Shown piece after piece: positions 1 to 64,000 of a stretch of 64,000 bases of DNA. Both the position numbers and the translations under genes were made by a program. How positions within the stretch are numbered: the stretch's first letter is position 1; each line of letters begins with the position of its first letter. The notes beneath the pieces are model-generated. The model searched no databases and was not told the origin of the DNA. It worked only from the letters and a program-made list of their open reading frames with translations. The stretch is from Hymenobacter sp. YIM 151858-1 (lineage in GTDB: Bacteria > Bacteroidota > Bacteroidia > Cytophagales > Hymenobacteraceae), in the NCBI RefSeq assembly GCF_025979705.1, contig NZ_CP110136.1, positions 2,790,001-2,854,000 of the forward strand. The letters are read 5' to 3'.

Positions 1-1
1 C

Positions 2-1249
2 ATGCGCCTGCGCTACCTTTTTCCGTTTATCGCCGCCTCGGCCCTGAGCACTTCGGCCGCTGCCCAACAAGAAGCCAAAGCGCGCAAGCTGCACGAGCAG
101 GTTTTTACGGTTGATACGCACGCCGACACCCCGATGAACCTGGTAAAGCCGGGCTTCGACCTGACCAAAGACCACGACCCTGCCGAAGCCAAGCTCGACT
201 TTCCGAAGCTGAAGCGCGGCGGGCTCGATGCGGTATTCTGGGCGGTGTACATGGGGCAAGGGCCGCGCACGCCCGAGGGCAACGCCGCGGCCAAGCAGGA
301 GGCGCTCAAGATTTTCGAGGCCATCCACGCGGCCATCAAAGCGCACCCCTTGGAAATAGCCTTGGCTACCACGCCCGCCCAGGCCGTGCGCATTCGCAAG
401 GCCGGCAAGCGGGCCATCTTCATCGGCATCGAGAATGGCTACCCCATGGGCCGCGACCTAGGGCTGCTGCGGCAGTACTACAACCTGGGGGCGCGCTACC
501 TGACGCTGTGCCACGGCACCAACAACGACCTCTGCGACTCCAGCACCGACCCCAACGGCCCCGAATACCAGGGCCTGAGCCTCCTGGGCGTGCAGGCCGT
601 AGCCGAAATGAACCGCCTGGGCATGATGGTGGATATTTCGCACACCTCCGACTCCACGTTCTACGATGTGCTGCGGGTGTCGAAAGCCCCCATCATTGCC
701 TCGCACTCGGCGGCGCGGGCCATCAGCGACGTACCCCGCAACCTCTCCGACGACATGCTGCGCGCCCTGGCCCGGCACGGCGGCGTGGTACAGCTCAACT
801 TGTTCAGCCCCTATGTGCGCCCGCTGCCGCCCGACGCCGTGCGCGATGCCGCGGTGCAGGCGTTCAACAGCAAATGGAAGATCAAGAACTTCCTGAACGT
901 GTACAGCCTGCCCGAGGCCGAGCAAAAGCTGGCGCTGGCCGAAATGGATGAGCTGAGCAAACGCTTTCCGGTGCCGCTGGCTACCGTGCAGGATGCCGCC
1001 AACCAGATCGACCACATTGTGCGCGTAGCCGGCATCGACCACGTGGGCATCGGCGGCGACTTCGACGGCGGCACCGAGCTCGACGGCCTGCGCGACGTGG
1101 GCGAGTACCCCAACCTTTCGATTGAACTGGTGCGGCGCGGCTACTCGCGGCGCGATATCGAGAAGATTTGGAGCGGCAACCTGTTCCGGGTGATGCGCGC
1201 CGTGGAAAAGGCCCGGGCGGCCGGGCCCGCAGCTGCCGCCGGCCAGTAG
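2..1249 (+). CDS. Secreted membrane-dipeptidase family protein (peptidase M19)
   Basis: A 415-residue zinc dipeptidase of the renal/membrane dipeptidase family, expected to cleave dipeptides in the periplasm or at the cell surface. An N-terminal signal peptide ends near SAAAQ (residue 22). The M19 metal-site motifs are visible: VDTHADTP (H40, D42), FIGIENGYPMG (bridging Glu), VDISHTS, ASHSAAR and GIDHVGIGGDFDGG. Length and motif order match full-length bacterial members. The ATG is the second base of the window and a signal peptide follows at once, so this is probably the true start, although upstream sequence is not visible. An ACCTAGGG motif follows 11 bases after the stop. Family assignment is secure; the substrate is inferred from the family only. 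Confidence 0.93.
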   Translation: MRLRYLFPFIAASALSTSAAAQQEAKARKLHEQVFTVDTHADTPMNLVKPGFDLTKDHDPAEAKLDFPKLKRGGLDAVFWAVYMGQGPRTPEGNAAAKQEALKIFEAIHAAIKAHPLEIALATTPAQAVRIRKAGKRAIFIGIENGYPMGRDLGLLRQYYNLGARYLTLCHGTNNDLCDSSTDPNGPEYQGLSLLGVQAVAEMNRLGMMVDISHTSDSTFYDVLRVSKAPIIASHSAARAISDVPRNLSDDMLRALARHGGVVQLNLFSPYVRPLPPDAVRDAAVQAFNSKWKIKNFLNVYSLPEAEQKLALAEMDELSKRFPVPLATVQDAANQIDHIVRVAGIDHVGIGGDFDGGTELDGLRDVGEYPNLSIELVRRGYSRRDIEKIWSGNLFRVMRAVEKARAAGPAAAAGQ

Positions 1250-1286
1250 CCGCCGGCGCACCTAGGGCCCCGGCTCTGGAGCCGGG

Positions 1287-1688
1287 CTAGGATTGCTGCT
1301 GCAGCCAGTCGTAGGCCGAGGCCAGGTCGTCGAAGGCAGCTACCACGGGGTTGGTGAGCAGCACGTGCAGCCGGTCGAAGGTTTCGCGCCCGATAAAGTA
1401 GTGCTGCGAGTACACCCACGCCACGTAGCGCAAGCCCGCGTTGCGGATGGTGGGCAGCCACTCGGTTAGGGCCCAGCGCACGGCCTCCTGGTTGGGCCGG
1501 AGCACCTGCGAAATATCGCAGAGCACTTTGGGGGTGTTTTCTTCGCGCAGGGCCTGCCCAACGAGGGCGCAGCTTTCCTGTACTTGCTCCAACGTGGGCG
1601 TACCGTACCACTCGAGGTACAACCAATCCGTGGATTCGTCGTGCGAAAGAGCAAGCACCGGAGATTCGTGAAGCAATCGGGTGACCAT
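1287..1688 (-). CDS. STAS/SpoIIAA-like small protein (paralogue 1 of 9)
   Basis: A 133-residue protein of a small single-domain family found nine times in this window. Shared features are an N-terminal strand ending in a W-x-x-W/G element (here DWLYLEWYG), a central strand-turn resembling VLCDIS or VLNDNR, a W-x-P helix before AGLRY-A-V, and a C-terminal FDDLASAYDWL helix. This beta-alpha pattern resembles the SpoIIAA-like (STAS/SEC14) fold. No enzymatic residues, signal peptide or membrane segment is seen, so it should be cytoplasmic. The start is supported by a TAGTTTTG promoter element 48 bases upstream. It is convergent with the dipeptidase gene. Function is unknown; a regulatory adaptor role is only an inference from the fold. 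Confidence 0.75.
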   Translation of the reverse strand: MVTRLLHESPVLALSHDESTDWLYLEWYGTPTLEQVQESCALVGQALREENTPKVLCDISQVLRPNQEAVRWALTEWLPTIRNAGLRYVAWVYSQHYFIGRETFDRLHVLLTNPVVAAFDDLASAYDWLQQQS

Positions 1689-1736
1689 GAATTGTGCGGC
1701 TAAGTACTAAGTAGCTGAACGGGGCGCAAAACTAGG

Positions 1737-1744
1737 CTTTCATA
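1737..1744 (-). promoter_or_regulatory. Bacteroidetes -7 element TAGTTTTG
   Basis: On the minus strand this reads TAGTTTTG, an exact match to TAnnTTTG. It precedes the STAS-like gene starting at 1688 and gives a leader of about 45 nt. No clear -33 TTG is seen at the usual distance. Confidence 0.55.
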
Positions 1745-1830
1745 ACCGATTGACCATGAAATTATTATGCATTAACTCAATTTTCGCCTCTTGATTGCAG
1801 CCAACGGCGTCTTTCTTTAGCCACAAAAAA

Positions 1831-1852
1831 GCCCCTGCACTGCTGCAGGGGC
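1831..1852. terminator. Bidirectional hairpin terminator
   Basis: A perfect 9-bp GC-rich stem (GCCCCTGCA and its complement) with a 4-base loop, flanked by A6 on the left and T5 on the right, so it can terminate in both directions. It lies between the STAS-like gene start and the minus-strand gene ending at 1922, and suits the latter. Confidence 0.75.
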
Positions 1853-1921
1853 CTGTTTTTGCAGTAACTACCTAGGGCGCTGCTGGTTGGGCGCGTGCAC
1901 CCGGCAATTGGCGCTGGCCGG

Positions 1922-2224
1922 CTAAGCCACGTTGGCCAGCCACGTCACCTTGAAAAACCGCCGGTGCACCTCAAGGGCCCGCCACAGGGCATGGCGCACG
2001 GCCTCGGCCCCAACGGCGCGCGTGAGGCTGATGTCGTGGCGAAAGAACTGATCGGCCAGCCAGCGGGCCGTGCGGGCCGTGCCCCACGATGCCCACAGCG
2101 GGTAAGGCAAATCCCAGCGCCACGGTACATCAATACCGGGCTCTGGCTGCACCAGCAAGCAAACTTCGGCTACTGAACCACTGGTTTCTATAAAAGCGCG
2201 GACGCGGGAAGTTGAAGGAGTCAT
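1922..2224 (-). CDS. Hypothetical protein, 100 residues
   Basis: A small protein I do not recognise. The ATG at 2224 is preferred over an upstream alternative start at 2251 because the extra nine residues look non-coding. It is rich in Trp and Arg (DVPWRWDLPYPLWASWG), has a short helical C-terminus (RALEVHRRFFKVTWL), and shows no signal peptide or clear membrane segment. It is followed by the bidirectional terminator at 1831-1852. Codon choice is like that of the neighbours. The reading frame is plausible but rests on composition only. Confidence 0.5.
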   Translation of the reverse strand: MTPSTSRVRAFIETSGSVAEVCLLVQPEPGIDVPWRWDLPYPLWASWGTARTARWLADQFFRHDISLTRAVGAEAVRHALWRALEVHRRFFKVTWLANVA

Positions 2225-2687
2225 GGTGGTTGGGGGGGTAAGAAATAGCAAAACTGAACCAGCAGCCAGGCGGGCACACCGGCCTTATCCGGCCACCGTT
2301 GCTCCGGCGGAGCAGGGCATTCGGCTAGTAAAACACACGGCAAACGAATGGCACAGTCCAATGACTGGCTTGTCCCGCACGGCCTCACTGCCGAGGCCGC
2401 CCGGGCACCGGGCATGGCTACGGAGGCGCAGGCCCCGTACCCATCGGGAACGATTGTACGCAATCAACGCACTCTGGGCTACGCATTTGCGCACTTTTTC
2501 GGCAAATACGTAGGCTTGTACCCCTCCATTGCCCTTGCACTGTAGCCGCTGCTGCCGGCAAAGCATGCGTGTGCCGGGCACCTAGGTTTTGTCCAAGCTC
2601 AACCATTGCGCCACGCCCCCAAAGCACAACGGCCACCCTCCGGGCGGAGGGTGGCCGTTGGCAAACCACGGGGTTGGGGGCTGCCGG
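2225..2687. other. Gene-poor interval
   Basis: Short overlapping open frames occur on both strands here but none shows a credible N-terminus, domain or codon bias. The interval contains one ACCTAGGT site (2580-2587) and the hairpin at 2627-2660. I see no gene. Confidence 0.5.
2627..2660 (-). terminator. Strong hairpin downstream of the FrnE-like gene
   Basis: A perfect 15-bp inverted repeat with loop GGGC (arms 2627-2641 and 2646-2660). It sits 28 bases past the stop of the minus-strand DsbA-like gene. No long T-tract follows, so the mechanism is uncertain. Confidence 0.55.
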
Positions 2688-3392
2688 TTAGCAGTTGCCG
2701 TCGGGGCCGCAGGCGGGGCCATCGGCCAGGGGCACCACGGCTTTGGGCTGGGCCGGCTTAAACTCTTCGTACACCTTTTCGAGCACTTCCTGAAATAGCT
2801 CCGCCGGCTGCGCGCCCGACACGGCGTACTTGTCGTTGAACACGAAGAACGGCACGCCGCGCACCCCAATCTGCTGGGCTTGGTACTCGTCGTGGCGCAC
2901 TTCCTGGGCAAAGGCATCGGAGGCCAGCGTGCGGCTTACCTCCTCGGCCGCCAGGCCCAGCTCGGCACCTAGGGTTTGCAGCGTGGCCACGTCGTCGATG
3001 TTCAGGCCTTCCTCCAGATACGCCTTAAACAGGCGCTCCTTGGCAGCATCCTGCTTGCCGTGCTGGGCGGCCAGGTGCACCAGCCGATGCGCCCGGAAGG
3101 TGTTGGCCGGCACGGCAATATCAAAATTGAACCGGAGGCCAACCTCGGCGGCGGTCTGGGTCATGTCGGCGCACATTTGGCGGGCCCAGGCCTCGGAGCG
3201 GCCGTATTTGGCGGCCAGGCGGCCGTACAGCTGCTCGCCGGGGGCGGTTTGGGTGTTGGCGTCGAGCTCGAAGCTGTGCCACACCACCTCCACCTCGTCG
3301 GCGTGGGCAAACTGCTGCAAGGCTGCCTCAAAGCGGCGCTTGCCGATGTAACAGAACGGGCAAACTATATCGGACCAGATTTCTACTTTCAT
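2688..3392 (-). CDS. DsbA-family oxidoreductase, FrnE-like
   Basis: A 234-residue thioredoxin-fold protein of the DsbA/FrnE type, a predicted dithiol-disulfide isomerase acting in the cytoplasm (no signal peptide). The active site is SDIVCPFCYIGKRR (C11 and C14 counted from the chosen start). The cis-Pro loop is GVRGVPFFVFN, and the C-terminus ends in the Cys-containing tail GPACGPDGNC that I associate with FrnE-like proteins of Bacteroidetes. The ATG at 3392 (MKVEIWSD) is chosen over one nine codons upstream because FrnE proteins begin this way. The gene stands alone; the neighbour at 3499 is divergent. A role in oxidative-stress tolerance is known for relatives and only inferred here. Confidence 0.9.
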   Translation of the reverse strand: MKVEIWSDIVCPFCYIGKRRFEAALQQFAHADEVEVVWHSFELDANTQTAPGEQLYGRLAAKYGRSEAWARQMCADMTQTAAEVGLRFNFDIAVPANTFRAHRLVHLAAQHGKQDAAKERLFKAYLEEGLNIDDVATLQTLGAELGLAAEEVSRTLASDAFAQEVRHDEYQAQQIGVRGVPFFVFNDKYAVSGAQPAELFQEVLEKVYEEFKPAQPKAVVPLADGPACGPDGNC

Positions 3393-3498
3393 CTCGCGGG
3401 GCAAAAGGTTTGGTGGCAATAAGCCAATTGCTGCCCGAAAAGTTTACCGCCCGCACCTGGAGCGGTGGCAAATCGGAGCACGGGCTTAACTTCCGGCC

Positions 3499-3999
3499 AT
3501 GCAACCAACCTTCAGCTTCCGGGCGCGCCTGCAGCCCAACGGCCTCGGCTTCATGCCCATGCTTATACTGATTGTGCCGGAAGACGTGGTGGAGGGCCTC
3601 GGGGGCAAAAGCGTGAAGCGCGTGATAGGCACGCTCAACGGCTTTGCCATTCGGCGCGGCCTGCTGCCCATGCGCACCGGCGAGCGGTACCTGATGGTAA
3701 GCAAAGCCCTGCTGAAGCAAGCCAACCTGCAAGTGGGCGCCGAGGTAACCATTACCCTCAGCCCCGACCCCGACCCCAACTATGTGGAGCTGCCCGAGGA
3801 GTTTGCCGAGGGCCTGGCCGAGTGGCCCGAAGCCGAGCAGGCGTTTGCCCGCCTTACGCCGGGGCGGCAGCGCAACCTGGCGCACTACATCGGCACGGCC
3901 AAGCGCCCCGAAACGCGGGTGCAGCGGGTGCTTGGCGTGCTGCACCAGCTGGCCACCGGCGGCAACCCCTTCCGGCCTCCCAAAATGCTGCCGGCGTAA
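3499..3999 (+). CDS. DUF1905 / YdeI-OmpD-associated family protein
   Basis: A 166-residue cytoplasmic protein. The N-terminal part (about 1-100) follows the DUF1905 pattern: FRARLQPNG, a hydrophobic strand ending LIVPEDVV, then VKRVIGTLNG and GAEVTITLSPDPDPN. The C-terminal 60 residues (TPGRQRNLAHYIGTAKRPETRVQRV) match the YdeI/OmdA helical domain (Arg-rich, ending in ...FRPPKM). Members are common in Bacteroidetes and annotated as bacteriocin-protection or stress proteins, without a firm biochemical role. It is divergent from the FrnE-like gene with a 106-bp gap. Function is unknown beyond the family. Confidence 0.85.
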   Translation: MQPTFSFRARLQPNGLGFMPMLILIVPEDVVEGLGGKSVKRVIGTLNGFAIRRGLLPMRTGERYLMVSKALLKQANLQVGAEVTITLSPDPDPNYVELPEEFAEGLAEWPEAEQAFARLTPGRQRNLAHYIGTAKRPETRVQRVLGVLHQLATGGNPFRPPKMLPA

Positions 4000-4128
4000 C
4001 CAGTAGCGCCGTTTTCGTTGTTAATCAGCTGGTTGAAGCCGAATGGGCTTAACAAAAACACCACACCTGGGCAGTAACCTTGGGGCTGCGGGCGGGGTAC
4101 ATCCCCACTCACCATAGCATCTGGTGCC

Positions 4129-4425
4129 ATGAACCTACTGCTACTGTTTTGCCTGCTTGCTCTTTGCCTGTATGCCTTCCGCGACGGCGTGTGGAAGCGC
4201 GACCAATGGGCCCTGACGGGCTTGCCCAAGCCCGATAACCCGCCCGTGCCGCTGCCCGCTCCTGCCGTGTACCAGCTGCGCACGCCCAAGGCCTCGCCGC
4301 CCGCCCGCCCCCACGACCCGCGCCTGAGCTCGGTGCTGCTCGATGGCTACCGCCCCCTCCCGGGCGAGCCGGCACCTAGGGAGCAGGCCCCGCAACCGGC
4401 CGCCGAGCCGGTGCCGGCGGCCTGA
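4129..4425 (+). CDS. Small membrane-anchored proline-rich protein
   Basis: A 98-residue hypothetical protein. Residues 1-17 are a hydrophobic segment (LLLLFCLLALCLYAF) that would anchor the protein in the inner membrane. The rest is Pro/Ala-rich and probably unstructured (PPVPLPAP, EPAPREQAPQPAAEPVPAA). There is no lipobox. Low-complexity, GC-rich coding sequence makes a chance reading frame possible, but the ATG is followed at once by a good membrane segment. An in-frame CCTAGG lies near the end. No function can be assigned. Confidence 0.5.
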   Translation: MNLLLLFCLLALCLYAFRDGVWKRDQWALTGLPKPDNPPVPLPAPAVYQLRTPKASPPARPHDPRLSSVLLDGYRPLPGEPAPREQAPQPAAEPVPAA

Positions 4426-4592
4426 CCCACCCCAACTTTCGGAACAGCTTTCGCGGAAAAACCTGCTGTGGCGGCGCACTGCGCCACCAGCAGCTCGTGG
4501 CTTCGGGGGCCTGGGCAAAACGCGCGGCGCCGCGGTGCGTACCCATTAGCCAGTGGCCGCGCATTCCTTCCCCTAGTTTCGTTCCGAAGCCT

Positions 4593-5783
4593 ATGCTTAC
4601 TACCCCGTCGCCCACTTTCCCCATCGAGCGGCTGCAAGCGGCCCTCGATGCCGCCCACGTTGGCGTGTGGGAAATGACCCTGCCCGAACGCCGCCCCTTG
4701 TGGTCGGGGCAGTGCAAGGTGCTGTTTGGCTTTGCCCCCGATCAGGACATCACCTTTGAGCAGGTGTTGGCCGCCGTGCACCCGCAAGACCGCCCCCGCC
4801 TGCAGCAAACCGTTGCCCAGGCCTGCAACCCGGCCGGCACGGGCCGCTACGAAAACGAGTACCGCGTGCTGGAGCCCGGCTACCACGGCCGCACCCGCTG
4901 GATTCGGTCCGTGGGCAGCGCCGTGTTCAACCCGGAGCGCACTGCCGCCGTGCTGCTGCAGGGCTTTTGCATCGACATTACGGAGAGCAAGCACACGGCC
5001 GCCCAGGCGCAGCAGCAGCAGCAACAGTTCGAGTTTCTGGCCGAATCGATTCCGGATATGCTGTGGATAGCCCGGCCCGACGGCAGCATTACGTACTTCA
5101 ACAAGCGCTGGTCGGAGTACACCGGCATCACGCTGGAGGAAGGCCTGGAGTGGGGCTGGGGCCCCGCCATGCACCCCGACGATTTATCGGCCACCATTGC
5201 CGCGCTCAACCGCTCACTGCAATCGGGCCAGCCCTACGAAAAGGAGTTCCGGATGAAGTCGCGCACGGGCGAGTACCGCTGGTTTATGGGCCGCGGCCTG
5301 CCCCTGCTCGATGCCGAGGGCCACATACTGCAGTGGTTTGGCACCTGCACCGATATTCATGAGCAACACCTGCTGCGCGAGCAGCTGCAGGCCCGCGAGG
5401 CGCAGTTTCGGGCCATATCCAACACCATTCCGCAATTGGCCTGGATGACCGAGGCCTCGGGCGCCATTGTGTGGTACAACCAGCGCTGGTACGACTACAC
5501 CGGCACTACCCTGGAGCAAATGCAGGGCTGGGGCTGGGAAAAAGTGCATCACCCCGAGCACTACCAGCGCGTGTACCAGCGCTGGGCGCAAGCCCTCGAA
5601 ACCGGCGAGCCCTGGCAGGATGTGTTTCCGCTGCGGGGCCGCACGGGCGAGTACCGCTGGTTTTTGTCGCAGGCGGCGCCGCTGCGCGATGCCGCCGGCA
5701 ACATTACCCGCTGGTTTGGCACCAACACCGATATTACCAACCTGCACGAGCTGCCCTACGCCAACAACCTGCAGGCATTGTAG
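4593..5783 (+). CDS. PAS-only sensor protein, three PAS/PAC modules
   Basis: A 396-residue cytoplasmic protein made of three PAS domains (about residues 1-120, 140-270 and 275-390), each ending in the PAC-type signature with a GEYRWF or WIRSVGSA strand and a FGTxTDI strand. There is no histidine kinase, GGDEF, HTH or other output domain: the frame stops right after the third PAS at LPYANNLQAL. Modules 2 and 3 are very similar (both have GRTGEYRWF-like and LEWGWG/MQGWGW segments), suggesting internal duplication. The ATG at 4593 is preferred over an upstream GTG at 4497; TAGTTTCG 12 bases upstream resembles a -7 element. The STAS-like gene starts 92 bases downstream on the same strand and could be its partner. 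Confidence 0.85.
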   Translation: MLTTPSPTFPIERLQAALDAAHVGVWEMTLPERRPLWSGQCKVLFGFAPDQDITFEQVLAAVHPQDRPRLQQTVAQACNPAGTGRYENEYRVLEPGYHGRTRWIRSVGSAVFNPERTAAVLLQGFCIDITESKHTAAQAQQQQQQFEFLAESIPDMLWIARPDGSITYFNKRWSEYTGITLEEGLEWGWGPAMHPDDLSATIAALNRSLQSGQPYEKEFRMKSRTGEYRWFMGRGLPLLDAEGHILQWFGTCTDIHEQHLLREQLQAREAQFRAISNTIPQLAWMTEASGAIVWYNQRWYDYTGTTLEQMQGWGWEKVHHPEHYQRVYQRWAQALETGEPWQDVFPLRGRTGEYRWFLSQAAPLRDAAGNITRWFGTNTDITNLHELPYANNLQAL

Positions 5784-5875
5784 CCGCACCCAGGGCCTGG
5801 GTTTACTTTTGGCGGGGATTGTAGCCCAACGTTACGGCGGCCGGCTACGTTTACCCCCTAAAACCCATTTAATCC

Positions 5876-6301
5876 ATGGCCGAGTCGGTTGTCATTTCTG
5901 AGCCTTACGGCGACGTGCTGCTGATGCCGGACGTGCCCTGCGTGGCCGTGCGGTGGCACAGCTTTGCCAACAGCGCCCAGTTTCGCTCGCTCATGGACGA
6001 AGCCCTGGCCTACTACACCCGCGAGGCGCAGCAAACCTGGCCCTTGGGCTGGCTGTTCGATTTGCGCAAGATGAGCGCCCTGGTGCCCGCCGACCAGCTG
6101 TGGCTCGAAACCGACTGGAACCCGCGCGCCTACAGCCTGGGCGTGCGGCACATCGGCATGGTATCGTCGGAAAACATTTTCGGGCGCATTGCCGCGCAGG
6201 TGTACGCCGCCAACACCACCGCCCGCGAGGATTACGTGCTGGAGCCCGAAATCCTGGGCACCCTGGAGGAAACCAAGCGCTGGGTGCGCCGCAATTTGTA
6301 G
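5876..6301 (+). CDS. STAS/SpoIIAA-like small protein (paralogue 2 of 9)
   Basis: A 141-residue member of the window-wide family, in its more divergent branch. It retains the N-terminal strand VAVRWHSF, the central GWLFDLRKMSAL strand-turn (in place of VLNDNR), the P-x-x-Q-W...W-x-P region, GVRHIGMVSSENIFGR and a C-terminal ETKRWV helix. It lies 92 bases downstream of the PAS-only sensor on the same strand, with no terminator between, so co-transcription is plausible. A link between PAS sensing and this protein is an inference from position. Confidence 0.7.
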   Translation: MAESVVISEPYGDVLLMPDVPCVAVRWHSFANSAQFRSLMDEALAYYTREAQQTWPLGWLFDLRKMSALVPADQLWLETDWNPRAYSLGVRHIGMVSSENIFGRIAAQVYAANTTAREDYVLEPEILGTLEETKRWVRRNL

Positions 6302-6332
6302 CCACCGCTGCCCGCGCGCCTTGCGTTGCCGC

Positions 6333-6340
6333 TACCTTTG
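6333..6340 (+). promoter_or_regulatory. -7 element TACCTTTG close to a start codon
   Basis: An exact TAnnTTTG match ending only 7 bases before the ATG at 6348, which would give an almost leaderless mRNA. No -33 TTG at standard spacing stands out. Confidence 0.55.
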
Positions 6341-6347
6341 CCGGCCT

Positions 6348-7013
6348 ATGCGCCGTTGTGTTTTTCCGCTGCTTGTTGCCCTGGCGTTGGTGGCCTCGTC
6401 GTGCGTGGAGCGCTTGTACGCTGTGCGCGAGCAGGTGCCCGCCGTTTTGCAAACCCACCGCACGGTGGCCGTGCTGCCTTTTCAGGTTCGCGTGGAGCGG
6501 CCCTGGCTGGCCAATTTCACCTTCGACGACCTAGGCCTGTCCGAAGCCGAGTTCGACCGCCGGCAGGCCGCCGAAATCCGCACCCTGGCCTACGGCCTGC
6601 AAGCCGAGCTAACTGCGCGGCTGCAGCAGCAAAGCTGGCGCGTGCAGTTTCAGGCCGTGGCCGAAACCAACCACCGCCTGCAGCAAGCCGGCATTCCGCT
6701 CGACAGCCTGCAGTACCGCAGCACCGAGGAGCTGCAGCGGGTGTTGGGCGTTGATGCCGTGCTGGCCGGCGAAACGCGGGTGGTGCAATCGTTGCCCGGC
6801 CCCTTGGCCGTGCTGATGCTGTTTGCCCCCACCGACCCAAGCGAGGCGCCGCTCAACGTGGTGCGCTCCTACCTCTCGGTGTACGACGGCCGCACCGGGC
6901 AACTGGCCTGGCGCTTCAGCCACGAGCAAACCGGCAACGCGGTAATCAGCGCCAAAAACCTAGGCAAAGAGCTGGCCAAGCGCGCCCACACGGCCCTGCC
7001 CTACCGCCAGTAA
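6348..7013 (+). CDS. Lipoprotein of unknown function
   Basis: A 221-residue secreted lipoprotein. The N-terminus MRRCVFPLLVALALVASSC is a type II signal peptide with Cys in a lipobox (ASSC). The mature part has an alternating strand/helix layout: VAVLPFQVR, an amphipathic helix with Q and L (GLQAELTARLQQQSW), then RVLGVDAVLAGETRVVQS and SYLSVYDGRTGQLAWRF. This resembles envelope proteins that assemble on a TolB-N/CsgG-like fold, but I cannot name the family. The ATG at 6348 is chosen because only it gives a signal peptide; longer in-frame extensions overlap the upstream gene. A TACCTTTG element lies just upstream. Confidence 0.75.
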   Translation: MRRCVFPLLVALALVASSCVERLYAVREQVPAVLQTHRTVAVLPFQVRVERPWLANFTFDDLGLSEAEFDRRQAAEIRTLAYGLQAELTARLQQQSWRVQFQAVAETNHRLQQAGIPLDSLQYRSTEELQRVLGVDAVLAGETRVVQSLPGPLAVLMLFAPTDPSEAPLNVVRSYLSVYDGRTGQLAWRFSHEQTGNAVISAKNLGKELAKRAHTALPYRQ

Positions 7014-7076
7014 CCGGGCCGGCACCTAGGGCTGAACGCAGTCGCCGGCATTCGGCAGAGCGCCAATCCGCTATCC

Positions 7077-7526
7077 TTATTTCAGCTGAATGGACACGAC
7101 CAGATCGTTGCCGCTCACCCGAAACTTGCACTCATCGAAGCGGGGCGGGGCCAGCTTGGGGCGCACGTTGTTGGAGAAGGCATAGGGCTCGGTCGGGATG
7201 CCCATGAAGTTCTTGTCGAGCTTGTCGTTGTTGTTTACGTCCTGCGTAATGGCCACGGCCCACTCGCCGTGGGGCAGCTGCACGGGCAGGGTAATGCGGT
7301 CTTGCCCATCGGGGCGCACCACTTTAAAGAAGGCGTACTGCTTGGGCTGCAGAAACGACTCGCGCACGTTGTAGAAGTACAGCTTCACGGCCGACTCTTT
7401 CGAAGCCAGCCTGGAAACCACCACCGTTACCGACGAGGTAGCTACCGGCGCGTGGGGGGCGGCGGGCAGCAAAGCCGCCAGCGGATTACCCACGGCGGCA
7501 ACGAGAGCAAGCTGAAATAAAGTCAT
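7077..7526 (-). CDS. DUF2141 domain protein, exported
   Basis: A 149-residue protein with a short hydrophobic leader (MTLFQLALVAAVGN) and a DUF2141-type domain. Diagnostic elements are strands with KLYFYNVRESFL, the PHGEWAVAITQDVNNNDKLD segment (Asp/Asn-rich loop), the FMGIPTEPYAFSNN signature and PPRFDECKFRV. Members are small envelope proteins common in Bacteroidetes with no known biochemical role. The gene is convergent with the lipoprotein gene; an ACCTAGGG site lies between them at 7025. Confidence 0.85.
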   Translation of the reverse strand: MTLFQLALVAAVGNPLAALLPAAPHAPVATSSVTVVVSRLASKESAVKLYFYNVRESFLQPKQYAFFKVVRPDGQDRITLPVQLPHGEWAVAITQDVNNNDKLDKNFMGIPTEPYAFSNNVRPKLAPPRFDECKFRVSGNDLVVSIQLK

Positions 7527-7722
7527 TGAAGGAGCACTGAATACCGGACACTAACGGGCAAACCCTAAGCTACTAAATTTTAGTACGTAATGCCCGGTTT
7601 TGTGGCTGCCCTAGGTGCATTGCCCGCCGGTGGGCGTAAGGAGCCCAACCGCGCTGCCGCCAACCCGCCCGCGGTTGGGTTTCGGGGTGCAGTTGGGCAA
7701 AAAACACCGGCCTGCCGCTGCT

Positions 7723-8535
7723 TCAGCTACTGCACAGCTGCCGCACGAAATCGGTGGCCAGCTGCAGGGTTTCGGTGGGTGCTTCTTTGTGCGGCGTGTG
7801 GGCGGCCCCGGGCAGCAGCACGCTGCGGGCGGGGCCGCCGGCCTGCCGGGCAATGGCTTGCACCTGCGCCGCGGTGCCGTACTCGTCGGCCTCGCCTTGC
7901 AGCACCAGCAGCGGGCACTGCACACGGGGCAGGTAGCTTTCGATGTTCCAGCTGCGGAAGGCGGGGGCCAGCCAGGTACCGGCCCAGGCCCGGAACACGG
8001 CGTCGGTTTTGGAGCCGTGGTAGCGGGCCAGCCGCTCGGGCAGGTTGGTGCTGCGGTACTGCTGCTGCGCCGCCCGTATGCCGGCCAGGGTAAGGTCTTC
8101 GACGAACACGTGCGCGCCTTCGGTAATTACGCCCACCACCCGCTCGGGGTGCAGGGCGGCGGCCAACAGGGCAATGCTGCCGCCATCGGAGTGCCCGAAC
8201 AGGATGGCCTGCTCTAGCTGGCAGGCATCGAGCACTTGCCGCAGCACCGGGGCCTCCTGCTCCAGGTAGCGGTTGGTGCGGGCCTCATCGGCAAAGGCCG
8301 ACGACTGACCGTAGCCGCGGCGGTCGTACACCAGCGCGGGGCAGCCCGTGGCAGCGGCCAGGCGCGCCGGAAAGTCGCGCCACAGCCGGATGCAGCCCAA
8401 CGAATCGTGCAGAAACACCAGCGTGGGGCGTGGGGCCGCAGCTGGGCTGGCGGGCAGCAGGCGCTGCACGCGCAGCGTGTAGCCCGCAGCAAAGCCTAGG
8501 TCGGTTTCGGTAATGATCAGCTCGGCAGGGGTCAT
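7723..8535 (-). CDS. Alpha/beta hydrolase
   Basis: A 270-residue alpha/beta-hydrolase-fold protein without signal peptide. The nucleophile elbow is FGHSDGGS, the acid is probably Asp in LVLQGEADEYG, and the catalytic His is in GAAHTPHKE. The oxyanion region is FLHDSLG and an RRGYGQSS loop follows. This resembles the non-peptidase hydrolase group that acts on esters or lactones; the substrate cannot be read from the sequence. The ATG at 8535 (MTPAELI) starts 10 bases after the stop of the STAS-like gene at 8546-8971, so the two form a likely operon. Confidence 0.87.
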   Translation of the reverse strand: MTPAELIITETDLGFAAGYTLRVQRLLPASPAAAPRPTLVFLHDSLGCIRLWRDFPARLAAATGCPALVYDRRGYGQSSAFADEARTNRYLEQEAPVLRQVLDACQLEQAILFGHSDGGSIALLAAALHPERVVGVITEGAHVFVEDLTLAGIRAAQQQYRSTNLPERLARYHGSKTDAVFRAWAGTWLAPAFRSWNIESYLPRVQCPLLVLQGEADEYGTAAQVQAIARQAGGPARSVLLPGAAHTPHKEAPTETLQLATDFVRQLCSS

Positions 8536-8545
8536 GGGCGCAAAG

Positions 8546-8971
8546 CTACCCCACGCTGCGCAACCAGTTTTTGGCGTTTTCGGGGTTATCAAACAGGCGC
8601 ATTTCGAACTGGTTGCCGATGCGCCGGTGCAAATCCTGCACGGATAGCTGCCCAAAGATGCCCGGCGACAACACCTGCGCGAAGTAGCGCAGTCCGGCCT
8701 CGATGGTAAGCGGCGTCCACACGTTGGCTATCCACTCGTTGGCTTCGGAAAACGGCCCCACCAGCTCGCTGTGGTCGTTCAGCAGTTTGGCGCAGGGCTC
8801 TTCGCGCAGCATGTCGAGGTAAGCCATGCCGCCTTCCATCACGGTGCTCAGGGTTTGAATGCCCGACCAGCGGGCGCAAATCCAGCCCTCGTGGCGGTTG
8901 CGCTCGGCCGTAAGGTACACGTAGCCATCGGGCCGGTGAAAGGTGGTAACGGAGGTAGAGACGGGTTGCAT
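8546..8971 (-). CDS. STAS/SpoIIAA-like small protein (paralogue 3 of 9)
   Basis: A 141-residue member of the family. Landmarks: EGWICARWSG, CAKLLNDHSELVG, NEWIANVWTPLTIEAGLRYFAQVLSP and the C-terminal MRLFDNPENAKNWLRSV. Start taken at 8971 (MQPVSTSVTTF), since the longer frame to 9043 adds a Cys-rich stretch absent in paralogues. It is immediately upstream of and probably co-transcribed with the alpha/beta hydrolase (10-bp gap). Confidence 0.75.
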   Translation of the reverse strand: MQPVSTSVTTFHRPDGYVYLTAERNRHEGWICARWSGIQTLSTVMEGGMAYLDMLREEPCAKLLNDHSELVGPFSEANEWIANVWTPLTIEAGLRYFAQVLSPGIFGQLSVQDLHRRIGNQFEMRLFDNPENAKNWLRSVG

Positions 8972-9161
8972 AGCAGGTAGCGAGCAGATAGCACACGCCT
9001 TCAACGAAGACGGGCACCGTTCGGCCACAACATAGTACAGCAAACCAGAATTACGCGCATCCGCCGCCAGGCGGCAGCCCGCACCTAGGGCCGCAGCTCA
9101 ACCTTAGTGGGGCGCCCTGCGTAAGCTAGCATCCATTCGCCCTCTTTTCCACAACCAACAC

Positions 9162-9205
9162 CAACGCCCGGTAACTCCGCCTAGCAGCGCAGCAGCCGGG
9201 CGTTG
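9162..9205 (-). terminator. Possible terminator hairpin
   Basis: Inverted repeat CAACGCCCGG / CCGGGCGTTG (10 bp) separated by 24 bases, located 54 bases beyond the stop of the minus-strand gene 9259-9528. The long loop weakens the call. Confidence 0.35.
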
Positions 9206-9258
9206 TGCTTGTGGGCCCGGCTTGCCGGCACAGGGCCGCGCCCGGGGCCCAATGGCGG

Positions 9259-9528
9259 TTACTCCTTGCCGCCTTGCTCCTCGGCGTCTTCCAGCTTCGA
9301 GGCGTGGTAAATCTCGTCGAACAGCAACTCCATCTGGTACACCTCGGTGTTGGGGTTCATCGACCACTCCACGAAGGCGCGGGTATACACTTTCAACACT
9401 TCTTCGCAACTGGCTTTGCGCAAAAAAGCAGCATGAAACTGCTTAAACCGCTCGGCCAGCTCGGCGCGGGCGGTGGGCGTGTTGCGGTTGGTAAAGAAAA
9501 TACCCGGTACGGATTGGTGCTGGCTCAT
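9259..9528 (-). CDS. Hypothetical protein, 89 residues
   Basis: A small, highly charged, mostly helical cytoplasmic protein of unknown family. Visible features are FKQFHAAFLRKASCEEVLKVYTRAF, a MELLFDEIYHASKLED helix and an acidic/Gly end (AEEQGGKE). No signal peptide or membrane segment. Codon bias is typical of the neighbourhood, supporting a real gene, but nothing identifies a function. Confidence 0.6.
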   Translation of the reverse strand: MSQHQSVPGIFFTNRNTPTARAELAERFKQFHAAFLRKASCEEVLKVYTRAFVEWSMNPNTEVYQMELLFDEIYHASKLEDAEEQGGKE

Positions 9529-9639
9529 TGCGGAGTAGGTGTATGACGGTAGCAGAGGTGTTAAATGACTTCATACGCAAGTACTTATAAGAAGATAACG
9601 CCGGCCGAAGGTTGCACCGCCAGCGGGCCGTTATCGGCC

Positions 9640-9714
9640 AGCAGCTGTTGGCTGTTAGCTATCAGCACAGTTAATTATCAGCATTTGGGAATTGACTAAC
9701 AGCCAACAGCTGCT
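9640..9714. repeat. 19-bp inverted repeat upstream of the MFS gene
   Basis: Arms 9640-9658 and 9696-9714 are perfect complements (AGCAGCTGTTGGCTGTTAG and its complement) with a 37-base AT-richer spacer. A further partial copy (CCAACAGCC) follows. Similar CTGTTAG/CAGCTG-rich strings recur near 28,000, suggesting a dispersed repeat. It lies in the leader region of the MFS gene and could also fold in the mRNA. Confidence 0.6.
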
Positions 9715-9742
9715 AGCCAACAGCCGATCGTAGCTTAGCGCC

Positions 9743-11065
9743 ATGTTTGCGCCTGCCTCTCCGCCCCCGCCGCCCGTACGCTCGGCCGCCACGCGTATTC
9801 GCTCCATCGTGAGCGGCTCCATCGGCAACCTCGTGGAGTGGTACGACTGGTACGTGTACTCGGCCTTTGCTTTGTACTTCGCGCCGGCGTTTTTCCCACA
9901 GGGCAACCTCACGGCGCAGCTGCTCAACTCGGCCGCCATTTTTGCGGTGGGCTTTCTGATGCGGCCCCTGGGCGGGTGGCTGCTGGGCCTCTACGCCGAC
10001 CGCCGCGGGCGCAAGGCCGCTTTGCTGCTCTCGGTGTTGCTGATGTGCGGCGGCTCGCTGCTGATTGCCCTTACGCCCGGCTACCAAAGCATTGGGGTGG
10101 CAGCGCCGATACTGCTGGTGCTGGCCCGGCTGCTGCAAGGCCTGAGCGTGGGCGGCGAGTACGGCACCTCGGCTACGTACCTGAGCGAAATGGCCCACCA
10201 CCGGCACCGCGGCTTTTACTCCAGCTTTCAGTACGTAACGCTGCTGGCCGGGCAGCTGCTGGCCTTGCTGGTGCAGCTGGCTTTGCAGCGCCTGCTCACG
10301 CCCGCCGAGCTGCACGCCTGGGGCTGGCGCGTGCCCTTCGCGATTGGCGCCTTAGCCGCCGTGGTGGCCTTGTACCTGCGCCGCAGCATGCACGAAACCG
10401 ACGCCTTTGTGCAGCAAACCAACAACCCGGCCCCGGCCGAAAGCAAGCTGCGCGTGCTGCTGCGCCACCCGCGCGAGCTGCTTACCGTGGTGGGGCTTAC
10501 CCTAGGTGGCACCATCGCGTTTTACACCTTCACCACCTACGCCCAGAAGTTTCTGGTGAATACCGCGGGCTTCAGCAAAGCCGAGGCCACCCAAATTTCG
10601 TTTTGGGCGCTGGCGGTGGCCCTGCTGCTGCAACCCCTGATGGGCGCCCTCTCCGACCGCGTGGGCCGCCGCCCGGTGCTGCTGTTCTTTGGTGTGGGCG
10701 CCACCCTAGGTACTGTGCCGCTGCTCACGCTGCTGGCGCAGGCCCGCAGCCCGTGGGCGGCGTTTGGCCTGCTGGCGGTGGCCATGATTATCATGAGCGG
10801 CTATACCTCCATCAACGCGGTAGTAAAGGCCGAGCTGTTCCCAACGCACATCCGGGCCCTGGGGGTGGGCCTGCCCTACGCGCTTACGGTAGCCATTTTC
10901 GGGGGCTCGGCCGAGTACGGCGCCCTGCTGGCCAAAAGCCAGGGCATTGAGGCCGCTTACTACTGGTACGTAACGGCCTGCGCCGCCCTCTCGCTGCTGG
11001 TGTACTGGCGCATGGCCGATACCAAGCACACGTCGAGGATAGAGGTGTTAGGTGTTAGGTGTTAG
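9743..11065 (+). CDS. MFS transporter, metabolite:H+ symporter (KgtP/ProP-like)
   Basis: A 440-residue inner-membrane protein with about 12 hydrophobic segments. Strong MHS-family features are the N-terminal SIVSGSIGNLVEWYDWYVY segment, GFLMRPLGGWLLGLYADRRGRK (loop 2-3 MFS motif), LLQGLSVGGEYGTSATYLSE and WGWRVPFAIGALAAVVALYLRRSMHET. Relatives import alpha-ketoglutarate, citrate, proline or betaine with protons; the substrate is not evident. The last codons run into a 7-bp tandem repeat so that the C-terminus (EVLGVRC) and TAG stop are repeat-encoded. It is a stand-alone gene. Confidence 0.9.
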   Translation: MFAPASPPPPPVRSAATRIRSIVSGSIGNLVEWYDWYVYSAFALYFAPAFFPQGNLTAQLLNSAAIFAVGFLMRPLGGWLLGLYADRRGRKAALLLSVLLMCGGSLLIALTPGYQSIGVAAPILLVLARLLQGLSVGGEYGTSATYLSEMAHHRHRGFYSSFQYVTLLAGQLLALLVQLALQRLLTPAELHAWGWRVPFAIGALAAVVALYLRRSMHETDAFVQQTNNPAPAESKLRVLLRHPRELLTVVGLTLGGTIAFYTFTTYAQKFLVNTAGFSKAEATQISFWALAVALLLQPLMGALSDRVGRRPVLLFFGVGATLGTVPLLTLLAQARSPWAAFGLLAVAMIIMSGYTSINAVVKAELFPTHIRALGVGLPYALTVAIFGGSAEYGALLAKSQGIEAAYYWYVTACAALSLLVYWRMADTKHTSRIEVLGVRC

Positions 11066-11075
11066 GTGTTAGGTG
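11044..11075 (+). repeat. 7-bp tandem repeat (GGTGTTA)n
   Basis: About 4.5 copies of GGTGTTA. The reading frame of the MFS gene enters the repeat and stops at a TAG formed by it (11063-11065). Since 7 is not a multiple of 3, gain or loss of units would shift the frame, yet the repeat contains a TAG in each frame within a few units. Confidence 0.8.
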
Positions 11076-11183
11076 CGTATTGCCGACCTAGGGTGCGGGT
11101 TACGCCGCCGTGCGCCCGTTTTCCGCGGCCCTGCACTCCCCTCACCCGTTTCAGTGCTTAGTACCGGGTACCCAATATTAAAC

Positions 11184-11579
11184 TCACATCTGGCGCAGCC
11201 ATGCGCTGGCGGTGTCGATATCGTCGAACGTGAGCACAAGCGGGCGCGTGGTGTGGCTCATCATCAAATCAGTAGAGAGGCGGCTGTAGACGTTGGGCGA
11301 GTACACCCAGGCGAAGAACTCGAGCCCGGCCTCGGCCATGGCCGGAAACCACACCTTGCCGCCCCACTCCGAGGCATCCGACCACATGCTGGTTACGTTG
11401 CGGTTGTCGTTGAGCACCTTGCGGCAACGCTCCTGCTTCAGGCACTCCAGCATTTGCAGGCAGCCGTTGCGCACCGAGTCGAAATCCTGCTCGCCGGTCC
11501 AGTCGACGTACAGCCACTCGTTCAGGTAATCGTAGGCAATGGTAACGTGGCTGTTTTGGTAGAGCGTGCTCAGGGCCAT
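11184..11579 (-). CDS. STAS/SpoIIAA-like small protein (paralogue 4 of 9)
   Basis: A 131-residue member of the best-conserved branch. Landmarks: YDYLNEWLYVDWTG, LQMLECLKQERC, KVLNDNRNVTSMW, EWGGKVWFPAMAEAGLEFF, YSPNVYSRLSTDL and TFDDIDTASAWLRQM. It is nearly the twin of the gene at 20815-21210; about 90 bases (11278-11369 versus 20909-21000) differ at only about two positions. The ATG at 11579 is chosen by comparison with that twin; the longer frame to 11684 has no support. Confidence 0.78.
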   Translation of the reverse strand: MALSTLYQNSHVTIAYDYLNEWLYVDWTGEQDFDSVRNGCLQMLECLKQERCRKVLNDNRNVTSMWSDASEWGGKVWFPAMAEAGLEFFAWVYSPNVYSRLSTDLMMSHTTRPLVLTFDDIDTASAWLRQM

Positions 11580-11606
11580 GGGTGCAATGGATGGTGCTTG
11601 GGGCCA

Positions 11607-11614
11607 CAAAACTA
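11607..11614 (-). promoter_or_regulatory. -7 element TAGTTTTG
   Basis: Minus-strand TAGTTTTG, an exact TAnnTTTG match 27 bases upstream of the ATG at 11579. Confidence 0.55.
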
Positions 11615-11732
11615 ACACAGCTACGGCACCCCGGCACAAATCCGTTGCGGGTAAGTACCATTGGCTCGGCATCCATCGGCCCACCTAGGGCCCGCACTTC
11701 GCTCAGCAGCGGGCCGGGGTATTTGCCCTGGG

Positions 11733-12338
11733 TTAGTTGCGCTCCTTCACCGGAAACTTGTCCAGAATGTCGCGGGCCGATTCGGCGAACCGCTCGCCGG
11801 CGCGGTTGGGGCTGGTTACCGCATCGATGATGGAGCCGCGCCACACCAGGTTGTTGGTTTTGGCATCCACAAAATCGAGCACCAGCATGCCCTCCTGGTA
11901 GCGCTCGGTGCGGTAGCCGCTGGGCGCCTGGTACCAGTAGGTGTAATTTACGGGCACCAGAAAACCGCGGTAGCGCACCAGGTAAGGGTAGCTCACGGGC
12001 ACGGCGGGGTTGGGCGGGTTGGCCACCGTGCGCTCGGCCTGCTCCACGTAGAGGTGGTACGTCAGGTAAAAATCGGGTTTGCCGGAGGTAGCCGGCGTAA
12101 TGCCGCGCCGGGCCAGCTCCGTTTCGATGGCCTGCCGAATGGTGCCGTCCTGCAGCTGGCTGCGCAGCGCCGGGCCTTGCGTGCCGTCGGTTTTTACTTC
12201 GGTTTCGGCCCAGGCAAACGTGCGGTATTGGCCGAAATCGACGCCTTCGCGCTGCTGCACGCTCACCGACGAGCAGCCGCCCACAAGGCCGCCCAGCAAG
12301 CACAGCAGCACGGCCAGTATTCGGGAATTCAGAATCAT
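11733..12338 (-). CDS. DUF4136 lipoprotein
   Basis: A 201-residue lipoprotein. The signal peptide LAVLLCLLGGLVGGC gives a lipidated Cys about residue 22. The mature region shows DUF4136 hallmarks: VDFGQYRTFAWAE near the start, IRQAIETELARRGI, PDFYLTYHLYVE, EGMLVLDFVDAKTNNLVWRGSI and a final ESARDILDKFP. Such proteins are widespread envelope lipoproteins in Bacteroidetes with unknown function. It stands alone between a STAS-like gene and the MsrA-like gene, from which it diverges (116-bp gap). Confidence 0.87.
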   Translation of the reverse strand: MILNSRILAVLLCLLGGLVGGCSSVSVQQREGVDFGQYRTFAWAETEVKTDGTQGPALRSQLQDGTIRQAIETELARRGITPATSGKPDFYLTYHLYVEQAERTVANPPNPAVPVSYPYLVRYRGFLVPVNYTYWYQAPSGYRTERYQEGMLVLDFVDAKTNNLVWRGSIIDAVTSPNRAGERFAESARDILDKFPVKERN

Positions 12339-12454
12339 ACGCTTAGCAATTGGGTGGTATATTACACCTGTACTGCACTGGCTACCCGCAAGTTGTGCTG
12401 CGCCGGCGTAGCGCAGCGTAATCGAATTGAAACCGGCCTGCGTATGCCGGGGGT

Positions 12455-13117
12455 ATGATAATGAAACGCTTGCTGATGCTATTGCTGGCCGGCGCCGGGG
12501 CCCTCGGCAGCCATGCGCAAACGGGCGCCGCCGCCGAGCCCGACCGCCGCTTTGCCGAGCTGCCCAAGCTGCAGCCGGGCGAGGCCGTGGCCACTTTCGC
12601 CGGAGGCAGCTACTGGAGCACCGAGCCCGTGTTTGAGCGCCTGAAGGGGGTACGCGCCGTGGTGGCCGGCCACGCCGGCGGCACCGTGCCCAACCCCACC
12701 TACGAGCAGGTAAGCCGCGGCGGCACCGGCCACGCCGAAAGCGTGCAGGTGTACTACAACCCGGCCGTAATCAGCTACGCCCGCTTGCTGCAGGTATTTT
12801 TTGCCCAGCACAATCCTACCACCCTCAACCGCCAGGGCCCCGACGAAGGCCCGGAGTACCGCTCGGTAGCTTTTTACCGCACCCCGCAGGAAAAACAGCT
12901 GATCGAAGCTGAAATCAAGCGCCTGAACGAGTCGCGGCGCTACCCCACGCGCGTGGTTACGCAGGTGGTGCCGTTCAGGGCCTTTTACCCGGCCGAGCGC
13001 TACCTGCAAAACTACTTCAGCGCCCACCCCGAGCATCCGTACAGCCGCATTGTGGCTGCGCCGCGCTACCAACAAGTGGCCCGGGATTTTCCGGAGCTGC
13101 TCAAGCCCGGTTCCTAG
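12455..13117 (+). CDS. Exported MsrA homologue lacking the catalytic cysteine
   Basis: A 220-residue protein clearly homologous along its length to peptide-methionine (S)-S-oxide reductase MsrA: AGHAGGTVPNPTYEQVSRGGTGHAESVQV, ISYARLLQVFFAQHNPTTLNRQGPDEGPEYRS and a YLQNYFSAHP end. The active-site motif, GCFW(C/G)xE in true MsrA, is here GSYWSTE: the nucleophilic Cys is Ser52 (codon AGC) and the next position Ser55. The whole protein contains no cysteine. An N-terminal signal peptide (LLMLLLAGAGALGSHAQ) predicts export. Either ATG 12455 or 12461 could start it. The TAG stop lies inside a CCTAGG. It is unlikely to reduce methionine sulfoxide by the known mechanism; a binding role is possible. 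Confidence 0.88.
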   Translation: MIMKRLLMLLLAGAGALGSHAQTGAAAEPDRRFAELPKLQPGEAVATFAGGSYWSTEPVFERLKGVRAVVAGHAGGTVPNPTYEQVSRGGTGHAESVQVYYNPAVISYARLLQVFFAQHNPTTLNRQGPDEGPEYRSVAFYRTPQEKQLIEAEIKRLNESRRYPTRVVTQVVPFRAFYPAERYLQNYFSAHPEHPYSRIVAAPRYQQVARDFPELLKPGS

Positions 13118-13135
13118 GTGTTACCTACAGCTTAG

Positions 13136-13181
13136 CAGCAAAGGAGCGCCGGCAGCAGCAGCGGCCGGGGCTCCTTTGCTG
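13136..13181. terminator. Convergent-gene terminator hairpin
   Basis: A 12-bp outer stem (CAGCAAAGGAGC, 13136-13147; complement at 13170-13181) with an inner GC-rich GCCGG/CCGG stem. It lies between the MsrA-like gene (+) and the STAS-like gene (-), so it can serve both. Confidence 0.6.
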
Positions 13182-13193
13182 GGTTTGCACAGC

Positions 13194-13619
13194 CTATGGC
13201 AACTGGGGCAAGGCATGGGCGGCACCTTCGCTTACCCACTGCTGGGCTTGCCGGGCTTCGCTAAAAAACTGAATCTGGCAGGGCAGCACTTCGGCGCAAC
13301 TGCCGATGATGCGCTTGATGGCCATGCGGTTCAGCGGGTCATCGGAGTACACCAGGCCCAGGCGCACAATCGGCAGCTCGGCCATGTGCGGAATAAAGTT
13401 CGTCAGCATCCACTCCTGGTCGTCGGGCCGCAGGGTGCGCATTTGCTTGTGGTTGGCAACCCAGCCGCGCACGCGGCGCCGCCGGCCTTGCCGCAACAGC
13501 TCCTGAAAGCCTGCCCGCAACTGTTCGCTGTTCACGAAGCCCCTCCACTCGGCCTCCAGCACAGCGGTGGCCGCGTGGTAATGAATCAGTAACGCTGCTG
13601 ATTGGTGTACAACGGCCAT
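13194..13619 (-). CDS. STAS/SpoIIAA-like small protein (paralogue 5 of 9)
   Basis: A 141-residue member of the divergent branch. Landmarks: LLIHYHAATAVLEAEWRGFV, VRGWVANHKQMRTLRPDDQEWM, PHMAELPIVRLGLVYSDDPLNRMAIKRI and IQFFSEARQAQQWVSEG. It most resembles the member at 55528-55938 (shared GWxANxxxxxxxRPxD and LNRM). The ATG follows a well-placed TAGCTTTG element. Confidence 0.72.
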   Translation of the reverse strand: MAVVHQSAALLIHYHAATAVLEAEWRGFVNSEQLRAGFQELLRQGRRRRVRGWVANHKQMRTLRPDDQEWMLTNFIPHMAELPIVRLGLVYSDDPLNRMAIKRIIGSCAEVLPCQIQFFSEARQAQQWVSEGAAHALPQLP

Positions 13620-13641
13620 ACCCTCGGAAAAGTGATACCTC

Positions 13642-13649
13642 CAAAGCTA
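13642..13649 (-). promoter_or_regulatory. -7 element TAGCTTTG
   Basis: Minus-strand TAGCTTTG, exact TAnnTTTG, 22 bases upstream of the ATG at 13619. Confidence 0.55.
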
Positions 13650-13747
13650 TGGCATTTAAACGGGCTACCTGATTGTCAGCAACGTTATATTTCTGTTGCC
13701 TCGCCGGGTTTTGGGCTGGCATTTTTGCCCCAAGCTCAGCACGTGGT

Positions 13748-13781
13748 GCAAGCACCTAGGCAAGCGCGCCTAGGTGCTTGC
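13748..13781 (-). terminator. Hairpin built from two inverted CCTAGG motifs
   Basis: Arms 13748-13761 and 13768-13781 are perfect 14-bp complements, each containing GCACCTAGGC or its complement, with loop AAGCGC. It lies 5 bases beyond the stop of the TonB-plug gene (ends 13786). The layout is like uptake-sequence terminators, with two copies of a short signal facing each other. Confidence 0.7.
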
Positions 13782-13785
13782 CTGC

Positions 13786-16260
13786 CTACCGCCCTCGCTG
13801 CACCTCCAGCACGGCCGAGCCGGTACCGGGCCGGCCGTTGGCACTCAGGCCCTGCACGCCTACCCGAAACGCCCCTAGGTCGTCGGAGGTGTAAAAGGTG
13901 AGGGTAGCACGGCCATCGGCGTTGGTGGCAACGGTGGGCGCCCAGTACAGGGTAGTGGCGCGGTAATCGGGGTGCAGGGCAGGGGCCGGGGTTTCGTAGC
14001 GCGGGGCGTAAAACTCGCGGGGTTGGTAGTAGGCCGGTACGGTAGCCCGGGCCACGCCCGGGCTGCTGCCCGAGGAGGTACTGGCCGAGCCGCCGCGCTT
14101 GGTGTAAAAAGCCATTACCCCGTTGGCGCCCTGCGTGCCAAACATAGCAGCCGATGCCCCCTTGAACACGTCGACCGACTCGATATCCGAGGCCGGAATC
14201 GTAAGAATGGCTTCGATGTCCCGTACCGGCATCCCATCTAGCAATATCAGCGGCTGCGACGACCCCATGATGGAACCGGCACCCCTGATTTGCACCGTAG
14301 TTTGCATGCCGTTGCCCATTATCTGCACCCCGGCAATGCGCCCCTGCAGCGCCATAAGGGCATTGGGGTAATTATCGAAGCCAGGAATGGAACTGGTTTT
14401 GAGCATCACGTCGGCACCGGTAAAAATGCGGCGCGGGTCGTCGGGTACCGGCTCGCGGCGGCCTTTGATTACAACGTTGCTCAGCATGATACGCCGGGTG
14501 GTATCGGGCCCAAACTGCCGCTCAATCGACTGCTGCCGGCGGCTGCGTTGCCCAAAGCTGGCCGCAAGCGCTGCATCGGGCATCAGGGCTGGTGGGTAGG
14601 GCGCGGGCACCCCCGCCCAACGGTCGGTTAGTTTCACTATAAGTGCCGGGCTTCCTTTGGGCGTACGGGCCTGCACCACCACCCGGGCGCTATCCTGCCC
14701 CCCGAAACCCGTAAACAAAAACCGCCCCTGGTTGTCGGTGGTACTGGTGGTGAGGTTGTTCAGGCCCTTCCCAATCAGCAAGGTCAGCTCGCTTTGGGCA
14801 GCGGGTTTGCGTTCGGTGCGCCATACCTGCCCGCTGAGCCCCAGGCCGCGCTCCAAAGCATACTCGCCCACGGGCAAGGGGTTGTTGAGCAGCTGCGCCC
14901 ACACAAACCGTCGCCAGCCTTGGGTAAGCATCAGATGATCCAGCGCCTGCCGGGTGGCGGGCTCGGCGTCGCGGAAGTAGTAAGCCGGGTCTTCGATGTA
15001 GCCCCGCAAATCGGAGCTGAGCAAGAGGTGGCTCACGATGGTGGGCGCGCCAGGTTGCTCCAGGTCGGCAGCCGTTACAGCCAACGAAAGCTCGGCCGGT
15101 ACGGGTTGCCCGCTGGCATCGCGGGTTTCGAGCGCCAAGGTTACTTTTTGGCGCGGGCCGTAGCTGGCTTTGTCGGGCCGCACGGTTACGCGCAGGCCGT
15201 CTTGCCGGTTCACGAAAGCCAGCCGCTCGCACCGGGCCACGCCTTGCGCATCAAACAAGGTAAAGTGCGCAATGCCCGACGGAAACCGCTCGATGGGAAT
15301 GCGGCTGCTCAGCACCTCGCCGTTGGCCAGCGCCGATTGCCCCACGTACACCAACTGGCCGCGCACGTGCACCACCAGCGTTACGTTTTCGGAAGGCACT
15401 GCCTCGCCGGGCACTTTGCGCGCCATCCGGATGCCCATTTGGGTAACAGAGGGCTCTACGTGCAGCAGCAGGCCGCCGGCCGGCGCGGCAGCGGGCACCG
15501 CGTGGGTGCTGGTGCTGCCATCGGGCCAGGTAACGTGCGCGGTGTACGCCTGGCCGGCTTCGGGCGTGAAGGTAAAAGCCCCCATGCCCGCGTGCAGGCT
15601 GGCAAAGCTAGCCACGGGCGTGCCGGCGGCGTTCAGCAGCTCGCCCTTCACGGCCAAGCCGCGGCTTTGCTGGTCGGAGGCCTTAAAAGCCAGCACGTTG
15701 GGCAAGCCGGCAATCAGCTGCCCGCCCTCCGGAAACAGCTGAAAATCGGGCTTGTTGGCGGCCGGTTTGCGCTTGGCGGCTGGCGCGGGCTTGGTGCCCA
15801 GCACCGGCAGGCTTTGGCTGAAAAAGTAATCGGGGCCGGCGTTGCGCATCCAGTTGGTGTAGGCGCGCACCGTATAAGAGCCCTGCGCGGCGCTGTCGGG
15901 CAGGGCTAGGTCGCCGGCCGCGGTGCCGCCCTGCAGGCGCAGGGTGCGCCGCGCCACTACTTGCTGGTTGGGGCCCACCAAATCAACGTACAGCACGCGG
16001 CTCAGGGTATCGGGCTGGTGCTGACCGGCATTCACTACGTAGGCCTTAAACCACACCAGCTCGCCTGCGGTGTAAAAGCCCTTATCCAGGTGCAGGTAGC
16101 TCTTTTCGGGCGCGGTGGCTTGGTAAAAGCCCGTTAGCTTACCCAAAATCTGTTGCACCAGGGCCGGCTCGGGCGTGGTAAAGGCCGAGGCACCTAGGGC
16201 TGCCGCGCAGCTGCCCAGCAGCGCCCAGCGCTGCCACCTCGTACGATAATTGAAAAGCAT
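13786..16260 (-). CDS. MG2/carboxypeptidase-like surface protein with TonB plug domain
   Basis: An 824-residue envelope protein. An N-terminal signal (ALLGSCAAALGASAF) is followed by macroglobulin-like beta domains (SYLHLDKGFYTAGELVWFKAYVVN, GSYTVRAYTNWMRN), a carboxypeptidase-regulatory-like segment (TTDNQGRFLFTGFGG) and, near residues 610-745, a TonB plug (LMALQGRIAGVQI, QTTVQIRGAGSIMGSSQPLILLDG, VESVDVFKG-like, GVMAFYTKRG). The 22-strand barrel of a true TonB receptor is absent. This architecture is frequent in Bacteroidetes; it may couple to TonB without forming a channel. ATG 16260 is chosen because it directly precedes the signal peptide. Exact function unknown. Confidence 0.85.
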   Translation of the reverse strand: MLFNYRTRWQRWALLGSCAAALGASAFTTPEPALVQQILGKLTGFYQATAPEKSYLHLDKGFYTAGELVWFKAYVVNAGQHQPDTLSRVLYVDLVGPNQQVVARRTLRLQGGTAAGDLALPDSAAQGSYTVRAYTNWMRNAGPDYFFSQSLPVLGTKPAPAAKRKPAANKPDFQLFPEGGQLIAGLPNVLAFKASDQQSRGLAVKGELLNAAGTPVASFASLHAGMGAFTFTPEAGQAYTAHVTWPDGSTSTHAVPAAAPAGGLLLHVEPSVTQMGIRMARKVPGEAVPSENVTLVVHVRGQLVYVGQSALANGEVLSSRIPIERFPSGIAHFTLFDAQGVARCERLAFVNRQDGLRVTVRPDKASYGPRQKVTLALETRDASGQPVPAELSLAVTAADLEQPGAPTIVSHLLLSSDLRGYIEDPAYYFRDAEPATRQALDHLMLTQGWRRFVWAQLLNNPLPVGEYALERGLGLSGQVWRTERKPAAQSELTLLIGKGLNNLTTSTTDNQGRFLFTGFGGQDSARVVVQARTPKGSPALIVKLTDRWAGVPAPYPPALMPDAALAASFGQRSRRQQSIERQFGPDTTRRIMLSNVVIKGRREPVPDDPRRIFTGADVMLKTSSIPGFDNYPNALMALQGRIAGVQIMGNGMQTTVQIRGAGSIMGSSQPLILLDGMPVRDIEAILTIPASDIESVDVFKGASAAMFGTQGANGVMAFYTKRGGSASTSSGSSPGVARATVPAYYQPREFYAPRYETPAPALHPDYRATTLYWAPTVATNADGRATLTFYTSDDLGAFRVGVQGLSANGRPGTGSAVLEVQRGR

Positions 16261-16420
16261 TGAGAGGAAATAATCGGGAACAAACCAATAAGTCGGCAGC
16301 GAATAAAGCAGATGCACGATTACCCGCCAAACCTTCCCGGCCTTTGTTGCTATTGGCGTGACACAGCCGGTGGGCCGGGGCCTTTACCGGCGTGCCTCGC
16401 CTACCAAAACCCAGGTGCCC

Positions 16421-16472
16421 GCAAAGCACAAGCCCGCCGGCAACCTAGGTTGCCGGCGGGCTTGTGCTTTGC
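16421..16472. terminator. 52-bp perfect palindrome centred on CCTAGG
   Basis: Positions 16421-16446 and 16447-16472 are perfect complements with no loop. The centre is AACCTAGGTT and the arms are GC-rich (GCCCGCCGGC). It lies 25 bases past the stop of the fasciclin gene (-). It would form a 24-bp hairpin in RNA from either strand and a cruciform in DNA. Confidence 0.7.
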
Positions 16473-16497
16473 GTGAGCGTGTAGTGCCTTGGTAAGA

Positions 16498-17070
16498 TTA
16501 CTTGGGCAGCATCACTTTGTCGATTACGTGAATCATGCCGTTGCTCTGGTTCACGTCGTAGGTCGAGATGGTGGCAACGTTGCCCGATTCGTCGGAAATA
16601 ACCACGTTGTTTTTGCCGTTCATCTGGGCTACCAGCGTGCCGCCGCTTACCGTTTTCAGCGAAGCCTTGCCTTTGCCGGCTTTGATTTGCGCCATCAGCT
16701 TGTCGGCCGTGAGGTTGCCGGCTACTACGTGGTAGGTGAGCACCTTGGTGAGGGTGGCCTTGTTTTCGGGCTTCAGCAGGTTGTCAACGGTGCCGGCGGG
16801 CAGGTTCTCGAAGGCATCGTTTACCGGCGCGAATACCGTGAAGGGGCCTTTGCCTTGCAGCGTTTCAACGAGGCCGGCAGCTTTTACGGCGGCTACCAAG
16901 GTGGTGTGGTCGGCCGAGTTTACGGCGTTTTCCACGATGTTCTTGCTCGGCAGCATGGCTTTGCCACCTACCATCACGCTGTTGGGCGACATCATGGCTT
17001 GGGCCGAAGCCGAGTGAGCAGCTACACCAAGAATGGCTACCAGGGCGAGAGAGAAGAAGTTCTTTTTCAT
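16498..17070 (-). CDS. Secreted fasciclin-domain protein
   Basis: A 190-residue exported protein with a signal peptide (MKKNFFSLALVAILG...SASAQ, cleavage near residue 24) and one complete FAS1 domain. The H1 box is TTLVAAVKAAGLVETLQGKGPFTVFAPVNDAF, the H2 region is LTYHVVAG, and the C-terminal strand is NGMIHVIDKVMLPK. FAS1 domains mediate adhesion or binding of small hydrophobic ligands. No sorting domain is present, so it is probably periplasmic or released. It is a monocistronic gene followed by the 52-bp palindrome. Lys/Asn-rich codon use suggests good expression. Confidence 0.93.
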   Translation of the reverse strand: MKKNFFSLALVAILGVAAHSASAQAMMSPNSVMVGGKAMLPSKNIVENAVNSADHTTLVAAVKAAGLVETLQGKGPFTVFAPVNDAFENLPAGTVDNLLKPENKATLTKVLTYHVVAGNLTADKLMAQIKAGKGKASLKTVSGGTLVAQMNGKNNVVISDESGNVATISTYDVNQSNGMIHVIDKVMLPK

Positions 17071-17187
17071 GGTTTGGAACGAGAGAGAATGAATGTGCCG
17101 GAACCTACGGGAGCCGCTTTATCAGCGGATTTCTACACCCCGAAAAATTCTTTGCACCAGCTCTCTCCCACCCTCGCCATCAGCCAA

Positions 17188-20064
17188 TTAAATTCCGATA
17201 TCGAGCACCAACGGCTGCAGCACCCAACTACCGGTGCGGGTATTGTACACAAAGCGCAGGCCCGTTTCGAGCGGGGTGCGCAGGCGCAGCACGTTAAACA
17301 CCACGGTGGTGCTCAGCCCTAGGTTTTGGTAGGTGCGCGAGCCCACGAAGCGGCCTTCCACGTTGCGGCCGTGGGCCCAGTCGGCAAAGCCCGAGCCGGT
17401 AAAGCGCTGCACGTACAGCCAGCGGCCCACCGCCCAGTGCGTATCGGCCAAAGGCAGGCGGTACTCCACGCTGGCCGTGCGCAGCCGATCGAAGCTGACG
17501 TAGCCCGAACCGCGCGGGAAGAACACGGCCGGCGCAAACTGATACTCGCGCTGCTGCTGCCACTGATAGCCGCCGCGCACCCGCACGTTGTGGTGCTTGC
17601 CAACGCCCGGGAAATACAGGCTGCCTTGCACGGCCCACTGCGAGGCCTCGAGCCCGCGGCCAAACGGCGTGGTGCGCCCCGTAGCCAGCAGGCTTTGCCC
17701 CCACCTAGGGCCCACATCGCGGGTGCTTTGCTTGAGCACGCGCACGTAGCTGGCGCTGCCCTGCACGCCGTTGAGCGGACTGTTGGGGCCCACCTCGGTA
17801 ATGCGCCGCACGGGCAGGTTGTAGTCGCGCACTTGCTCGTGCAGGTAGTAGGCACCTAGGGTAAGCGCCTGCAGGTACTTGGAGCGCGTGAGCGTGAGCG
17901 GCAGGCGCACACCGGTAGTCAGGCGGGTGTAGCGCCACCGGTCGCGGTACACATCGCCTTGGTACAAAATGCCGGCGTTGCGGCCGCCGTGCTCAATATC
18001 GAGGTCGAACACGGGGTAGCGCCCCTGGTAGCTTACGCCGCCGAAAAAGCCCGCTGTGCGCTCGGCCTGGTCGAAGGATGCGCCCGCTATGGCCTGGGTG
18101 GTGTTCAGGAAATCCTGCGACCGAATACCTAGGCTGAGGCTATTGCCCGCGGGGCTTTGCACCAACCCCCAGCCGAAAACATTGAACGCGTGGCGCAGCG
18201 GCGAGTAGGGCCGCACGGCGTAGGCCTGGCCCGAATCGGCGGGGGCCGCAAGCTGGGGCAGCAAACGCCGGGCGCCGGGCTCCTGCGCCGTAAGCTGGGC
18301 CGAGTACAACCGGGCCGGATCGGTGGTGGCTACGGGTACCTCGCGCCAGGTGGCGGGGTCGAGCGGCATTTCCATTACGCGGGCGCCCTGCGCCCGGTAA
18401 TCGTGAAAAGCGAGGTGGCGCCCGTCGGGCGACACAGCCGCGTGGTAGGCACCGAATGGGCGGCTGGTAACCTGGTAAGTGCGGCCCGTGCCGGTATGCA
18501 CGGCGTGCACGTTGTCGAGGCCCGATTGCGGCGAGTTGTACAGCACGTAGTCGCCCCAGGGCTGCGGGTTGCTGAGGTTTACGTTGGCTACCGGCAGCAG
18601 CGCCCGCACCTGGTTGGCGGCGGGGTTTATCAGCTCCAGGGTTTTGCCCTCGGGCCGCAGCACCACGGCCACCACGTGTTGCCCATCGGCGGTAAAGCGC
18701 GGCTGAATGTACAGCTGATTTTGTGGGTTGGGTAGCGTTTGCAGCACCTTGCCCGTGGCGGCATCGAGCAGCACCAAGGCGTGGCGGTAGCTTTCGTCGG
18801 TTTGCGTGGCTACAATACGGGTGCCATCGGGCGAGAGGGCCGCGGCGGTGTAGCGGCTGCCCTTGGTGAGGCGCGTGAGGCGGCCCGTGCCCAGGTCGAG
18901 CAGGCGCAGCTCGGTGTAAATGCGCTGCCCCCACCTAGGGTCGAACCCGTACTCGGGCCAAATGGCCTTGCCCGCCGCTACCGACAGCATTTCGGGCCAA
19001 TTCAGCTGCCCCAGCACAAACACCTTCTCCTCGCGCCCTTGCCTGCTTAGGCGCACCAGCTGGGCAATGTCGCCGAGGCCGGTTTTCAGGGCCAGCACCG
19101 TGCTATCGGAGAGGTACTGCGGAAACTCGTACTGCGTGAATACTTTTTCGGTGGCCTGCACTTTCAGGTCGCGGCCGGGGGTAAGCACCAGCTCGCGCTG
19201 CTGGGCGCGCCACGCCGAGTCGGCCTCCTGCATGCTGCGCCGGTACAGCTGCTCCACGCGCAGGCCGGTTTCGCGGCGGATGCTGCGCGAAAACGAATAC
19301 GGGTAAAACGGAAAGCGGTAATACCGATCGAGCACCCGGTCCCACACGTCGGGGCCGTGGTGGTTTTTCAGGTACGAGGTCATGAAGTAACCCAGCACGT
19401 ACCAGTTGGGCACAAAGTCGCGGTACGAGCCCGCCACGGCTTTGGGGTAGCTGTAGCGGCGCCCCGACAGCAAGTTGGCGCGCAGGCCCACATCGAAGCT
19501 CGGGATGCGCCCGCGGCCGCTGCGCGTGAGGGCCGTTTCGGTGCCCACGGCGTCGCCTTCAAAAAACCACGGCGGCACGCCCACCGAAGCCACACCCAGG
19601 GCCCCTTGGCCGAGCAGCGGCACCAGCAGGCGGCCCACGCCCTGCCGGGCCTTATCAAACTGCCCCACGTGCCGGAACTCGTGCACGGCCAATTGGTCGA
19701 GCCAATCCAGCGTGCCGAGGCTCATGTCCTGCGGGGGCACCACGAAAAACTCGGAGTGGCGCGGCAGAAACGTAACAAACCCGTTGCTGACGGTGGTTTG
19801 GTTTTGCAGCACCACGGTAATGGCCCGCGCCGTTACGCCCAGCGTGGCCGAGCCCACGGCGTGCACCTGCTCGAGGCGGCGGGCCGTGCGCTGCGCGGCC
19901 GAGTCGAACCCTTGGGGGTAAAGCACGCTGAAGTGCGGCGTGCGTACCTGCCGCCACTGCAGCGCGGGCGGGTTCTGATCGAGGATGGGCAGCGACTGCG
20001 CCGAGGCCGAAAACGCGGCTGCCGCGGCCAGGCCGCAGGCAGCAAAAAAGGGAAAGCGAAGCAT
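17188..20064 (-). CDS. HEXXH peptidase-like / beta-propeller / outer-membrane barrel fusion
   Basis: A 958-residue protein. A signal peptide (to about residue 23) is followed by a peptidase-MA-like domain with LAVHEFRHVGQF (H128-E129-x-x-H132, a gluzincin zinc motif) and a downstream FFEGDAVGTET that may supply the third ligand. The middle (about 330-640) has PD40/TolB-type propeller repeats (AALSPDGTRIVATQT, FTADGQHVVAVVLRPEG, AVSPDGRHLAFHDYR). The C-terminal third is rich in amphipathic aromatic strands (GVSYQGRYPVFDLDIEHGG, RVRGGYQWQQQREYQF) and ends ...LVLDIGI, like an outer-membrane barrel. Together it looks like a surface-anchored protease or scaffold; activity is inferred from the motif alone. 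Confidence 0.8.
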   Translation of the reverse strand: MLRFPFFAACGLAAAAAFSASAQSLPILDQNPPALQWRQVRTPHFSVLYPQGFDSAAQRTARRLEQVHAVGSATLGVTARAITVVLQNQTTVSNGFVTFLPRHSEFFVVPPQDMSLGTLDWLDQLAVHEFRHVGQFDKARQGVGRLLVPLLGQGALGVASVGVPPWFFEGDAVGTETALTRSGRGRIPSFDVGLRANLLSGRRYSYPKAVAGSYRDFVPNWYVLGYFMTSYLKNHHGPDVWDRVLDRYYRFPFYPYSFSRSIRRETGLRVEQLYRRSMQEADSAWRAQQRELVLTPGRDLKVQATEKVFTQYEFPQYLSDSTVLALKTGLGDIAQLVRLSRQGREEKVFVLGQLNWPEMLSVAAGKAIWPEYGFDPRWGQRIYTELRLLDLGTGRLTRLTKGSRYTAAALSPDGTRIVATQTDESYRHALVLLDAATGKVLQTLPNPQNQLYIQPRFTADGQHVVAVVLRPEGKTLELINPAANQVRALLPVANVNLSNPQPWGDYVLYNSPQSGLDNVHAVHTGTGRTYQVTSRPFGAYHAAVSPDGRHLAFHDYRAQGARVMEMPLDPATWREVPVATTDPARLYSAQLTAQEPGARRLLPQLAAPADSGQAYAVRPYSPLRHAFNVFGWGLVQSPAGNSLSLGIRSQDFLNTTQAIAGASFDQAERTAGFFGGVSYQGRYPVFDLDIEHGGRNAGILYQGDVYRDRWRYTRLTTGVRLPLTLTRSKYLQALTLGAYYLHEQVRDYNLPVRRITEVGPNSPLNGVQGSASYVRVLKQSTRDVGPRWGQSLLATGRTTPFGRGLEASQWAVQGSLYFPGVGKHHNVRVRGGYQWQQQREYQFAPAVFFPRGSGYVSFDRLRTASVEYRLPLADTHWAVGRWLYVQRFTGSGFADWAHGRNVEGRFVGSRTYQNLGLSTTVVFNVLRLRTPLETGLRFVYNTRTGSWVLQPLVLDIGI

Positions 20065-20236
20065 CGGTAGTAAAGCTGCGGCGCGGCGGCGGCATTTGCA
20101 ACCCAGGCGCCGGCTTCGGCGGGCGGGGCTGCGGGCGGGCTTCGCGGCGGCGGCTTATCTTGCAAGCCGCGCCCAGCGCACCATTGCCGGGCGGCCGGTG
20201 TTGTGCGGCCACCTCCCACTCCCCTCCTTTTCGAAC

Positions 20237-20728
20237 ATGAAAAAACTGATTGCCTTTTTGCCCCTGCTGGCCGTGCTGGGCTGCTCCACGCCCGATCTGC
20301 CGCAGCCCCAGCCCGGTGCCGCCCTCGAGCAAAGCCAGGTGTACTCTATCAGCTACAGCAAGCAGGCCGCCAATGGCCAGCCCGTGCAGCTCGACGACGC
20401 CCGCATCGAGGTATACACCGCCGAGCCCGAAGCGAGCAACGGCAGCTTTGCCCTGAAGCCCTATGCGCTGCGCACCACCTACACCAACGCCTCGGCCTCG
20501 GCGGTGCTGGTTGATCTGCCCACGGTAACCACGTACGCCGGCGGCCCGCCTGCCAGGCTGCGCCTGGTGCTATCCAGCAGCGCCCGGCCTGCTGCCGGCC
20601 AATTGCTCGACGTACACGTGTACCAAGGCCGTACCGAGGTGTTTGCTGCCCAGCACACCGGCGCTTCGGCCCAGCAAAACGGCACCCGCTACGAAACGAT
20701 TGTCGACTACAGCATCGCGCCGTTGTAG
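20237..20728 (+). CDS. Lipoprotein of unknown function
   Basis: A 163-residue protein with the leader MKKLIAFLPLLAVLGC, a textbook lipoprotein signal with Cys16 lipidated. The mature part is beta-rich (VYSISYSKQAANGQPVQLDDARIEVYT, RLRLVLSSSARPAAGQLLDVHVYQG, RYETIVDYSIAPL), perhaps an Ig-like fold. I do not recognise a family. Start 20237 is chosen for the signal peptide. It diverges from the peptidase-barrel gene and is followed by a very strong hairpin. Confidence 0.75.
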   Translation: MKKLIAFLPLLAVLGCSTPDLPQPQPGAALEQSQVYSISYSKQAANGQPVQLDDARIEVYTAEPEASNGSFALKPYALRTTYTNASASAVLVDLPTVTTYAGGPPARLRLVLSSSARPAAGQLLDVHVYQGRTEVFAAQHTGASAQQNGTRYETIVDYSIAPL

Positions 20729-20746
20729 GCCTGCCCCGCCGCTAAC

Positions 20747-20794
20747 GCCACGGCCCCGCCCGCACTGGCAAACCAGTGCGGGCGGGGCCGTGGC
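20747..20794. terminator. 22-bp perfect hairpin between convergent genes
   Basis: Arms 20747-20768 and 20773-20794 are perfect complements with loop CAAA. It lies between the lipoprotein gene (+) and the STAS-like gene (-) and can stop transcription from both. No T-tract. Confidence 0.65.
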
Positions 20795-20814
20795 GCGTGC
20801 GGAGCCCTAGGTGG

Positions 20815-21210
20815 CTACATGTGCCGCAGCCACGAGGCAGCGGTATCCATGTTATCGAAGGTCATCACGATGGGCTTGGCGGTGTGCCGCAGGGTCAGGT
20901 CGGTGGAGAGGCGGCTGTAGATGTTGGGCGAGTACACCCAGGCGAAAAACTCGAGCCCGGCCTCGGCCATGGCCGGAAACCACACCTTGCCGCCCCACTC
21001 GGCCGCGTCGGCCCAAATGGTTTGCACCTTCCGGTTGTCGTTGAGCACCTTGTGGCAGCGCTCCTGCTTCAGGCACTCCAGCATTTGCAGGGCGCCGGCC
21101 TGCACGCTGGCCAGGTCCTGCTGGGCGCCCCAATCGGCGTACAGCCAATCGTTGCCGAAGTCGTAGTAAATACTGATGGTGGCATCCTCGAAGATGGAGC
21201 GCAGGGCCAT
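20815..21210 (-). CDS. STAS/SpoIIAA-like small protein (paralogue 6 of 9)
   Basis: A 131-residue twin of the gene at 11184-11579 with the same landmarks (DWLYADWG, LQMLECLKQERCHKVLNDNR, EWGGKVWFPAMAEAGLEFF, FDNMDTAASWLRHM). It is divergent from the giant PAS histidine kinase starting at 21391, with a 180-bp shared promoter region, which raises the possibility of a functional link. A TACGTTTA string at 21242-21249 (minus strand) is a weak -7 candidate. Confidence 0.78.
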   Translation of the reverse strand: MALRSIFEDATISIYYDFGNDWLYADWGAQQDLASVQAGALQMLECLKQERCHKVLNDNRKVQTIWADAAEWGGKVWFPAMAEAGLEFFAWVYSPNIYSRLSTDLTLRHTAKPIVMTFDNMDTAASWLRHM

Positions 21211-21343
21211 GGCGCGGGCGAATAGCTAAATGAATCTGCCGTAAACGTAATTGTTGAGCTAAGGTTACAAACCCGAAGCCCGGCCGGCGGTTATGCCTAC
21301 CACAAGCTGCCACTTTTGTGCCGCCTTTGGGCCAGCAGCTTGC

Positions 21344-21351
21344 TATATTTG
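21344..21351 (+). promoter_or_regulatory. -7 element TATATTTG of the PAS kinase gene
   Basis: An exact TAnnTTTG match 39 bases upstream of the ATG at 21391; the only good plus-strand promoter element in the divergent interval. Confidence 0.6.
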
Positions 21352-21390
21352 GCTGAGACGAGCCCGTCGTGCACGGGCCCTCGTTAGGAT

Positions 21391-24300
21391 ATGGCAACCC
21401 CCCAAACCGCCGACTTTGCGCTGCTGTTCAATGCGTTGCCAGCACCTCATCTGGCCATTTGCCCTGCATCCGGACGCATAGTGGCCGCCAACGCGGCCAT
21501 GGCCCGGCTGCTTGGCAGCCGGGCCGAGCAATTGGTGGGCCAGCCCGTGGCCGAAGTATTTTCCGGCCATGGCGCGGCGCCCGGGGTGTGGGCCCAGGCC
21601 CTGGCCGATGCGCGGCAACAGTCCGCCCCGGCTCATCTTGCCCTAGGTGTTTTGCAGCTGACCCTCACGCCCGTAGCCGAGCCCGAAAGCGGCCAGCTGC
21701 GCTACCTGCTGTGCCGGGCCGAAGCCCATGGTGCCCCCGAGCCAACCGCGCCGGCCTCGGCGCTGCACCTGCGCCAGCAGCGCCTGCTGCAGCAGCTGGG
21801 CCAGCTGCCGGTGCAATTGCTCATCGTTACGGGGCCCGAGCACCGGCTGGTGTATCAGTCGCCCTCGGCCGTGCGCTTCAGCGGCCCGCAACCCCTGGGC
21901 CAGCCCCTCGATAAAAACGACCCGCGGCCGGCCATGCGCGCCCTAGGTCGCATGCTCGATCGGGCCTACGGCAGCGGGCAGGTGGTGGTGCTGCGCGAGC
22001 AGGCCGTGGCCGCCCTAGGTGCCGAGGCCGGCGGTGCCGCGCCGGCCTACCTCGACATTACGCTGCAGCCGCTGCGCGCCGAAGCCGGCCAGGTAGAGGG
22101 CGTGCTGGTGGTGGCCGTCGACGTGAGCGAGCAGGTACGCGCCCGCCACGCCGCCGAGCAAGCCGCCGCCGAAGTGCGCCGGCAGCAGCAGCAGCTGGAG
22201 TTTCTGGCCACCAGCATTCCGCAAATCGTGTGGATGGCCAACGCCGAGGGCACCGCCGGCTACGTAAACAAGCGCTGGGAGGAGTTCAGCGGCCAGCCCG
22301 CGGCCACGTTTTGGTCGGATGAAGGCTGGGTGCAGCACCTGCACCCCGACGAGCGGCCCGGCATAGCCCAGCACTGGGCCAAAGCCCTGGCCGAGGGCAC
22401 CGCATTTGAGGCCGAATACCGCCTGCGCAACCGCGAGGGGCAGTACCGCTGGTTTCTGACGCAGGCCCGCGTGGTGCCCAACGGCCAACAGGTGCGCTGG
22501 CTCGGTACCAGCACCGAAATTCATGAGCGCAAGGTGCGCCAGCAACGGCAGCGCCGCCTGCTGCGGCAGTTCGATCAGCTGCCCATGCACCTGGTGGTGA
22601 TGCGCGGCCCCGAGCACGTAATCGACTACTTATCGGCCCAGGCCCGCCCCTTTATTGCCGACGACTCGGTGGGCAAGCCGGCCCGCGCGGCGCACCCCAG
22701 CCCCGGCCCCGAAATGCTGGCGCTTTTCGATGAGGTGTACCGCACCGGCGAGCTGCGCCGCCTCGAAAGCGTACCCGTGTTGCCGCTGGGCGGCAGCGAG
22801 GCCGATGTAAAGCACGTCAACATTTCTATTCACCCGCTGCTGGATGCGCGCGGGCGCATCGAGGGCGTGCTGATGGCGGCCCTCGACGTGACGGAGCAGC
22901 TGCGCACGCAGCAGGCCGTGGCCCTGGCCACGGCCGAAACCCGCCGCCAGCAAGAGCAATTCCGGTTTCTGGCCGAGTTTATTCCGCAGCTGGTGTGGGC
23001 TACCGATGCCCACGGCCGGCAGGACTACGCCAACGGCCGCTGGCACCTTTACACCGGCCAGCCCGCCGCCGATGGCAGCCACCTTACCTGGACGGCCTTC
23101 CTGCACCCCACCGACGCGGCCGCGGCCGAGCAGCGCTGGCAGGACTCGCTGCGCAGCGGCATGCCCTACAAAGCCGAGTGCCGCTTGCGCAGCCACCAAG
23201 GCAACCACCGCTGGTACCTGGTGCAGGCCCTGCCCATGCGCGATGCCAACGGCAGCATCAGCCGGTGGTTTGGCACCTGCACCGACATCGACGATGCCAA
23301 GCGCGTGCAGCAGCGCATGCTCGAGAAGGACCGCCAGCTGCAGCAAATTCTGGGGCAGGTGCCGGCTTACGTGGCCACCTTGCTGGGGCCCGAGCAGATT
23401 TGTGCTTTCGCCACGCCCAACTTTGCCGAGCTGCTCGGCGGCCGCCTGCGCGTGGGCTTGCCGGTGGCCCAAACCGTGCCCGAGCTGCAGCAGCAGGGCA
23501 TCGTGCCGATGCTGAACGAGGTGTTCGGCTCGGGCGCCACCATCACGCAACACGATTACCCGCTTAGCCTGCTCAGCCCGCTTACCGGGCAGCCCGAGGC
23601 CCATTATTTTGACTTTACGCTGCAGGCCCTGCTCGACGAGCACGGCCGCACCCAGGGCGTGCTGCTTTTCGGCATCGAGGTTACGCAGCGCGTGCTCACG
23701 CAGCAGCGCAGCGAGCAGCTGGCCGCCGAGGTAAGCCGCCGCGACGAGCAGATCCGGGCCATGACGGAGGCCCTGCCCCTTATCAGCTACATTCAGCGGG
23801 CCGATGGGCAGCTGGCGTACGTGAGCCCGCAGTGGCATGCCTACACCGGCTGCGCCCCCCACGAGGCCGCGGCCTGGCAACAGTACCTGCACCCGGCCGA
23901 GCGCCGCGCCTGCCTGGCCAGCTTCGAGCAGGCCCGCCGCCAAAAACAGCCCTGGACGGGCAAGCTGCGCCTGCGCCGCCACGATGGGCAGTACCGCTGG
24001 CACCTAGGGCGCACCCTGCCCATGCTCGACGAACAGGGGCAGGTAACGCAGTGGTACGGCTCTATTATCGATGTGCACGAGCAGCTGGAGCTGCAGGAGC
24101 GCCTGAGCCGCTCGGAGGAGCGCTTCCGGTTCCTGACGCACAGCATTCCGCAAATCATCTGGACGGCCGACGCCCAGGGCCACCTCGATTACCTCAGCCC
24201 GCAGTGGTTCCGGCTGACGGGGCAAGACCCCCTCGACCCCACCCTGACCGGCCCCGACAGCGGCTGGACGCGGGCCCTGCACCCCGACGACCTAGGGCCG

Positions 24301-25602
24301 GCGCAGCAGCGCCTGGCCCAGGCCCTGGCCGACCGCATGCCCTACGCCCTGGAGGTGCGCCTGCGCCGCCGCGACGGGCAGTACCGCTGGCACCTGGCGC
24401 GCGGCGTACCCGAAATCGGCCCCCACGGCACGGTGGTGCGCCTGTACGGCTCCTCCACCGATATCCACGAGCAGTACGAGCTGCACGCGGAGCTGCGCGC
24501 CTCGGAGGAGAAATTCCGGTTTCTGGCCGACAGCATTCCGCAGTTGGTCTGGACCTTGGAGCCCGACGGCAGCATCGATTTCCTGAACGAGGGCTGGATG
24601 GAGTACACGGGCCTGGGGCTGGAGCAGGCGCGCCGCGAAGGCTGGGCCCACCTGGTGCCGCCCACCGAGCGGGCCGAAACGGTGCAGGCGCTGGCCGAAA
24701 ACCTGCGGCTGGGGCGCCACCACCAGCACGAAAACCGCCTGCGCCGCGCCTCCGACGGCCAGTACCGCTGGTTTTTGCACCGGGCCCGACCCATGCGCGA
24801 CGCCGAGGGCCGCATTCTGAAGTGGTTTGGCACCAGCACCGACATCGACGACTACAAGCGCTTTCAGCAGGAGCTGGAGGAGCGCAACGCCGATTTGGTG
24901 CGCATCAACCAGGACCTCGACAACTTCGTGTACACGGCCTCGCACGACCTCAAGCAGCCCATCGACAACATGGCCGGCATCTTTGCCGAGCTCACGCGCA
25001 TGGCCCGCTACGACGACCCCGATGCGCCCGAGCTGACGGCCATGTTCGAGCACTCGCTCGATCAGATTTACGACACCATCAGCGACCTGAGCGAGCTGGT
25101 GCAGGTGCAGAAGCAAAGCCAGCAGGTGCCGGCCGAGCTCGTCGATCTGGAGCTGCTGACGCAGGAGGTGCTGCAAAGCATCCGGGAGCAGGTGCGGGCT
25201 ACCGGCGCTACCATCGAAACGGATTTTGCGGCGCTGCCGGCGGTGGCGTTTGTGCGGCCCAACCTGCAAAGCGTGTTCTACAACCTCATCAGCAACGCCA
25301 TCAAGTACGCCTCGCCCGAGCGCGCTCCGCACATTCGGGTGTACTCGGCCGTCGAAAACGGGCAGGCCATGCTGGTGGTGCAGGACAACGGCCTGGGCAT
25401 CGATCTGGAACGCTACGGCACCGAAATATTCCAGATGTTCCGCCGCTTTCACGACCACGTGGAGGGCTCGGGCATGGGCCTGTACCTGGTGCAGCGCATT
25501 GTGCAGATCCACGGCGGGCGCCTGGAGGTGCAAAGCCAGGTGGGCCAGGGCACCACGTTCCGCATCCGGCTGCCGCTGGTGCCGCCCCGTGCGGCAACCT
25601 AG
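21391..25602 (+). CDS. Giant multi-PAS sensor histidine kinase
   Basis: A 1403-residue soluble histidine kinase without membrane segments. About nine PAS-like modules precede the kinase: a weak one at 1-115; modules of a 'GPEH' type at about 130-255, 390-510 and 645-770; and canonical PAS/PAC modules (FLxxxIPQxVW ... YRWxL ... STDI) at about 268-385, 520-640, 785-895, 908-1030 and 1038-1160. HisKA follows with DNFVYTASHDLKQPIDNM (phospho-acceptor His1185), then HATPase_c with NLISNAIKYA (N box), VVQDNGLGID (G1), MFRRFHDHVEGSGMGLYL (F/G2). No receiver domain. The alternating module types suggest growth by duplicating a two-domain unit. Several codons form CCTAGG sites. The TAG stop is inside CCTAGG. 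Signal and partner regulator are unknown. Confidence 0.92.
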   Translation: MATPQTADFALLFNALPAPHLAICPASGRIVAANAAMARLLGSRAEQLVGQPVAEVFSGHGAAPGVWAQALADARQQSAPAHLALGVLQLTLTPVAEPESGQLRYLLCRAEAHGAPEPTAPASALHLRQQRLLQQLGQLPVQLLIVTGPEHRLVYQSPSAVRFSGPQPLGQPLDKNDPRPAMRALGRMLDRAYGSGQVVVLREQAVAALGAEAGGAAPAYLDITLQPLRAEAGQVEGVLVVAVDVSEQVRARHAAEQAAAEVRRQQQQLEFLATSIPQIVWMANAEGTAGYVNKRWEEFSGQPAATFWSDEGWVQHLHPDERPGIAQHWAKALAEGTAFEAEYRLRNREGQYRWFLTQARVVPNGQQVRWLGTSTEIHERKVRQQRQRRLLRQFDQLPMHLVVMRGPEHVIDYLSAQARPFIADDSVGKPARAAHPSPGPEMLALFDEVYRTGELRRLESVPVLPLGGSEADVKHVNISIHPLLDARGRIEGVLMAALDVTEQLRTQQAVALATAETRRQQEQFRFLAEFIPQLVWATDAHGRQDYANGRWHLYTGQPAADGSHLTWTAFLHPTDAAAAEQRWQDSLRSGMPYKAECRLRSHQGNHRWYLVQALPMRDANGSISRWFGTCTDIDDAKRVQQRMLEKDRQLQQILGQVPAYVATLLGPEQICAFATPNFAELLGGRLRVGLPVAQTVPELQQQGIVPMLNEVFGSGATITQHDYPLSLLSPLTGQPEAHYFDFTLQALLDEHGRTQGVLLFGIEVTQRVLTQQRSEQLAAEVSRRDEQIRAMTEALPLISYIQRADGQLAYVSPQWHAYTGCAPHEAAAWQQYLHPAERRACLASFEQARRQKQPWTGKLRLRRHDGQYRWHLGRTLPMLDEQGQVTQWYGSIIDVHEQLELQERLSRSEERFRFLTHSIPQIIWTADAQGHLDYLSPQWFRLTGQDPLDPTLTGPDSGWTRALHPDDLGPAQQRLAQALADRMPYALEVRLRRRDGQYRWHLARGVPEIGPHGTVVRLYGSSTDIHEQYELHAELRASEEKFRFLADSIPQLVWTLEPDGSIDFLNEGWMEYTGLGLEQARREGWAHLVPPTERAETVQALAENLRLGRHHQHENRLRRASDGQYRWFLHRARPMRDAEGRILKWFGTSTDIDDYKRFQQELEERNADLVRINQDLDNFVYTASHDLKQPIDNMAGIFAELTRMARYDDPDAPELTAMFEHSLDQIYDTISDLSELVQVQKQSQQVPAELVDLELLTQEVLQSIREQVRATGATIETDFAALPAVAFVRPNLQSVFYNLISNAIKYASPERAPHIRVYSAVENGQAMLVVQDNGLGIDLERYGTEIFQMFRRFHDHVEGSGMGLYLVQRIVQIHGGRLEVQSQVGQGTTFRIRLPLVPPRAAT

Positions 25603-25645
25603 GCGCGCGGGCCGTACTTTGCGGGCTCGAACTTCAGCCCCCGCT

Positions 25646-26803
25646 ATGCCCGCCCCCACGCTCTCGTCTAAACTGCCCGACGTAGGTACCAGCATTTTCG
25701 CCGTTATGTCGCAGCTGGCTGCCGAGCACGGCGCCATCAACCTGGCCCAGGGTTTCCCCGATTTCAACCCGCCCGCCGCCCTCACCGAGGCCTTGCAGCG
25801 CCACACCCTAGGGCCGCAGCACCAGTACGCGCCCATGCCCGGCCTGCCGCGCCTGCGCGAGCTGATTGCCGCCAAAACCGCCGCCGTGTACGGCGTGCCC
25901 GCCCCCGATCCGGTAACCGACGTAACCGTAACCACCGGTGCCACCGAAGCCCTGTATGCCGTGCTGGCCGCTGTGGTGCAATCCGGCGACGAGGTAGTGG
26001 TGCTCGAGCCTGCTTACGACCTCTACGGCCCGGCCATTCGCCTGCAAGGTGGCCGGCCCGTGTACGTACCGCTCACGGTGCCCGATTTCCGCCCCGATTG
26101 GGAGCGAATTAAGGCGGCTATTACCCCACGTACCCGCCTCGTGATGGTGAACACGCCGCACAACCCCACCGGCGCCGTGTTCACCGATGCCGACTGGCAG
26201 CAGCTGGCCGAAATCCTGGCGCCCACGCAGGCCTTTTTGCTGAGCGACGAGGTGTACGAGCACATGGTGTTCGACGGGCACCCGCACCGCTCGGCCTTGC
26301 AGTACCCCGCGCTGCGCGAGCGGGCCTTCGTGCTGTCGTCGTTCGGCAAAACCTACCACGCTACCGGCTGGAAGGTGGGCTACTGCGTGGCGCCGCCGGC
26401 CCTAAGCGCCGAGGTGCGCCGCGTGCACCAGTTCGTTACGTTCAGCGTGAGCACGCTGTCGCAGCTGGCCATTGCCGATGTGCTGGGCGATGTGGCCTCG
26501 TACGACTACCTGCCCGCGTTTATGCAGCAGAAGCGCGACTTGTTTGGCGAGCTGATGCGCGACACGCGCTTCGAGCTGCTGCCCTCCGAGGGCTCGTACT
26601 TTCAGCTGGCACGCTACCACCGCATTGCCCCCACCGAAGACGACGCCGCGTTTGCGCGCCGCCTTACCACCGAGGCCGGCGTGGCCGTAGTGCCGGTGTC
26701 GGCCTTCTACCACAACCAAACCGACCATGGCCTGGTGCGCTTCTGCTTCGCGAAGCAGGACAGCACCCTGCGCGCCGCCGCCGAGCGCCTGCGCCAGCTC
26801 TAG
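25646..26803 (+). CDS. PLP-dependent aminotransferase, methionine/KAT-like (YbdL type)
   Basis: A 385-residue class I/II fold-type I aminotransferase, cytoplasmic. The start MPAPTLSSKLPDVGTSIF and INLAQGFPDFNPP match the YbdL/kynurenine-aminotransferase group that uses glutamine or methionine as amino donor. PLP-binding features are TGATEALYAVL, NTPHNPTGAVF, LSDEVYEHMVFDG and SSFGKTYHATGWKVGY (PLP lysine K235); the substrate Arg is in VRFCFAK. ATG 25646 is chosen; the longer open frame overlaps the kinase gene. The omega-amidase gene follows on the same strand, supporting a glutamine-transaminase/omega-amidase couple that removes alpha-ketoglutaramate, as in methionine salvage. Confidence 0.9.
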   Translation: MPAPTLSSKLPDVGTSIFAVMSQLAAEHGAINLAQGFPDFNPPAALTEALQRHTLGPQHQYAPMPGLPRLRELIAAKTAAVYGVPAPDPVTDVTVTTGATEALYAVLAAVVQSGDEVVVLEPAYDLYGPAIRLQGGRPVYVPLTVPDFRPDWERIKAAITPRTRLVMVNTPHNPTGAVFTDADWQQLAEILAPTQAFLLSDEVYEHMVFDGHPHRSALQYPALRERAFVLSSFGKTYHATGWKVGYCVAPPALSAEVRRVHQFVTFSVSTLSQLAIADVLGDVASYDYLPAFMQQKRDLFGELMRDTRFELLPSEGSYFQLARYHRIAPTEDDAAFARRLTTEAGVAVVPVSAFYHNQTDHGLVRFCFAKQDSTLRAAAERLRQL

Positions 26804-26811
26804 CACCTAGG

Positions 26812-27006
26812 GCCTGTAGCGCGGCAACCCGTTGGCTACGCCGACCTTCGGTTCCGCGACGCGCTGCAGGCGCGCCACACCCGGGCGGCGGCGAAGGCGC
26901 GAGCCGCAGCCGCCGCAATCGTTGAACGGAATCGTTGCTGACTCCTGCGCCGCCCTGGCTCCCCTCTCCCTCATCTCGCGCATGGAGCGAGGTAGGGGCC
27001 CGGGGT
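26812..27006. repeat. Composite REP-like intergenic repeat
   Basis: The 365-base gap between two metabolic genes has no gene. It holds a module starting TGTAGCGCGGCAACCCGTT with GGCTACGCCGACC (26815-26880), also seen near 43,940 and 52,700, and a second module (about 26,915-27,006) with CAATCGTT...TGACT, GGCTCCCCTCTCC and GGGGCCCGGGGTGAGCC, related to copies near 40,800, 50,900, 51,160 and 53,680. Confidence 0.65.
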
Positions 27007-27048
27007 GAGCCAAGCGACCTAGGGGCGCGCCCCTAGGTCGCTTGGCTC
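27007..27048. terminator. 42-bp perfect palindrome with two CCTAGG motifs
   Basis: Positions 27007-27027 and 27028-27048 are perfect complements with no loop; each arm carries a CCTAGG flanked as GACCTAGGGG, and the centre is GGCGCGCC. It lies about 200 bases after the aminotransferase and 120 before the omega-amidase gene. A terminator or protein-binding site are both possible. Confidence 0.6.
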
Positions 27049-27168
27049 TTTGCGCTTGCGGGCAGGGGCCGAAAGAGGCTCGTACTTGTACTGCAGCACG
27101 GCCGGTTTGCTTTTTCCGTGGATGATTGCCCCGCCCCCAGGTTGTGATTGCGCCCGGGATTAGGTAAC

Positions 27169-27987
27169 ATGCCAGTCATTCCGCTACTGCCTACTCCCCC
27201 ATCACCTGTGTCCGACCTAACCGTTTCCTTTGTTCAGGCCTCGCTGCAATGGCACAAGCCCGAAGACAACCGCGCCGAGCTGGCCTCGCACATCGAGGCC
27301 ATTTCTATCCCCACTGATCTGCTGGTGCTGCCCGAGATGTTCACGACGGGCTTCAGCATGGATGCGGCCCTGCTGGCCGAGCCCGTGGAGGGCCCTACCC
27401 TGGCCTGGATGCGCAACCTGGCCGCCTCGCGCGATGCCGTGGTTACCGGCAGCGTGATTACCGAGGAAAACGGCCGCTACTACAACCGCCTGCTGTGGGT
27501 ACGGCCCGATGGCACCTTCAGCCACTACAACAAGCGCCATTTGTTTCGGATGGCCGGCGAGCATGAGGTGTACACCGCCGGGCAGCACCGCCTGTTTGAG
27601 CAGTGGCGCGGCTGGCGCATTTGCCCGCTGATTTGCTACGATTTGCGCTTCCCGGTATGGAGCCGCAACAACGCCGCCGAGCCCTACGATTTGCTGCTGT
27701 ACATGGCCAACTGGCCCGCCGCCCGCCGCACCGCCTGGATTACCCTGCTGCGCGCCCGCGCCATGGAAAACCTGGCCTACACCATGGGCGTGAACTGCCT
27801 GGGCACCGATTTGCGCGGCCAGAGCTACGAGGGCGACTCGGCCCTGCTCGACATGAAAGGCGAATACCTGGTGGAAGTAGGCAACCAGGAAACCAGTATT
27901 ACGCGCACCCTGCGCCGCGCCGACCTCGAGGCGTACCGCACGCGCTTCCCGGCCCTGCTCGACGGCGATGCGTACGAGCTTAAATAA
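27169..27987 (+). CDS. Carbon-nitrogen hydrolase, omega-amidase (YafV/Nit2 type)
   Basis: A 272-residue cytoplasmic nitrilase-superfamily amidase. The catalytic triad is visible: E56 (LVLPEMFTTGF), K122 (HYNKRHLF) and C156 (PLICYDLRFPV). The GFSM, MAGEHEVYTAG and MGVNCLGTD segments are typical of YafV/Nit2 omega-amidases, which hydrolyse alpha-ketoglutaramate to alpha-ketoglutarate and ammonia. The ATG at 27169 is used; an in-frame GTG at 27208 (giving SDLTVSFVQASLQW) matches the usual family N-terminus better. The upstream aminotransferase on the same strand supports this function, although a palindrome separates them. Confidence 0.9.
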   Translation: MPVIPLLPTPPSPVSDLTVSFVQASLQWHKPEDNRAELASHIEAISIPTDLLVLPEMFTTGFSMDAALLAEPVEGPTLAWMRNLAASRDAVVTGSVITEENGRYYNRLLWVRPDGTFSHYNKRHLFRMAGEHEVYTAGQHRLFEQWRGWRICPLICYDLRFPVWSRNNAAEPYDLLLYMANWPAARRTAWITLLRARAMENLAYTMGVNCLGTDLRGQSYEGDSALLDMKGEYLVEVGNQETSITRTLRRADLEAYRTRFPALLDGDAYELK

Positions 27988-28165
27988 CGAGTTGCCAATC
28001 AGCTGCTAGTCATCAGCAGCTGATGCAAACCGCGTAGTGCAGCGCAAACAAAGCACGCGCGGGGCCAAAACGGCCATTTGCCGCCCAGGTGCCAGCGGCT
28101 GGTGGGGCGCGCGGCACCTAGGGGCCGCAGTGCGGCCCAACCCTGGCCACCGCCAACTGCCCCGC

Positions 28166-30436
28166 TTAACGCCCAACCACCAACAGCTGCCCTCCGCGGC
28201 GGCCTTGGGCATCGGTAGCTTCCAGCAGGTAGGTGCCTGCGGCCAGGGCTTGCACATTTAGTTGGTGGCGGCGCGCCAAGGGGGTGGCTTGCAGCACCAA
28301 GCGCCCCCGCAAATCGCGGATTACTACCCGCGTGGGCGCGGCGGTTTCAACGAGTACCTCGGTAGCGGCGGGGTTGGGGTATAGCTGCAGCGCCAGCGCG
28401 GCGGCCTGGTTGCGGGTGCTGGTTACGCGGTTGCGCGTGCCGTAGAGCAGCAAACCACCCGTTTCGAGGCCCACCACTACTTCGGGGGCGCCGTCGTTGC
28501 TGAGGTCGGCGGCTACCACGTGGTTGCGGGCGCGCGAGTTGGCCCCCAGGCGGGTGGCCTCGTACTGGCCGGTGCGGTTGTTCAGCACCAAATCGGTGCG
28601 CTCCACGAAGGTGCCGCTTTGGGCGCGGTAGTTGGCATACATGCGCAGCACGCCGCTGTGGTCGAGGGTAAGCAGGTCGGGCGTGCCGTCGCCGTCGGCA
28701 TCGGTTACGGTGGGCGCCAGGGTAAAGGGCCGGTCGCCGTTGCCCATCCGAATGCGGCCGTAGTCGTCGCTTACGAGGCTAAACCCATTCTCCAGCGGCT
28801 GCGCGGGGTTGCGGCGGTAGTACAGCAGCGAGCCAGCGGTGTTGATGGAGTTGGTACCCAACAGCAAATCGAGGTGGCCGTCGCCGTCTACGTCGGTAAA
28901 GCAGGGCGTGTCGCCGGCGGTGTTGCCCAGGTTGCGCAGGTAGGTAAGCTGCGCGGTGCTGAAGGCGGCCGGCTGGTTGGCAGCAGCTGTGTTCAGAAAA
29001 TAAAACACAAACGACGCGCCCTGGTACGTAGCGGCAAAAGCCAGGTCGGGGGCGCCGTCGCGGTTCAGGTCTGCCAGGGCAGGGCGCAGGGCGCGGAGGT
29101 TGCGCGCCGCCAGCCCTAGGTAGTCGGCGTTGGCGAGGCTGAACACCGGCCGGCTGCGCGTGCCCACGTTGCGGTAAAAGGAGAGCGTAGCGCGGTAGTT
29201 GGTTTCGGTGTGGTGCGCGCCGTACTGCTCGGCGTGGTTGGCCACCAGCATATCCACGAGGCCGTCGGCGTCGAGGTCGGCAAAAGTGGTGGCGGCACCT
29301 TCGCTCACGTCCAGCATCTGATCGGCCACGAAACCGCCCGGGCGTCGCACGTAGCTGGGGGCCGCGGCCGTGCCCGTGTTCTCGAACAGCTGCACGTTGT
29401 TGCGCAGGCTCACGCGGTCGGTGTTATCGAGCAAGGCCGAGGCCACCACCAGGTCGGGCTTGCCGTCGTGGGTGGCATCGAGGCTGAAGGCCACCGGGTA
29501 GTTCACCAACGACACGGCGCCCAGGCCGTTGGGCAGCGCCGTTAATACGCTGCCGCTGTTGGTAGCGGCCAGCTGGGCGGTGCCGGTGTTGCGCAGCCCC
29601 ACCAGCTCGGCGCAGCCGTCGCGGCCCACCAGCACGTCCTGGTCGCCATCCTGGTCGAAATCCTGCAGCAGCACGCCCGAGCCGCCGGTGTGGTTGGTGC
29701 CGTTGGGCCGGCAGGCCACCCCGCCCGTGGCGTAGCCGGTGCACGAGCTGAAACAAGCCGTAACACCGCCCCAGAAGTCGCTTTCCTGCCGGAACTGCAG
29801 GCCGCCGCAGCCCGCGCTGGTGTTGCGGAAGTACTGCAGGTAGTTGCCGCTGGCAAAGTCGAACGACAGGATATCGAGCCGGCCGTCGCCGTCTACGTCC
29901 TGAATGGCCGGAACGTCGTAGCCACCTAGGCGAATGTTGAAGCTGCCCGTGCCCGAGCCCAGGCTGTAGGTAAGCTGATTGCTGATGAGCTGAAACGTAG
30001 GCCGGCCGGCCGCATCGGGCACGTTGCGAAACACGCGCACGTCGCCGCCCGCAATCTGCGTCCAGAGGTCGGGGCGGTTGTCGCAGTCGTAGTCGCGCAG
30101 CAAGGCCCAGTTCTGCAGGTCGCCAGGAAACAGGCCTTCGTACTCGGGGGCGTATTGCCAGGCGCGCCCGCCGTTTGCCGCGGGCACGCTCAGGTAGGTT
30201 TGCACGCGGTTGGTCATCCGCTCAAACACAAACATGTCCTGCTGCCCGTCGGCGTTCAGGTCGATGCCCGAAAACTGCGGACTGTTCAGCCCCCCGGCCC
30301 AGGCCAGCGGCAGCTCGGCGGCCCCGTTGCTGATGCCCGCGGCCTGCGGGCGGTACTCCAGCCCAAAGCGGCTGGTTTGGGCAAAAACACCTAGGGGCAG
30401 CAGCAAGGCCAGGGCGGCGGGCAACAATCGTGACAT
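28166..30436 (-). CDS. FG-GAP/VCBS-repeat protein with T9SS sorting domain
   Basis: A 756-residue secreted protein. Signal peptide: SRLLPAALALLLPLGVFAQ. The body has many FG-GAP/VCBS repeats with DxNxDGxxD or DxDGDGxxD calcium-type loops (GIDLNADGQQDMFVF, DVDGDGRLDILSF, DFDQDGDQDVLVG, DADGDGTPDLLTL), consistent with an integrin-like beta-propeller. The C-terminal 75 residues (LQLYPNPAATEVLVE ... AGTYLLEATDAQGRR) are a type A T9SS sorting domain, so it is exported across the outer membrane and probably anchored at the surface. ATG 30436 is chosen for the signal peptide. It is divergent from murF. Role in adhesion is inferred. Confidence 0.9.
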   Translation of the reverse strand: MSRLLPAALALLLPLGVFAQTSRFGLEYRPQAAGISNGAAELPLAWAGGLNSPQFSGIDLNADGQQDMFVFERMTNRVQTYLSVPAANGGRAWQYAPEYEGLFPGDLQNWALLRDYDCDNRPDLWTQIAGGDVRVFRNVPDAAGRPTFQLISNQLTYSLGSGTGSFNIRLGGYDVPAIQDVDGDGRLDILSFDFASGNYLQYFRNTSAGCGGLQFRQESDFWGGVTACFSSCTGYATGGVACRPNGTNHTGGSGVLLQDFDQDGDQDVLVGRDGCAELVGLRNTGTAQLAATNSGSVLTALPNGLGAVSLVNYPVAFSLDATHDGKPDLVVASALLDNTDRVSLRNNVQLFENTGTAAAPSYVRRPGGFVADQMLDVSEGAATTFADLDADGLVDMLVANHAEQYGAHHTETNYRATLSFYRNVGTRSRPVFSLANADYLGLAARNLRALRPALADLNRDGAPDLAFAATYQGASFVFYFLNTAAANQPAAFSTAQLTYLRNLGNTAGDTPCFTDVDGDGHLDLLLGTNSINTAGSLLYYRRNPAQPLENGFSLVSDDYGRIRMGNGDRPFTLAPTVTDADGDGTPDLLTLDHSGVLRMYANYRAQSGTFVERTDLVLNNRTGQYEATRLGANSRARNHVVAADLSNDGAPEVVVGLETGGLLLYGTRNRVTSTRNQAAALALQLYPNPAATEVLVETAAPTRVVIRDLRGRLVLQATPLARRHQLNVQALAAGTYLLEATDAQGRRGGQLLVVGR

Positions 30437-30533
30437 AACGAGCAGAAGAACGACGACAAATGCAGAACGAGCACAAACAAATAACAAAATTTGCTGCCGG
30501 GGTTCTTCGCCCCGCTACGTTTAATCCTGCCGT

Positions 30534-31841
30534 ATGTCGCTTTCTGCCATCTCCGACCTTTACGCCCGCTTTCAGCAGTGCCGTGCCGTGAGCACCGACA
30601 CGCGCCAGCCGCAAGATGGCACCTTGTTTTTTGCCCTGAACGGCCCCTCGTTCCGGGGCGCCGCCTTTGCCCCGCAGGCCCTCGAAAAAGGCGCCTTGTT
30701 TGCCGTGGTTGATGATGCCGCCCTGGCCGCCACCAACCCCGAGCGTTATTGCTACGCCCCCGATACCCTGCTGGCCCTGCAGCAATTGGCCCTGCACCAC
30801 CGCCGCCAGCTGGGCAGCATGCCCGTGGTGGCCATTACCGGCTCAAACGGCAAAACCACTACCAAGGAGCTGCTGCACGCCGTGCTCAGCCGCCGCTACC
30901 GCGTGCAGTACACGCGCGGCAACCTCAACAACCACATCGGCGTGCCGCTTACGCTGCTCACCATCCGGCCCGAAGCGCACGATTTGGCCGTGGTAGAAAT
31001 GGGCGCCAACCACCAGGGCGAAATCGATAGTTACTGCCAGTACGCCGAGCCCACGCACGGCCTCATCACCAACATCGGCAAAGCCCACCTCGAGGGCTTC
31101 GGCGGCCTGGAGGGCGTGGCCAAGGGCAAAAGCGAGCTGTTTCGGTACTTAGGGGCGCGCGGCGGCACCGTGTTCGTGAACACCGCCGATGCCCGCTTGC
31201 CCGAGCTAGGCGCGCCCGTGGCCAACCGCATTACGTACCCCGGCCCCACCGACACCTACCCGGCCGAGCTGCTGGCCGCCGCTCCCCACGTAAGCATGCG
31301 CTTGTTCGACGGCACGCCCGTGGAAGCCGCCATTACCGGGGCTTACAACTTCCTGAATCTGGCCGCCGCTGCCGCCGTGGGCGCGCACTTTGGCGTGCCC
31401 TCGGCCGATATTGCCGCCGCCCTCGCCGCCTACGACCCCACCAACAACCGCTCGCAGCTGGTGCGTACCGAGCGGCGCAACGAGGTAATTCTGGACGCTT
31501 ACAACGCCAACCCCAGCAGCATGGCCGCCGCCATTGCCAGCCTGGCCGCACGCCCCGGCGAGGCCACCCACAAAGTAGCCCTGCTGGGCGATATGTTCGA
31601 GCTGGGGCCCGAAAGCGAAACCGAGCACCGCGCCCTAGGTGAGCTGCTGGCCCAGCAGTCGTTCGGCACTGTGCTGCTGGTGGGCCACGACATGCAGCAC
31701 GCCGTGCGCCCCGGTTTCCGCCACTTCGCTACCAAAGCCGAAGCCGCCGAGTGGCTGGGCCAAAACCCGCCGGCCGGCCGCCAGATACTGGTAAAAGGCT
31801 CGCGCGGCATGGGCCTCGAAACCCTGATGGGGCTGCTGTAG
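30534..31841 (+). CDS. murF: UDP-N-acetylmuramoyl-tripeptide--D-alanyl-D-alanine ligase
   Basis: A 435-residue cytoplasmic Mur ligase adding D-Ala-D-Ala to the UDP-MurNAc-tripeptide, the last soluble step of peptidoglycan precursor synthesis. Motifs: VSTDTRQPQDGTLFFAL (N-terminal domain), ITGSNGKTTTKELL (P-loop), MGANHQGEI, THGLITNIGKAHLEGFGG, AYNFLNLAAAAAVG, DAYNANPSSMAAAI and KGSRGMGLE. Length is typical. It lies outside a mur/dcw cluster, as usual in Bacteroidetes. TACGTTTA at 30516-30523 is a weak -7 element 10 bases before ATG. The convergent rfbC gene shares the terminator at 31894-31931. Confidence 0.96.
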   Translation: MSLSAISDLYARFQQCRAVSTDTRQPQDGTLFFALNGPSFRGAAFAPQALEKGALFAVVDDAALAATNPERYCYAPDTLLALQQLALHHRRQLGSMPVVAITGSNGKTTTKELLHAVLSRRYRVQYTRGNLNNHIGVPLTLLTIRPEAHDLAVVEMGANHQGEIDSYCQYAEPTHGLITNIGKAHLEGFGGLEGVAKGKSELFRYLGARGGTVFVNTADARLPELGAPVANRITYPGPTDTYPAELLAAAPHVSMRLFDGTPVEAAITGAYNFLNLAAAAAVGAHFGVPSADIAAALAAYDPTNNRSQLVRTERRNEVILDAYNANPSSMAAAIASLAARPGEATHKVALLGDMFELGPESETEHRALGELLAQQSFGTVLLVGHDMQHAVRPGFRHFATKAEAAEWLGQNPPAGRQILVKGSRGMGLETLMGLL

Positions 31842-31893
31842 CGCTGAGTGGCGCGGCGGCCATCCGGAACCGCGCCGCTTAGCCATAATCCCA

Positions 31894-31931
31894 ACGACCA
31901 CGCCCGCACGGTTTCGTGCGGGCGTGGTCGT
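31894..31931. terminator. murF terminator
   Basis: A perfect 17-bp hairpin (arms 31894-31910 and 31915-31931, loop GTTT), with a T7 tract 11 bases further on. It is suited to murF; on the other strand it could also end rfbC transcription. Confidence 0.75.
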
Positions 31932-32013
31932 TAGGGTGCTTTTTTTAGGCGATATAGACGCGGCCCCGGATTAGCGCTGGAGGCGCCGGCGCCGAGTGCC
32001 GCTCAGCGCTACA

Positions 32014-32559
32014 TTAAAACGGCGAGTCGAAATTGGCCAGTAGCGGGTGCACCTCGTCTTTGGGCGAAATACCAGGGTTTTCTACCCCCCAGTCAATGCC
32101 TAGCTGCGGGTCGTTCCACATCAGCCCGCCTTCGGCGGCGGGGTGGTAGTAGTTCGAGCACTTGTAGAGGAAAATGGTATCGTCTTCGAGAGCCAGAAAG
32201 CCGTGCGCGAAGCCCGTGGGCACGTACAGCATGTTGGCCCGCTGGGCATCGAGCAGCACCTTGGTGTGCTGGCCGTAGGTAGGCGAGTCGCGGCGGATAT
32301 CCACCACCACATCGAGGGCGCGGCCTTTGGCTACGCGCACCAGCTTGGCCTGGGCATACGGAGGGCGCTGAAAATGCAGCCCGCGCAGCACCCCCGCCGC
32401 CGACGACGACTGGTTGTCCTGCACCCAATCTTCCTGAATACCGGCTTTTTCGGCCAGCAAACGGGCGCTAAACGATTCGAAAAAGGCGCCGCGGGCATCG
32501 CCGAAAACACGCGGAACAAGCTCGACCACGCCAGCCAGCGGGTGCTTAATTACTTCCAT
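32014..32559 (-). CDS. rfbC: dTDP-4-dehydrorhamnose 3,5-epimerase
   Basis: A 181-residue cupin epimerase converting dTDP-4-dehydro-6-deoxyglucose to the L-rhamno form for surface polysaccharides. RmlC motifs are complete: RVFGDARGAFFESF, QDNQSSSAAGVLRGLHFQRPP, KLVRVAKGRALDVVVDIR, SPTYGQH, LYVPTGFAHGFLALED, YKCSNYYHPAAEGGLMWNDPQLGIDW. The active-site His is in RGLHFQ. The neighbouring glycosyltransferase gene, 57 bases upstream on the same strand, fits a small polysaccharide operon, although rfbA, rfbB and rfbD are not in the window. Confidence 0.95.
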   Translation of the reverse strand: MEVIKHPLAGVVELVPRVFGDARGAFFESFSARLLAEKAGIQEDWVQDNQSSSAAGVLRGLHFQRPPYAQAKLVRVAKGRALDVVVDIRRDSPTYGQHTKVLLDAQRANMLYVPTGFAHGFLALEDDTIFLYKCSNYYHPAAEGGLMWNDPQLGIDWGVENPGISPKDEVHPLLANFDSPF

Positions 32560-32616
32560 CGGGGGCAGAATACAGGAGTCGGTAAATACAGGGGCTCGTA
32601 CGTACGCAGCGGCAAG

Positions 32617-33759
32617 TTAGGCAGTTTGCCGCGCGCCTTGGCGCCGCAGGCCCACTTCGTTTACTATGTTAAGGTATTTCTGAAGTACGATGCGCTCGTC
32701 GAATTTCTGCTCGGCCAGCTGGCGCGAGGCCTCGCCCATGCGGCGCAGCTCGGCATCGGGCAGGCGCAGCACCTGCAGCATCTTGGCCCCTAGGTCGTCG
32801 GCCGAGCGCACCTGGCAGAGGTAGCCGTTGCGGCCGTCCACCACGGTTTCGCGGCAGCCGGGCACATCGGTAGTAACCAGGGGCTTGCCCATGGCGGCGG
32901 CTTCGAGCAGGGTTTTGGGGGTGCCTTCGCGGTACGAGGGCAGCACCACGCAATCAGCCTGCCGGATGTGGGCGGGCACGTCGTCGGAGGTGCCGAGGTA
33001 CTCCACGTGGCCGGCCTGCAGCCACTGCTCCAGCACGGCCCGCTTTACGCCCACGCCCCCCGACTCGTCGATGCCACCCAGCAGCTGAAAGCGGGTACCG
33101 GGCACTTGCGCGCGCACCTGCCGGGCGGCCTCGAAGTACTCCTCCACGCCCTTCTCGTAGAGCACGCGGGCAATCATCAGAAACACAAACGGCTCGTGGC
33201 GCACAGGCGCGGCGGCGTCGGGCCGGTACTTATCCACATCGATGCCGGAACCGGGCAGCAAATCGGTTATTTCCTGGCGCACCAGCCCGTGCTGCAGAAA
33301 CAGCTGCCGGTCGTCGTCGTTCTGGAAAAACACGCGCTTCGGAAACCGAAACGCGAAGCGGTACAGCCCCAGGGCCACCTTGCTCACGAGGTTCTTCACG
33401 ATGAACACCGTGCCCAGGCCCGATACGTTGTTCACGCTGGGTACGCCCGCCAGCCGGGCCGCCAGCGTGCCGTAAATATTGGGCTTGATGGTGTACTGCA
33501 GCACCACATCGGGCCGCTCGCGGCGGTAGATGTCGTAGAAACGCTTGGTGAGCAGGGCGTCTTTCAGGGGGTTGGTGCCCTTGTTTTCCATGGCAATGGG
33601 CACGTAGCGGCAGCCCAGCTCGGTTTCGAGCCGGGCGGAGTAGGCGTCGGGCGGGGCTATGGCCAGCACCTCGTGGCCGGCCGCCTGCAGGGCCCGCACC
33701 AGGTTGCGCCGGAAGTTCCAGATATTCCAGCTGGTATTGATAACGATGGCAACACGCAT
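32617..33759 (-). CDS. Family 4 glycosyltransferase (PglA/WbuB-like)
   Basis: A 380-residue GT-B fold glycosyltransferase. The N-terminus VAIVINTSWNIWNFRRNLVRALQAAGHEV and the YTIKPNIYGTLAARLAGVPSVNNVSGLGTVF block are typical of transferases that act on undecaprenyl-linked sugars in capsule or O-antigen synthesis. The GT4 donor site is REGTPKTLLEAAAMGKPLVTTDVPGCRETV (E-x7-E motif). No membrane segment. It lies upstream of rfbC, probably co-transcribed. Its leader is unusual: a promoter-like TACCTTTG, then a terminator-like hairpin with six U residues running directly into the AUG. Confidence 0.9.
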   Translation of the reverse strand: MRVAIVINTSWNIWNFRRNLVRALQAAGHEVLAIAPPDAYSARLETELGCRYVPIAMENKGTNPLKDALLTKRFYDIYRRERPDVVLQYTIKPNIYGTLAARLAGVPSVNNVSGLGTVFIVKNLVSKVALGLYRFAFRFPKRVFFQNDDDRQLFLQHGLVRQEITDLLPGSGIDVDKYRPDAAAPVRHEPFVFLMIARVLYEKGVEEYFEAARQVRAQVPGTRFQLLGGIDESGGVGVKRAVLEQWLQAGHVEYLGTSDDVPAHIRQADCVVLPSYREGTPKTLLEAAAMGKPLVTTDVPGCRETVVDGRNGYLCQVRSADDLGAKMLQVLRLPDAELRRMGEASRQLAEQKFDERIVLQKYLNIVNEVGLRRQGARQTA

Positions 33760-33786
33760 AAAAAAGCCGGCGCTAGGGGGCGCCGG
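33760..33786 (-). terminator. Terminator-like hairpin and T6 directly before an ATG
   Basis: Read on the minus strand: stem CCGGCGC / GCGCCGG (33786-33780 and 33773-33767), 6-base loop, then a single C and T6 (33765-33760) running straight into the glycosyltransferase ATG. It could end transcription from the gene at 33949 or act as an attenuator for the glycosyltransferase. Confidence 0.65.
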
Positions 33787-33790
33787 TTTG

Positions 33791-33798
33791 CAAAGGTA
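33791..33798 (-). promoter_or_regulatory. -7 element TACCTTTG of the glycosyltransferase gene
   Basis: Minus-strand TACCTTTG, an exact TAnnTTTG match. Transcription would start at or near the first arm of the hairpin at 33760-33786, so the 5' leader would be almost only that hairpin. Confidence 0.55.
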
Positions 33799-33948
33799 GG
33801 CAGTTTGGGCTTGAGCGGTGGCCCTGAAACGCAGGGCGCGGCGCCGGGTTGCCGCCGGGGCGGGGCCTGGGATTATAACCTCCGGGCTATGGGCGGGCGC
33901 GGGTTAGGCTCGTGCCAAGCTTGCGCCGGTTGCGGCAAGGATTAAAGG

Positions 33949-34707
33949 TTACCTGCCGAAGCAATAATGCACCGTCACCTGACGGAGCAGTTGCAAGTGA
34001 AAATCCCAAGTGTTCTGCCGGTAAAGAGGGTTGCCGTTGATAGTCTGTATATACGCCTCATTGGTATCCGTCCTTACTCTTTTAGCGCTGCCGTCTGTCC
34101 GAAAACTGGTGTAGGAACCCACCACAGCCGCTTCGGCGCTGGCGTAGAGCCAGGGGGCGAAGTAAAAGCGCAGGGCGGCGAAAGGCCGCAGAAAGGCCGT
34201 GCGGTTAGTGAAAGTAAATTCCTCTTGTTCGTACACGGGCACGGGGTTGCCGCTGGCGTCGCGGATGCCGGTGTTGCCCGTGTTGAAGCTGAGGCGGTAG
34301 CGGTGCTCGCGCCGGTAGCCGGCCCCCGCGTCGGCCCCGGCGGCCGCCTGCCAGCGGCGGCCCAGCGGGCGCGCCCACTCCAGGCCCGCGCTCAGCTCCA
34401 GGGCAGCGGTGCGGTAGTCGAAGTCGTCGTTGACGGTGGGCCAGTACGGGTCGTCGCGGCGCGCGCGCTGGTAGCTGCCCGCCGCGCCCAGGCGCAGGTA
34501 GCGCCGCCCGGCGCCGAGCCGGCGCTTGTAGAGCAGGCCCACGGGCAGGCTGCGGTTGCCGGTGAAAAACTTGTCGAGCCGGGGCGCGGCCGTCAGGCCC
34601 AGCTCGTGGCGGGGCGGGCGGGCGGCGCTGGAGTCGGGGGCCTGGGCGCGGGCCGCGGCGGCGCCGGCCAGCAGCGCCAGGGATAAGCGAAAGGAAGTCG
34701 TGCGCAT
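33949..34707 (-). CDS. Outer-membrane beta-barrel protein, unassigned
   Basis: A 252-residue exported protein. Signal peptide: FRLSLALLAGAAAARAQ. The mature part has repeated amphipathic strands ending in aromatic residues (HELGLTAAPRLDKFF, GLLYKRRLGAGRRYLRLGAAGSYQRA, AAGADAGAGYRREHRYRLSF, FLRPFAALRFYFAPWLYASAEAAVVGSY) and ends QVTVHYCFGR, suggesting an 8-12-strand barrel. ATG 34707 is chosen for the signal peptide. No specific family recognised. It may read through to the glycosyltransferase unless stopped by the hairpin at 33760-33786. Confidence 0.75.
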   Translation of the reverse strand: MRTTSFRLSLALLAGAAAARAQAPDSSAARPPRHELGLTAAPRLDKFFTGNRSLPVGLLYKRRLGAGRRYLRLGAAGSYQRARRDDPYWPTVNDDFDYRTAALELSAGLEWARPLGRRWQAAAGADAGAGYRREHRYRLSFNTGNTGIRDASGNPVPVYEQEEFTFTNRTAFLRPFAALRFYFAPWLYASAEAAVVGSYTSFRTDGSAKRVRTDTNEAYIQTINGNPLYRQNTWDFHLQLLRQVTVHYCFGR

Positions 34708-34982
34708 GGGCAACTTTAAGGGTATGGCGGCGTTTGCGGGTAGCTTGGCCGTAAGCAGCCGCAAACCTGCCACGCCCAGGCCCCTCCAAGCAAGGAAGAA
34801 AGCGCGCGCGGTGTGACATCCAATTCGGCCGGTTTTGGCTGCGCTTTGCACAAACAGCTCAACAATACGTACCTGATGGCCATACGCTTGCCATTGCCCG
34901 ATTACTTGCAGGGCATGCCTGACAAGACCCGGTTTGTGACGGCATTCCGCACCGAAAAACCTGCACCCCGCGCCGGTTTCCG

Positions 34983-34990
34983 TATTTTCG
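34983..34990 (+). promoter_or_regulatory. Possible -7 element TATTTTCG
   Basis: TATTTTCG differs at one base from TAnnTTTG and lies 19 bases before the cytochrome c ATG. It is the only candidate in the 302-base gap 34708-35009, in which I see no gene. Confidence 0.35.
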
Positions 34991-35009
34991 CCAACTCACC
35001 CCGCTGCGT

Positions 35010-35441
35010 ATGCCTACCCACCCCACCCGCCTGCCCCGGGCTGCCCGTTTTGCATTGTTTGCTGCTGCCCACACCCGGCGCCTGCGCGGCGCGGCGGGGC
35101 TGCTGGCCCTGGCCGCCCTAGGTGCCTGCTCCGACAACACCCCGCCGGCAGCCGGCAGCCCCGAGGCCGCCGGCCCGCCCGCGCCCGCCGCGGCGGCACC
35201 CGCCGAAACTGCCCTGGCCGACGCCGGCAAAACCCTGTTTCTGCAAAACTGCGCCCTCTGCCACGGCGAAAACGGCAAGCTGGGCCTCAACGGCGCCCGC
35301 GACCTGACCCGAAGCAACCTCAACCAAACGGGCCGCGAGTACATCGTAACCCACGGCCTGGGCAAGATGCCCAGCTTCAAGGGCCAGCTCACGCCCGAGC
35401 AGATTTCGCAGGTGGTGGCCTACTCCCTTACCTTGCGCTAG
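35010..35441 (+). CDS. Cytochrome c, lipoprotein-anchored
   Basis: A 143-residue class I c-type cytochrome. The N-terminus has an Arg-rich start and hydrophobic stretch LLALAALGAC, with a lipobox Cys40. An Ala/Pro linker (about 44-66) is followed by the haem domain: FLQNCALCHGENGK (C81, C84, H85) and HGLGKMPSF (Met120 as axial ligand), ending QVVAYSLTLR. It should act in electron transfer at the periplasmic membrane. It is single and upstream of hflX, with two ACCTAGGG sites between them. Partner oxidase is not in the window. Confidence 0.9.
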   Translation: MPTHPTRLPRAARFALFAAAHTRRLRGAAGLLALAALGACSDNTPPAAGSPEAAGPPAPAAAAPAETALADAGKTLFLQNCALCHGENGKLGLNGARDLTRSNLNQTGREYIVTHGLGKMPSFKGQLTPEQISQVVAYSLTLR

Positions 35442-35553
35442 CCCCGCGGCACCTAGGGCCGCCCGCGCGGCGGCCGTTGCCGTATACCTAGGGCCGGAGC
35501 CTGCCGCGCGGCGGGCTTCCGCTTTTCCTGCACTCCCGAACCCGCAACCTTTT

Positions 35554-36918
35554 ATGGGCAACCCCTCTTCCAAACGCCGCCAAAACAGCACCCGCCACCC
35601 CGGCGCCACCGACTCGGTGAAGGGACGGGCGGGCCGTATTCTGGCCAAAGGCAACAAAACCGCCACTTACGAAACCGCCCTGGAGGCCGAGAAAGCCGTG
35701 CTGGTGGCCGTACCCGATAAGCGCGAAGACGACGCCATCATTACCGAGTCGCTCGACGAGTTGGCGTTTCTGACGGAAACCGCCGGCACCGTACCCATCA
35801 AGCGCTTCGTGCAAAAGCTCGAAAAGCCCGACATCCGCACGTTTGTGGGCTCGGGCAAGCTCGAAGAAATCCGGGCCTACGTGCAGCACGCCGGCGCCAC
35901 CACCGTCATCTTCGACGACGACCTCTCGCCCTCGCAGCTGCGCAACCTGGAAAAGGAGCTGAAGGTGAAAATCCTCGACCGCACGCTGCTGATTCTGGAC
36001 ATCTTCGCGCTGCGCGCCAAAACCGCTACCGCCCGCACCCAGGTTGAGCTGGCTCAGTACCAGTACCTGCTGCCCCGCCTCACGGGCCTCTGGACGCACT
36101 TGGAGCGCCAGCGCGGCGGCGTGGGCATGCGCGGCCCCGGCGAACGGGAAATTGAAACCGACCGCCGCGTGGTGCGCGACCGGATTTCCTTGCTGAAGGA
36201 GCAGCTCAAGGACTTTGATAAGCAAAGCCAGACGCAGCGCAAGGCGCGCACCGGCATTGTGCGCGTGGCCCTGGTGGGCTACACCAACGTGGGCAAAAGC
36301 ACCCTGATGAACCTGCTGAGCCGCGCCGACGTGTTTGCCGAAAACAAGCTGTTCGCCACCGTCGACTCGACGGTGCGCAAGGTGGTGCTCGAGAACGTGC
36401 CGTTTCTGCTGTCCGACACCGTTGGGTTTATCCGGAAGCTGCCCACGCGCCTGATCGAGAGCTTTAAATCGACGCTCGACGAGATTCGCGAAGCCGATTT
36501 GCTGCTGCACGTGGTGGATATTTCGCACCCCATGTTCGAGGAGCACATTCAGGTCGTCAACGACACGCTCAAGGACATTGGCGCTGTGGACAAGCGCACG
36601 ATTCTGGTGTTCAACAAGATCGACCAGTACAGCACCGATGTGGACCTGGCCCAGCACCTGCACGACGTAGAGCCCGACCACGACGAGGACGTGGTAACGC
36701 GCGAGGAGCACCAGCAGCGCCCCACGCTGGAGCAGCTGCGCAGCTCCTACATGGCCCGCCTGCACGATCCGGTCATCTTCGTGTCGGCGCAGGAGCGCGT
36801 CAACATCGACGAGCTGCGCGACATGGTGGCCCGCCACGTGCGCACCCTGTACGAGCAGCAGTACCCCGGCCACCCGCCCTTCGCCGACTTATCGGCGTAC
36901 ACGGCCGAAACCGAATAG
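35554..36918 (+). CDS. hflX: GTPase HflX, ribosome-splitting factor
   Basis: A 454-residue GTPase of the Obg-HflX family that dissociates stalled ribosomes under stress. The HflX N-terminal domain includes FVGSGKLEEIRAYVQ and RTLLILDIFALRAKTATARTQVELAQ. It is followed by the RGGVGMRGPGE segment and a coiled linker. G-domain motifs are GYTNVGKSTLMN (G1), DTVGFIRKLP (G3), NKID (G4) and SAQ (G5). The N-terminus carries an unusual Lys/Arg-rich extension. Length is normal. A strong terminator follows at 36940-36975. Confidence 0.95.
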   Translation: MGNPSSKRRQNSTRHPGATDSVKGRAGRILAKGNKTATYETALEAEKAVLVAVPDKREDDAIITESLDELAFLTETAGTVPIKRFVQKLEKPDIRTFVGSGKLEEIRAYVQHAGATTVIFDDDLSPSQLRNLEKELKVKILDRTLLILDIFALRAKTATARTQVELAQYQYLLPRLTGLWTHLERQRGGVGMRGPGEREIETDRRVVRDRISLLKEQLKDFDKQSQTQRKARTGIVRVALVGYTNVGKSTLMNLLSRADVFAENKLFATVDSTVRKVVLENVPFLLSDTVGFIRKLPTRLIESFKSTLDEIREADLLLHVVDISHPMFEEHIQVVNDTLKDIGAVDKRTILVFNKIDQYSTDVDLAQHLHDVEPDHDEDVVTREEHQQRPTLEQLRSSYMARLHDPVIFVSAQERVNIDELRDMVARHVRTLYEQQYPGHPPFADLSAYTAETE

Positions 36919-36939
36919 TCTTACTATCAGGCTTGTGCA

Positions 36940-36975
36940 CGAGCCGCTGCCCTGGGGCAGCGGCTCGTTTGTTTT
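36940..36975 (+). terminator. hflX terminator
   Basis: Perfect 12-bp stem CGAGCCGCTGCC and complement (36940-36951 and 36956-36967), loop CTGG, followed by TTTGTTTT. A typical intrinsic terminator 22 bases after the hflX stop. Confidence 0.85.
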
Positions 36976-37009
36976 GGCCCGGCACCTAGGGCGAGCTGCC
37001 GCGTGGCGG

Positions 37010-37172
37010 GGTGTTAAACATTTTAACACTCGCCAAAAAAGTTTAACCATCTATAAAACAGTTATATCCTATTTTTCTAATTAAAAATTTCTTAACCTAT
37101 TCTTTGCATTGGTGTAAAATACTCGTCTATTGATAGCCTACTTTCTCACTTCCCCAAACAAAACACCTGTTT
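37010..37172 (+). promoter_or_regulatory. AT-rich upstream region of the first M43 protease gene
   Basis: About 160 bases strikingly richer in A and T than the surroundings, just before the protease ATG. TATTCTTTGC near 37,097 resembles a -7 element with one extra base. No gene is present. Confidence 0.45.
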
Positions 37173-38405
37173 ATGAAGAAAACCCTCTACGCAATTGCCC
37201 TGATGGGCTTGGCTTTCGGGACCTCGTTGACGGCTGCTGCGCAAGGCACCCGCGATAAAGAAGTGCGCCAGCCCGTAGTGCGCGGCGGCGCCGACGAACT
37301 GCCGGAACGCTCGTGCGCCTCGATGGACGTGCTGGCCGCCCAAATGGCCGCCGACCCTTCGCTGGGCCAGCGCATGGCCAATATCGAAGCCCATACGCGC
37401 TCCTTCGTGGCCAATGCCGCCGGCCGCCGCACCACCGCCACCACGCCCATCACCATTCCGGTGGTAGTGCACGTGGTATACAACACGGCTGCCCAAAACG
37501 TATCGGACCAGGCAATTGCCAACCAGATTGCGGTACTGAACCAGGACTTCGGCAAAACCAACGCCGATGCCAGCCTGACGCCCAGCCTGTACGCCGGCGT
37601 GGCCTCGGCCGTGAACGTGCGCTTTTCGCTGCAGCAGGTAGTGCGCCGCCAAACCCGCACTACCTCGTTCAGCAGCAACGATGCCGTGAAGATTACGAAG
37701 CGCGGCGGCAGCGACCCGGTTTCGCCCGATAAGTACCTGAACCTGTGGGTGTGCAACCTGGGCGGCGGCCTGCTGGGCTACGCCCAGTTCCCTGGCGGCG
37801 CCCCCGCTACCGATGGCGTGGTGGTGCTGTTCTCGTCGTTGCCCGGCGGTACGGCGGCCAACTACAACCTAGGGCGCACCGCTACCCACGAGGTGGGCCA
37901 CTGGCTGAACCTGCGCCACATTTGGGGCGATGCCACCTGCGGCAACGACTTTGTAGGCGATACGCCCACGCAGCAAACCAGCAACGGCGGCTGCCCGGCT
38001 TTCCCCAAAATCACCTGCAACAACCAGGGTGATATGTCGATGAACTACATGGACTACACCTACGACAAGTGCATGTACATGTTTACGGCGGGCCAGGCAG
38101 CCCGCATGGAGGCTGTATTTGCCACCGGCGGTCCGCGCGCGGCAATGGCTGCGGCCAGCACCACGGCCGGCGTAACCAAAACCTCGGTGTACCCCAACCC
38201 GGCCACCGACGTGCTGAACATCGGCGTGCGCACCTCTGAGCGCGCCACCGTTACCGTGTACGACATCCACGGCCAGGTAATGCGCGGTGCCCGTTTCGAC
38301 GCCACCACCGGCCAGGTAAACGTAGAGGGCCTGAACAAAGGCCTGTACCGCGTAACCATCGCCGATGGCCAGCAGGTAACGCAGCAAAGCTTCGTGAAGG
38401 AGTAA
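37173..38405 (+). CDS. Secreted M43 (pappalysin-like) zinc metalloprotease with T9SS domain
   Basis: A 410-residue secreted protease. The signal peptide MKKTLYAIALMGLAFG... ends near TAAAQ. The catalytic domain contains [15 protein letters not shown] (H239, E240, H243, third His in LRH) and a Met-turn MNYMDYTYDKCMYMFTAGQ, as in M43B pappalysins. Cys residues around DATCGND and GGCPAF fit the disulfides of the family. The last 75 residues (VYPNPATDVLNIGV ... GLYRVTIADG) are a type A T9SS sorting domain. It is a tandem paralogue of the next gene and shares the leader sequence around the start codon (ATGAAGAAAACCCT). Confidence 0.93.
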   Translation: MKKTLYAIALMGLAFGTSLTAAAQGTRDKEVRQPVVRGGADELPERSCASMDVLAAQMAADPSLGQRMANIEAHTRSFVANAAGRRTTATTPITIPVVVHVVYNTAAQNVSDQAIANQIAVLNQDFGKTNADASLTPSLYAGVASAVNVRFSLQQVVRRQTRTTSFSSNDAVKITKRGGSDPVSPDKYLNLWVCNLGGGLLGYAQFPGGAPATDGVVVLFSSLPGGTAANYNLGRTATHEVGHWLNLRHIWGDATCGNDFVGDTPTQQTSNGGCPAFPKITCNNQGDMSMNYMDYTYDKCMYMFTAGQAARMEAVFATGGPRAAMAAASTTAGVTKTSVYPNPATDVLNIGVRTSERATVTVYDIHGQVMRGARFDATTGQVNVEGLNKGLYRVTIADGQQVTQQSFVKE

Positions 38406-38433
38406 GCGCAAGCCCACAACCGGCACAAAACAC

Positions 38434-38465
38434 AAGAGCCCGTCCTGAACTCAGGGCGGGCTCTT
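38434..38465 (+). terminator. Terminator of the first M43 gene
   Basis: 15-bp inverted repeat with one G-U pair (38434-38448 and 38451-38465) starting AAGAGCCCG, 28 bases after the stop. Confidence 0.65.
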
Positions 38466-38775
38466 ACGTGGCGTTAAGCCATCAGAAAATGATCCTGCGC
38501 AGCCGCGCTGGCAAAGCAAACGACTGATTTACAGGTAAAATAACAAAGTAAAACAAATACTTTGCTAAGTGCAATTCTCAACTTTCGCCAGCAAAAATAC
38601 AGGATTGCATCTGTAAAACCTCGTCGGTAAGCTGCCCGGGGGCCGGTTTTTGTCAATTTTAAAAATTTGACAACAAACAGTTGCGTTTGTCTAGTCAAAT
38701 TTCATAATTGTCGGCCCTAATTTTCGATTCTCTTATTTCTCTGCCCCTCTTTCTCCACAACCAAACCCCTTTTTC
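38466..38775 (+). promoter_or_regulatory. AT-rich upstream region of the second M43 protease gene
   Basis: A 310-base non-coding stretch, AT-rich from about 38,520 (runs such as AATTTTAAAAATTTGACA). TAATTTTCG at 38718-38726 resembles a -7 element. A 74-codon minus-strand open frame across it has no supporting feature. I see no gene. Confidence 0.4.
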
Positions 38776-40503
38776 ATGAAGAAAACCCTTTACGCTGCAC
38801 TGGCCTGCCTGGGCCTATTCGCATCGGGAGCAAAAGCACAGACGACGCCGGTTCGTCAGTGCGCTACCATGGAAAACCTGGCCGCTCAACTAGCCGCCGA
38901 CCCCACGCTGGCGCAGCGCCGGGCCGCTATCGAGGCCCAAACGGAGGCGTTTGCGGCCCGCCCGCAAACCACGGCCCAACGCGGCACTGCCGTTACGGTA
39001 ACCATTCCGGTGGTGGTGCACGTGTTGTACAACACCACCGCCCAGAACATTTCGGATGCCCAGATTCAGTCGCAGATTGCGGTGCTGAACGAGGACTTCC
39101 GTAAGCTGAACGCCGACGTATCGAAAGTGCCGGCTGCATTTGCAGGCCTGGCCGCCGACGCCGGTATTCAGTTTACGCTCGCCAAGCAAGACCCCAACGG
39201 CAACCCCACCACGGGCATCCAGCGCAAGCAAACCACGAAAACCTCGTGGGGCACCGACGACCAGATGAAGAGCACGACCACGGGCGGCCTCAATGCCTGG
39301 CCCGCTGGCAAGTACCTGAACCTGTGGGTGTGCAACCTGTCGGGCGGCGTGCTGGGCTACGCGCAGTTCCCCGGTGGCCCGGCTGCTACCGATGGCGTGG
39401 TAATCCTGACGACGGCTTTCGGCAAGGGCGGCTCGGCCACCGCGCCGTTTAACCTGGGCCGCACCGGCACGCACGAAGTAGGCCACTGGCTGAACCTGAA
39501 CCACATTTGGGGCGACGACAACGGCGCCTGCACCGGCACCGACAACGTTTCGGACACGCCCAACCAGGGTGGCCAGAACTACGGCTGCCCCACCTTCCCG
39601 AAGGCTTCGTGCTCGAACGGCCCGAACGGCGACATGTTCATGAACTACATGGACTACACCGACGACGCCTGCATGTACATGTTCAGCACGGGCCAGTCGT
39701 CGCGCATGAACGCGCTGTTTGCTACCGGTGGTGCGCGTGCTTCGCTGCTCACCTCTACCGGCGGCACGGCCCCCGGCACCACGCCTACTCCCACCACGCC
39801 CACGTACTGCGCCTCCAAGGGCAACAGCGTAGGCTACGAGTGGGTTGACCTGGTACAGCTCGGCTCGATCAACCGCTCGTCGGGTGCCAACGCAGGTTAC
39901 TACAACGGCACGGCCCTGAGCACCTCGGTGGCAGCCGGCTCTACGCAAACCATCTACTACTCAGCCGGTTTCAGCGGCTCGGCTTACACCGAGTACTGGA
40001 AGATCTACATCGACTACAACCAGGACGGCGACTTCACCGACTCGGGCGAACTGGTAGCCAGCCGCTCGAGCAGCAGCAGCTCTACCCTGAGCGCCAGCTT
40101 TACGGTGCCCACCACGGCCAAAAGCGGCGCCACCCGCCTGCGCGTGGTGATGAGCGACAACTCGGCCACCACCAGCTGCAACACCTACAGCTACGGCGAA
40201 ACCGAGGACTACACCGTCAACATCACGGGCGGCCTGCGTACCTCGGCCCCCAGCGCGGCTACTGCTGCCGACTACAAGCTGTTCCCGAACCCGGCTGCCG
40301 ACGTGCTGAACCTGGTGCTGCCCGCCGAACACAGCCCCGCCAACGTGCAGGTAGAAGTGCTCGACGTACGCGGCGCGGCCATGAAACAAGTGCGCTACGA
40401 TGGCTCGGGCATGCTGCAGGTACAAAGCCTGCCGGCCGGTGTGTACACCCTGCGCGTGCAGGACGGTGGCACCGTGGTGCACCAGCGCTTCGTGAAGCAG
40501 TAA
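38776..40503 (+). CDS. Secreted M43 zinc metalloprotease with GEVED and T9SS domains
   Basis: A 575-residue paralogue of the preceding protease. Signal peptide: [18 protein letters not shown]. Catalytic domain with [16 protein letters not shown] (H233, E234, H237) and [19 protein letters not shown]. After a Thr/Pro linker, a GEVED domain ([20 protein letters not shown] ... [11 protein letters not shown], with Asp-rich calcium-like loop) is inserted before the T9SS domain ([14 protein letters not shown] ... [12 protein letters not shown]). Relative to its neighbour the extra GEVED domain probably alters binding or anchoring. The tandem pair arose by duplication. Confidence 0.93.
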
Positions 40504-40506
40504 CCT

Positions 40507-40532
40507 GGGGCAACCGCCTAGGTTGCTCCCCT
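40507..40532 (+). terminator. CCTAGG-containing hairpin after the second M43 gene
   Basis: GGGGCAACC ... GGTTGCTCCCC around a CCTAGG, with a small bulge, beginning 4 bases after the stop. It is followed closely by the stronger terminator at 40550. Confidence 0.45.
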
Positions 40533-40549
40533 CCCCCGATAACCGATCA

Positions 40550-40581
40550 GCCCGCTTCGCCCTAGGTGAAGCGGGCTTTTT
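40550..40581 (+). terminator. Intrinsic terminator with CCCTAGGT loop
   Basis: 9-bp stem GCCCGCTTC / GAAGCGGGC (40550-40558 and 40568-40576), the loop containing CCCTAGGT, followed by T5. A clear terminator for the second M43 gene in which the iterated motif forms the loop. Confidence 0.85.
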
Positions 40582-40592
40582 CGTGCCTGGCA

Positions 40593-40915
40593 CCTAGGGG
40601 GATGTGTGGAAAGTGAGCGGAAAGGGCGTCCTGCTTCATCTGGCGTCCGCTTGTCGAAGCGAAGGAAGGCGTAAGCCAAGCATCTCTGCCGCTTCGTTTG
40701 AACGTCATGTCGAGCCCCGTCGAGACATCTCGCCGGATAGTATTGTCATCCTGAGCGTGAGCGAACCGAAGGAAGGCGTAGCCAAGGACCTTCTCACGTC
40801 AGGACCTCACCCCCCGGCCCCCTCTCCCGAAGAGAGGGGGAGTGTATGCTATCGGACGTCAGCACGCCAGATGCCTCGGCGGGGCTCGGCATGACAGTCA
40901 GAAAACCAGCCGAGC
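40593..40915. repeat. Intergenic repeat cluster
   Basis: No gene is seen in the 516-base gap 40504-41019. Within it GCGAAGGAAGGCGTAAGCCAAG (40659-40681, partial) is echoed by a second copy near 40,765-40,785. A GTCATCCTGAGCG...GACCTTCTCACG unit (40745-40798) recurs inverted near 51,273-51,302. A CTCACCCCCCGGCCCCCTCTCC unit (about 40,806-40,830) recurs near 50,905 and inverted near 51,200. Confidence 0.6.
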
Positions 40916-41019
40916 GCCTGTTGCACTTACTGCCGCGCTAACCCTAGGTGCTTCCGATAACTATTTTGCCGGGGCAGCAGTAAAGCAGAGTTGCACCCCC
41001 CGAAGCTCCTGCATTTCAG

Positions 41020-41520
41020 ATGAAAACCCTGTACCTGATGCGCCACGCCAAGTCGAGTTGGAACTTCGACGGGCTGAGCGACAAAGAACGCCCCCTCAAC
41101 GGCCGGGGCCGGGCCGATGCCCCGCAAATGGGGCAGGCACTGGCCACGCGCAACATCCGGCCCGATTTGCTGGTCAGCAGCCCGGCCGTGCGCGCCCTGA
41201 GCACCGCCGCCCTGGTGGCCAAGGAGCTGAACTACCCGCCCGATGGCATTCAGGTGATACCCGGCATTTACGAAGCCAACGCCGACCGCCTGCTCGACAT
41301 TATTGCGGAGCTGCCCGACGAGGCCCGGAGCGTGCTGCTGGTGGGCCACAACCCTACCCTCACCGACACGGTAAACAGGCTGTCGGCGCACAGCGTGAAC
41401 GACATGCCCACGGCCGCCGTGGTGTGCCTGCACTTTCATACCGACCACTGGGCCGAGGCGCACCGCACCAACTCCGAGTTCTATTTCTTCGATTACCCCA
41501 AGAACCACCACGATGAGTGA
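41020..41520 (+). CDS. SixA-type histidine phosphatase
   Basis: A 166-residue histidine-phosphatase superfamily protein of the SixA branch, which dephosphorylates phosphohistidine. The catalytic RHG-type motif is LYLMRHAKSSW (H9). Other landmarks: RPLNGRGRADAP, SSPAVRALSTA, the acid Glu in GIYEAN and the second His in LLVGHNPTL. Cytoplasmic. It is followed 102 bases later by ppk1 on the same strand; the pair may be co-regulated, as both deal with phosphate transfer, but no functional link is proven. Confidence 0.88.
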   Translation: MKTLYLMRHAKSSWNFDGLSDKERPLNGRGRADAPQMGQALATRNIRPDLLVSSPAVRALSTAALVAKELNYPPDGIQVIPGIYEANADRLLDIIAELPDEARSVLLVGHNPTLTDTVNRLSAHSVNDMPTAAVVCLHFHTDHWAEAHRTNSEFYFFDYPKNHHDE

Positions 41521-41622
41521 ACCGCTGACCAGGTAAATGAGCGCCTGAGCGAAGCGGCCACGCTGCTGCCTTACTCGTTCGCCCGTTTCCGGCGTCGTGC
41601 ATTCACGCATCGATCTTCTGCC

Positions 41623-43713
41623 ATGCCGCACCCTGCTTCCTCTACCCCACCGCCCGCCGAACCTACCCTGCACAACCGCGAGCTAAGCTGGCTCACCTTT
41701 AATGCGCGGGTGCTGCAGGAGGCCCAATGCCCCGATGTGCCGCTGCTGGAGCGCCTGAAGTTTCTGGCCATCTTCTCCTCCAACCTCGACGAGTACTTTA
41801 AGGTGCGTGTGGCCACGCTGCGCCGCCTGCAAAAGCTTAAGCGCAAAACCCGCGCGAAGCTGGGCGACGACCCCACCGAGCAGCTGCAGCAGGTGCTGGA
41901 GGAGGTACGCCGGCAGCAAGAGCAGTTTGGGGCCACCTTTCGGGAGCAGCTGCTGCCCGAGCTGCACCGCCACCACATTCACCTGATTACGGAGCGCGAC
42001 CTCGACGACGAGCAGCGCCACTGGGTGCACCACTACTTCCGCGAGCGGGTGCAGGATTTGCTTTCGCCCATGGTGCTCGACGACAACCTGCACTACCTGT
42101 TCTTGAAAGACCAGACCGTGTACCTCACGCTGTACCTCACGCAGCCCGCCAAAGGCAAAAAAGCCGAAGACGAGGAGCGCGTGCTGGTGATGGAGCTGCC
42201 CACCAAGCGCCACGGCGGGCGGTTTGTGGAGCTGCCCGCCCGCGGCGAGGAGCGCTACGTGATGTTTCTGGACGACGTAATCCGCACTTGCGCGGCCGAG
42301 CTGTTTCCGAAGTACCGCGCCGTGGAGGTGCACAGCATCAAGATTTCGCGCGATGCCGAGCTGGATATTCAGGAAGAAGTATCCGACAACGTGCTGGCCA
42401 AAATCAAGAGCAGCCTGAAAAAGCGCGAAACCGGCTACCCGGCCCGCCTGCTCTTCGACCCCGCCATGCCCAAGCCGGTGCTGCGCGCCATTATGCAGAA
42501 AACGGGCATCGGGCGCGAGGAGCTGGTGGAGGGCAGCCGCTACCACAACTTCCGCGACTTTTTCGGGTTTCCGGGGTTTGGGCTGAAGGAGCTGCAGTAC
42601 GTGCCGCAGCCCACGCTGCCCCACCCCACGCTGCCGCGCAAAGACGACTCGCTGCTGGCGGCCATTGCCCGCCGCGACCACCTCATTCACTTCCCGTACC
42701 AGTCGTTCGACTACGTAACGCGGCTGCTGCGCGAGGCCGCCAAAGACCCCGACGTAACCGACGTATCCATTACGCTTTACCGCGTGGCCGACAAAAGCGC
42801 CGTGGCCAAAGCCCTGCTGAAAGCCGCCCAACACGGCAAGCGCGTAACGGTGGTGGTGGAGCTAAAGGCGCGCTTCGATGAAGAATCGAATATTCGTTGG
42901 GCCGAAAAGCTGGAGCGGGCCGGCGCTACCGTAATCTACGGGGCGCCCGAGCTGAAGGTGCACGCCAAGCTGCTGCTGATTACGCGGCAGGAAGCCGGCC
43001 ACCCGCGCCAGTACGCCTACCTGAGCACCGGCAACTTCAACGAGGCTACCTCGCAGGTGTACGCCGACCACGGCTTGTTTACGGCCGATGCCCGGCTTAC
43101 CACCGAGGCGGCGCGCCTGTTCGATTTCTTCCGCAACCACAAAGCTCCGGCGGCCTTCGAGCACCTGCTGGTAGCGCCGTTTGAGCTGCGGCAGCGCCTG
43201 CACCAGCTAATCGACGCCGAAATCAGCAACGCCGAAGCGGGCCAGGAAGCCTACATAATTCTGAAGCTGAACGCGCTGCAAGACGAGGAGATGATCCGGA
43301 AGCTGTACGCCGCCAGCCAGGCCGGCGTGCGCGTGGAGCTGCTCATCCGGGGCATTTCGTGCCTGGTGCCGGGGCAAGCCGGCCAAAGCGACAACATCAC
43401 GCAGCGCGGCATCGTTGACCGCTACCTGGAGCACGCGCGGGTGTACGTATTCGCCAACGGCGGCCAGGAGAAGGTATACATCGCGTCGTCGGACTGGATG
43501 ACGCGCAACCTCGACCGCCGCGTGGAAGTCGTGTTCCCCGTTTACGACCCCGAAATCAGGGAAGAGGTGCGCCACCTGCTCGATTTGCAGCGGCAGGACA
43601 ATACCAAGTCGCGCGATTGGCAGAACGAGCTGCTGCGCGGCGCCACCCACGATAAACCCGTGCGGGCGCAGTTTGCCACCTACGAGTACCTGCGCAAAAA
43701 GCGGCGCAAGTAA
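41623..43713 (+). CDS. ppk1: Polyphosphate kinase 1
   Basis: A 696-residue enzyme reversibly polymerising ATP gamma-phosphate into polyphosphate. All four PPK1 parts are present: the N domain (LHNRELSWLTFNARVLQEA), head domain, and two PLD-like catalytic domains. The autophosphorylated His is H447 (ELKVHAKLLLI) and the second conserved His is H604 (YLEHARVYVF). DVSITLYRVADKSAVAKALLKAA and LSTGNFNEATSQVYADHG are typical. Length matches the family. The stop is directly followed by an ACCTAGGG motif and a REP-like repeat. Confidence 0.96.
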   Translation: MPHPASSTPPPAEPTLHNRELSWLTFNARVLQEAQCPDVPLLERLKFLAIFSSNLDEYFKVRVATLRRLQKLKRKTRAKLGDDPTEQLQQVLEEVRRQQEQFGATFREQLLPELHRHHIHLITERDLDDEQRHWVHHYFRERVQDLLSPMVLDDNLHYLFLKDQTVYLTLYLTQPAKGKKAEDEERVLVMELPTKRHGGRFVELPARGEERYVMFLDDVIRTCAAELFPKYRAVEVHSIKISRDAELDIQEEVSDNVLAKIKSSLKKRETGYPARLLFDPAMPKPVLRAIMQKTGIGREELVEGSRYHNFRDFFGFPGFGLKELQYVPQPTLPHPTLPRKDDSLLAAIARRDHLIHFPYQSFDYVTRLLREAAKDPDVTDVSITLYRVADKSAVAKALLKAAQHGKRVTVVVELKARFDEESNIRWAEKLERAGATVIYGAPELKVHAKLLLITRQEAGHPRQYAYLSTGNFNEATSQVYADHGLFTADARLTTEAARLFDFFRNHKAPAAFEHLLVAPFELRQRLHQLIDAEISNAEAGQEAYIILKLNALQDEEMIRKLYAASQAGVRVELLIRGISCLVPGQAGQSDNITQRGIVDRYLEHARVYVFANGGQEKVYIASSDWMTRNLDRRVEVVFPVYDPEIREEVRHLLDLQRQDNTKSRDWQNELLRGATHDKPVRAQFATYEYLRKKRRK

Positions 43714-43722
43714 CCTAGGGAA

Positions 43723-43978
43723 GTGTAGCGCGGGCTTTAGCCCGCGTCCCCGGATAGTAATTTCTGACCTAGGGCGGAAGCGCGTGTAGCGCGGGCTTCA
43801 GCCCGCGTTTGCGTGAACGAAATCATTGGGGCGTTTGCCGTTCAATGGTAGTCGTGCTGGCAAACGCGGGCTGAAGCCCGCGCTACATTTCCCTAAGTCC
43901 AGAAATTACTACCCTGGGACGCGGACTACAACCGAAGGTCGGCGTAGCCAAAGTCCGCGCTACTGCGTGCTACACCGG
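43723..43978. repeat. Composite inverted intergenic repeat
   Basis: Several short inverted modules: TGTAGCGCGGGCTTTAGCCCGCG (partly, 43724-43746), a second copy at 43785-43807 and an inverted copy at 43864-43886. AGTAATTTCTG (43757-43767) appears inverted as CAGAAATTACT (43900-43910). GCGGACTACAACCGAAGGTCGGCGTAGCC (partly quoted) starts at 43921. The same modules, rearranged, make up 52685-52985. Confidence 0.75.
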
Positions 43979-43981
43979 CAC

Positions 43982-45100
43982 CTAGGGCTGGCGGCCGAAG
44001 GCTTTTACGATGGCCGGGGTAATAAACAGCTCCAGGCTGCCGTAGGGCGCACCGGCAAACTTCGAGTCGATGATTTTGAGGCGGTCGGAGTTGGTGCGGT
44101 CGAAGGCGTCGAAGGCGTAGTTGTAGCGGTAGCCGGCTTCGGCGCCCAGCCACAGAAAATCGAAGATGGCCCGCTCCCACCGGCCGCGGAATTTTACTTC
44201 GGTTTCGCGCAGCTCCAGGGTGCGCAGGGCGCGGGTGTTGGGGTCGGGCTGCCCGTCGCTGGCCCGGCGGCTTAGCGGCGTACGCAGCTTGATGATGTAG
44301 TTGAAGCCATCGACGGTGTAGCCCGCGAAGAAGATAGAGTTGGGCGAAGCATTGTAGCGCATGGTTACGCGGGCCGGAAACAAGGCCTCGATACCCAGGC
44401 GCGGGTTGAAGGTGCGGTTGTAGAGCACGGCCGGGTACACGCTCTGGCGGCCAAAAGTGTAGCCCAGCTGCACCCCCACGCCCCACGAAAACGAGGGGCT
44501 GCGCTTCCAGCCGTACAAAAACTCCGACGACACCCGCAGGTAGTCGCGCAACGACAGGGCCGAGGAGGTGTAGTCGCCGCTCAGCTCACCCTTCACCCGG
44601 AAGATGTACCAGTTCACCTCGTTTACCGGCCGAATCACGGCCAGCTGGGCGCCCAGCGTCTTCAGGCCTTTATCCTCGATGTTGTCGTAGAGCTCGTACT
44701 CGGTGGGCGGGCTCCGGAACTGGAATTCCTCGCGCTCGTAGTTCACGCCCAAAATCATCTTCAGGTGCGGGTTGTTGAGCATCGGGATGTAGCCCTTGAT
44801 GATGAGCCGTGCGTTCTTCTCGGCGTCGGTGGCGTAGTCGCGCAGGCCCACTACCTGGGCGCTCGATTCGGCCCGGAAGCGCGGCATGCGCTCGTAGTGG
44901 AATATTACGCCCTTGCTCGGGCCCATGCCCACCACCGAGGGCGTGGCAAACTCCTGCTCGTCGGTGGTAGAGTCGGGCTTGGCCGGCAAAGGGCGCGGGT
45001 ACACCTGCCCCGGCGGCGTAATCTGGGCCTGGGCCGAAGCAGCGGCTAGCAGCAGCACCGCAACGGCGCCGCCGCAATGTGAAAGCAAACGTGAAGGCAT
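43982..45100 (-). CDS. Outer-membrane beta-barrel protein (DUF6268-like)
   Basis: A 372-residue exported protein. Signal peptide: GGAVAVLLLAAASAQAQ. After a short linker the sequence consists of alternating amphipathic strands (VIFHYERMPRF, HLKMILGVNYEREEFQF, WYIFRVKGELSGDY, WGVGVQLGYTFGRQ, PARVTMRYNASPNSIFFAGY, FLWLGAEAGYRYNY) and ends LELFITPAIVKAFGRQP, with barrel-like spacing. It resembles the DUF6268 outer-membrane family of Bacteroidetes; this is by general pattern. The TAG stop lies inside CCTAGG (43981-43986). Confidence 0.75.
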   Translation of the reverse strand: MPSRLLSHCGGAVAVLLLAAASAQAQITPPGQVYPRPLPAKPDSTTDEQEFATPSVVGMGPSKGVIFHYERMPRFRAESSAQVVGLRDYATDAEKNARLIIKGYIPMLNNPHLKMILGVNYEREEFQFRSPPTEYELYDNIEDKGLKTLGAQLAVIRPVNEVNWYIFRVKGELSGDYTSSALSLRDYLRVSSEFLYGWKRSPSFSWGVGVQLGYTFGRQSVYPAVLYNRTFNPRLGIEALFPARVTMRYNASPNSIFFAGYTVDGFNYIIKLRTPLSRRASDGQPDPNTRALRTLELRETEVKFRGRWERAIFDFLWLGAEAGYRYNYAFDAFDRTNSDRLKIIDSKFAGAPYGSLELFITPAIVKAFGRQP

Positions 45101-45297
45101 GAGTAAAAGCGGCTAGAGTGGCCGATTGGTCGGAACAGGGGGCGCCGGCGGCGCTTTGCTTCTAACGGTACCGGCCCCGAAATGGCTGTTGGTCGGGGCC
45201 AATTTTTCGCTTCAAAACCGAAGGCCCGCCCGCTCAGCCCGTGTGCCCTAGGTGGGCGGCGGGTGCTGAAGGCGGGCAGGCCTTGGGTAGGGTGAGA

Positions 45298-45428
45298 GTT
45301 GTCAGTTATTAGTTGTCAGTTATTAGTTGCCAGTTCATAGTTGCCGGTTGGGTGAACTCGGTGTTGACCCCTGGTCTTCCCTAGGTCGTGCACCGGTGAG
45401 CATCAACTGACAACTAATAACTGACAAC
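45298..45428. repeat. 24-bp inverted repeat with internal tandem units
   Basis: Arms 45298-45321 and 45405-45428 are perfect complements (GTTGTCAGTTATTAGTTGTC plus 4). The left arm is part of a (GTTGTCAGTTATTA)n-like tandem. It lies 8 bases past the stop of the metallophosphoesterase-barrel gene in the 335-base gap 45101-45435, which has no gene. Confidence 0.7.
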
Positions 45429-45435
45429 AACTGAC

Positions 45436-48400
45436 CTAGAACAGGAAGTCGAAGCCGACGTTGACGAGGCGCTCCTCGCCTACCGAGTAGGTGGCATTGA
45501 TAACGGCCTGCTTAAGCACGTCGATCCAGATGCCGCCGCCCACGCCCGTGTGGAAGGCGCGCAGGCCCGTGCGGGTATCCTGCGAGCTGTACACGCGGCC
45601 GGCATCGGCCAGGCCCAGGATACCGAACTTGCCGGGCACCAGGTACGCGTTGAAGCTAAAGAGCTGAATGCGTGCCTCGGCGTTGGCGTAGGTTACGCTG
45701 CGGCCGGCAAAGCGCGTGCGGCGGTAGCCGCGCAGGTTGGTGGTGCCGCCCAGGGTGTTGGCCTGGTAAAAGCGGTAGTCGCCGAGGTTGCGCGCGGCCC
45801 CAATGCGGCCCGCCCAGGTAAGCTGGAAGGGGAAGTTGGGCGAAACGTAGAAGCGCACTTCCGAAGCCAGGCGGCCGTACTGCAGCTGCTCGCCGTTGAG
45901 CTGGCGGTTGTACTCGGCCGAGCCCGTAATGCGCAAGCCAATGCGCGGGTTTTTCGGCGACGAGCTGGCATCCAGGTTAAAGTAGGCGCGGCCGCCGGCG
46001 TAGCGGTTCAGTTGAAAGTCGGAGGCCCGGATGCCCGTGGCGGCCCTGCTTACTCCGTTGCCGGTTACCGGGTCGAGGCCTTCGCTGATTTCGCGCCCCA
46101 GGTCTTCGCGGCTGATGCGCCACTGGTCGTACTGCGGCCCGAAGCCCACTTTCAGAAAGCTGAACAAGTCGCGCTCGAGGGTAGGCGCAAACGAGAAGCG
46201 CGAGAAGCGGATGCGGTAAGTATCGTTGATGACGCGGTTGCCGAGGGCATTGCCGCCGCCTTCGCTCTGGGCCACGTTGCGGGTGTCGTTGCCTTTGCCG
46301 AAGTAGTTGTAGAGCAGCTGCGGCCCGTAGAGCTGCGAGCTAACCAGCAAATCGTACTTGCCCAGCACATCGGTGAAGGTGCCGTTGTAGCGCACGTTGT
46401 AGGCGCGGCGCGCGGGGGCGTAGTTGGCCACCAGGGTTTGCTCGGTGGCAAACGGCTCGCGCCGGAAGCCGAAGGTGCGCAGCGTGGCGCCGCCGCCCAC
46501 AAAAATACCGTCGTCGATGTTGTAGCCGAAGTAGGCAGCCGGGCCAAAGTAAGGCAGCTTGTAGTCTTTGCGGTCGGTGCGCGAGGCGTAGTCGTACTGG
46601 CTTACCTCAATGCCCGGCTCCAGGCGCAGGCGCGTTTCGCGGCCCGGCACAATTACGTTGCCGGTGTCGGCGTCGTACACCTGCAGGGAGTGCGGGCGCA
46701 GCAGCGAGCCGCCCACGCGGCTTTCGTCCACGATGGTGTCGCGGTCGGTGCCGCCGATGATGCGCACCCGGATGCCGCTGGGCACGTTGCCCGTTACGCG
46801 GTACGAGTCGTTGCCGGCAAAGCCGTAGAGGCGGATTTCCTTTGTCACCTTGCCGTCGTAGGTCTGGTCCCAGAGGGTTTTGGTGGTCTGGCCCTCCTTG
46901 TTCACCTTCTTCACCAGCACGCGGGTTTTGTTATCGGGCAGGCGCTCCACAATAAAGCGCTCCTGCTTTTCGCTGCCCTTCACCTCCACCTTGCTGTTCA
47001 CCACCTCGTAATAATCGGCGGCCAGCTCGGGCAGCAGCTCGCGGCGGCTTTTCAGCTTGCGGGCAATTTCGGGGCCGTGCAGGTTGTAAATCTCGGCGGG
47101 CCAGCGCGAGCGCAGCGAAGAGTCGATAACGGCATCGGTAAGGCGGGCCTTCAGGTCTTCGGCCGTTTTCACCCAGTCCTCCTTCGATACCTCGCCCAGA
47201 AACACGCGGTCGTTGGCCAGGGCCGTCAGGTTCAGGCCTTTCCAGTCGGCGTAGTCTTCGCCGAAGTTCTGGAAGTTGCGGATGGCCCACTTGCGGCGCG
47301 CCAGCCACGGGAAAAACCCGTCGCCTTTGAAGAAGGCAATGTCGCGGTCTTCGGGCACGGCCGTAAAGGTCCGGTCGCCGTCGTCGCTTTTGCTTTCGGC
47401 CCAGCGCCACTGGTCCTCGTGCCGGTCCCAGTCGCCGATCCACATATCGAACAGGCGCGAGCGGACAAAGGCCTTGGCCTTGATCTTGTTGTCGTTGTCC
47501 TGGCGCAGGCGCTCCAGCACGCGGTCGGTGCCCACCAGGTTGCGGGCGTAACCCAGCGAGGCCACGTTGGACTGGTCGTCCTTGGCGTCTTCCTCAATCA
47601 TGGCCGGCGTGTTCTCGAAGCGGGCCAGGTACTGGCCCAGCAGCGGGTCGCGCGGCACAAAGCGGCGCTCGGGGTTGGTGTGCAGAATACCGGCGGCCTC
47701 GGCCAGCGGCGGAACCACGAAGGCCGCGTAGGGGTGCTGGGCCGAAATCTGGTCCTGCAGAATGTCCTTGGCAGCGGTTTCGCGCAGGGCCTCGGGCAGC
47801 ACGGCGGCGGGGTCCTTGTCGAGCGAGCGGATGGTGTAGTTGCGGCCTTCCTCGTTGCGCACTTTCAGCGAAGAGGTTTGCTTGCCGCCTCCGATTTTGT
47901 AGGGCTCCAGGCCGCCTTTTTCGGTGGCCAGGTCGAGCACCGGAAACTTAACCGGGGTGGCCCACTCCTGGCGGTAGTGCTGGCCAAACAACGCCTTGTG
48001 CAGGCCGCCGCGCTTGGCGTAGCGCGGGTTGATGGCCACGGTTACGGTAGAGTCGCTGAAGTTGGGGCGGCCGGCAAGCTCCACGTTAAAGGGGTCCTTA
48101 ACGGCGTTGGTGGGTGCATCGCCGGCCACGGCCTGCTTGGCGTAGAGCGACTGGCGGAACACGAGGCGGCCCGACTGGCCCTGCTCGTTGGGTACCCAGT
48201 ACTCTACCCACACTTCGCCGTTCTGGTAGTAGTTCACGCGGGCAAAGCCCTTCTCTTTGTCGGAGAAGATGGCCTGGCCGTTGCGGCCGGGCTTTACGTG
48301 CTGGGTTTTGCAGCCCGAGCCGCTCACGATGTGGTGCAGGTTTTCGGCTTTGAAATACTGCAGGTTGTGCTCGTGGCCGGCGGCGTAAATCGTGTTGGGG

Positions 48401-49374
48401 TACTTCGCAAAAATGTCCATCAGCCCCTTTTTATACTGCTGGTACAAGGGGTGCGGAATATCCTGCGAGATGCCGCCGTACTTGCGCGCAAACGGGTAAA
48501 TGGAGCCGATGATGGGCAGCGGTATAAACGCGTATTTATAGACGATGCTCAGCGGGAAGAAGTGGTCGGCAAGGGTAAAGTAGCCGCCGTGAATGCCATC
48601 GGAGAAGATGGGGTGGTGGGCCACCACCACCACGTTTTTGTTGCGGTGCTTGGCCATCAAATCTTCGAGCTGCACGAAGAAGTCGGTTTCGTTGGCTACG
48701 CCGCAGCCGCTGTTGGCGCCGTAGGGCCGCTCGCGGGTTTGCAGAAACCACTGCGAGTTGATGGCGATGATGGCCAGATTGTCCTGCACCAGGATTTCGT
48801 AGGGGCCGGGGCAACCGTTGCCGGGCACGTAAAACGGGCCGGTGCGCGTAAAGGCGGCCGAGTCACGGTTCATGTAATCCTCGGCAAACACCTGCGCCCG
48901 AATTACCTGCTCGAGCGAGCCGGGCAGGCCCTGCTTCCAGTCGTGGTTGCCGGGTATCATGTACTTCTCGCCCTTGTAGTCGCGCAGCACGTTGATCTGC
49001 TCGATGAGGCGCTGCTCGGATACTTTGCGGTCGTAGGCGCCCACGGGGGGCAGGCCGTACTCGTAAATGTTGTCGCCGAGGTACACGGTGGTGCTTCGCT
49101 CGCCGGCTTTCAGGATTTCGCGGCGCATGAAGTTGAGCGAAGGCTCGCCGCCTTTTTCGGGCAGCGCGGGCGCGCCCACATCGCCGATGAGGAACACGGA
49201 GTAGCGCAGCTGGGTGCTGTCGGGGGCGGCTTGCTGCCGCCAGTCGGCCCCGATGCCGCGGTAGTTGGGGCGCTCGGGGTGGGCAGCCTGGGTTTTGCCT
49301 TCCTGGGCTACGGCGGGCCTCAGAAACAGGCTACCGACCAGCAGCAACAGGCCAGTCAGGAAAGGTCGGGTCAT
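45436..49374 (-). CDS. Metallophosphoesterase fused to outer-membrane barrel
   Basis: A 1312-residue protein. Signal peptide: TGLLLLVGSLFLRPAVAQ. Residues about 55-400 are a calcineurin-like phosphoesterase: FLIGDVGAP (D65), VYLGDNIYEYG (D101), MIPGNHDW (N143, H144), VVVAHHPIF and AAGHEHNLQYF supply the two-metal site. A long middle region follows, and the C-terminal 400 residues (YFGYNIDDGIFVGGGATLRTFGFRREPF, NPRIGLRITGSAEYNRQLNG, FSFNAYLVPGKFGILGLADAGRVY, NVGFDFLF) look like a BamA/Omp85-type barrel. The fusion suggests a surface phosphatase tied to its own outer-membrane anchor. ATG 49374 is preferred over the longer frame for the signal peptide. Confidence 0.88.
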   Translation of the reverse strand: MTRPFLTGLLLLVGSLFLRPAVAQEGKTQAAHPERPNYRGIGADWRQQAAPDSTQLRYSVFLIGDVGAPALPEKGGEPSLNFMRREILKAGERSTTVYLGDNIYEYGLPPVGAYDRKVSEQRLIEQINVLRDYKGEKYMIPGNHDWKQGLPGSLEQVIRAQVFAEDYMNRDSAAFTRTGPFYVPGNGCPGPYEILVQDNLAIIAINSQWFLQTRERPYGANSGCGVANETDFFVQLEDLMAKHRNKNVVVVAHHPIFSDGIHGGYFTLADHFFPLSIVYKYAFIPLPIIGSIYPFARKYGGISQDIPHPLYQQYKKGLMDIFAKYPNTIYAAGHEHNLQYFKAENLHHIVSGSGCKTQHVKPGRNGQAIFSDKEKGFARVNYYQNGEVWVEYWVPNEQGQSGRLVFRQSLYAKQAVAGDAPTNAVKDPFNVELAGRPNFSDSTVTVAINPRYAKRGGLHKALFGQHYRQEWATPVKFPVLDLATEKGGLEPYKIGGGKQTSSLKVRNEEGRNYTIRSLDKDPAAVLPEALRETAAKDILQDQISAQHPYAAFVVPPLAEAAGILHTNPERRFVPRDPLLGQYLARFENTPAMIEEDAKDDQSNVASLGYARNLVGTDRVLERLRQDNDNKIKAKAFVRSRLFDMWIGDWDRHEDQWRWAESKSDDGDRTFTAVPEDRDIAFFKGDGFFPWLARRKWAIRNFQNFGEDYADWKGLNLTALANDRVFLGEVSKEDWVKTAEDLKARLTDAVIDSSLRSRWPAEIYNLHGPEIARKLKSRRELLPELAADYYEVVNSKVEVKGSEKQERFIVERLPDNKTRVLVKKVNKEGQTTKTLWDQTYDGKVTKEIRLYGFAGNDSYRVTGNVPSGIRVRIIGGTDRDTIVDESRVGGSLLRPHSLQVYDADTGNVIVPGRETRLRLEPGIEVSQYDYASRTDRKDYKLPYFGPAAYFGYNIDDGIFVGGGATLRTFGFRREPFATEQTLVANYAPARRAYNVRYNGTFTDVLGKYDLLVSSQLYGPQLLYNYFGKGNDTRNVAQSEGGGNALGNRVINDTYRIRFSRFSFAPTLERDLFSFLKVGFGPQYDQWRISREDLGREISEGLDPVTGNGVSRAATGIRASDFQLNRYAGGRAYFNLDASSSPKNPRIGLRITGSAEYNRQLNGEQLQYGRLASEVRFYVSPNFPFQLTWAGRIGAARNLGDYRFYQANTLGGTTNLRGYRRTRFAGRSVTYANAEARIQLFSFNAYLVPGKFGILGLADAGRVYSSQDTRTGLRAFHTGVGGGIWIDVLKQAVINATYSVGEERLVNVGFDFLF

Positions 49375-49608
49375 ATAGCAGTTAAGAAAGAAACGTGCGG
49401 GTAAGCCGGGCTGCCGCAGCAGCCGCCTGGGCGTGTGAGAGACGCGTACGAGGTACAATAGTAGCCGATACGCAGCCCGACGCTTTGGCGTTGGGTTGCG
49501 GCCGTTACGCACGTTGGGCCTAGGTGGTTGGGCTACTTTTAGAACCCGGCGGCCGCGCTTGCGTTGTAAAGCCATTGGGCCCCGCCGCGGGCCGCACTTC
49601 CGCCATCA

Positions 49609-50832
49609 ATGGAAACGACTCCCACCCTCAAACCGGCCAAGGCCGAAATTGTAAAGCAGGCCAAAGCCTACATCGAGCAGCTGTTTGAGCAGCAACTGCC
49701 GCCGCAGCTCGTTTACCATACCTTCCGGCACACCAACACCGTAGCCAAAGAAGCCGCTGCCCTAGGTGAAGCCGCCGGCCTGCCCCCGCAGGACCAGGAG
49801 GCCCTGATTCTGGCCGCGTGGTTTCATGATACCGGCTACATCGACCGCTACGACGGCCACGAGTACCGCAGCATGGAGCTGGCCGAGCAGTGGCTGCAGG
49901 GCAAAGGCTACCCGGCCGAGCGCATTGCCCTGGTAAAGGACATCATCCGGGCGACGCACCGCGACGAGCCCCGCAAAACCGAGCTGCAAAAGCTGATGGT
50001 GGACGCCGACATGAGCAACCTGGGGCGCGACAACTGCCTGGCCGACGCCGAGCTGCTGCGCACCGAGTGGGAGGCCACGCAGGGCCGCGTGTACGGCAAC
50101 AAGGAGTGGGCCGAGTACCAGCTCGATTTTCTGATGCAGCACAAGTTTTTGTCGGAGGCCGGCAAAGCGCGCTACAAGGATCAGCTCAAGGAAAACATCA
50201 AGGAGCAGCACAAGCAGCTGAAGAAAATCGGGAAGAAAGCCAAGAAGCAGCAGGAGGAAGCCGAAGGCTTTGCCGAGGGCAAGCGCGGCGTCGAGACCAT
50301 GTTCCGCTCTACCTACGGGCAGCACATCCAGCTTTCGGGCATGGCCGACCAAAAGGCCAACATGATGATCAGCCTGAACGCGGTGCTGCTGTCGGTTATC
50401 ATTACCTACCTAGGCGCCAAAACCTCCACGCTGGGGCCGGCCTTCACCAAAAACCCCGTGCTGGCCGTGCCCATGGGCTTGCTGGTGGCCACGTCGCTGG
50501 GCTCGGTGGTTACGGCTATCCTGTCGGCCCAGCCCGATGTAACCAGCTTTAAGTGGCTGCGCCGCTCGCCCCAGATTGCCACCAACCGCCGCGTAAACCT
50601 GCTGTTCTTCGGCAACTTCACCCGCCTCAGCCTCGACCACTTTCAGGAGGGCATGCACGAGCTGATGCGCAACAAGGACTTGCTCTACACCAACATGGTA
50701 ACGGACATTTACTACCTGGGCGAGGTGCTCTCGCGCAAGTACCGCCTGCTGCGTGTGAGCTACACCATTTTCATGGTAGGCCTGATTTTGACGGCCCTGG
50801 CCTTTGGCATTGTGATGCTGTACAAGGCGTAG
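49609..50832 (+). CDS. HD-domain protein with Pycsar-effector-like (DUF5706/PycTM) membrane domain
   Basis: A 407-residue fusion. Residues 30-155 are an HD phosphohydrolase domain: YHTFRHTNTVAKEA (H41), WFHDTGYID (H73-D74), HEYRS and MVDADMSNLG (D132/D134). A Lys/Glu-rich helix (190-225) leads to a C-terminal domain with YGQHIQLSGMADQKANMMISLNAVLLS and three membrane segments (about 252-270, 284-307, 378-405), the pattern of the PycTM domain that in Pycsar anti-phage systems responds to cyclic pyrimidines. HD-PycTM fusions are known in Bacteroidetes but their role is not. The next gene, convergent, encodes a nucleotide-cyclase-homology protein. No RNA-binding or toxin motif is evident. Confidence 0.85.
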   Translation: METTPTLKPAKAEIVKQAKAYIEQLFEQQLPPQLVYHTFRHTNTVAKEAAALGEAAGLPPQDQEALILAAWFHDTGYIDRYDGHEYRSMELAEQWLQGKGYPAERIALVKDIIRATHRDEPRKTELQKLMVDADMSNLGRDNCLADAELLRTEWEATQGRVYGNKEWAEYQLDFLMQHKFLSEAGKARYKDQLKENIKEQHKQLKKIGKKAKKQQEEAEGFAEGKRGVETMFRSTYGQHIQLSGMADQKANMMISLNAVLLSVIITYLGAKTSTLGPAFTKNPVLAVPMGLLVATSLGSVVTAILSAQPDVTSFKWLRRSPQIATNRRVNLLFFGNFTRLSLDHFQEGMHELMRNKDLLYTNMVTDIYYLGEVLSRKYRLLRVSYTIFMVGLILTALAFGIVMLYKA

Positions 50833-50875
50833 GGGTTTTTTAGGGCTTAGGTGTTAGGGCTTGGAGGAAACAGCC

Positions 50876-51420
50876 AAACTCCCCTCCTCAGCTGAGGAGG
50901 GCCTCACCCCCGGCCCCCTACCTCGCTCCAGGCGCGACATCGCGGAGAGGGGAGCCAGCCGTCAGCAACGATTGCGGGGCCGCCGAACTTAGGTTCGGCG
51001 GCCCCGCTGCGGTTTCGGTACCTAGGTCCTGTAGCGCGGAAATCCGTTCCGCGACGCGCCAAGGGCGCGTATCCGGTACCGTGCGGTGCCCCATACGCGC
51101 TGTTGGCGCGTCGCGGAACGGATTTCCGCTCTACACCGGGGCGGCGCAGCCGCCGCAATCGTTGCTGACTGCCGCGCCGCCGTGGCTCCCCCTCTCCTCC
51201 GGAGAGGGGGCCGGGGGGTGAGGCTCCTACAGCCGCAATCGACAGCGCGACCTAGGGCAATCGTTCAGGCGTGAGAAGGTCCTTCGCTCTGCTCAGGATG
51301 ACAGACATATGCAACATTAAACAACGCTCCACCCAACGTCAGCAACGACGGTCAACCACCCCAGCGGCAGCTAAAGCTGCCGCGTCCCCTCCTCATCTGA
51401 GGTGGGGAGTTTGGTCGTTC
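50876..51420. repeat. Intergenic repeat cluster with 32-bp inverted arms
   Basis: The 610-base gap between the HD-PycTM gene and the cyclase-like gene has no gene. It contains CTCCTCAGCTGAGGAGG, then CTCACCCCCGGCCCC..., a hairpin with arms 51031-51062 and 51103-51134 (32 bp, one mismatch, TGTAGCGCGG-type), a CAATCGTTGCTGACTG plus GGAGAGGGGGCCGGGGGGTGAGG module (51157-51224) and AAGGTCCTTCGCTCTGCTCAGG (partly, 51277-51300). All recur elsewhere in the window. Confidence 0.7.
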
Positions 51421-51442
51421 CCTCCTTAATCCTTCCTCCCTT

Positions 51443-52603
51443 CTACCTACCCGCTCCTACCTCTTCGCAGAAGGCGGCCAGTTGGCGCATCGATTGGCCG
51501 AGCCAGCGGCGAAGGCGGCGGAGCTGGCCGCGGCGGATGGTGCGCAGGGGGCTGGCCACGTGGCCGTACCGAAACTCCATGCTGATGAGGCAGTGCCGGT
51601 CGTCGACTTCCTCGATGTAGTAGATGAGCATGGCGTTGGGGAACAAGCGCCAGTGCGATACTTTCTCCACGTACTCGATGTGGTCGTCGGCCACGATGCG
51701 CTGCACGGCTTGCAGGTCTATCTGGCCGCGGTACAGATCGAGCTTGTAGCTGGTGCCGGGGCGGTAGGCCTTGGTGATGTCGTAGTGCACGGCGGTGGTG
51801 CCGGCCAGCCAGCGCGGCCGCAGCCGGAAGTTGGTGAGCAGCCGAAACGCGAAGGTGGCCGGCACGGCCGCCACGCGGCGCACCTTAATGCGGCAGGTGG
51901 TGGGCAGCTGGCCGTTGTCGGACTCCGACTGCAGCAACAGGCGCAGCGGTGTGAGGTAGGCGTAGCGGTACTCGATTTCGCCCAGGTAGTCGTACACGGC
52001 GGCGCTTTGCTGCAGGCGCGTCCAGGAAAAGCAGCGCGCCAGCTCGGCGGGCGGCTGGGTGCGCAGGTAGTCCTCGGTGAGCAGAATGTACTCCGAGCCC
52101 GTTACGTTGTTCTTGAGCAGGCGATGCGCCACTATCACGTCGCGGCCCAGCAGCTTGGTAAAGTTGCGGATTTGCGACACGCTCACGCGGCCGTAGTGCA
52201 CCACGATTTTCAGCGTCAGATCAACCTCCTGCAGGGCCGCTACCAGCTCCGAGCCCGTGTCGCGGGCTACCAGCTTGAGGTAGTTCTGAAAATCGAGGAA
52301 GATGCGGCGGCACTGCTCCACCAGCTCGGCAGCGGAGGGCGGCTCGCCGAGGCGGTAAAACAAAATGGCGTCGCCCTGGATTTCGGCCACCTCCATATCG
52401 AGGGTGTTGGCCTCCACGAGTATCTCCAGCAAATCGGCCACGAGGTGCGGGGCCTGTGGGTGGTCGGCTTCTTCGATAAAGCGCGTGAAGCCGCTGATGT
52501 CGGGGATGAACAACAGCGCCGGCTCGGCGTCGTCGTGGAGGGCCTCTACGGGCCGCATGCCGGCCAGGCGGCGGGCAGCGCGCAAATCTTCCAGTAAGCT
52601 CAT
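51443..52603 (-). CDS. Cyclase-homology (DUF2652) protein with SRPBCC-like domain
   Basis: A 386-residue cytoplasmic protein. Residues about 28-190 match a class III nucleotide cyclase homology domain: LLFIPDISGFTRFIEEAD (metal Asp35), EVAEIQGDAILFYRLGE (metal Asp78) and LLGRDVIVAHRLLKN (Arg161 at the catalytic Arg position). The canonical Asn of VNxAxR is replaced by Ile. Glu74 falls where guanylate cyclases have Glu and adenylate cyclases Lys. The second half (CRIKVRRVAAVPATFAFRLLTNF ... LISMEFRYG) looks like an SRPBCC/polyketide-cyclase-like ligand pocket. Both metal Asp residues being kept suggests activity; product unknown. It is convergent with the HD-PycTM gene. Confidence 0.78.
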   Translation of the reverse strand: MSLLEDLRAARRLAGMRPVEALHDDAEPALLFIPDISGFTRFIEEADHPQAPHLVADLLEILVEANTLDMEVAEIQGDAILFYRLGEPPSAAELVEQCRRIFLDFQNYLKLVARDTGSELVAALQEVDLTLKIVVHYGRVSVSQIRNFTKLLGRDVIVAHRLLKNNVTGSEYILLTEDYLRTQPPAELARCFSWTRLQQSAAVYDYLGEIEYRYAYLTPLRLLLQSESDNGQLPTTCRIKVRRVAAVPATFAFRLLTNFRLRPRWLAGTTAVHYDITKAYRPGTSYKLDLYRGQIDLQAVQRIVADDHIEYVEKVSHWRLFPNAMLIYYIEEVDDRHCLISMEFRYGHVASPLRTIRRGQLRRLRRWLGQSMRQLAAFCEEVGAGR

Positions 52604-52684
52604 AGTACAGCGCTAGCGGGGTGGGCCGCAGCAACCAGCGCCCGTGCGCCTATACGCGGCGCAGGCCCGGCAGGATGTTGAGGC

Positions 52685-52985
52685 GGTGGTAGCGCGCCGT
52701 AGCGCGGCAGTAGCGCGGACTTTGGCTACGCCGACCTACGGTTGTAGTCCGCATCCACAGATAGTAATTTCTGTTTCCTTACCTAGGGCGGCAGCGCAAT
52801 GTAGCGTGGGCTTTAGCCCGCGTGTGCCAGCACGAAATGGTCGGGGCGAAACCGCGCGGCACCAATCGCTCACGCAAACGCGGGCTAAAGCCCGCGCTAC
52901 ACCGCGCTACTTGCAACGATTGATTTTACTATCCGGGGACGCGGACTGCAAAGTCCGCGCTACTGCCGCGCTACTTCGCGGGTTG
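52685..52985. repeat. Composite inverted intergenic repeat upstream of tRNA-Arg
   Basis: Carries the same modules as 43723-43978 in another order: GTAGCGCGGACTTTGGCTAC with GCCGACCTACGG (52710-52742), ATAGTAATTTCTG (52761-52773), ACCTAGGG, TGTAGCGTGGGCTTTAGCCCGCG (partly, 52800-52822), inverted CGCGGGCTAAAGCCCGCGCTAC (52879-52901, partly) and CGCGGACTGCAAAGTCCGCG (52941-52960). No gene is seen in 52604-53023 except the tRNA promoter. Confidence 0.75.
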
Positions 52986-53014
52986 GGCACCTAGGGGTTT
53001 TCGGCTTATCTTTG
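52983..53014 (+). promoter_or_regulatory. tRNA-Arg promoter (TTG-N21-TATCTTTG)
   Basis: TTG at 52983-52985 and TATCTTTG at 53007-53014 (exact TAnnTTTG) with 21 bases between, and the tRNA starts 10 bases downstream. This is the best complete Bacteroidetes promoter in the window; an ACCTAGGG sits in the spacer. Confidence 0.7.
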
Positions 53015-53023
53015 CCCGTAACT

Positions 53024-53095
53024 GGCTGCGTAGTTCAACGGATAGAATAGGCGTTTCCTAAACGCTTGATATGGGTTCGATTCCCGTCGCGGCTA
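53024..53095 (+). tRNA. tRNA-Arg (anticodon CCU)
   Basis: A 72-nt cloverleaf can be drawn: acceptor GGCTGCG with CGCGGCT (two G-U pairs) and discriminator A; D stem GTTC/GAAT; anticodon stem GGCGT/ACGCT with loop TTCCTAA, anticodon CCT at 53057-53059; T arm ATGGG-TTCGATT-CCCGT. It reads AGG codons. CCA is not encoded. Its last 11 bases are included in a 34-bp inverted repeat with the following terminator. Confidence 0.95.
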
Positions 53096-53158
53096 CAAAC
53101 ACCAACGCCCCCGTTGCCGGCTTGCGGCAGCGGGGGCGTTGGTGTTTGTAGCCGCGAC
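53086..53158. terminator. 34-bp inverted repeat overlapping the tRNA 3' end
   Basis: Arms 53086-53119 and 53125-53158 pair with one G-U, loop GCTTG. The outer 11 bp include GTCGCGGCTAC, the 3' side of the tRNA acceptor. It serves as terminator for the tRNA and the convergent STAS-like gene (ends 53161). Confidence 0.75.
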
Positions 53159-53160
53159 GG

Positions 53161-53574
53161 CTAGCCCTGCCGCACCCAGTCCATGGCGGCGCTTTCCTCG
53201 ATAAAGGTGCGCAGGTCGTAGGGCAGGTTGGGGGCCAGCACGGCTTGTAGGCTGGGTTGCAAGGCCGGCGTGCTGTTCAGGCTGTGCTCGTAGGCGGGCG
53301 AGAGCAGGTAGGCCAGGCGCAGGCGCACGGGCGCGCAAGCAGCCGCCACCTGGGGCAGCCACGAGTGGGCAATCCAGTGGGCTTGCTCGGGCGAGGGCAC
53401 CGGGCGGCGGCGCACATCCACGAGCAGGCGGTGGGCGCCGTGGTGCTGGGCGGCCTGCAGCAGGGCCTCGTAGCCGGCCTCGATGGCGCCGGGCGCGAAC
53501 TGGCCCGTCCAGCGGGCTACCAGAATGTGCAGATCGGGGCGGTATTGGAGTTGAATGGCGGCGTTATCAATCAC
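53161..53574 (-). CDS. STAS/SpoIIAA-like small protein (paralogue 7 of 9)
   Basis: A 137-residue member of the divergent branch: LHILVARWTGQF, HRLLVDVRRRPV (in place of VLNDNR), AHWIAHSWLPQVA, VRLRLAYLLSPAYEH and FIEESAAMDWVRQ. A GTG start at 53574 is the only option that gives the family N-terminus, and a perfect TATATTTG element lies 4 bases before it, which would give a leaderless message. Convergent with tRNA-Arg. Confidence 0.7.
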   Translation of the reverse strand: MIDNAAIQLQYRPDLHILVARWTGQFAPGAIEAGYEALLQAAQHHGAHRLLVDVRRRPVPSPEQAHWIAHSWLPQVAAACAPVRLRLAYLLSPAYEHSLNSTPALQPSLQAVLAPNLPYDLRTFIEESAAMDWVRQG

Positions 53575-53578
53575 GGGG

Positions 53579-53586
53579 CAAATATA
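53579..53586 (-). promoter_or_regulatory. -7 element TATATTTG abutting a GTG start
   Basis: Minus-strand TATATTTG, exact match, separated from the GTG start codon by only CCCC. Confidence 0.55.
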
Positions 53587-53621
53587 GATGAGGTGCGCCC
53601 TGCTTCGGAAAGTGCTGGCAG

Positions 53622-53815
53622 CCTAGGTGCTGGGGCCGGGGCGGCCGTCGGGCACCTAGGGCTGGGCAGCTGTAGGTCGGCTGGCTCCCGCTCTCCCAGA
53701 GGATGTCGCGCATTAAGCGAGTGTGGGGCCGGGGGGCTAACGTCAGCAACGATTGTCAACCACCCCGCCCTTCGGGCACCCCTCCTCAGATGAGGAGGGG
53801 AGTTTGGTTATTCTT
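53622..53815. repeat. Intergenic repeat cluster
   Basis: The 315-base gap 53575-53889 has no gene. It carries two CCTAGG sites (53622, 53655), GGCTGGCTCCCGCTCTCC...GTGTGGGGCCGGGGGG (about 53,679-53,738), GTCAGCAACGATTG (53741-53754) and CACCCCTCCTCAGATGAGGAGG (partly, 53777-53800), modules shared with 26,940, 50,880-50,980 and 51,160-51,410. Confidence 0.6.
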
Positions 53816-53889
53816 GCGGCTACTTGGCTTCCGGCAAAAGCAACCATCCGGCGGGCTGGGGTGTTGCCGATGTTCGTAGTTACCCAACC

Positions 53890-54936
53890 ATGACAAAGAC
53901 CCTCGCGCAGCTGCCGGTTTCGATACTTGACCTGGCCGTGATTCTGGACGGCCACACCCCGGCCGATACCTTCCGCAATACCCTCGATTTGGCCCAGCAC
54001 GCCGAGCGGTGGGGCTACCGGCGCTTTTGGCTGGCCGAGCACCACAACATGGCCAGCATTGCCAGCTCGGCCACGGCCGTGCTTATCGGCTACGTGGCGG
54101 GCGGTACCTCGCGCATTCGGGTAGGGTCGGGGGGTATTATGCTGCCCAACCACGCGCCGCTGGTGGTGGCCGAGCAGTTTGGCACCCTGGCTACGCTGTA
54201 TCCCGGCCGCATCGACCTAGGGCTGGGCCGCGCGCCGGGCACCGATCAGCTTACGGCCATGGCCTTGCGCCGCGATTTGCAGGGCTCGGTGGAGGATTTC
54301 CCGCGCCACGTGCAGGAGCTGCTGCAGTACTTATCGGCCGACAACCGCACCAGCCGCGTGCGCGCCATCCCCGGCGAGGGCCTCGATGTGCCGGTGTGGC
54401 TGCTGGGCTCGAGCACGTACAGCGCGCAGCTGGCCGGCTTGCTGGGCTTGCCGTTTGCGTTTGCCAGCCACTTTGCCCCGGCGCAGCTGCAGGCGGCGCT
54501 GCACCTGTACCGCGAAAACTTCCGGCCCTCGGCGTACCTCACCGAGCCGTACGCGGCCGCCTGCGTCAACGTAATTGCGGCCGACACCGACGCCGAAGCC
54601 GAGCACCTCGCTACCTCGTTCTACCAATTGGCCCTGAACATTATCCGCGGCACCAGCCGCCCGCTGCAGCCGCCCGTGGCCAGCATGGCGGGCATTTGGT
54701 CGGATATGGAGCGCGAGGCCGTGGGGCAAATGATGGCGTATTCCTTTATCGGCGGCCCGGCTCAGGTGGAGCGGCAGCTGCAAACTTTCCTCGCCCAAAC
54801 CGGCATCGACGAGCTGCTGGCCGTGTCGCACATCTACGACCACTCGGCCCGGCTGCGCTCCTTTGCCCTGCTCAGCGGCCTGTGCCAACCCGCCGCGGTA
54901 GCCGAGCCGCCCCTAGGTGCTGCCCGGCAGGTATAG
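53890..54936 (+). CDS. LLM-class flavin-dependent oxidoreductase
   Basis: A 348-residue cytoplasmic luciferase-like monooxygenase fold (TIM barrel) using FMNH2 or reduced F420. Signature elements: [92 protein letters not shown] and [15 protein letters not shown]. This is the MsnO8-type group annotated in many bacteria; substrate unknown. ATG 53890 ([13 protein letters not shown]) is chosen by family comparison. Monocistronic. Confidence 0.92.
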
Positions 54937-55044
54937 CCAGGCCAAGCACCTAGGCGCTCGAGCTGGTTTGGTGGCTGCCGACCAACGCTGGGCAGCGATA
55001 GCACAAACGCCAACGGCCCGGGGCCGGCCGCTGTGCCCGCCCGC

Positions 55045-55452
55045 TTAGCTTCCGCAAATAGTGCGCAGCCACTGCTGGGCGGCGGGCAGGTTATCGAACA
55101 CGCGGGCCTCGAAGGCGCGGAGTTGGGCGTAAAATTCGCTGGCCGAGCCTTCGGCCAGCGAGGCGGGCGTGGTAATCATGGCAAAGTGCTTCAGGCCTGC
55201 GCCCGCGGCCATGGGTGCCCACTCGTTGATAACCCAATCCATGGAGTGGCCCCAGGGGCCGCGCACGTCGCGGGTGTCGTTGAGCACGCACGAAAAACCG
55301 GCTTTGGCGAGAGCAGCGGTATAGGCCTTGGCGCCCTCCTGGATGTTGCTAGCCGTGAGGTAGCCCTGCCAGCGCACATGAATCCAGCGGTTTTCCACAT
55401 CGGTATCGATGGACAGGTACACGTGGCCGAGCGACGACTTAAGTTCTGGCAT
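55045..55452 (-). CDS. STAS/SpoIIAA-like small protein (paralogue 8 of 9)
   Basis: A 135-residue member of the main branch: NRWIHVRWQGYLTASNIQEG, FSCVLNDTRDVRGPW, MDWVINEWAPMAAGAGLKHFAMITTP and EARVFDNLPAAQQWLRTI. It follows another family member (55528-55938) on the same strand with a 75-base gap, so the two may be co-transcribed. Confidence 0.75.
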   Translation of the reverse strand: MPELKSSLGHVYLSIDTDVENRWIHVRWQGYLTASNIQEGAKAYTAALAKAGFSCVLNDTRDVRGPWGHSMDWVINEWAPMAAGAGLKHFAMITTPASLAEGSASEFYAQLRAFEARVFDNLPAAQQWLRTICGS

Positions 55453-55527
55453 AAGGGATGAAAGCCTGAAAAACTACTTCTGTTGGGTGGGTTAACTGCT
55501 GAATAGATCGGCAACGGCGCAAGCGCC

Positions 55528-55938
55528 CTAGGTAGCGGCCTGGCCGCATGCCCAGGCACGGGCCTCGGCCGGGTCGCTAAAAGCACGTACTTCAAAAGGC
55601 ACCGTTTCGGTTGCGCCCTGGTACATATTGCCGATCAGCATGCGGTTGAGGGTTTCCTCCGACTCGAGGCGGGCGAAGCGCACCACGCCCAGTTCGGCCA
55701 TGGCGGGCAGCACCTCCTCGGCCACCCAGCGCAAATCAACGGGGCGCACGGCGCCCAGCAGCCGGTCGTTGGCAATCCAGCCGGTAACGTGGTGCTGCCG
55801 GGCCAGGGCCAGCGCGTCGAGTATCTGGCTCCGGAAATTGGCGCTGCTCACAAAACTCAGCCATTCCGTTTCCAGGGCGTTGATGCGCCCGTGGTGCAGG
55901 TGCAAAATCAGCGACGGGTACGATGCAATTGGGGGCAT
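55528..55938 (-). CDS. STAS/SpoIIAA-like small protein (paralogue 9 of 9)
   Basis: A 136-residue member closest to that at 13194-13619: LILHLHHGRINALETEWLSFV, VTGWIANDRLLGAVRPVDLRW, PAMAELGVVRFARLESEETLNRM, RAFSDPAEARAWA. It is divergent from the PAS/GAF histidine kinase (121 bp between starts), the third case of a family member next to a PAS sensor gene. The TAG stop lies inside CCTAGG (55527-55532). A TATTTTTG element lies 4 bases upstream of ATG. Confidence 0.73.
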   Translation of the reverse strand: MPPIASYPSLILHLHHGRINALETEWLSFVSSANFRSQILDALALARQHHVTGWIANDRLLGAVRPVDLRWVAEEVLPAMAELGVVRFARLESEETLNRMLIGNMYQGATETVPFEVRAFSDPAEARAWACGQAAT

Positions 55939-55942
55939 GGCG

Positions 55943-55950
55943 CAAAAATA
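55943..55950 (-). promoter_or_regulatory. -7 element TATTTTTG abutting an ATG
   Basis: Minus-strand TATTTTTG, exact TAnnTTTG, 4 bases before the ATG at 55938; implies a leaderless mRNA. Confidence 0.55.
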
Positions 55951-55990
55951 ACAGGACTACCAACGCGGCGCGGCGCGTGCGTGTTCCGGT

Positions 55991-55998
55991 TAGTTTTG
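55991..55998 (+). promoter_or_regulatory. -7 element TAGTTTTG of the PAS/GAF kinase
   Basis: Exact TAnnTTTG on the plus strand 61 bases before ATG 56060; with 55943-55950 it makes a back-to-back promoter pair. Confidence 0.55.
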
Positions 55999-56059
55999 CC
56001 AATTGTACGGCCAGTACCGCAGTTGTGCCGTATGCCCCTTTGCCCACCGCCCGCTTTCC

Positions 56060-58852
56060 ATGCTTTCTTCTCCTGCTTCGTTTCCGGCCGATGTATTTCC
56101 GCCAGCCGAGCTTTTGCACACCGTACTCGATGCGGTGCCCTACGCGCTGGTGCTTTACACCCCCGTGCCCGGTGCTGCGGTCCCGGTAGCCGATCTGGCG
56201 TTTGCCTACCTCAACCCGGCTGCGCAACGCTTGCTGGGCCTGCCGGCGCAGCCGGCCACCACCTACCGGCAGCAGTTTTCGGCCACCGCCGGCAGCGCTG
56301 CGTGGGCCGCCCACCAGCAGGCTTTGCTGGCCGAGGCTGGCACCCCGTACCCGCTGTGCTACCCCACCCCCACCGGCGCCGTGCAAGCCAGCGGCCAGCG
56401 GGTGGGCGCGGGCTTGCTTGTGCGCTTTGCCGACGCGGCCGCCCCGCAGCAACCCACCCCGCCCGACGAGCACCCCGAGCGGCAGGCCGATGAGCACAGC
56501 CGGCAGCTGCGCATCTTCGATACCATTCTGGAGGGGTTGCAGGAGTACGTGTACCTCTTCGATCTGGAAGGTCGGTTTCAGTACGTCAACAAACCCCTGC
56601 TCGACCTGTGGGGCCTGCGGCTGGAGCAGGCCGTGGGCAAAAACTTTTTCGACCTCGAATACCCCGCCGCCCTGGCCGGCGCGCTGCAAACCCAGATTCA
56701 GCAGGTAATCGACACGCGGCAAACCGTGGAGGGCGAAACGCCCTATACCAGCCCCACCGGCGACATTGGCTACTACGAGTACGCCTTTGTGCCGCTGCTC
56801 GCCCCCGATGGCACCGTGGAGGCCGTGGCCGGCCGCACGCAGCCCGTTACGGAGCGCCGCCGCGCCGAGGCCGCCCTGCGCATCAGCGAAACCAAGTACC
56901 GCACCATCATCGAGTCGATCGACGAAGGGTTTTGCATCATCGAGGTGCTGTTCGACGACGCGACCGACCAGCCCGTGGATTACCGGTTTGTGGAGATGAA
57001 CCCGGTTTTTGAAAAGCAAACCGGTATGCAGGGGGCCTTGGGCAAAACCATGCGGGAGCTGGTGCCGGGCATCGAGACGTTTTGGATAACAACCTACGGC
57101 CAGGTGGCCCGCACCGGGGCGCCCGTGCGCTTCGAGAGCCATGCCGAGTCGATGGGCCGCTGGTTCGACGCATACGCCTTCCGGATAGGCGAGCCGCAGC
57201 AGCGCCACGTGGCCATTCTGTTCAGCGATATTACCGAGCGCAAAGGCACCGAAGAAGCCTTGCGCAAAGGCGAAGAGCAGCAGGCTTTTCTGCTGCAGCT
57301 CAGCGACCGGCTCCGCCCCTTGGTTGATGCCGCCGAAATACAGTTTCAGGCGGCGTGTGCCCTAGGTCAGTACCTGGGTGCCAACCGCGTGGGGTATGCC
57401 GAGGTGCTGCCCGATGGCCAGACCGTTGTGGTAATGCGCAACTACACCAACGGCGTGCCGGGCATAGAGGGCCGCTACCACTTCGACGACTACGGCCCCG
57501 CGCTGCTGCAGGAGCTGCAGGCCGGCCGCACCGTGGTGCGCCCCGATATTGCCCACGACGCCAGCCTTACCCAAGCCGAAAAGCAGGCGCACGCCGCGCT
57601 GCAGCTCGGGGCCACCGTAAACCTGCCCCTGATGAAGGGCGGCGAGCTGGTGGCCGTGCTCTTTGTCCACTATCAGCAGGCCCACCAAAGCGACGGCGAC
57701 GAGCTGGCCCTGCTGACGGAAACGGCCGAACGCACCTGGGCGGCGGTAATCAGGGCCCGCACCGAAGACGCCCTGCGCCGTAGCGAGGAGCGCCTGCAAC
57801 GGGCCATATCCATCGAAACGGTGGGCGTGATGTTCTTCAACTTCGATGGCACCATTCACGACGCCAACGAGGCCTTTCAGCGCATGAGCGGCTACACGCA
57901 CCAGGATTTTGTGAGCGGCCGCGTACGCTGGGACGAGATTACCGCTCCGGAGTTTATGCCCGCCACGCGCAAAGCTGTGGAGCAGCTGCGCACGCTGGGC
58001 GAAAGCAGCCCCTACGAAAAGCAGTACCTGCGCCCCGACGGCACCCGCTGGTGGGGCCTGTTTGCGGGCAAGCGCCTCAGCGAAAACGAGTTCGTGAAGT
58101 TTGTGGTTGATATTACCGAAAGCAAGCAGGCCGAGCAGCAGCTGCACCTCATGAACGAGCAGCTGCAGCGCGTCAACGTCGATCTGGACAACTTTATTTA
58201 CACCGCCTCGCACGACCTCAAGGCCCCCATTGCCAACATCGAGGGCTTGCTGAACCTGATGCAGGACCACCTGCCGGCCCACCACGCGCTTACCCCGGAG
58301 CTGCAGCCCCTGCTGCAGATGATGCAAGACTCGGTGGCGCGGTTTCAGCGCACCATTGAGTACCTGAGCGACGTGGTGAAGCTGCAAAAGGAGCACGACC
58401 AGCCCACTACCGATGTGCCCCTGGGCCCCGTGATTGACGACGTGTGCCTTGATCTGGCGCCCCTGATTACCGAAAGCCAGGCCACGCTGGCGGTGGATGT
58501 GGCCGGCTGCCCGAGCATTTCGTTTTCGGCCAAAAACCTGCGCTCGGTGGTGTACAACCTGCTCAGCAACGCGCTCAAATACCGCCACCCCGAGCGCCCG
58601 CCGTGCATCCGCATCGCGTGCGAGCTGCAGGAGCGGTTTACGGTGCTGCACGTGCACGACAACGGCCTCGGCCTCGATGCCCAGCAGCAACAGGAGCTGT
58701 TTGGCATGTTCAGGCGCCTGCACCACCACGTGGCCGGCTCGGGGCTGGGCTTGTATATGGTGAAGCGCAGCGTCGAAAACGCCGGCGGCAAAGTGGCCGT
58801 GCACAGCCAACCGGGCGTGGGCTCTACGTTCTCGGTGTACTTTCGGCGCTGA
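56060..58852 (+). CDS. PAS/GAF sensor histidine kinase
   Basis: A 930-residue soluble histidine kinase. Domains: PAS (about 13-125), PAS (149-268, LFDLEGRFQYVNKPLL), PAS (271-394, ESIDEGFCIIEVLFDD), GAF (407-571, LGANRVGYAEVLPDG ... ATVNLPLMKGGELVAVLFVH), PAS (576-691, FNFDGTIHDANEAFQRMSGYT), HisKA with DNFIYTASHDLKAPIANI (His718), and HATPase_c (VVYNLLSNALKYRH, HVHDNGLGLD, VAGSGLGLYMVKRS). No membrane segment. ATG 56060 is chosen over an upstream TTG. The response-regulator gene starts 50 bases downstream: a two-component pair. Its HisKA motif is nearly the same as that of the kinase at 21391. Confidence 0.93.
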   Translation: MLSSPASFPADVFPPAELLHTVLDAVPYALVLYTPVPGAAVPVADLAFAYLNPAAQRLLGLPAQPATTYRQQFSATAGSAAWAAHQQALLAEAGTPYPLCYPTPTGAVQASGQRVGAGLLVRFADAAAPQQPTPPDEHPERQADEHSRQLRIFDTILEGLQEYVYLFDLEGRFQYVNKPLLDLWGLRLEQAVGKNFFDLEYPAALAGALQTQIQQVIDTRQTVEGETPYTSPTGDIGYYEYAFVPLLAPDGTVEAVAGRTQPVTERRRAEAALRISETKYRTIIESIDEGFCIIEVLFDDATDQPVDYRFVEMNPVFEKQTGMQGALGKTMRELVPGIETFWITTYGQVARTGAPVRFESHAESMGRWFDAYAFRIGEPQQRHVAILFSDITERKGTEEALRKGEEQQAFLLQLSDRLRPLVDAAEIQFQAACALGQYLGANRVGYAEVLPDGQTVVVMRNYTNGVPGIEGRYHFDDYGPALLQELQAGRTVVRPDIAHDASLTQAEKQAHAALQLGATVNLPLMKGGELVAVLFVHYQQAHQSDGDELALLTETAERTWAAVIRARTEDALRRSEERLQRAISIETVGVMFFNFDGTIHDANEAFQRMSGYTHQDFVSGRVRWDEITAPEFMPATRKAVEQLRTLGESSPYEKQYLRPDGTRWWGLFAGKRLSENEFVKFVVDITESKQAEQQLHLMNEQLQRVNVDLDNFIYTASHDLKAPIANIEGLLNLMQDHLPAHHALTPELQPLLQMMQDSVARFQRTIEYLSDVVKLQKEHDQPTTDVPLGPVIDDVCLDLAPLITESQATLAVDVAGCPSISFSAKNLRSVVYNLLSNALKYRHPERPPCIRIACELQERFTVLHVHDNGLGLDAQQQQELFGMFRRLHHHVAGSGLGLYMVKRSVENAGGKVAVHSQPGVGSTFSVYFRR

Positions 58853-58902
58853 GCCACGTATACTGCTCCGCCTGTGGGTGCTTTTTCCCTTACGAGTAGC
58901 TT

Positions 58903-59328
58903 ATGACACCTTTGCCGAGCGTGTTGTTGGTGGATGACGACACCACTACCAACTTCCTGAACCAAACGCTGCTTACTCGCCTGGGTGTAGCCGACCGCAT
59001 TTACGTGGCCCTGAACGGCGAACAAGCCCTTACGCGCGTGCAGGCGCACTGCGCCGTGCCCGACCCGGAGTGCCCGGCCCTGATTTTGCTCGACGTGAAC
59101 ATGCCCGGCATGAACGGCATTCAGTTTCTGGAAGCCTACCGCCAGCTGCCGGAAGTGCACCAGCAGGCCTCGGTGGTGGTAATGCTTACCACCTCGATGC
59201 ACCCGCGCGATGTGGAGCGCGTGCAGCAGCTGCACGTCGATGGTTTCGTGAGCAAACCCCTCACGGCCGACAAAGTACAGGAGCTGCTGCGCACCCACTT
59301 CCCCGAGCGCCTGAACACCGCCGGGTAA
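58903..59328 (+). CDS. Single-domain response regulator
   Basis: A 141-residue receiver-only protein (CheY/Rcp1-like). Acidic pocket DDD at 11-13, phospho-acceptor D64 (ILLDVNMPGMNG), T96 region (VVVMLTTSMHP) and K118 (FVSKPLT). No DNA-binding or other output domain, so it presumably acts by protein interaction. It lies 50 bases after the PAS/GAF kinase gene and is the likely partner. The convergent pgi gene shares the terminator at 59401-59432. Confidence 0.94.
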   Translation: MTPLPSVLLVDDDTTTNFLNQTLLTRLGVADRIYVALNGEQALTRVQAHCAVPDPECPALILLDVNMPGMNGIQFLEAYRQLPEVHQQASVVVMLTTSMHPRDVERVQQLHVDGFVSKPLTADKVQELLRTHFPERLNTAG

Positions 59329-59400
59329 GCTACTCCCCGCGGCCCCCTCTTCGCCAGCGCCTTCGGTAGCACCTAGGGCTGCGGCCAACGCAAAACCAAA

Positions 59401-59432
59401 AAAGCCGGCTGCTATGGCTAGCAGCCGGCTTT
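59401..59432. terminator. Bidirectional terminator between response regulator and pgi
   Basis: Perfect 14-bp arms (AAAGCCGGCTGCTA and complement; 59401-59414, 59419-59432), loop TGGC, A-rich before and T-rich after, suited to both directions. Confidence 0.85.
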
Positions 59433-59455
59433 TCGTTAGCGGTTAGGGCCTGGCT

Positions 59456-61192
59456 TTAGTTGCCCGCGCCCATAGCGGCCAGCACCGTGCGCAGCCCCTG
59501 CTCGGCATCGTTGCCGAGGTGAATGCGCAGCGTGCGGCGGTTGTAGCTCTGCAGGGCCTCCAGGTCGCCTTGCGCCTGGGCATTCTTGAACGTGCCGAAC
59601 GTGTACGAGCGGCCGGGCAGCTGCAGGTCCTGCGGGTGGTCGACGGTGAACTGCACGAACAAACCCGTGTCGGGGCCGCCTTTGTGGTACTGGCCCGTGG
59701 AGTGCAAAAAGCGCGGCCCGTAGCCCGAGGTAGTGGCAATGCGGCGCTCCTGCTGCACTTGGGCGCGCAGCTGCTGCAGGCTTTCGTTCAGGGCGGGTGT
59801 CTCGGTCAGGTACGCCTGAATGTTGAGGAAGTCGCCGGTTTTGGCCTGGCCGAAGAACGCCTTCAGCAGCTCGGCCGCGTTGGCGCCGCTTACTTTGGTG
59901 TAGTAGGTTACGCCGTTTTCCTGCACCTTGGGCTCCTCGGTTTGGGGCAGCTTGCCTTGCTCCTGCACCACCTTCATGAGGCGGTCGGTAGCGGTTTTGC
60001 TTTCCTGCACGTTGGGCTGGTCGAAGGGGTTGATCTGGAGCACGGCGCTGGCCACGGCCGTGGCTACCTCCCAGCGGAAGAACTCCTGCCCTAGGTCGAG
60101 CGGATCGTTCAGCAGGATGGTGATAACCGGGTGGCCAGCTTGCTCGAGGCGCTCCAGCTTCTGGCGGTTTTCCTGGTCGGGCTGGTTGCGGTAGCCCACG
60201 TACACGAACACGCGGTCCGGGCCGTAGAGCTCCGGCTCGCCGGCCGGCTCACCGGCTACCGGCAAAATGCCTTTGCCTTCTTTGCCGGTGCTTTCGGCAA
60301 TCAGCTGCTCCAGCCACAGCCCTAGGTCGCTGAGCTGCTCGGGCACGATGAGGGTGAGCTTGTCGCGGCCTTGCTGGGCCAGCACCCCCAGGGCCACGCC
60401 CAGCTCCAGGCCGGGGTTGTGCGCCACGGCGCCGTTGCTGCCGCAGGCCTGCATCATGGCCACGGAGCGCTCCAGCACCTCGCGGATGTTGATGCCGTAC
60501 AGCGCGGCCGGCACCAGCCCGAAGTACGACAAGGCCGAGAAACGGCCGCCCACCTCGGCGAAGTTCAGGAAGATGCGGCGGTAACCCTCGCGCGTGGCTT
60601 GCTCCACAAACTTGGAGCCCGGGTCGGTAATAGCCACGAAGTTCTCGCCGGCTTTGTCGCCCTTCAGCTGCTTCAGGCGGTCGTAGAAGTAGTCGCCAAA
60701 CGCCAGCGGCTCGGCCGTGGTGCCCGATTTGCTGGCCACGATAAACAGCGTGTCGGCCAGCGGCACCGATTCCTCGATCTGGCGCACCGTGCCGGGGTCG
60801 GTGGTATCGAGCACCGACATGGGCAGGCCTTCGGGGCTTTGCCCGAACGACGATTTGAACACGATGGGCGCCATGGTGCTGCCGCCCATGCCCATTACCA
60901 CCACGTGCTTAAAGCCGGCTTGCTTGGCCTGCTGCACAAACTGCTCGATTTCGGGCACGGCCTCCAGCATGGTTTCGGCCACGCGCAGCCAGCCCATAAA
61001 GCTGCGCAGGTTTTGCTGCGCCTGGGCATCCTGCACCCACAGCGAGGCCTCTTTGTTCCAGAAGCCCTCGGTGAAGTTCTTGTCGTTGAACTCCCGGATT
61101 TTCGCGTCGATGTCGGCCTGGTAGCGGCCTAGGTGCAAGGTGGCAGCGGGCACTACCGCAGCAGAGTTGGCTGGCTGGTTTTGGTTTGCCAT
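59456..61192 (-). CDS. pgi: Glucose-6-phosphate isomerase (Tal-Pgi-type Pgi domain)
   Basis: A 578-residue sugar isomerase with two SIS domains: MGMGGSTMAPIVFKSSFGQ, DTTDPGTVRQIEESV, IVASKSGTTAEPLAFGDYFYDRL, AITDPGSKFV and FLNFAEVGGRFSALSYFG (active-site strand). The C-terminal TSGYGPRFLHSTGQYHKGGPDTGLFVQF is typical. The sequence is of the type that in other bacteria is the C-terminal half of bifunctional transaldolase-glucose-6-phosphate isomerase; here the transaldolase half is absent. It interconverts glucose-6-phosphate and fructose-6-phosphate in glycolysis. Cytoplasmic; a single gene. Confidence 0.92.
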   Translation of the reverse strand: MANQNQPANSAAVVPAATLHLGRYQADIDAKIREFNDKNFTEGFWNKEASLWVQDAQAQQNLRSFMGWLRVAETMLEAVPEIEQFVQQAKQAGFKHVVVMGMGGSTMAPIVFKSSFGQSPEGLPMSVLDTTDPGTVRQIEESVPLADTLFIVASKSGTTAEPLAFGDYFYDRLKQLKGDKAGENFVAITDPGSKFVEQATREGYRRIFLNFAEVGGRFSALSYFGLVPAALYGINIREVLERSVAMMQACGSNGAVAHNPGLELGVALGVLAQQGRDKLTLIVPEQLSDLGLWLEQLIAESTGKEGKGILPVAGEPAGEPELYGPDRVFVYVGYRNQPDQENRQKLERLEQAGHPVITILLNDPLDLGQEFFRWEVATAVASAVLQINPFDQPNVQESKTATDRLMKVVQEQGKLPQTEEPKVQENGVTYYTKVSGANAAELLKAFFGQAKTGDFLNIQAYLTETPALNESLQQLRAQVQQERRIATTSGYGPRFLHSTGQYHKGGPDTGLFVQFTVDHPQDLQLPGRSYTFGTFKNAQAQGDLEALQSYNRRTLRIHLGNDAEQGLRTVLAAMGAGN

Positions 61193-61511
61193 TATATCTG
61201 AGTATTAGCTAAGGATGAACGTTGGAGGAGTTGCCGGTAGCAAGGGCAGCAAACGGGCCGTTGGCTTGCCGAACGCCGCCCGAAACGGCGAATATCTACG
61301 TTCCGGCGCAATGCCGGTATACCCCAACGTATATTTTACCCTAGGTACTGCGGCCTAACTGCAACGCAGGCAGCTGCTTGCGCCAGCAGGCAGGGCCTCC
61401 TAAAATTTGCTTGCTGCCGGTTGCGGCGCGCGTTTGGGCATAAACCCGCGCAGGGCAGCGCCTGTATCAGCGCTGCCCTGCGCGGGCTGTTGTGGTGGTT
61501 GCGCGGGGTGC
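61193..61511. other. Gene-poor interval
   Basis: 319 bases between pgi and the cupin gene with one CCTAGG site (61340) and the hairpin at 61445-61486. Short open frames here have no protein-like features. Confidence 0.5.
61445..61486 (-). terminator. Cupin-gene terminator hairpin
   Basis: Perfect 17-bp arms (CCCGCGCAGGGCAGCGC and complement; 61445-61461 and 61470-61486), 8-base loop, 25 bases after the minus-strand cupin stop. No T-tract. Confidence 0.65.
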
Positions 61512-62018
61512 TTACCGGCCGAAATCGTCCTGCACCCGCACGATGTCGTCTTCGTTCGAGGGGTTGGTGGCGTCGGTGTGTTGCCAGATTTCCGCCACCA
61601 CGCCCCAATCGTCGAGGCCCACCAGACGGTGCCGCTCGCCCTGCCGTAGCGTAATCTGCTCGCCGGGGGCGTACGTTTTCGCGGGTTCTTCGGTGTCGGT
61701 GGCGCTGGTAGCTACGCCCACCGGGCCCTCTACCACGCGCCAGATTTCGGCGCGGCGGTGGTGGTACTGCCACGACAACCGCTTGTGCGGCGCCACCAGC
61801 AAAATCTTCGGGCTCAGCTTGCCGGCAATCTTCAGCTCATCCACCGGCAACCCGTCGAAATACGCATCGGCAAAAGCCTGCGCCTGGGCTTCGTCGATAA
61901 CGAAAAAGCCGCCCCAGGGGCGCGCCTGGTCCTGAGCTACGATGGTAAAGCCCTGCTCCTGAAGCTGGCTGGCTATTTCCTCGAAGAGCATTTCCTGATG
62001 GGTAGCGGTGGAGTTCAT
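61512..62018 (-). CDS. Cupin protein, mannose-6-phosphate isomerase type II-like
   Basis: A 168-residue protein with a helical N-terminus and a cupin barrel. KILLVAPHKRLSWQYHHRRAEIWRVVEG (cupin motif 1; metal-ligand His pair HH and Glu) and GERHRLVGLDDWGVVAEIWQHTD (motif 2) resemble the C-terminal isomerase part of bifunctional mannose-6-phosphate isomerase/guanylyltransferases. Similar stand-alone proteins in Bacteroidetes are sometimes labelled phosphoheptose isomerase. A sugar-phosphate isomerase role fits the pgi neighbour but is not proven. Gap to pgi is 319 bases, so they are separate units. Confidence 0.8.
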   Translation of the reverse strand: MNSTATHQEMLFEEIASQLQEQGFTIVAQDQARPWGGFFVIDEAQAQAFADAYFDGLPVDELKIAGKLSPKILLVAPHKRLSWQYHHRRAEIWRVVEGPVGVATSATDTEEPAKTYAPGEQITLRQGERHRLVGLDDWGVVAEIWQHTDATNPSNEDDIVRVQDDFGR

Positions 62019-62601
62019 GGATGTGGCGCGCTAAGCTGTTGGTGGTGAAAGGAGCAAGGCGTGGCTGCGGTACCTAGGGTGGCACACCCCAATACTTGCA
62101 GCCCGACAATTGAATCTACCAAAAAAATCTTAGAGCGGTTACATTTTTTACCCGTTAGGCACAGAGCAACCCGCAAACATAGCGCTGCGCCAAACGCTGT
62201 AAGCTACGGCCCGAGGGCTAATAATTTGGCAAGGGCACAGTCTGCTGCCGGCAATAGGGCAACCCACCACTTGCTAACTAACTGTCGGCCAACATATACT
62301 GGGTACTTGGCACCCAGCTGGCCTCTCCGTAGCTGTGGCCTTGCTAGCGCAGGCGGCCCTTTTCAGTTGCAGTACCTGGCTGAGGCAAGCTGCGCGGCTA
62401 CGTCGTTAGGACTTTGTTGTTGCATTGAATGGATAATAAATTTCATCGATACAATTTTTTATTAATTATATACAGTTAAATTAGCTAGGTAAGCTTTCTT
62501 CTTAAGCTCTGCTCGTCATCCGACACTCACTTGTGTAGCGGAGCAGGATTCTGTTTGCCCGCCCCAAACCCGATTTTTCAACCCACACACCTATTCAGTT
62601 T
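62019..62601. other. Intergenic, AT-rich promoter region of the adhesin
   Basis: 583 bases without a convincing gene. One ACCTAGGG lies at 62072. From about 62,090, and most strongly from 62,415 to 62,500, the sequence is AT-rich (ATTTTTTATTAATTATATAC). TAAATTTC at 62437-62444 is a poor -7 match. A 134-codon frame at 62061-62465 has no domain and odd composition, and is not called. Confidence 0.5.
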
Positions 62602-64000
62602 ATGAATACATGTCTACATCCTGCCAAACATAGGACATGGATAATGGCATATGTGCCATTCCTGGTTCTCATTCTGGCCAGTGCTAGTGCATTTGCGCAG
62701 ACAATCGAAACTAAAGCCATTCTCCCAACTACCTACTGTACCGGTTCAGCTATAAGCGTACCCTTCAAAATCACGGGAACGGGCTTTACCACTAGTTCGG
62801 CGTTTACTGTACAGGTAGCGCCAAATATAAACTTCAACAGTAGCAACACTAAAGACCTGGGTACTGTCCAGTTTTCCAACCTGGGTTCGGGTGACCTTAC
62901 AGCTGTGGTTTCTATCCCCACAAACCTGTTGCTCTCGGGCAACTATCGCGTAAGAGTAACAAGCAATATCTCACCGGCACCAAATTACACACCTAGCCCG
63001 ACCACGATAACTATTAATCCCGTTCCACCTGCTCCGGCCCCAATTACTGGTACCCCGTCTGCTTGCGTGGGCGGCAGTACACAACTGAATACCACCACAT
63101 CGGGAGGCACTTGGAGTAGTTCTAATACAAACGTTGCGACTGTCACCACCACTGGCTTGGTTACCGGCGTAGCGGCCGGATCAGCGTCCATCATCTATAC
63201 CGTTTCAAGCAGCGGATGTACCAACAGCACGTCTGTGCCGGTAACGATAACCCAACCCGCTCCTCCTACCACCACTACCGCCTTAACTTATTGCCAAAAC
63301 GCAATTGCCCCGGCGCTTACTGCCAGCGGCAGTAACCTGCGTTGGTACGCTACCGCAACCGCTACCACCAGCTCGACTACGGCCCCAACACCCAGCACCG
63401 CCAGCGTGGGCCTTACGAGCTACTATGTAAGCCAAACGGTAAACGGCTGCGAAAGCCCTAGGTCGAAAATCGACGTTACCATTAATGCAGCGCCCACGGC
63501 TACCATCACGGCCAGCGGGCCCACCAGCTTTTGCACCGGCAGCTCGGTCACGCTTTCGGCTCCGGCGGGCCTAAGCTACCTGTGGAGCAACGGCGCTACC
63601 ACGCAATCGATTACGGCCTCGGCAAGCGGCAGCTACTCCGTTACGGTTACCAACGGCAGCAACTGCTCAGCTACCTCGGCAGCTACGGTTGTGACCGTAA
63701 CGCCCGCCCCCAGCCTCAGCATTACAGCCCCCACGGCTGTTTGCGCACCCGGTACCGTAAACCTGACGGCCGCTGCGGTAACCGCCGGAAGCACGCTCCC
63801 TGATGGCACCGTTCTCAGTTATTGGACCAACGCAGCCGCCACCACGGCGCTGAACAGCCCCGAAGCGGTAGCCGCCAGCGGCACCTACTACATAAAAGCC
63901 ACCAACGGCAGCTGCACCGATGTCAAACCCGTTGCAGTTACCGTAAATCCGGCGCCCACCACGGCCAATGCCGGCCCCGACCAAAGCCTGGACGGTGAAA
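62602..64000 (+). CDS. Large secreted Ig-like-repeat adhesin, 5' part only
   Basis: Starts ATGAATACATGTCTACATCC and stays open to the window end (466 complete codons, no stop). A signal peptide is likely (WIMAYVPFLVLILASASAFAQ). Then come Ig-like/BIG2-type modules: GTPSACVGGSTQLNTTTSGGTWSS, NVATVTTTGLVTGVAAGSASI, LTYCQNAIAPALTASGSNLRWYATA with SYYVSQTVNGCES (typical of Bacteroidetes gliding/adhesion proteins), and FCTGSSVTLSAPAGLSYLWSNGATTQSITASASGSYSV. It ends entering a PKD-like NAGPDQSLDG. Ser/Thr-rich. The first about 600 bases are AT-richer than other genes here. Probably a T9SS substrate with the sorting domain beyond the window. Confidence 0.88.
   Translation, partial: MNTCLHPAKHRTWIMAYVPFLVLILASASAFAQTIETKAILPTTYCTGSAISVPFKITGTGFTTSSAFTVQVAPNINFNSSNTKDLGTVQFSNLGSGDLTAVVSIPTNLLLSGNYRVRVTSNISPAPNYTPSPTTITINPVPPAPAPITGTPSACVGGSTQLNTTTSGGTWSSSNTNVATVTTTGLVTGVAAGSASIIYTVSSSGCTNSTSVPVTITQPAPPTTTTALTYCQNAIAPALTASGSNLRWYATATATTSSTTAPTPSTASVGLTSYYVSQTVNGCESPRSKIDVTINAAPTATITASGPTSFCTGSSVTLSAPAGLSYLWSNGATTQSITASASGSYSVTVTNGSNCSATSAATVVTVTPAPSLSITAPTAVCAPGTVNLTAAAVTAGSTLPDGTVLSYWTNAAATTALNSPEAVAASGTYYIKATNGSCTDVKPVAVTVNPAPTTANAGPDQSLDGE

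Follow-up and report, generated by a model that had tools for sequence, protein, structure and literature searches.

The window (the whole 64,000-nucleotide stretch of Hymenobacter DNA analysed here) encodes an MsrA pseudo-enzyme that is real and maintained by selection. It is a variant of a known family, and the genomes searched contain it in two species. On the sequence evidence, the best reading is that of a lineage-restricted protein that would have been kept for binding. The relevant features are as follows.

12455..13117, + strand: Cys-free MsrA homologue (PMSR family), 220 aa (ORF, Pfam/NCBIfam, predicted fold, Foldseek)
12461..12517, + strand: putative Sec-type signal peptide MKRLLMLLLAGAGALGSHA, followed by Q, from the second Met (read from the sequence; export and cleavage type putative)
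12509-12511, + strand: Ser19, at the position of the relatives' lipobox Cys (relatives LLAALGAVSC or AAAGATSC)
12608..12610, + strand: Ser52 (codon AGC), replacing the catalytic Cys (Cys51 in E. coli/Neisseria numbering; alignment, loci comparison)
12617..12619, + strand: Ser55 (codon AGC), replacing the second Cys of GC[YF]WC (alignment)
13004..13006, + strand: Leu184, replacing the invariant His of YHQDY (alignment, 66 loci)
11733..12338, - strand: DUF4136 lipoprotein gene, divergent from msrA (profile scan, neighbourhood comparison)

An MsrA homologue without cysteine

The frame is intact from its ATG at 12455 to the stop at 13115-13117, and its product carries the motif GGSYWSTE and no Cys at all. 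The protein belongs to the MsrA family, scoring 178 bits with the Pfam PMSR profile (PF01625; cut-off 23.7) and 159.8 bits with the NCBIfam msrA profile TIGR00401 (cut-off 108.1). An AlphaFold2 model built from a 39-row alignment, A1 (39 of the 49 recognised proteins), had a mean pLDDT of 89.8, low chiefly at residues 1-25, and Foldseek matched it to 1ff3, 6yev and 3bqf, as expected of an MsrA fold. The 45 PDB entries matched by the model (E<=0.001) are titled MsrA, Mxr1, MsrA/B, PilB MsrA or methionine sulfoxide reductase; the one exception, 7c13, is titled 'cGrx1 C16S' and its molecule is named MsrA in the PDB sequence match. Thus, the 220 codons, the AGC triplets and the profile scores bear out the sequence-only reading of an intact MsrA-homologue frame with GSYWSTE and no Cys.

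The protein is apparently exported, judging from its N-terminus. In the two Ser species the signal sequence ends in SHA or SRA before Q, which would make an ordinary signal-peptidase I site.

Residues changed and retained

The two Ser species, G000 (the genome of the window) and G005, carry Ser at three positions where six relatives in the genus have Cys: in the lipobox, at the catalytic site and at the second Cys of GC[YF]WC. Codons 52 and 55 are AGC in this pair and TGC or TGT in the other six genomes. This second Cys is probably the resolving Cys of these relatives. With the two GSFW rows left out, A1 has 35 Cys-type homologues, among which 35 columns are invariant; the Ser pair departs from these columns only at Cys52 and at His184, which is Leu, leaving 33 the same. 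Relaxing the threshold to 90% conservation gives 52 columns, of which the pair differs in 4 (Cys52, Ser71, Asp120 and His184), and Asp has become Asn at 120 and 186, both within conserved motifs. Position 184 is His in 62 of 66 loci and Leu in three (representing two genes), with one locus not covered. We take this position to be E. coli His186, in the active site; no paper naming E. coli His186 was found in the open-licence literature.

The pocket residues Trp54, Tyr83, Glu95, Asp130 and Tyr135 (we presume that MsrA numbering has Trp53 and Asp129 for the first and fourth) are unchanged in both species. Trp54, Tyr83 and Glu95 are conserved in 66 of 66 loci, Ser forms included, and Asp130 and Tyr135 in all 65 covered. 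In the nucleophile position of G[CU]FW an MsrA may alternatively have Sec, and some MsrA proteins are recycled without a resolving Cys. Set against an active MsrA, the window protein therefore lacks the nucleophilic Cys (Ser52), any resolving Cys and the His of YHQxY (Leu184), and has the sulfoxide pocket complete. The earlier claim that the other core residues are retained stands for the pocket and for 33 of the 35 invariant columns, and falls for the YHQDY His and for the second and lipobox Cys.

The changes are not part of a general loss of cysteine in the lineage. In gap-free columns of 27 control ORFs, 70 of the 80 Cys of G007 are Cys in both G000 and G005, and three are lost in both. Because none of the 80 is Ser in both species, against three of three in msrA, the loss of Cys is specific to msrA.

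An enzyme using other chemistry, with Ser52 or another residue in place of the Cys, could draw on the acid/base residues Glu95, Tyr83 and Tyr135, all present. However, passages of PMC6210582 and PMC6211008 describe reduction by MsrA as requiring a nucleophilic Cys that becomes a sulfenic acid, of which a Ser hydroxyl is incapable, and the window protein has no Cys left for recycling, so that a surviving enzyme is very improbable.

Distribution of the serine form

An orthologue was found in all eight genomes of the genus that were examined. It adjoins the divergent DUF4136 gene in seven of them; in G003 the two lie ~6.5 kb apart in the same neighbourhood. Ser occupies the catalytic position in two of the eight, G000 and G005, whose proteins are 91% identical, and the other six read GCYWCAE, GCYWCSE or GCFWCTE. 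As the same codons occur in a second genome, a sequencing error at 12608-12610 is ruled out, and close relatives with Cys at this position, which the earlier reading had thought would tell against it, are found in six of the eight genomes and not in the remaining two. The G005 orthologue has one Cys (in GHAECVQ), and the wholly Cys-free state is thus limited to the window species. A tblastn count over 66 loci (L001-L066) found Cys at position 52 in 63 of them and Ser in three (L002, L003 and L004); L002 and L003 are one gene, as are L001 and L040.

A wider search used the DNA pattern F[AG][AG]GS[FY]W, ungapped and blind to other replacements of the Cys or of flanking residues, so that its counts are lower bounds. 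With AGY codons it matched in 9 of 204 genomes of the family (a reversed control pattern matched in 14 places), and four of these nine loci are MsrA: G000, G005 and two species of another genus (L082 and L083). With TCN codons it matched in three of the 204, none of them MsrA. Over 395 genomes sampled from the phylum the AGY pattern matched in eight, with MsrA in G000 only. The earlier reading had proposed testing for a clade of GSYW-type sequences in Bacteroidetes; with Cys in six of the eight genus genomes, the Ser form is a two-species state among the genomes examined and makes no broad clade.

The proteins at L082 and L083 (1063-1542, - strand) are a different MsrA, with GSFW and a degenerate DPTTLNRQGND motif, shared by the two species of that other genus; they probably represent an independent loss of the catalytic Cys. 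A third MsrA of G003 (L033, 1600-2151, + strand), ~57% identical to the window protein, has GCFWSVE, with the catalytic Cys present and the second Cys absent.

Selection on the serine form

A GY94-type codon model (191 codons, eight taxa, msrA gene tree) put omega at 0.038 on the two tips of the Ser pair, at 0.18 on the stem leading to them and at 0.072 on the background branches. The fit was better with three omega classes than with one (p 0.0096). When stem and tips were pooled, omega was 0.071, no different from the background (p 0.92), and the tip value was not significantly lower than the background (p 0.062). Neutrality (omega = 1) was rejected on the tips (2dlnL 128) and on the stem (p 0.006), and four starts and a second topology agreed (stem 0.205, tips 0.038, neutral-tip 2dlnL 129). 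The pairwise omega of msrA between G000 and G005 (0.056) lies inside the range of five neighbours (0.038-0.163). Constraint from an antisense gene is ruled out: between G000 and G005 the sense protein is 89% identical and the antisense frame only 76%, which places the constraint on the MsrA-homologue protein. A catalytic residue has thus been lost and purifying selection has followed, as in a pseudo-enzyme.

A dead gene, slowly decaying once the second MsrA described below became exported, would fit the presence of that apparently exported, Cys-type protein in the same genome and the raised omega of the stem. This is hardly tenable, as the frame is intact in both species, the tips are far from neutral and the pairwise omega is ordinary for the region; strong purifying selection after the loss is not decay. 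The sequence-only reading had likewise argued against simple decay, and its exported, selectively maintained pseudo-enzyme is now well supported as a reading of the sequences, by the codon model and by the same Ser in a second species.

A conserved scaffold or moonlighting protein, in which the MsrA fold is kept for other surface contacts and the cleft no longer binds methionine sulfoxide, is possible but on the unlikely side. The two changed invariant columns both lie in catalytic motifs, the other 33 being held, and purifying selection is strong overall. Nevertheless, Trp54, Tyr83, Glu95, Asp130 and Tyr135 are the same in both species despite at least 24 amino-acid changes on the stem (parsimony), a comparison that has little power for single sites after the loss, as only two species carry the Ser form. 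The retained pocket residues could also be inherited constraints of the fold.

Origin of the serine allele

Over the control ORFs G000, G005 and G007 are about equally distant, and single-gene trees disagree on their branching order. In a three-species fit the G007 branch had a dS of 1.01 for msrA against a median of 0.34 for the 27 control ORFs, some of which are mechanical ORFs of doubtful reality; the next-highest value was 0.80 (19985-20728, an ORF of uncertain reality) and the remaining controls were at most 0.45. Similarly, pairwise dS between G000 and G007 was 1.22 for msrA and 0.36-0.63 for six neighbours. Because the divergence of G007 from the Ser pair is high in msrA, synonymous sites included, and normal in the neighbours, the split of the Ser allele seems to predate that of the surrounding region.

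These dS values would be explained if the Ser allele had arrived by recombination from an unsampled related lineage and had not evolved in place, to which we give somewhat less than an even chance. The gene sits in the same place beside the DUF4136 gene, however, and its tree joins the Ser pair to G007 (support 0.987). Recombination would concern the origin of the allele only and is compatible with any function. An older duplication with later losses also fits the divergence of msrA. That G007 recently regained the Cys form is not supported, as G007 and G004 are ordinary in msrA (86% identity, dS 1.61) when set beside their neighbours (72-87% identity, dS 1.33-3.40, near saturation).

A second MsrA with an apparent export signal

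The window genome has one other MsrA, of the Cys type (GCFWCVE), as the earlier reading had suggested looking for. It also has four MsrB genes; each carries the R[YF]C motif, which we take to be catalytic, and in two of them an export signal is apparent by eye. The second MsrA lies at a conserved locus. In G000, G005 and G007 it has an in-frame, hydrophobic, signal-peptide-like N-terminal extension of the MQRYLLVLPLLLGLALSAFGQ type (L001, 1399-2031; L035; L037) that is not found in the other five, which look cytosolic (L034, L036, L038, L039 and L041). A signal peptide is excluded in G004 and G006, where the ME[LI]ATFGAGCFW start is preceded by an in-frame stop at a distance of 14 and 10 codons, respectively; G001, G002 and G003 have an open frame that reaches further upstream, in which no signal peptide was seen by eye. 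Constraint is strong on the mature part (omega 0.017), and the 31-codon extension has an omega of 0.41, for which neutrality is not rejected (2dlnL 2.73) and which is too short to decide. This is an apparent gain of export, as read from the N-termini, and since the old start Met is still present both forms might be made, with dual targeting. It suggests that redundancy with the second MsrA freed the lipoprotein copy to change.

A profile scan of ten msrA neighbours found no redox partner; the matches were MFS, DUF4136, MG2/TonB plug, fasciclin, PD40, DUF2141 and hydrolase, and three had no match. The MG2/TonB match is an 843-aa protein (13786-16317, - strand) with a macroglobulin-like MG2 domain and a TonB-receptor plug domain. 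The window also holds small proteins of ~130-165 aa that are seemingly related within groups: 1287-1688, 11184-11684 and 20815-21210; 13194-13619 and 5876-6301; and 55045-55452 and 8546-9043. The grouping rests on best matches to one another's G005 or G007 copies (28-60% identity), and those at 11184, 13194 and 20815 have no Pfam family match.

Discussion

What, then, does an MsrA without cysteine do? The Neisseria C51S protein was crystallised with bound substrate (3bqf), according to a passage of PMC6210582 that also names Glu94 and Tyr82 or Tyr134 as acid/proton donors and a Trp as holding the methyl group. Since the reaction is impossible without the Cys, and yet the Neisseria C51S protein holds its substrate, binding without reduction is by analogy the most likely role of the window protein. 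Sulfenic-acid chemistry would be lost with the nucleophile, and the retained Trp54, Tyr83, Glu95, Asp130 and Tyr135 would let methionine-S-sulfoxide or a related side chain dock. The oxidised side chain of exported proteins might then be held by a reader, shield or presenter beside active, exported MsrA and MsrB proteins. We consider it about an even call that this is an MsrA without reductase chemistry, kept by selection in a two-species lineage as an exported, soluble, non-reducing protein with a presumed binding role. The loss of His184, with Asn120 and Asn186, may mean that the pocket no longer fits methionine sulfoxide and that the ligand differs.

The simplest history would begin in the ancestor of G000, G005 and G007, where a normally cytosolic MsrA would have gained a signal peptide. 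The lipoprotein MsrA, made redundant by an exported active paralogue, would then have been rebuilt without functional Cys in one line. As selection still preserves it, the protein has probably been recruited outside the cytoplasm to a new function other than repair. More speculative, and rather unlikely, is a role as a dedicated reader of methionine sulfoxide outside the cytoplasm: a natural MsrA of the C51S type would recognise oxidised methionine on exported proteins, leave it unrepaired, and hand over, shield or signal beside the newly exported MsrA. Such readers based on MsrA may have arisen more than once, given the GSFW proteins of a second genus.

Among the matches listed, no non-catalytic MsrA under selection was found in the open-licence PMC literature. 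A protein that corresponds in nature to the C51S laboratory mutant would lend itself to use as a methionine sulfoxide probe. Furthermore, the genus presents a succession of steps open to testing, in which a signal peptide is apparently acquired by an active paralogue, a lipoprotein copy then loses three functional cysteines and selection persists.

Comparison with known MsrA proteins

The window protein shares with MsrA (PF01625, TIGR00401) the fold, the length, the Trp/Tyr/Glu/Asp/Tyr pocket and the GHAE and PTTLNRQGPD motifs, but differs in having Ser for both the catalytic and the second Cys, LQ for HQ and no Cys. The lipoprotein-like MsrA of the genus (L005-L010) are its orthologues, with a shared neighbourhood and 67-76% identity, but keep the lipobox Cys, GC[YF]WC[ATS]E and YHQDY intact. 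The GSFW proteins L082 and L083 have the same exchange of catalytic Cys for Ser, again common to two species; unlike the window protein, they have no signal sequence by eye, keep HQ and two other Cys, and have lost both the GND Asp and the greater part of DPTTLNRQ; we take them as an independent event. Finally, the Neisseria meningitidis PilB MsrA C51S (3bqf), the second-best PDB sequence match to the window protein with GGSFW in its alignment, has the same exchange at 41% identity, and the predicted model superposes on it with an rmsd of 1.5 over 154 columns. However, 3bqf is a laboratory mutant in which YHQDY is kept, whereas the window protein adds Ser55, Leu184, Asn120 and Asn186.
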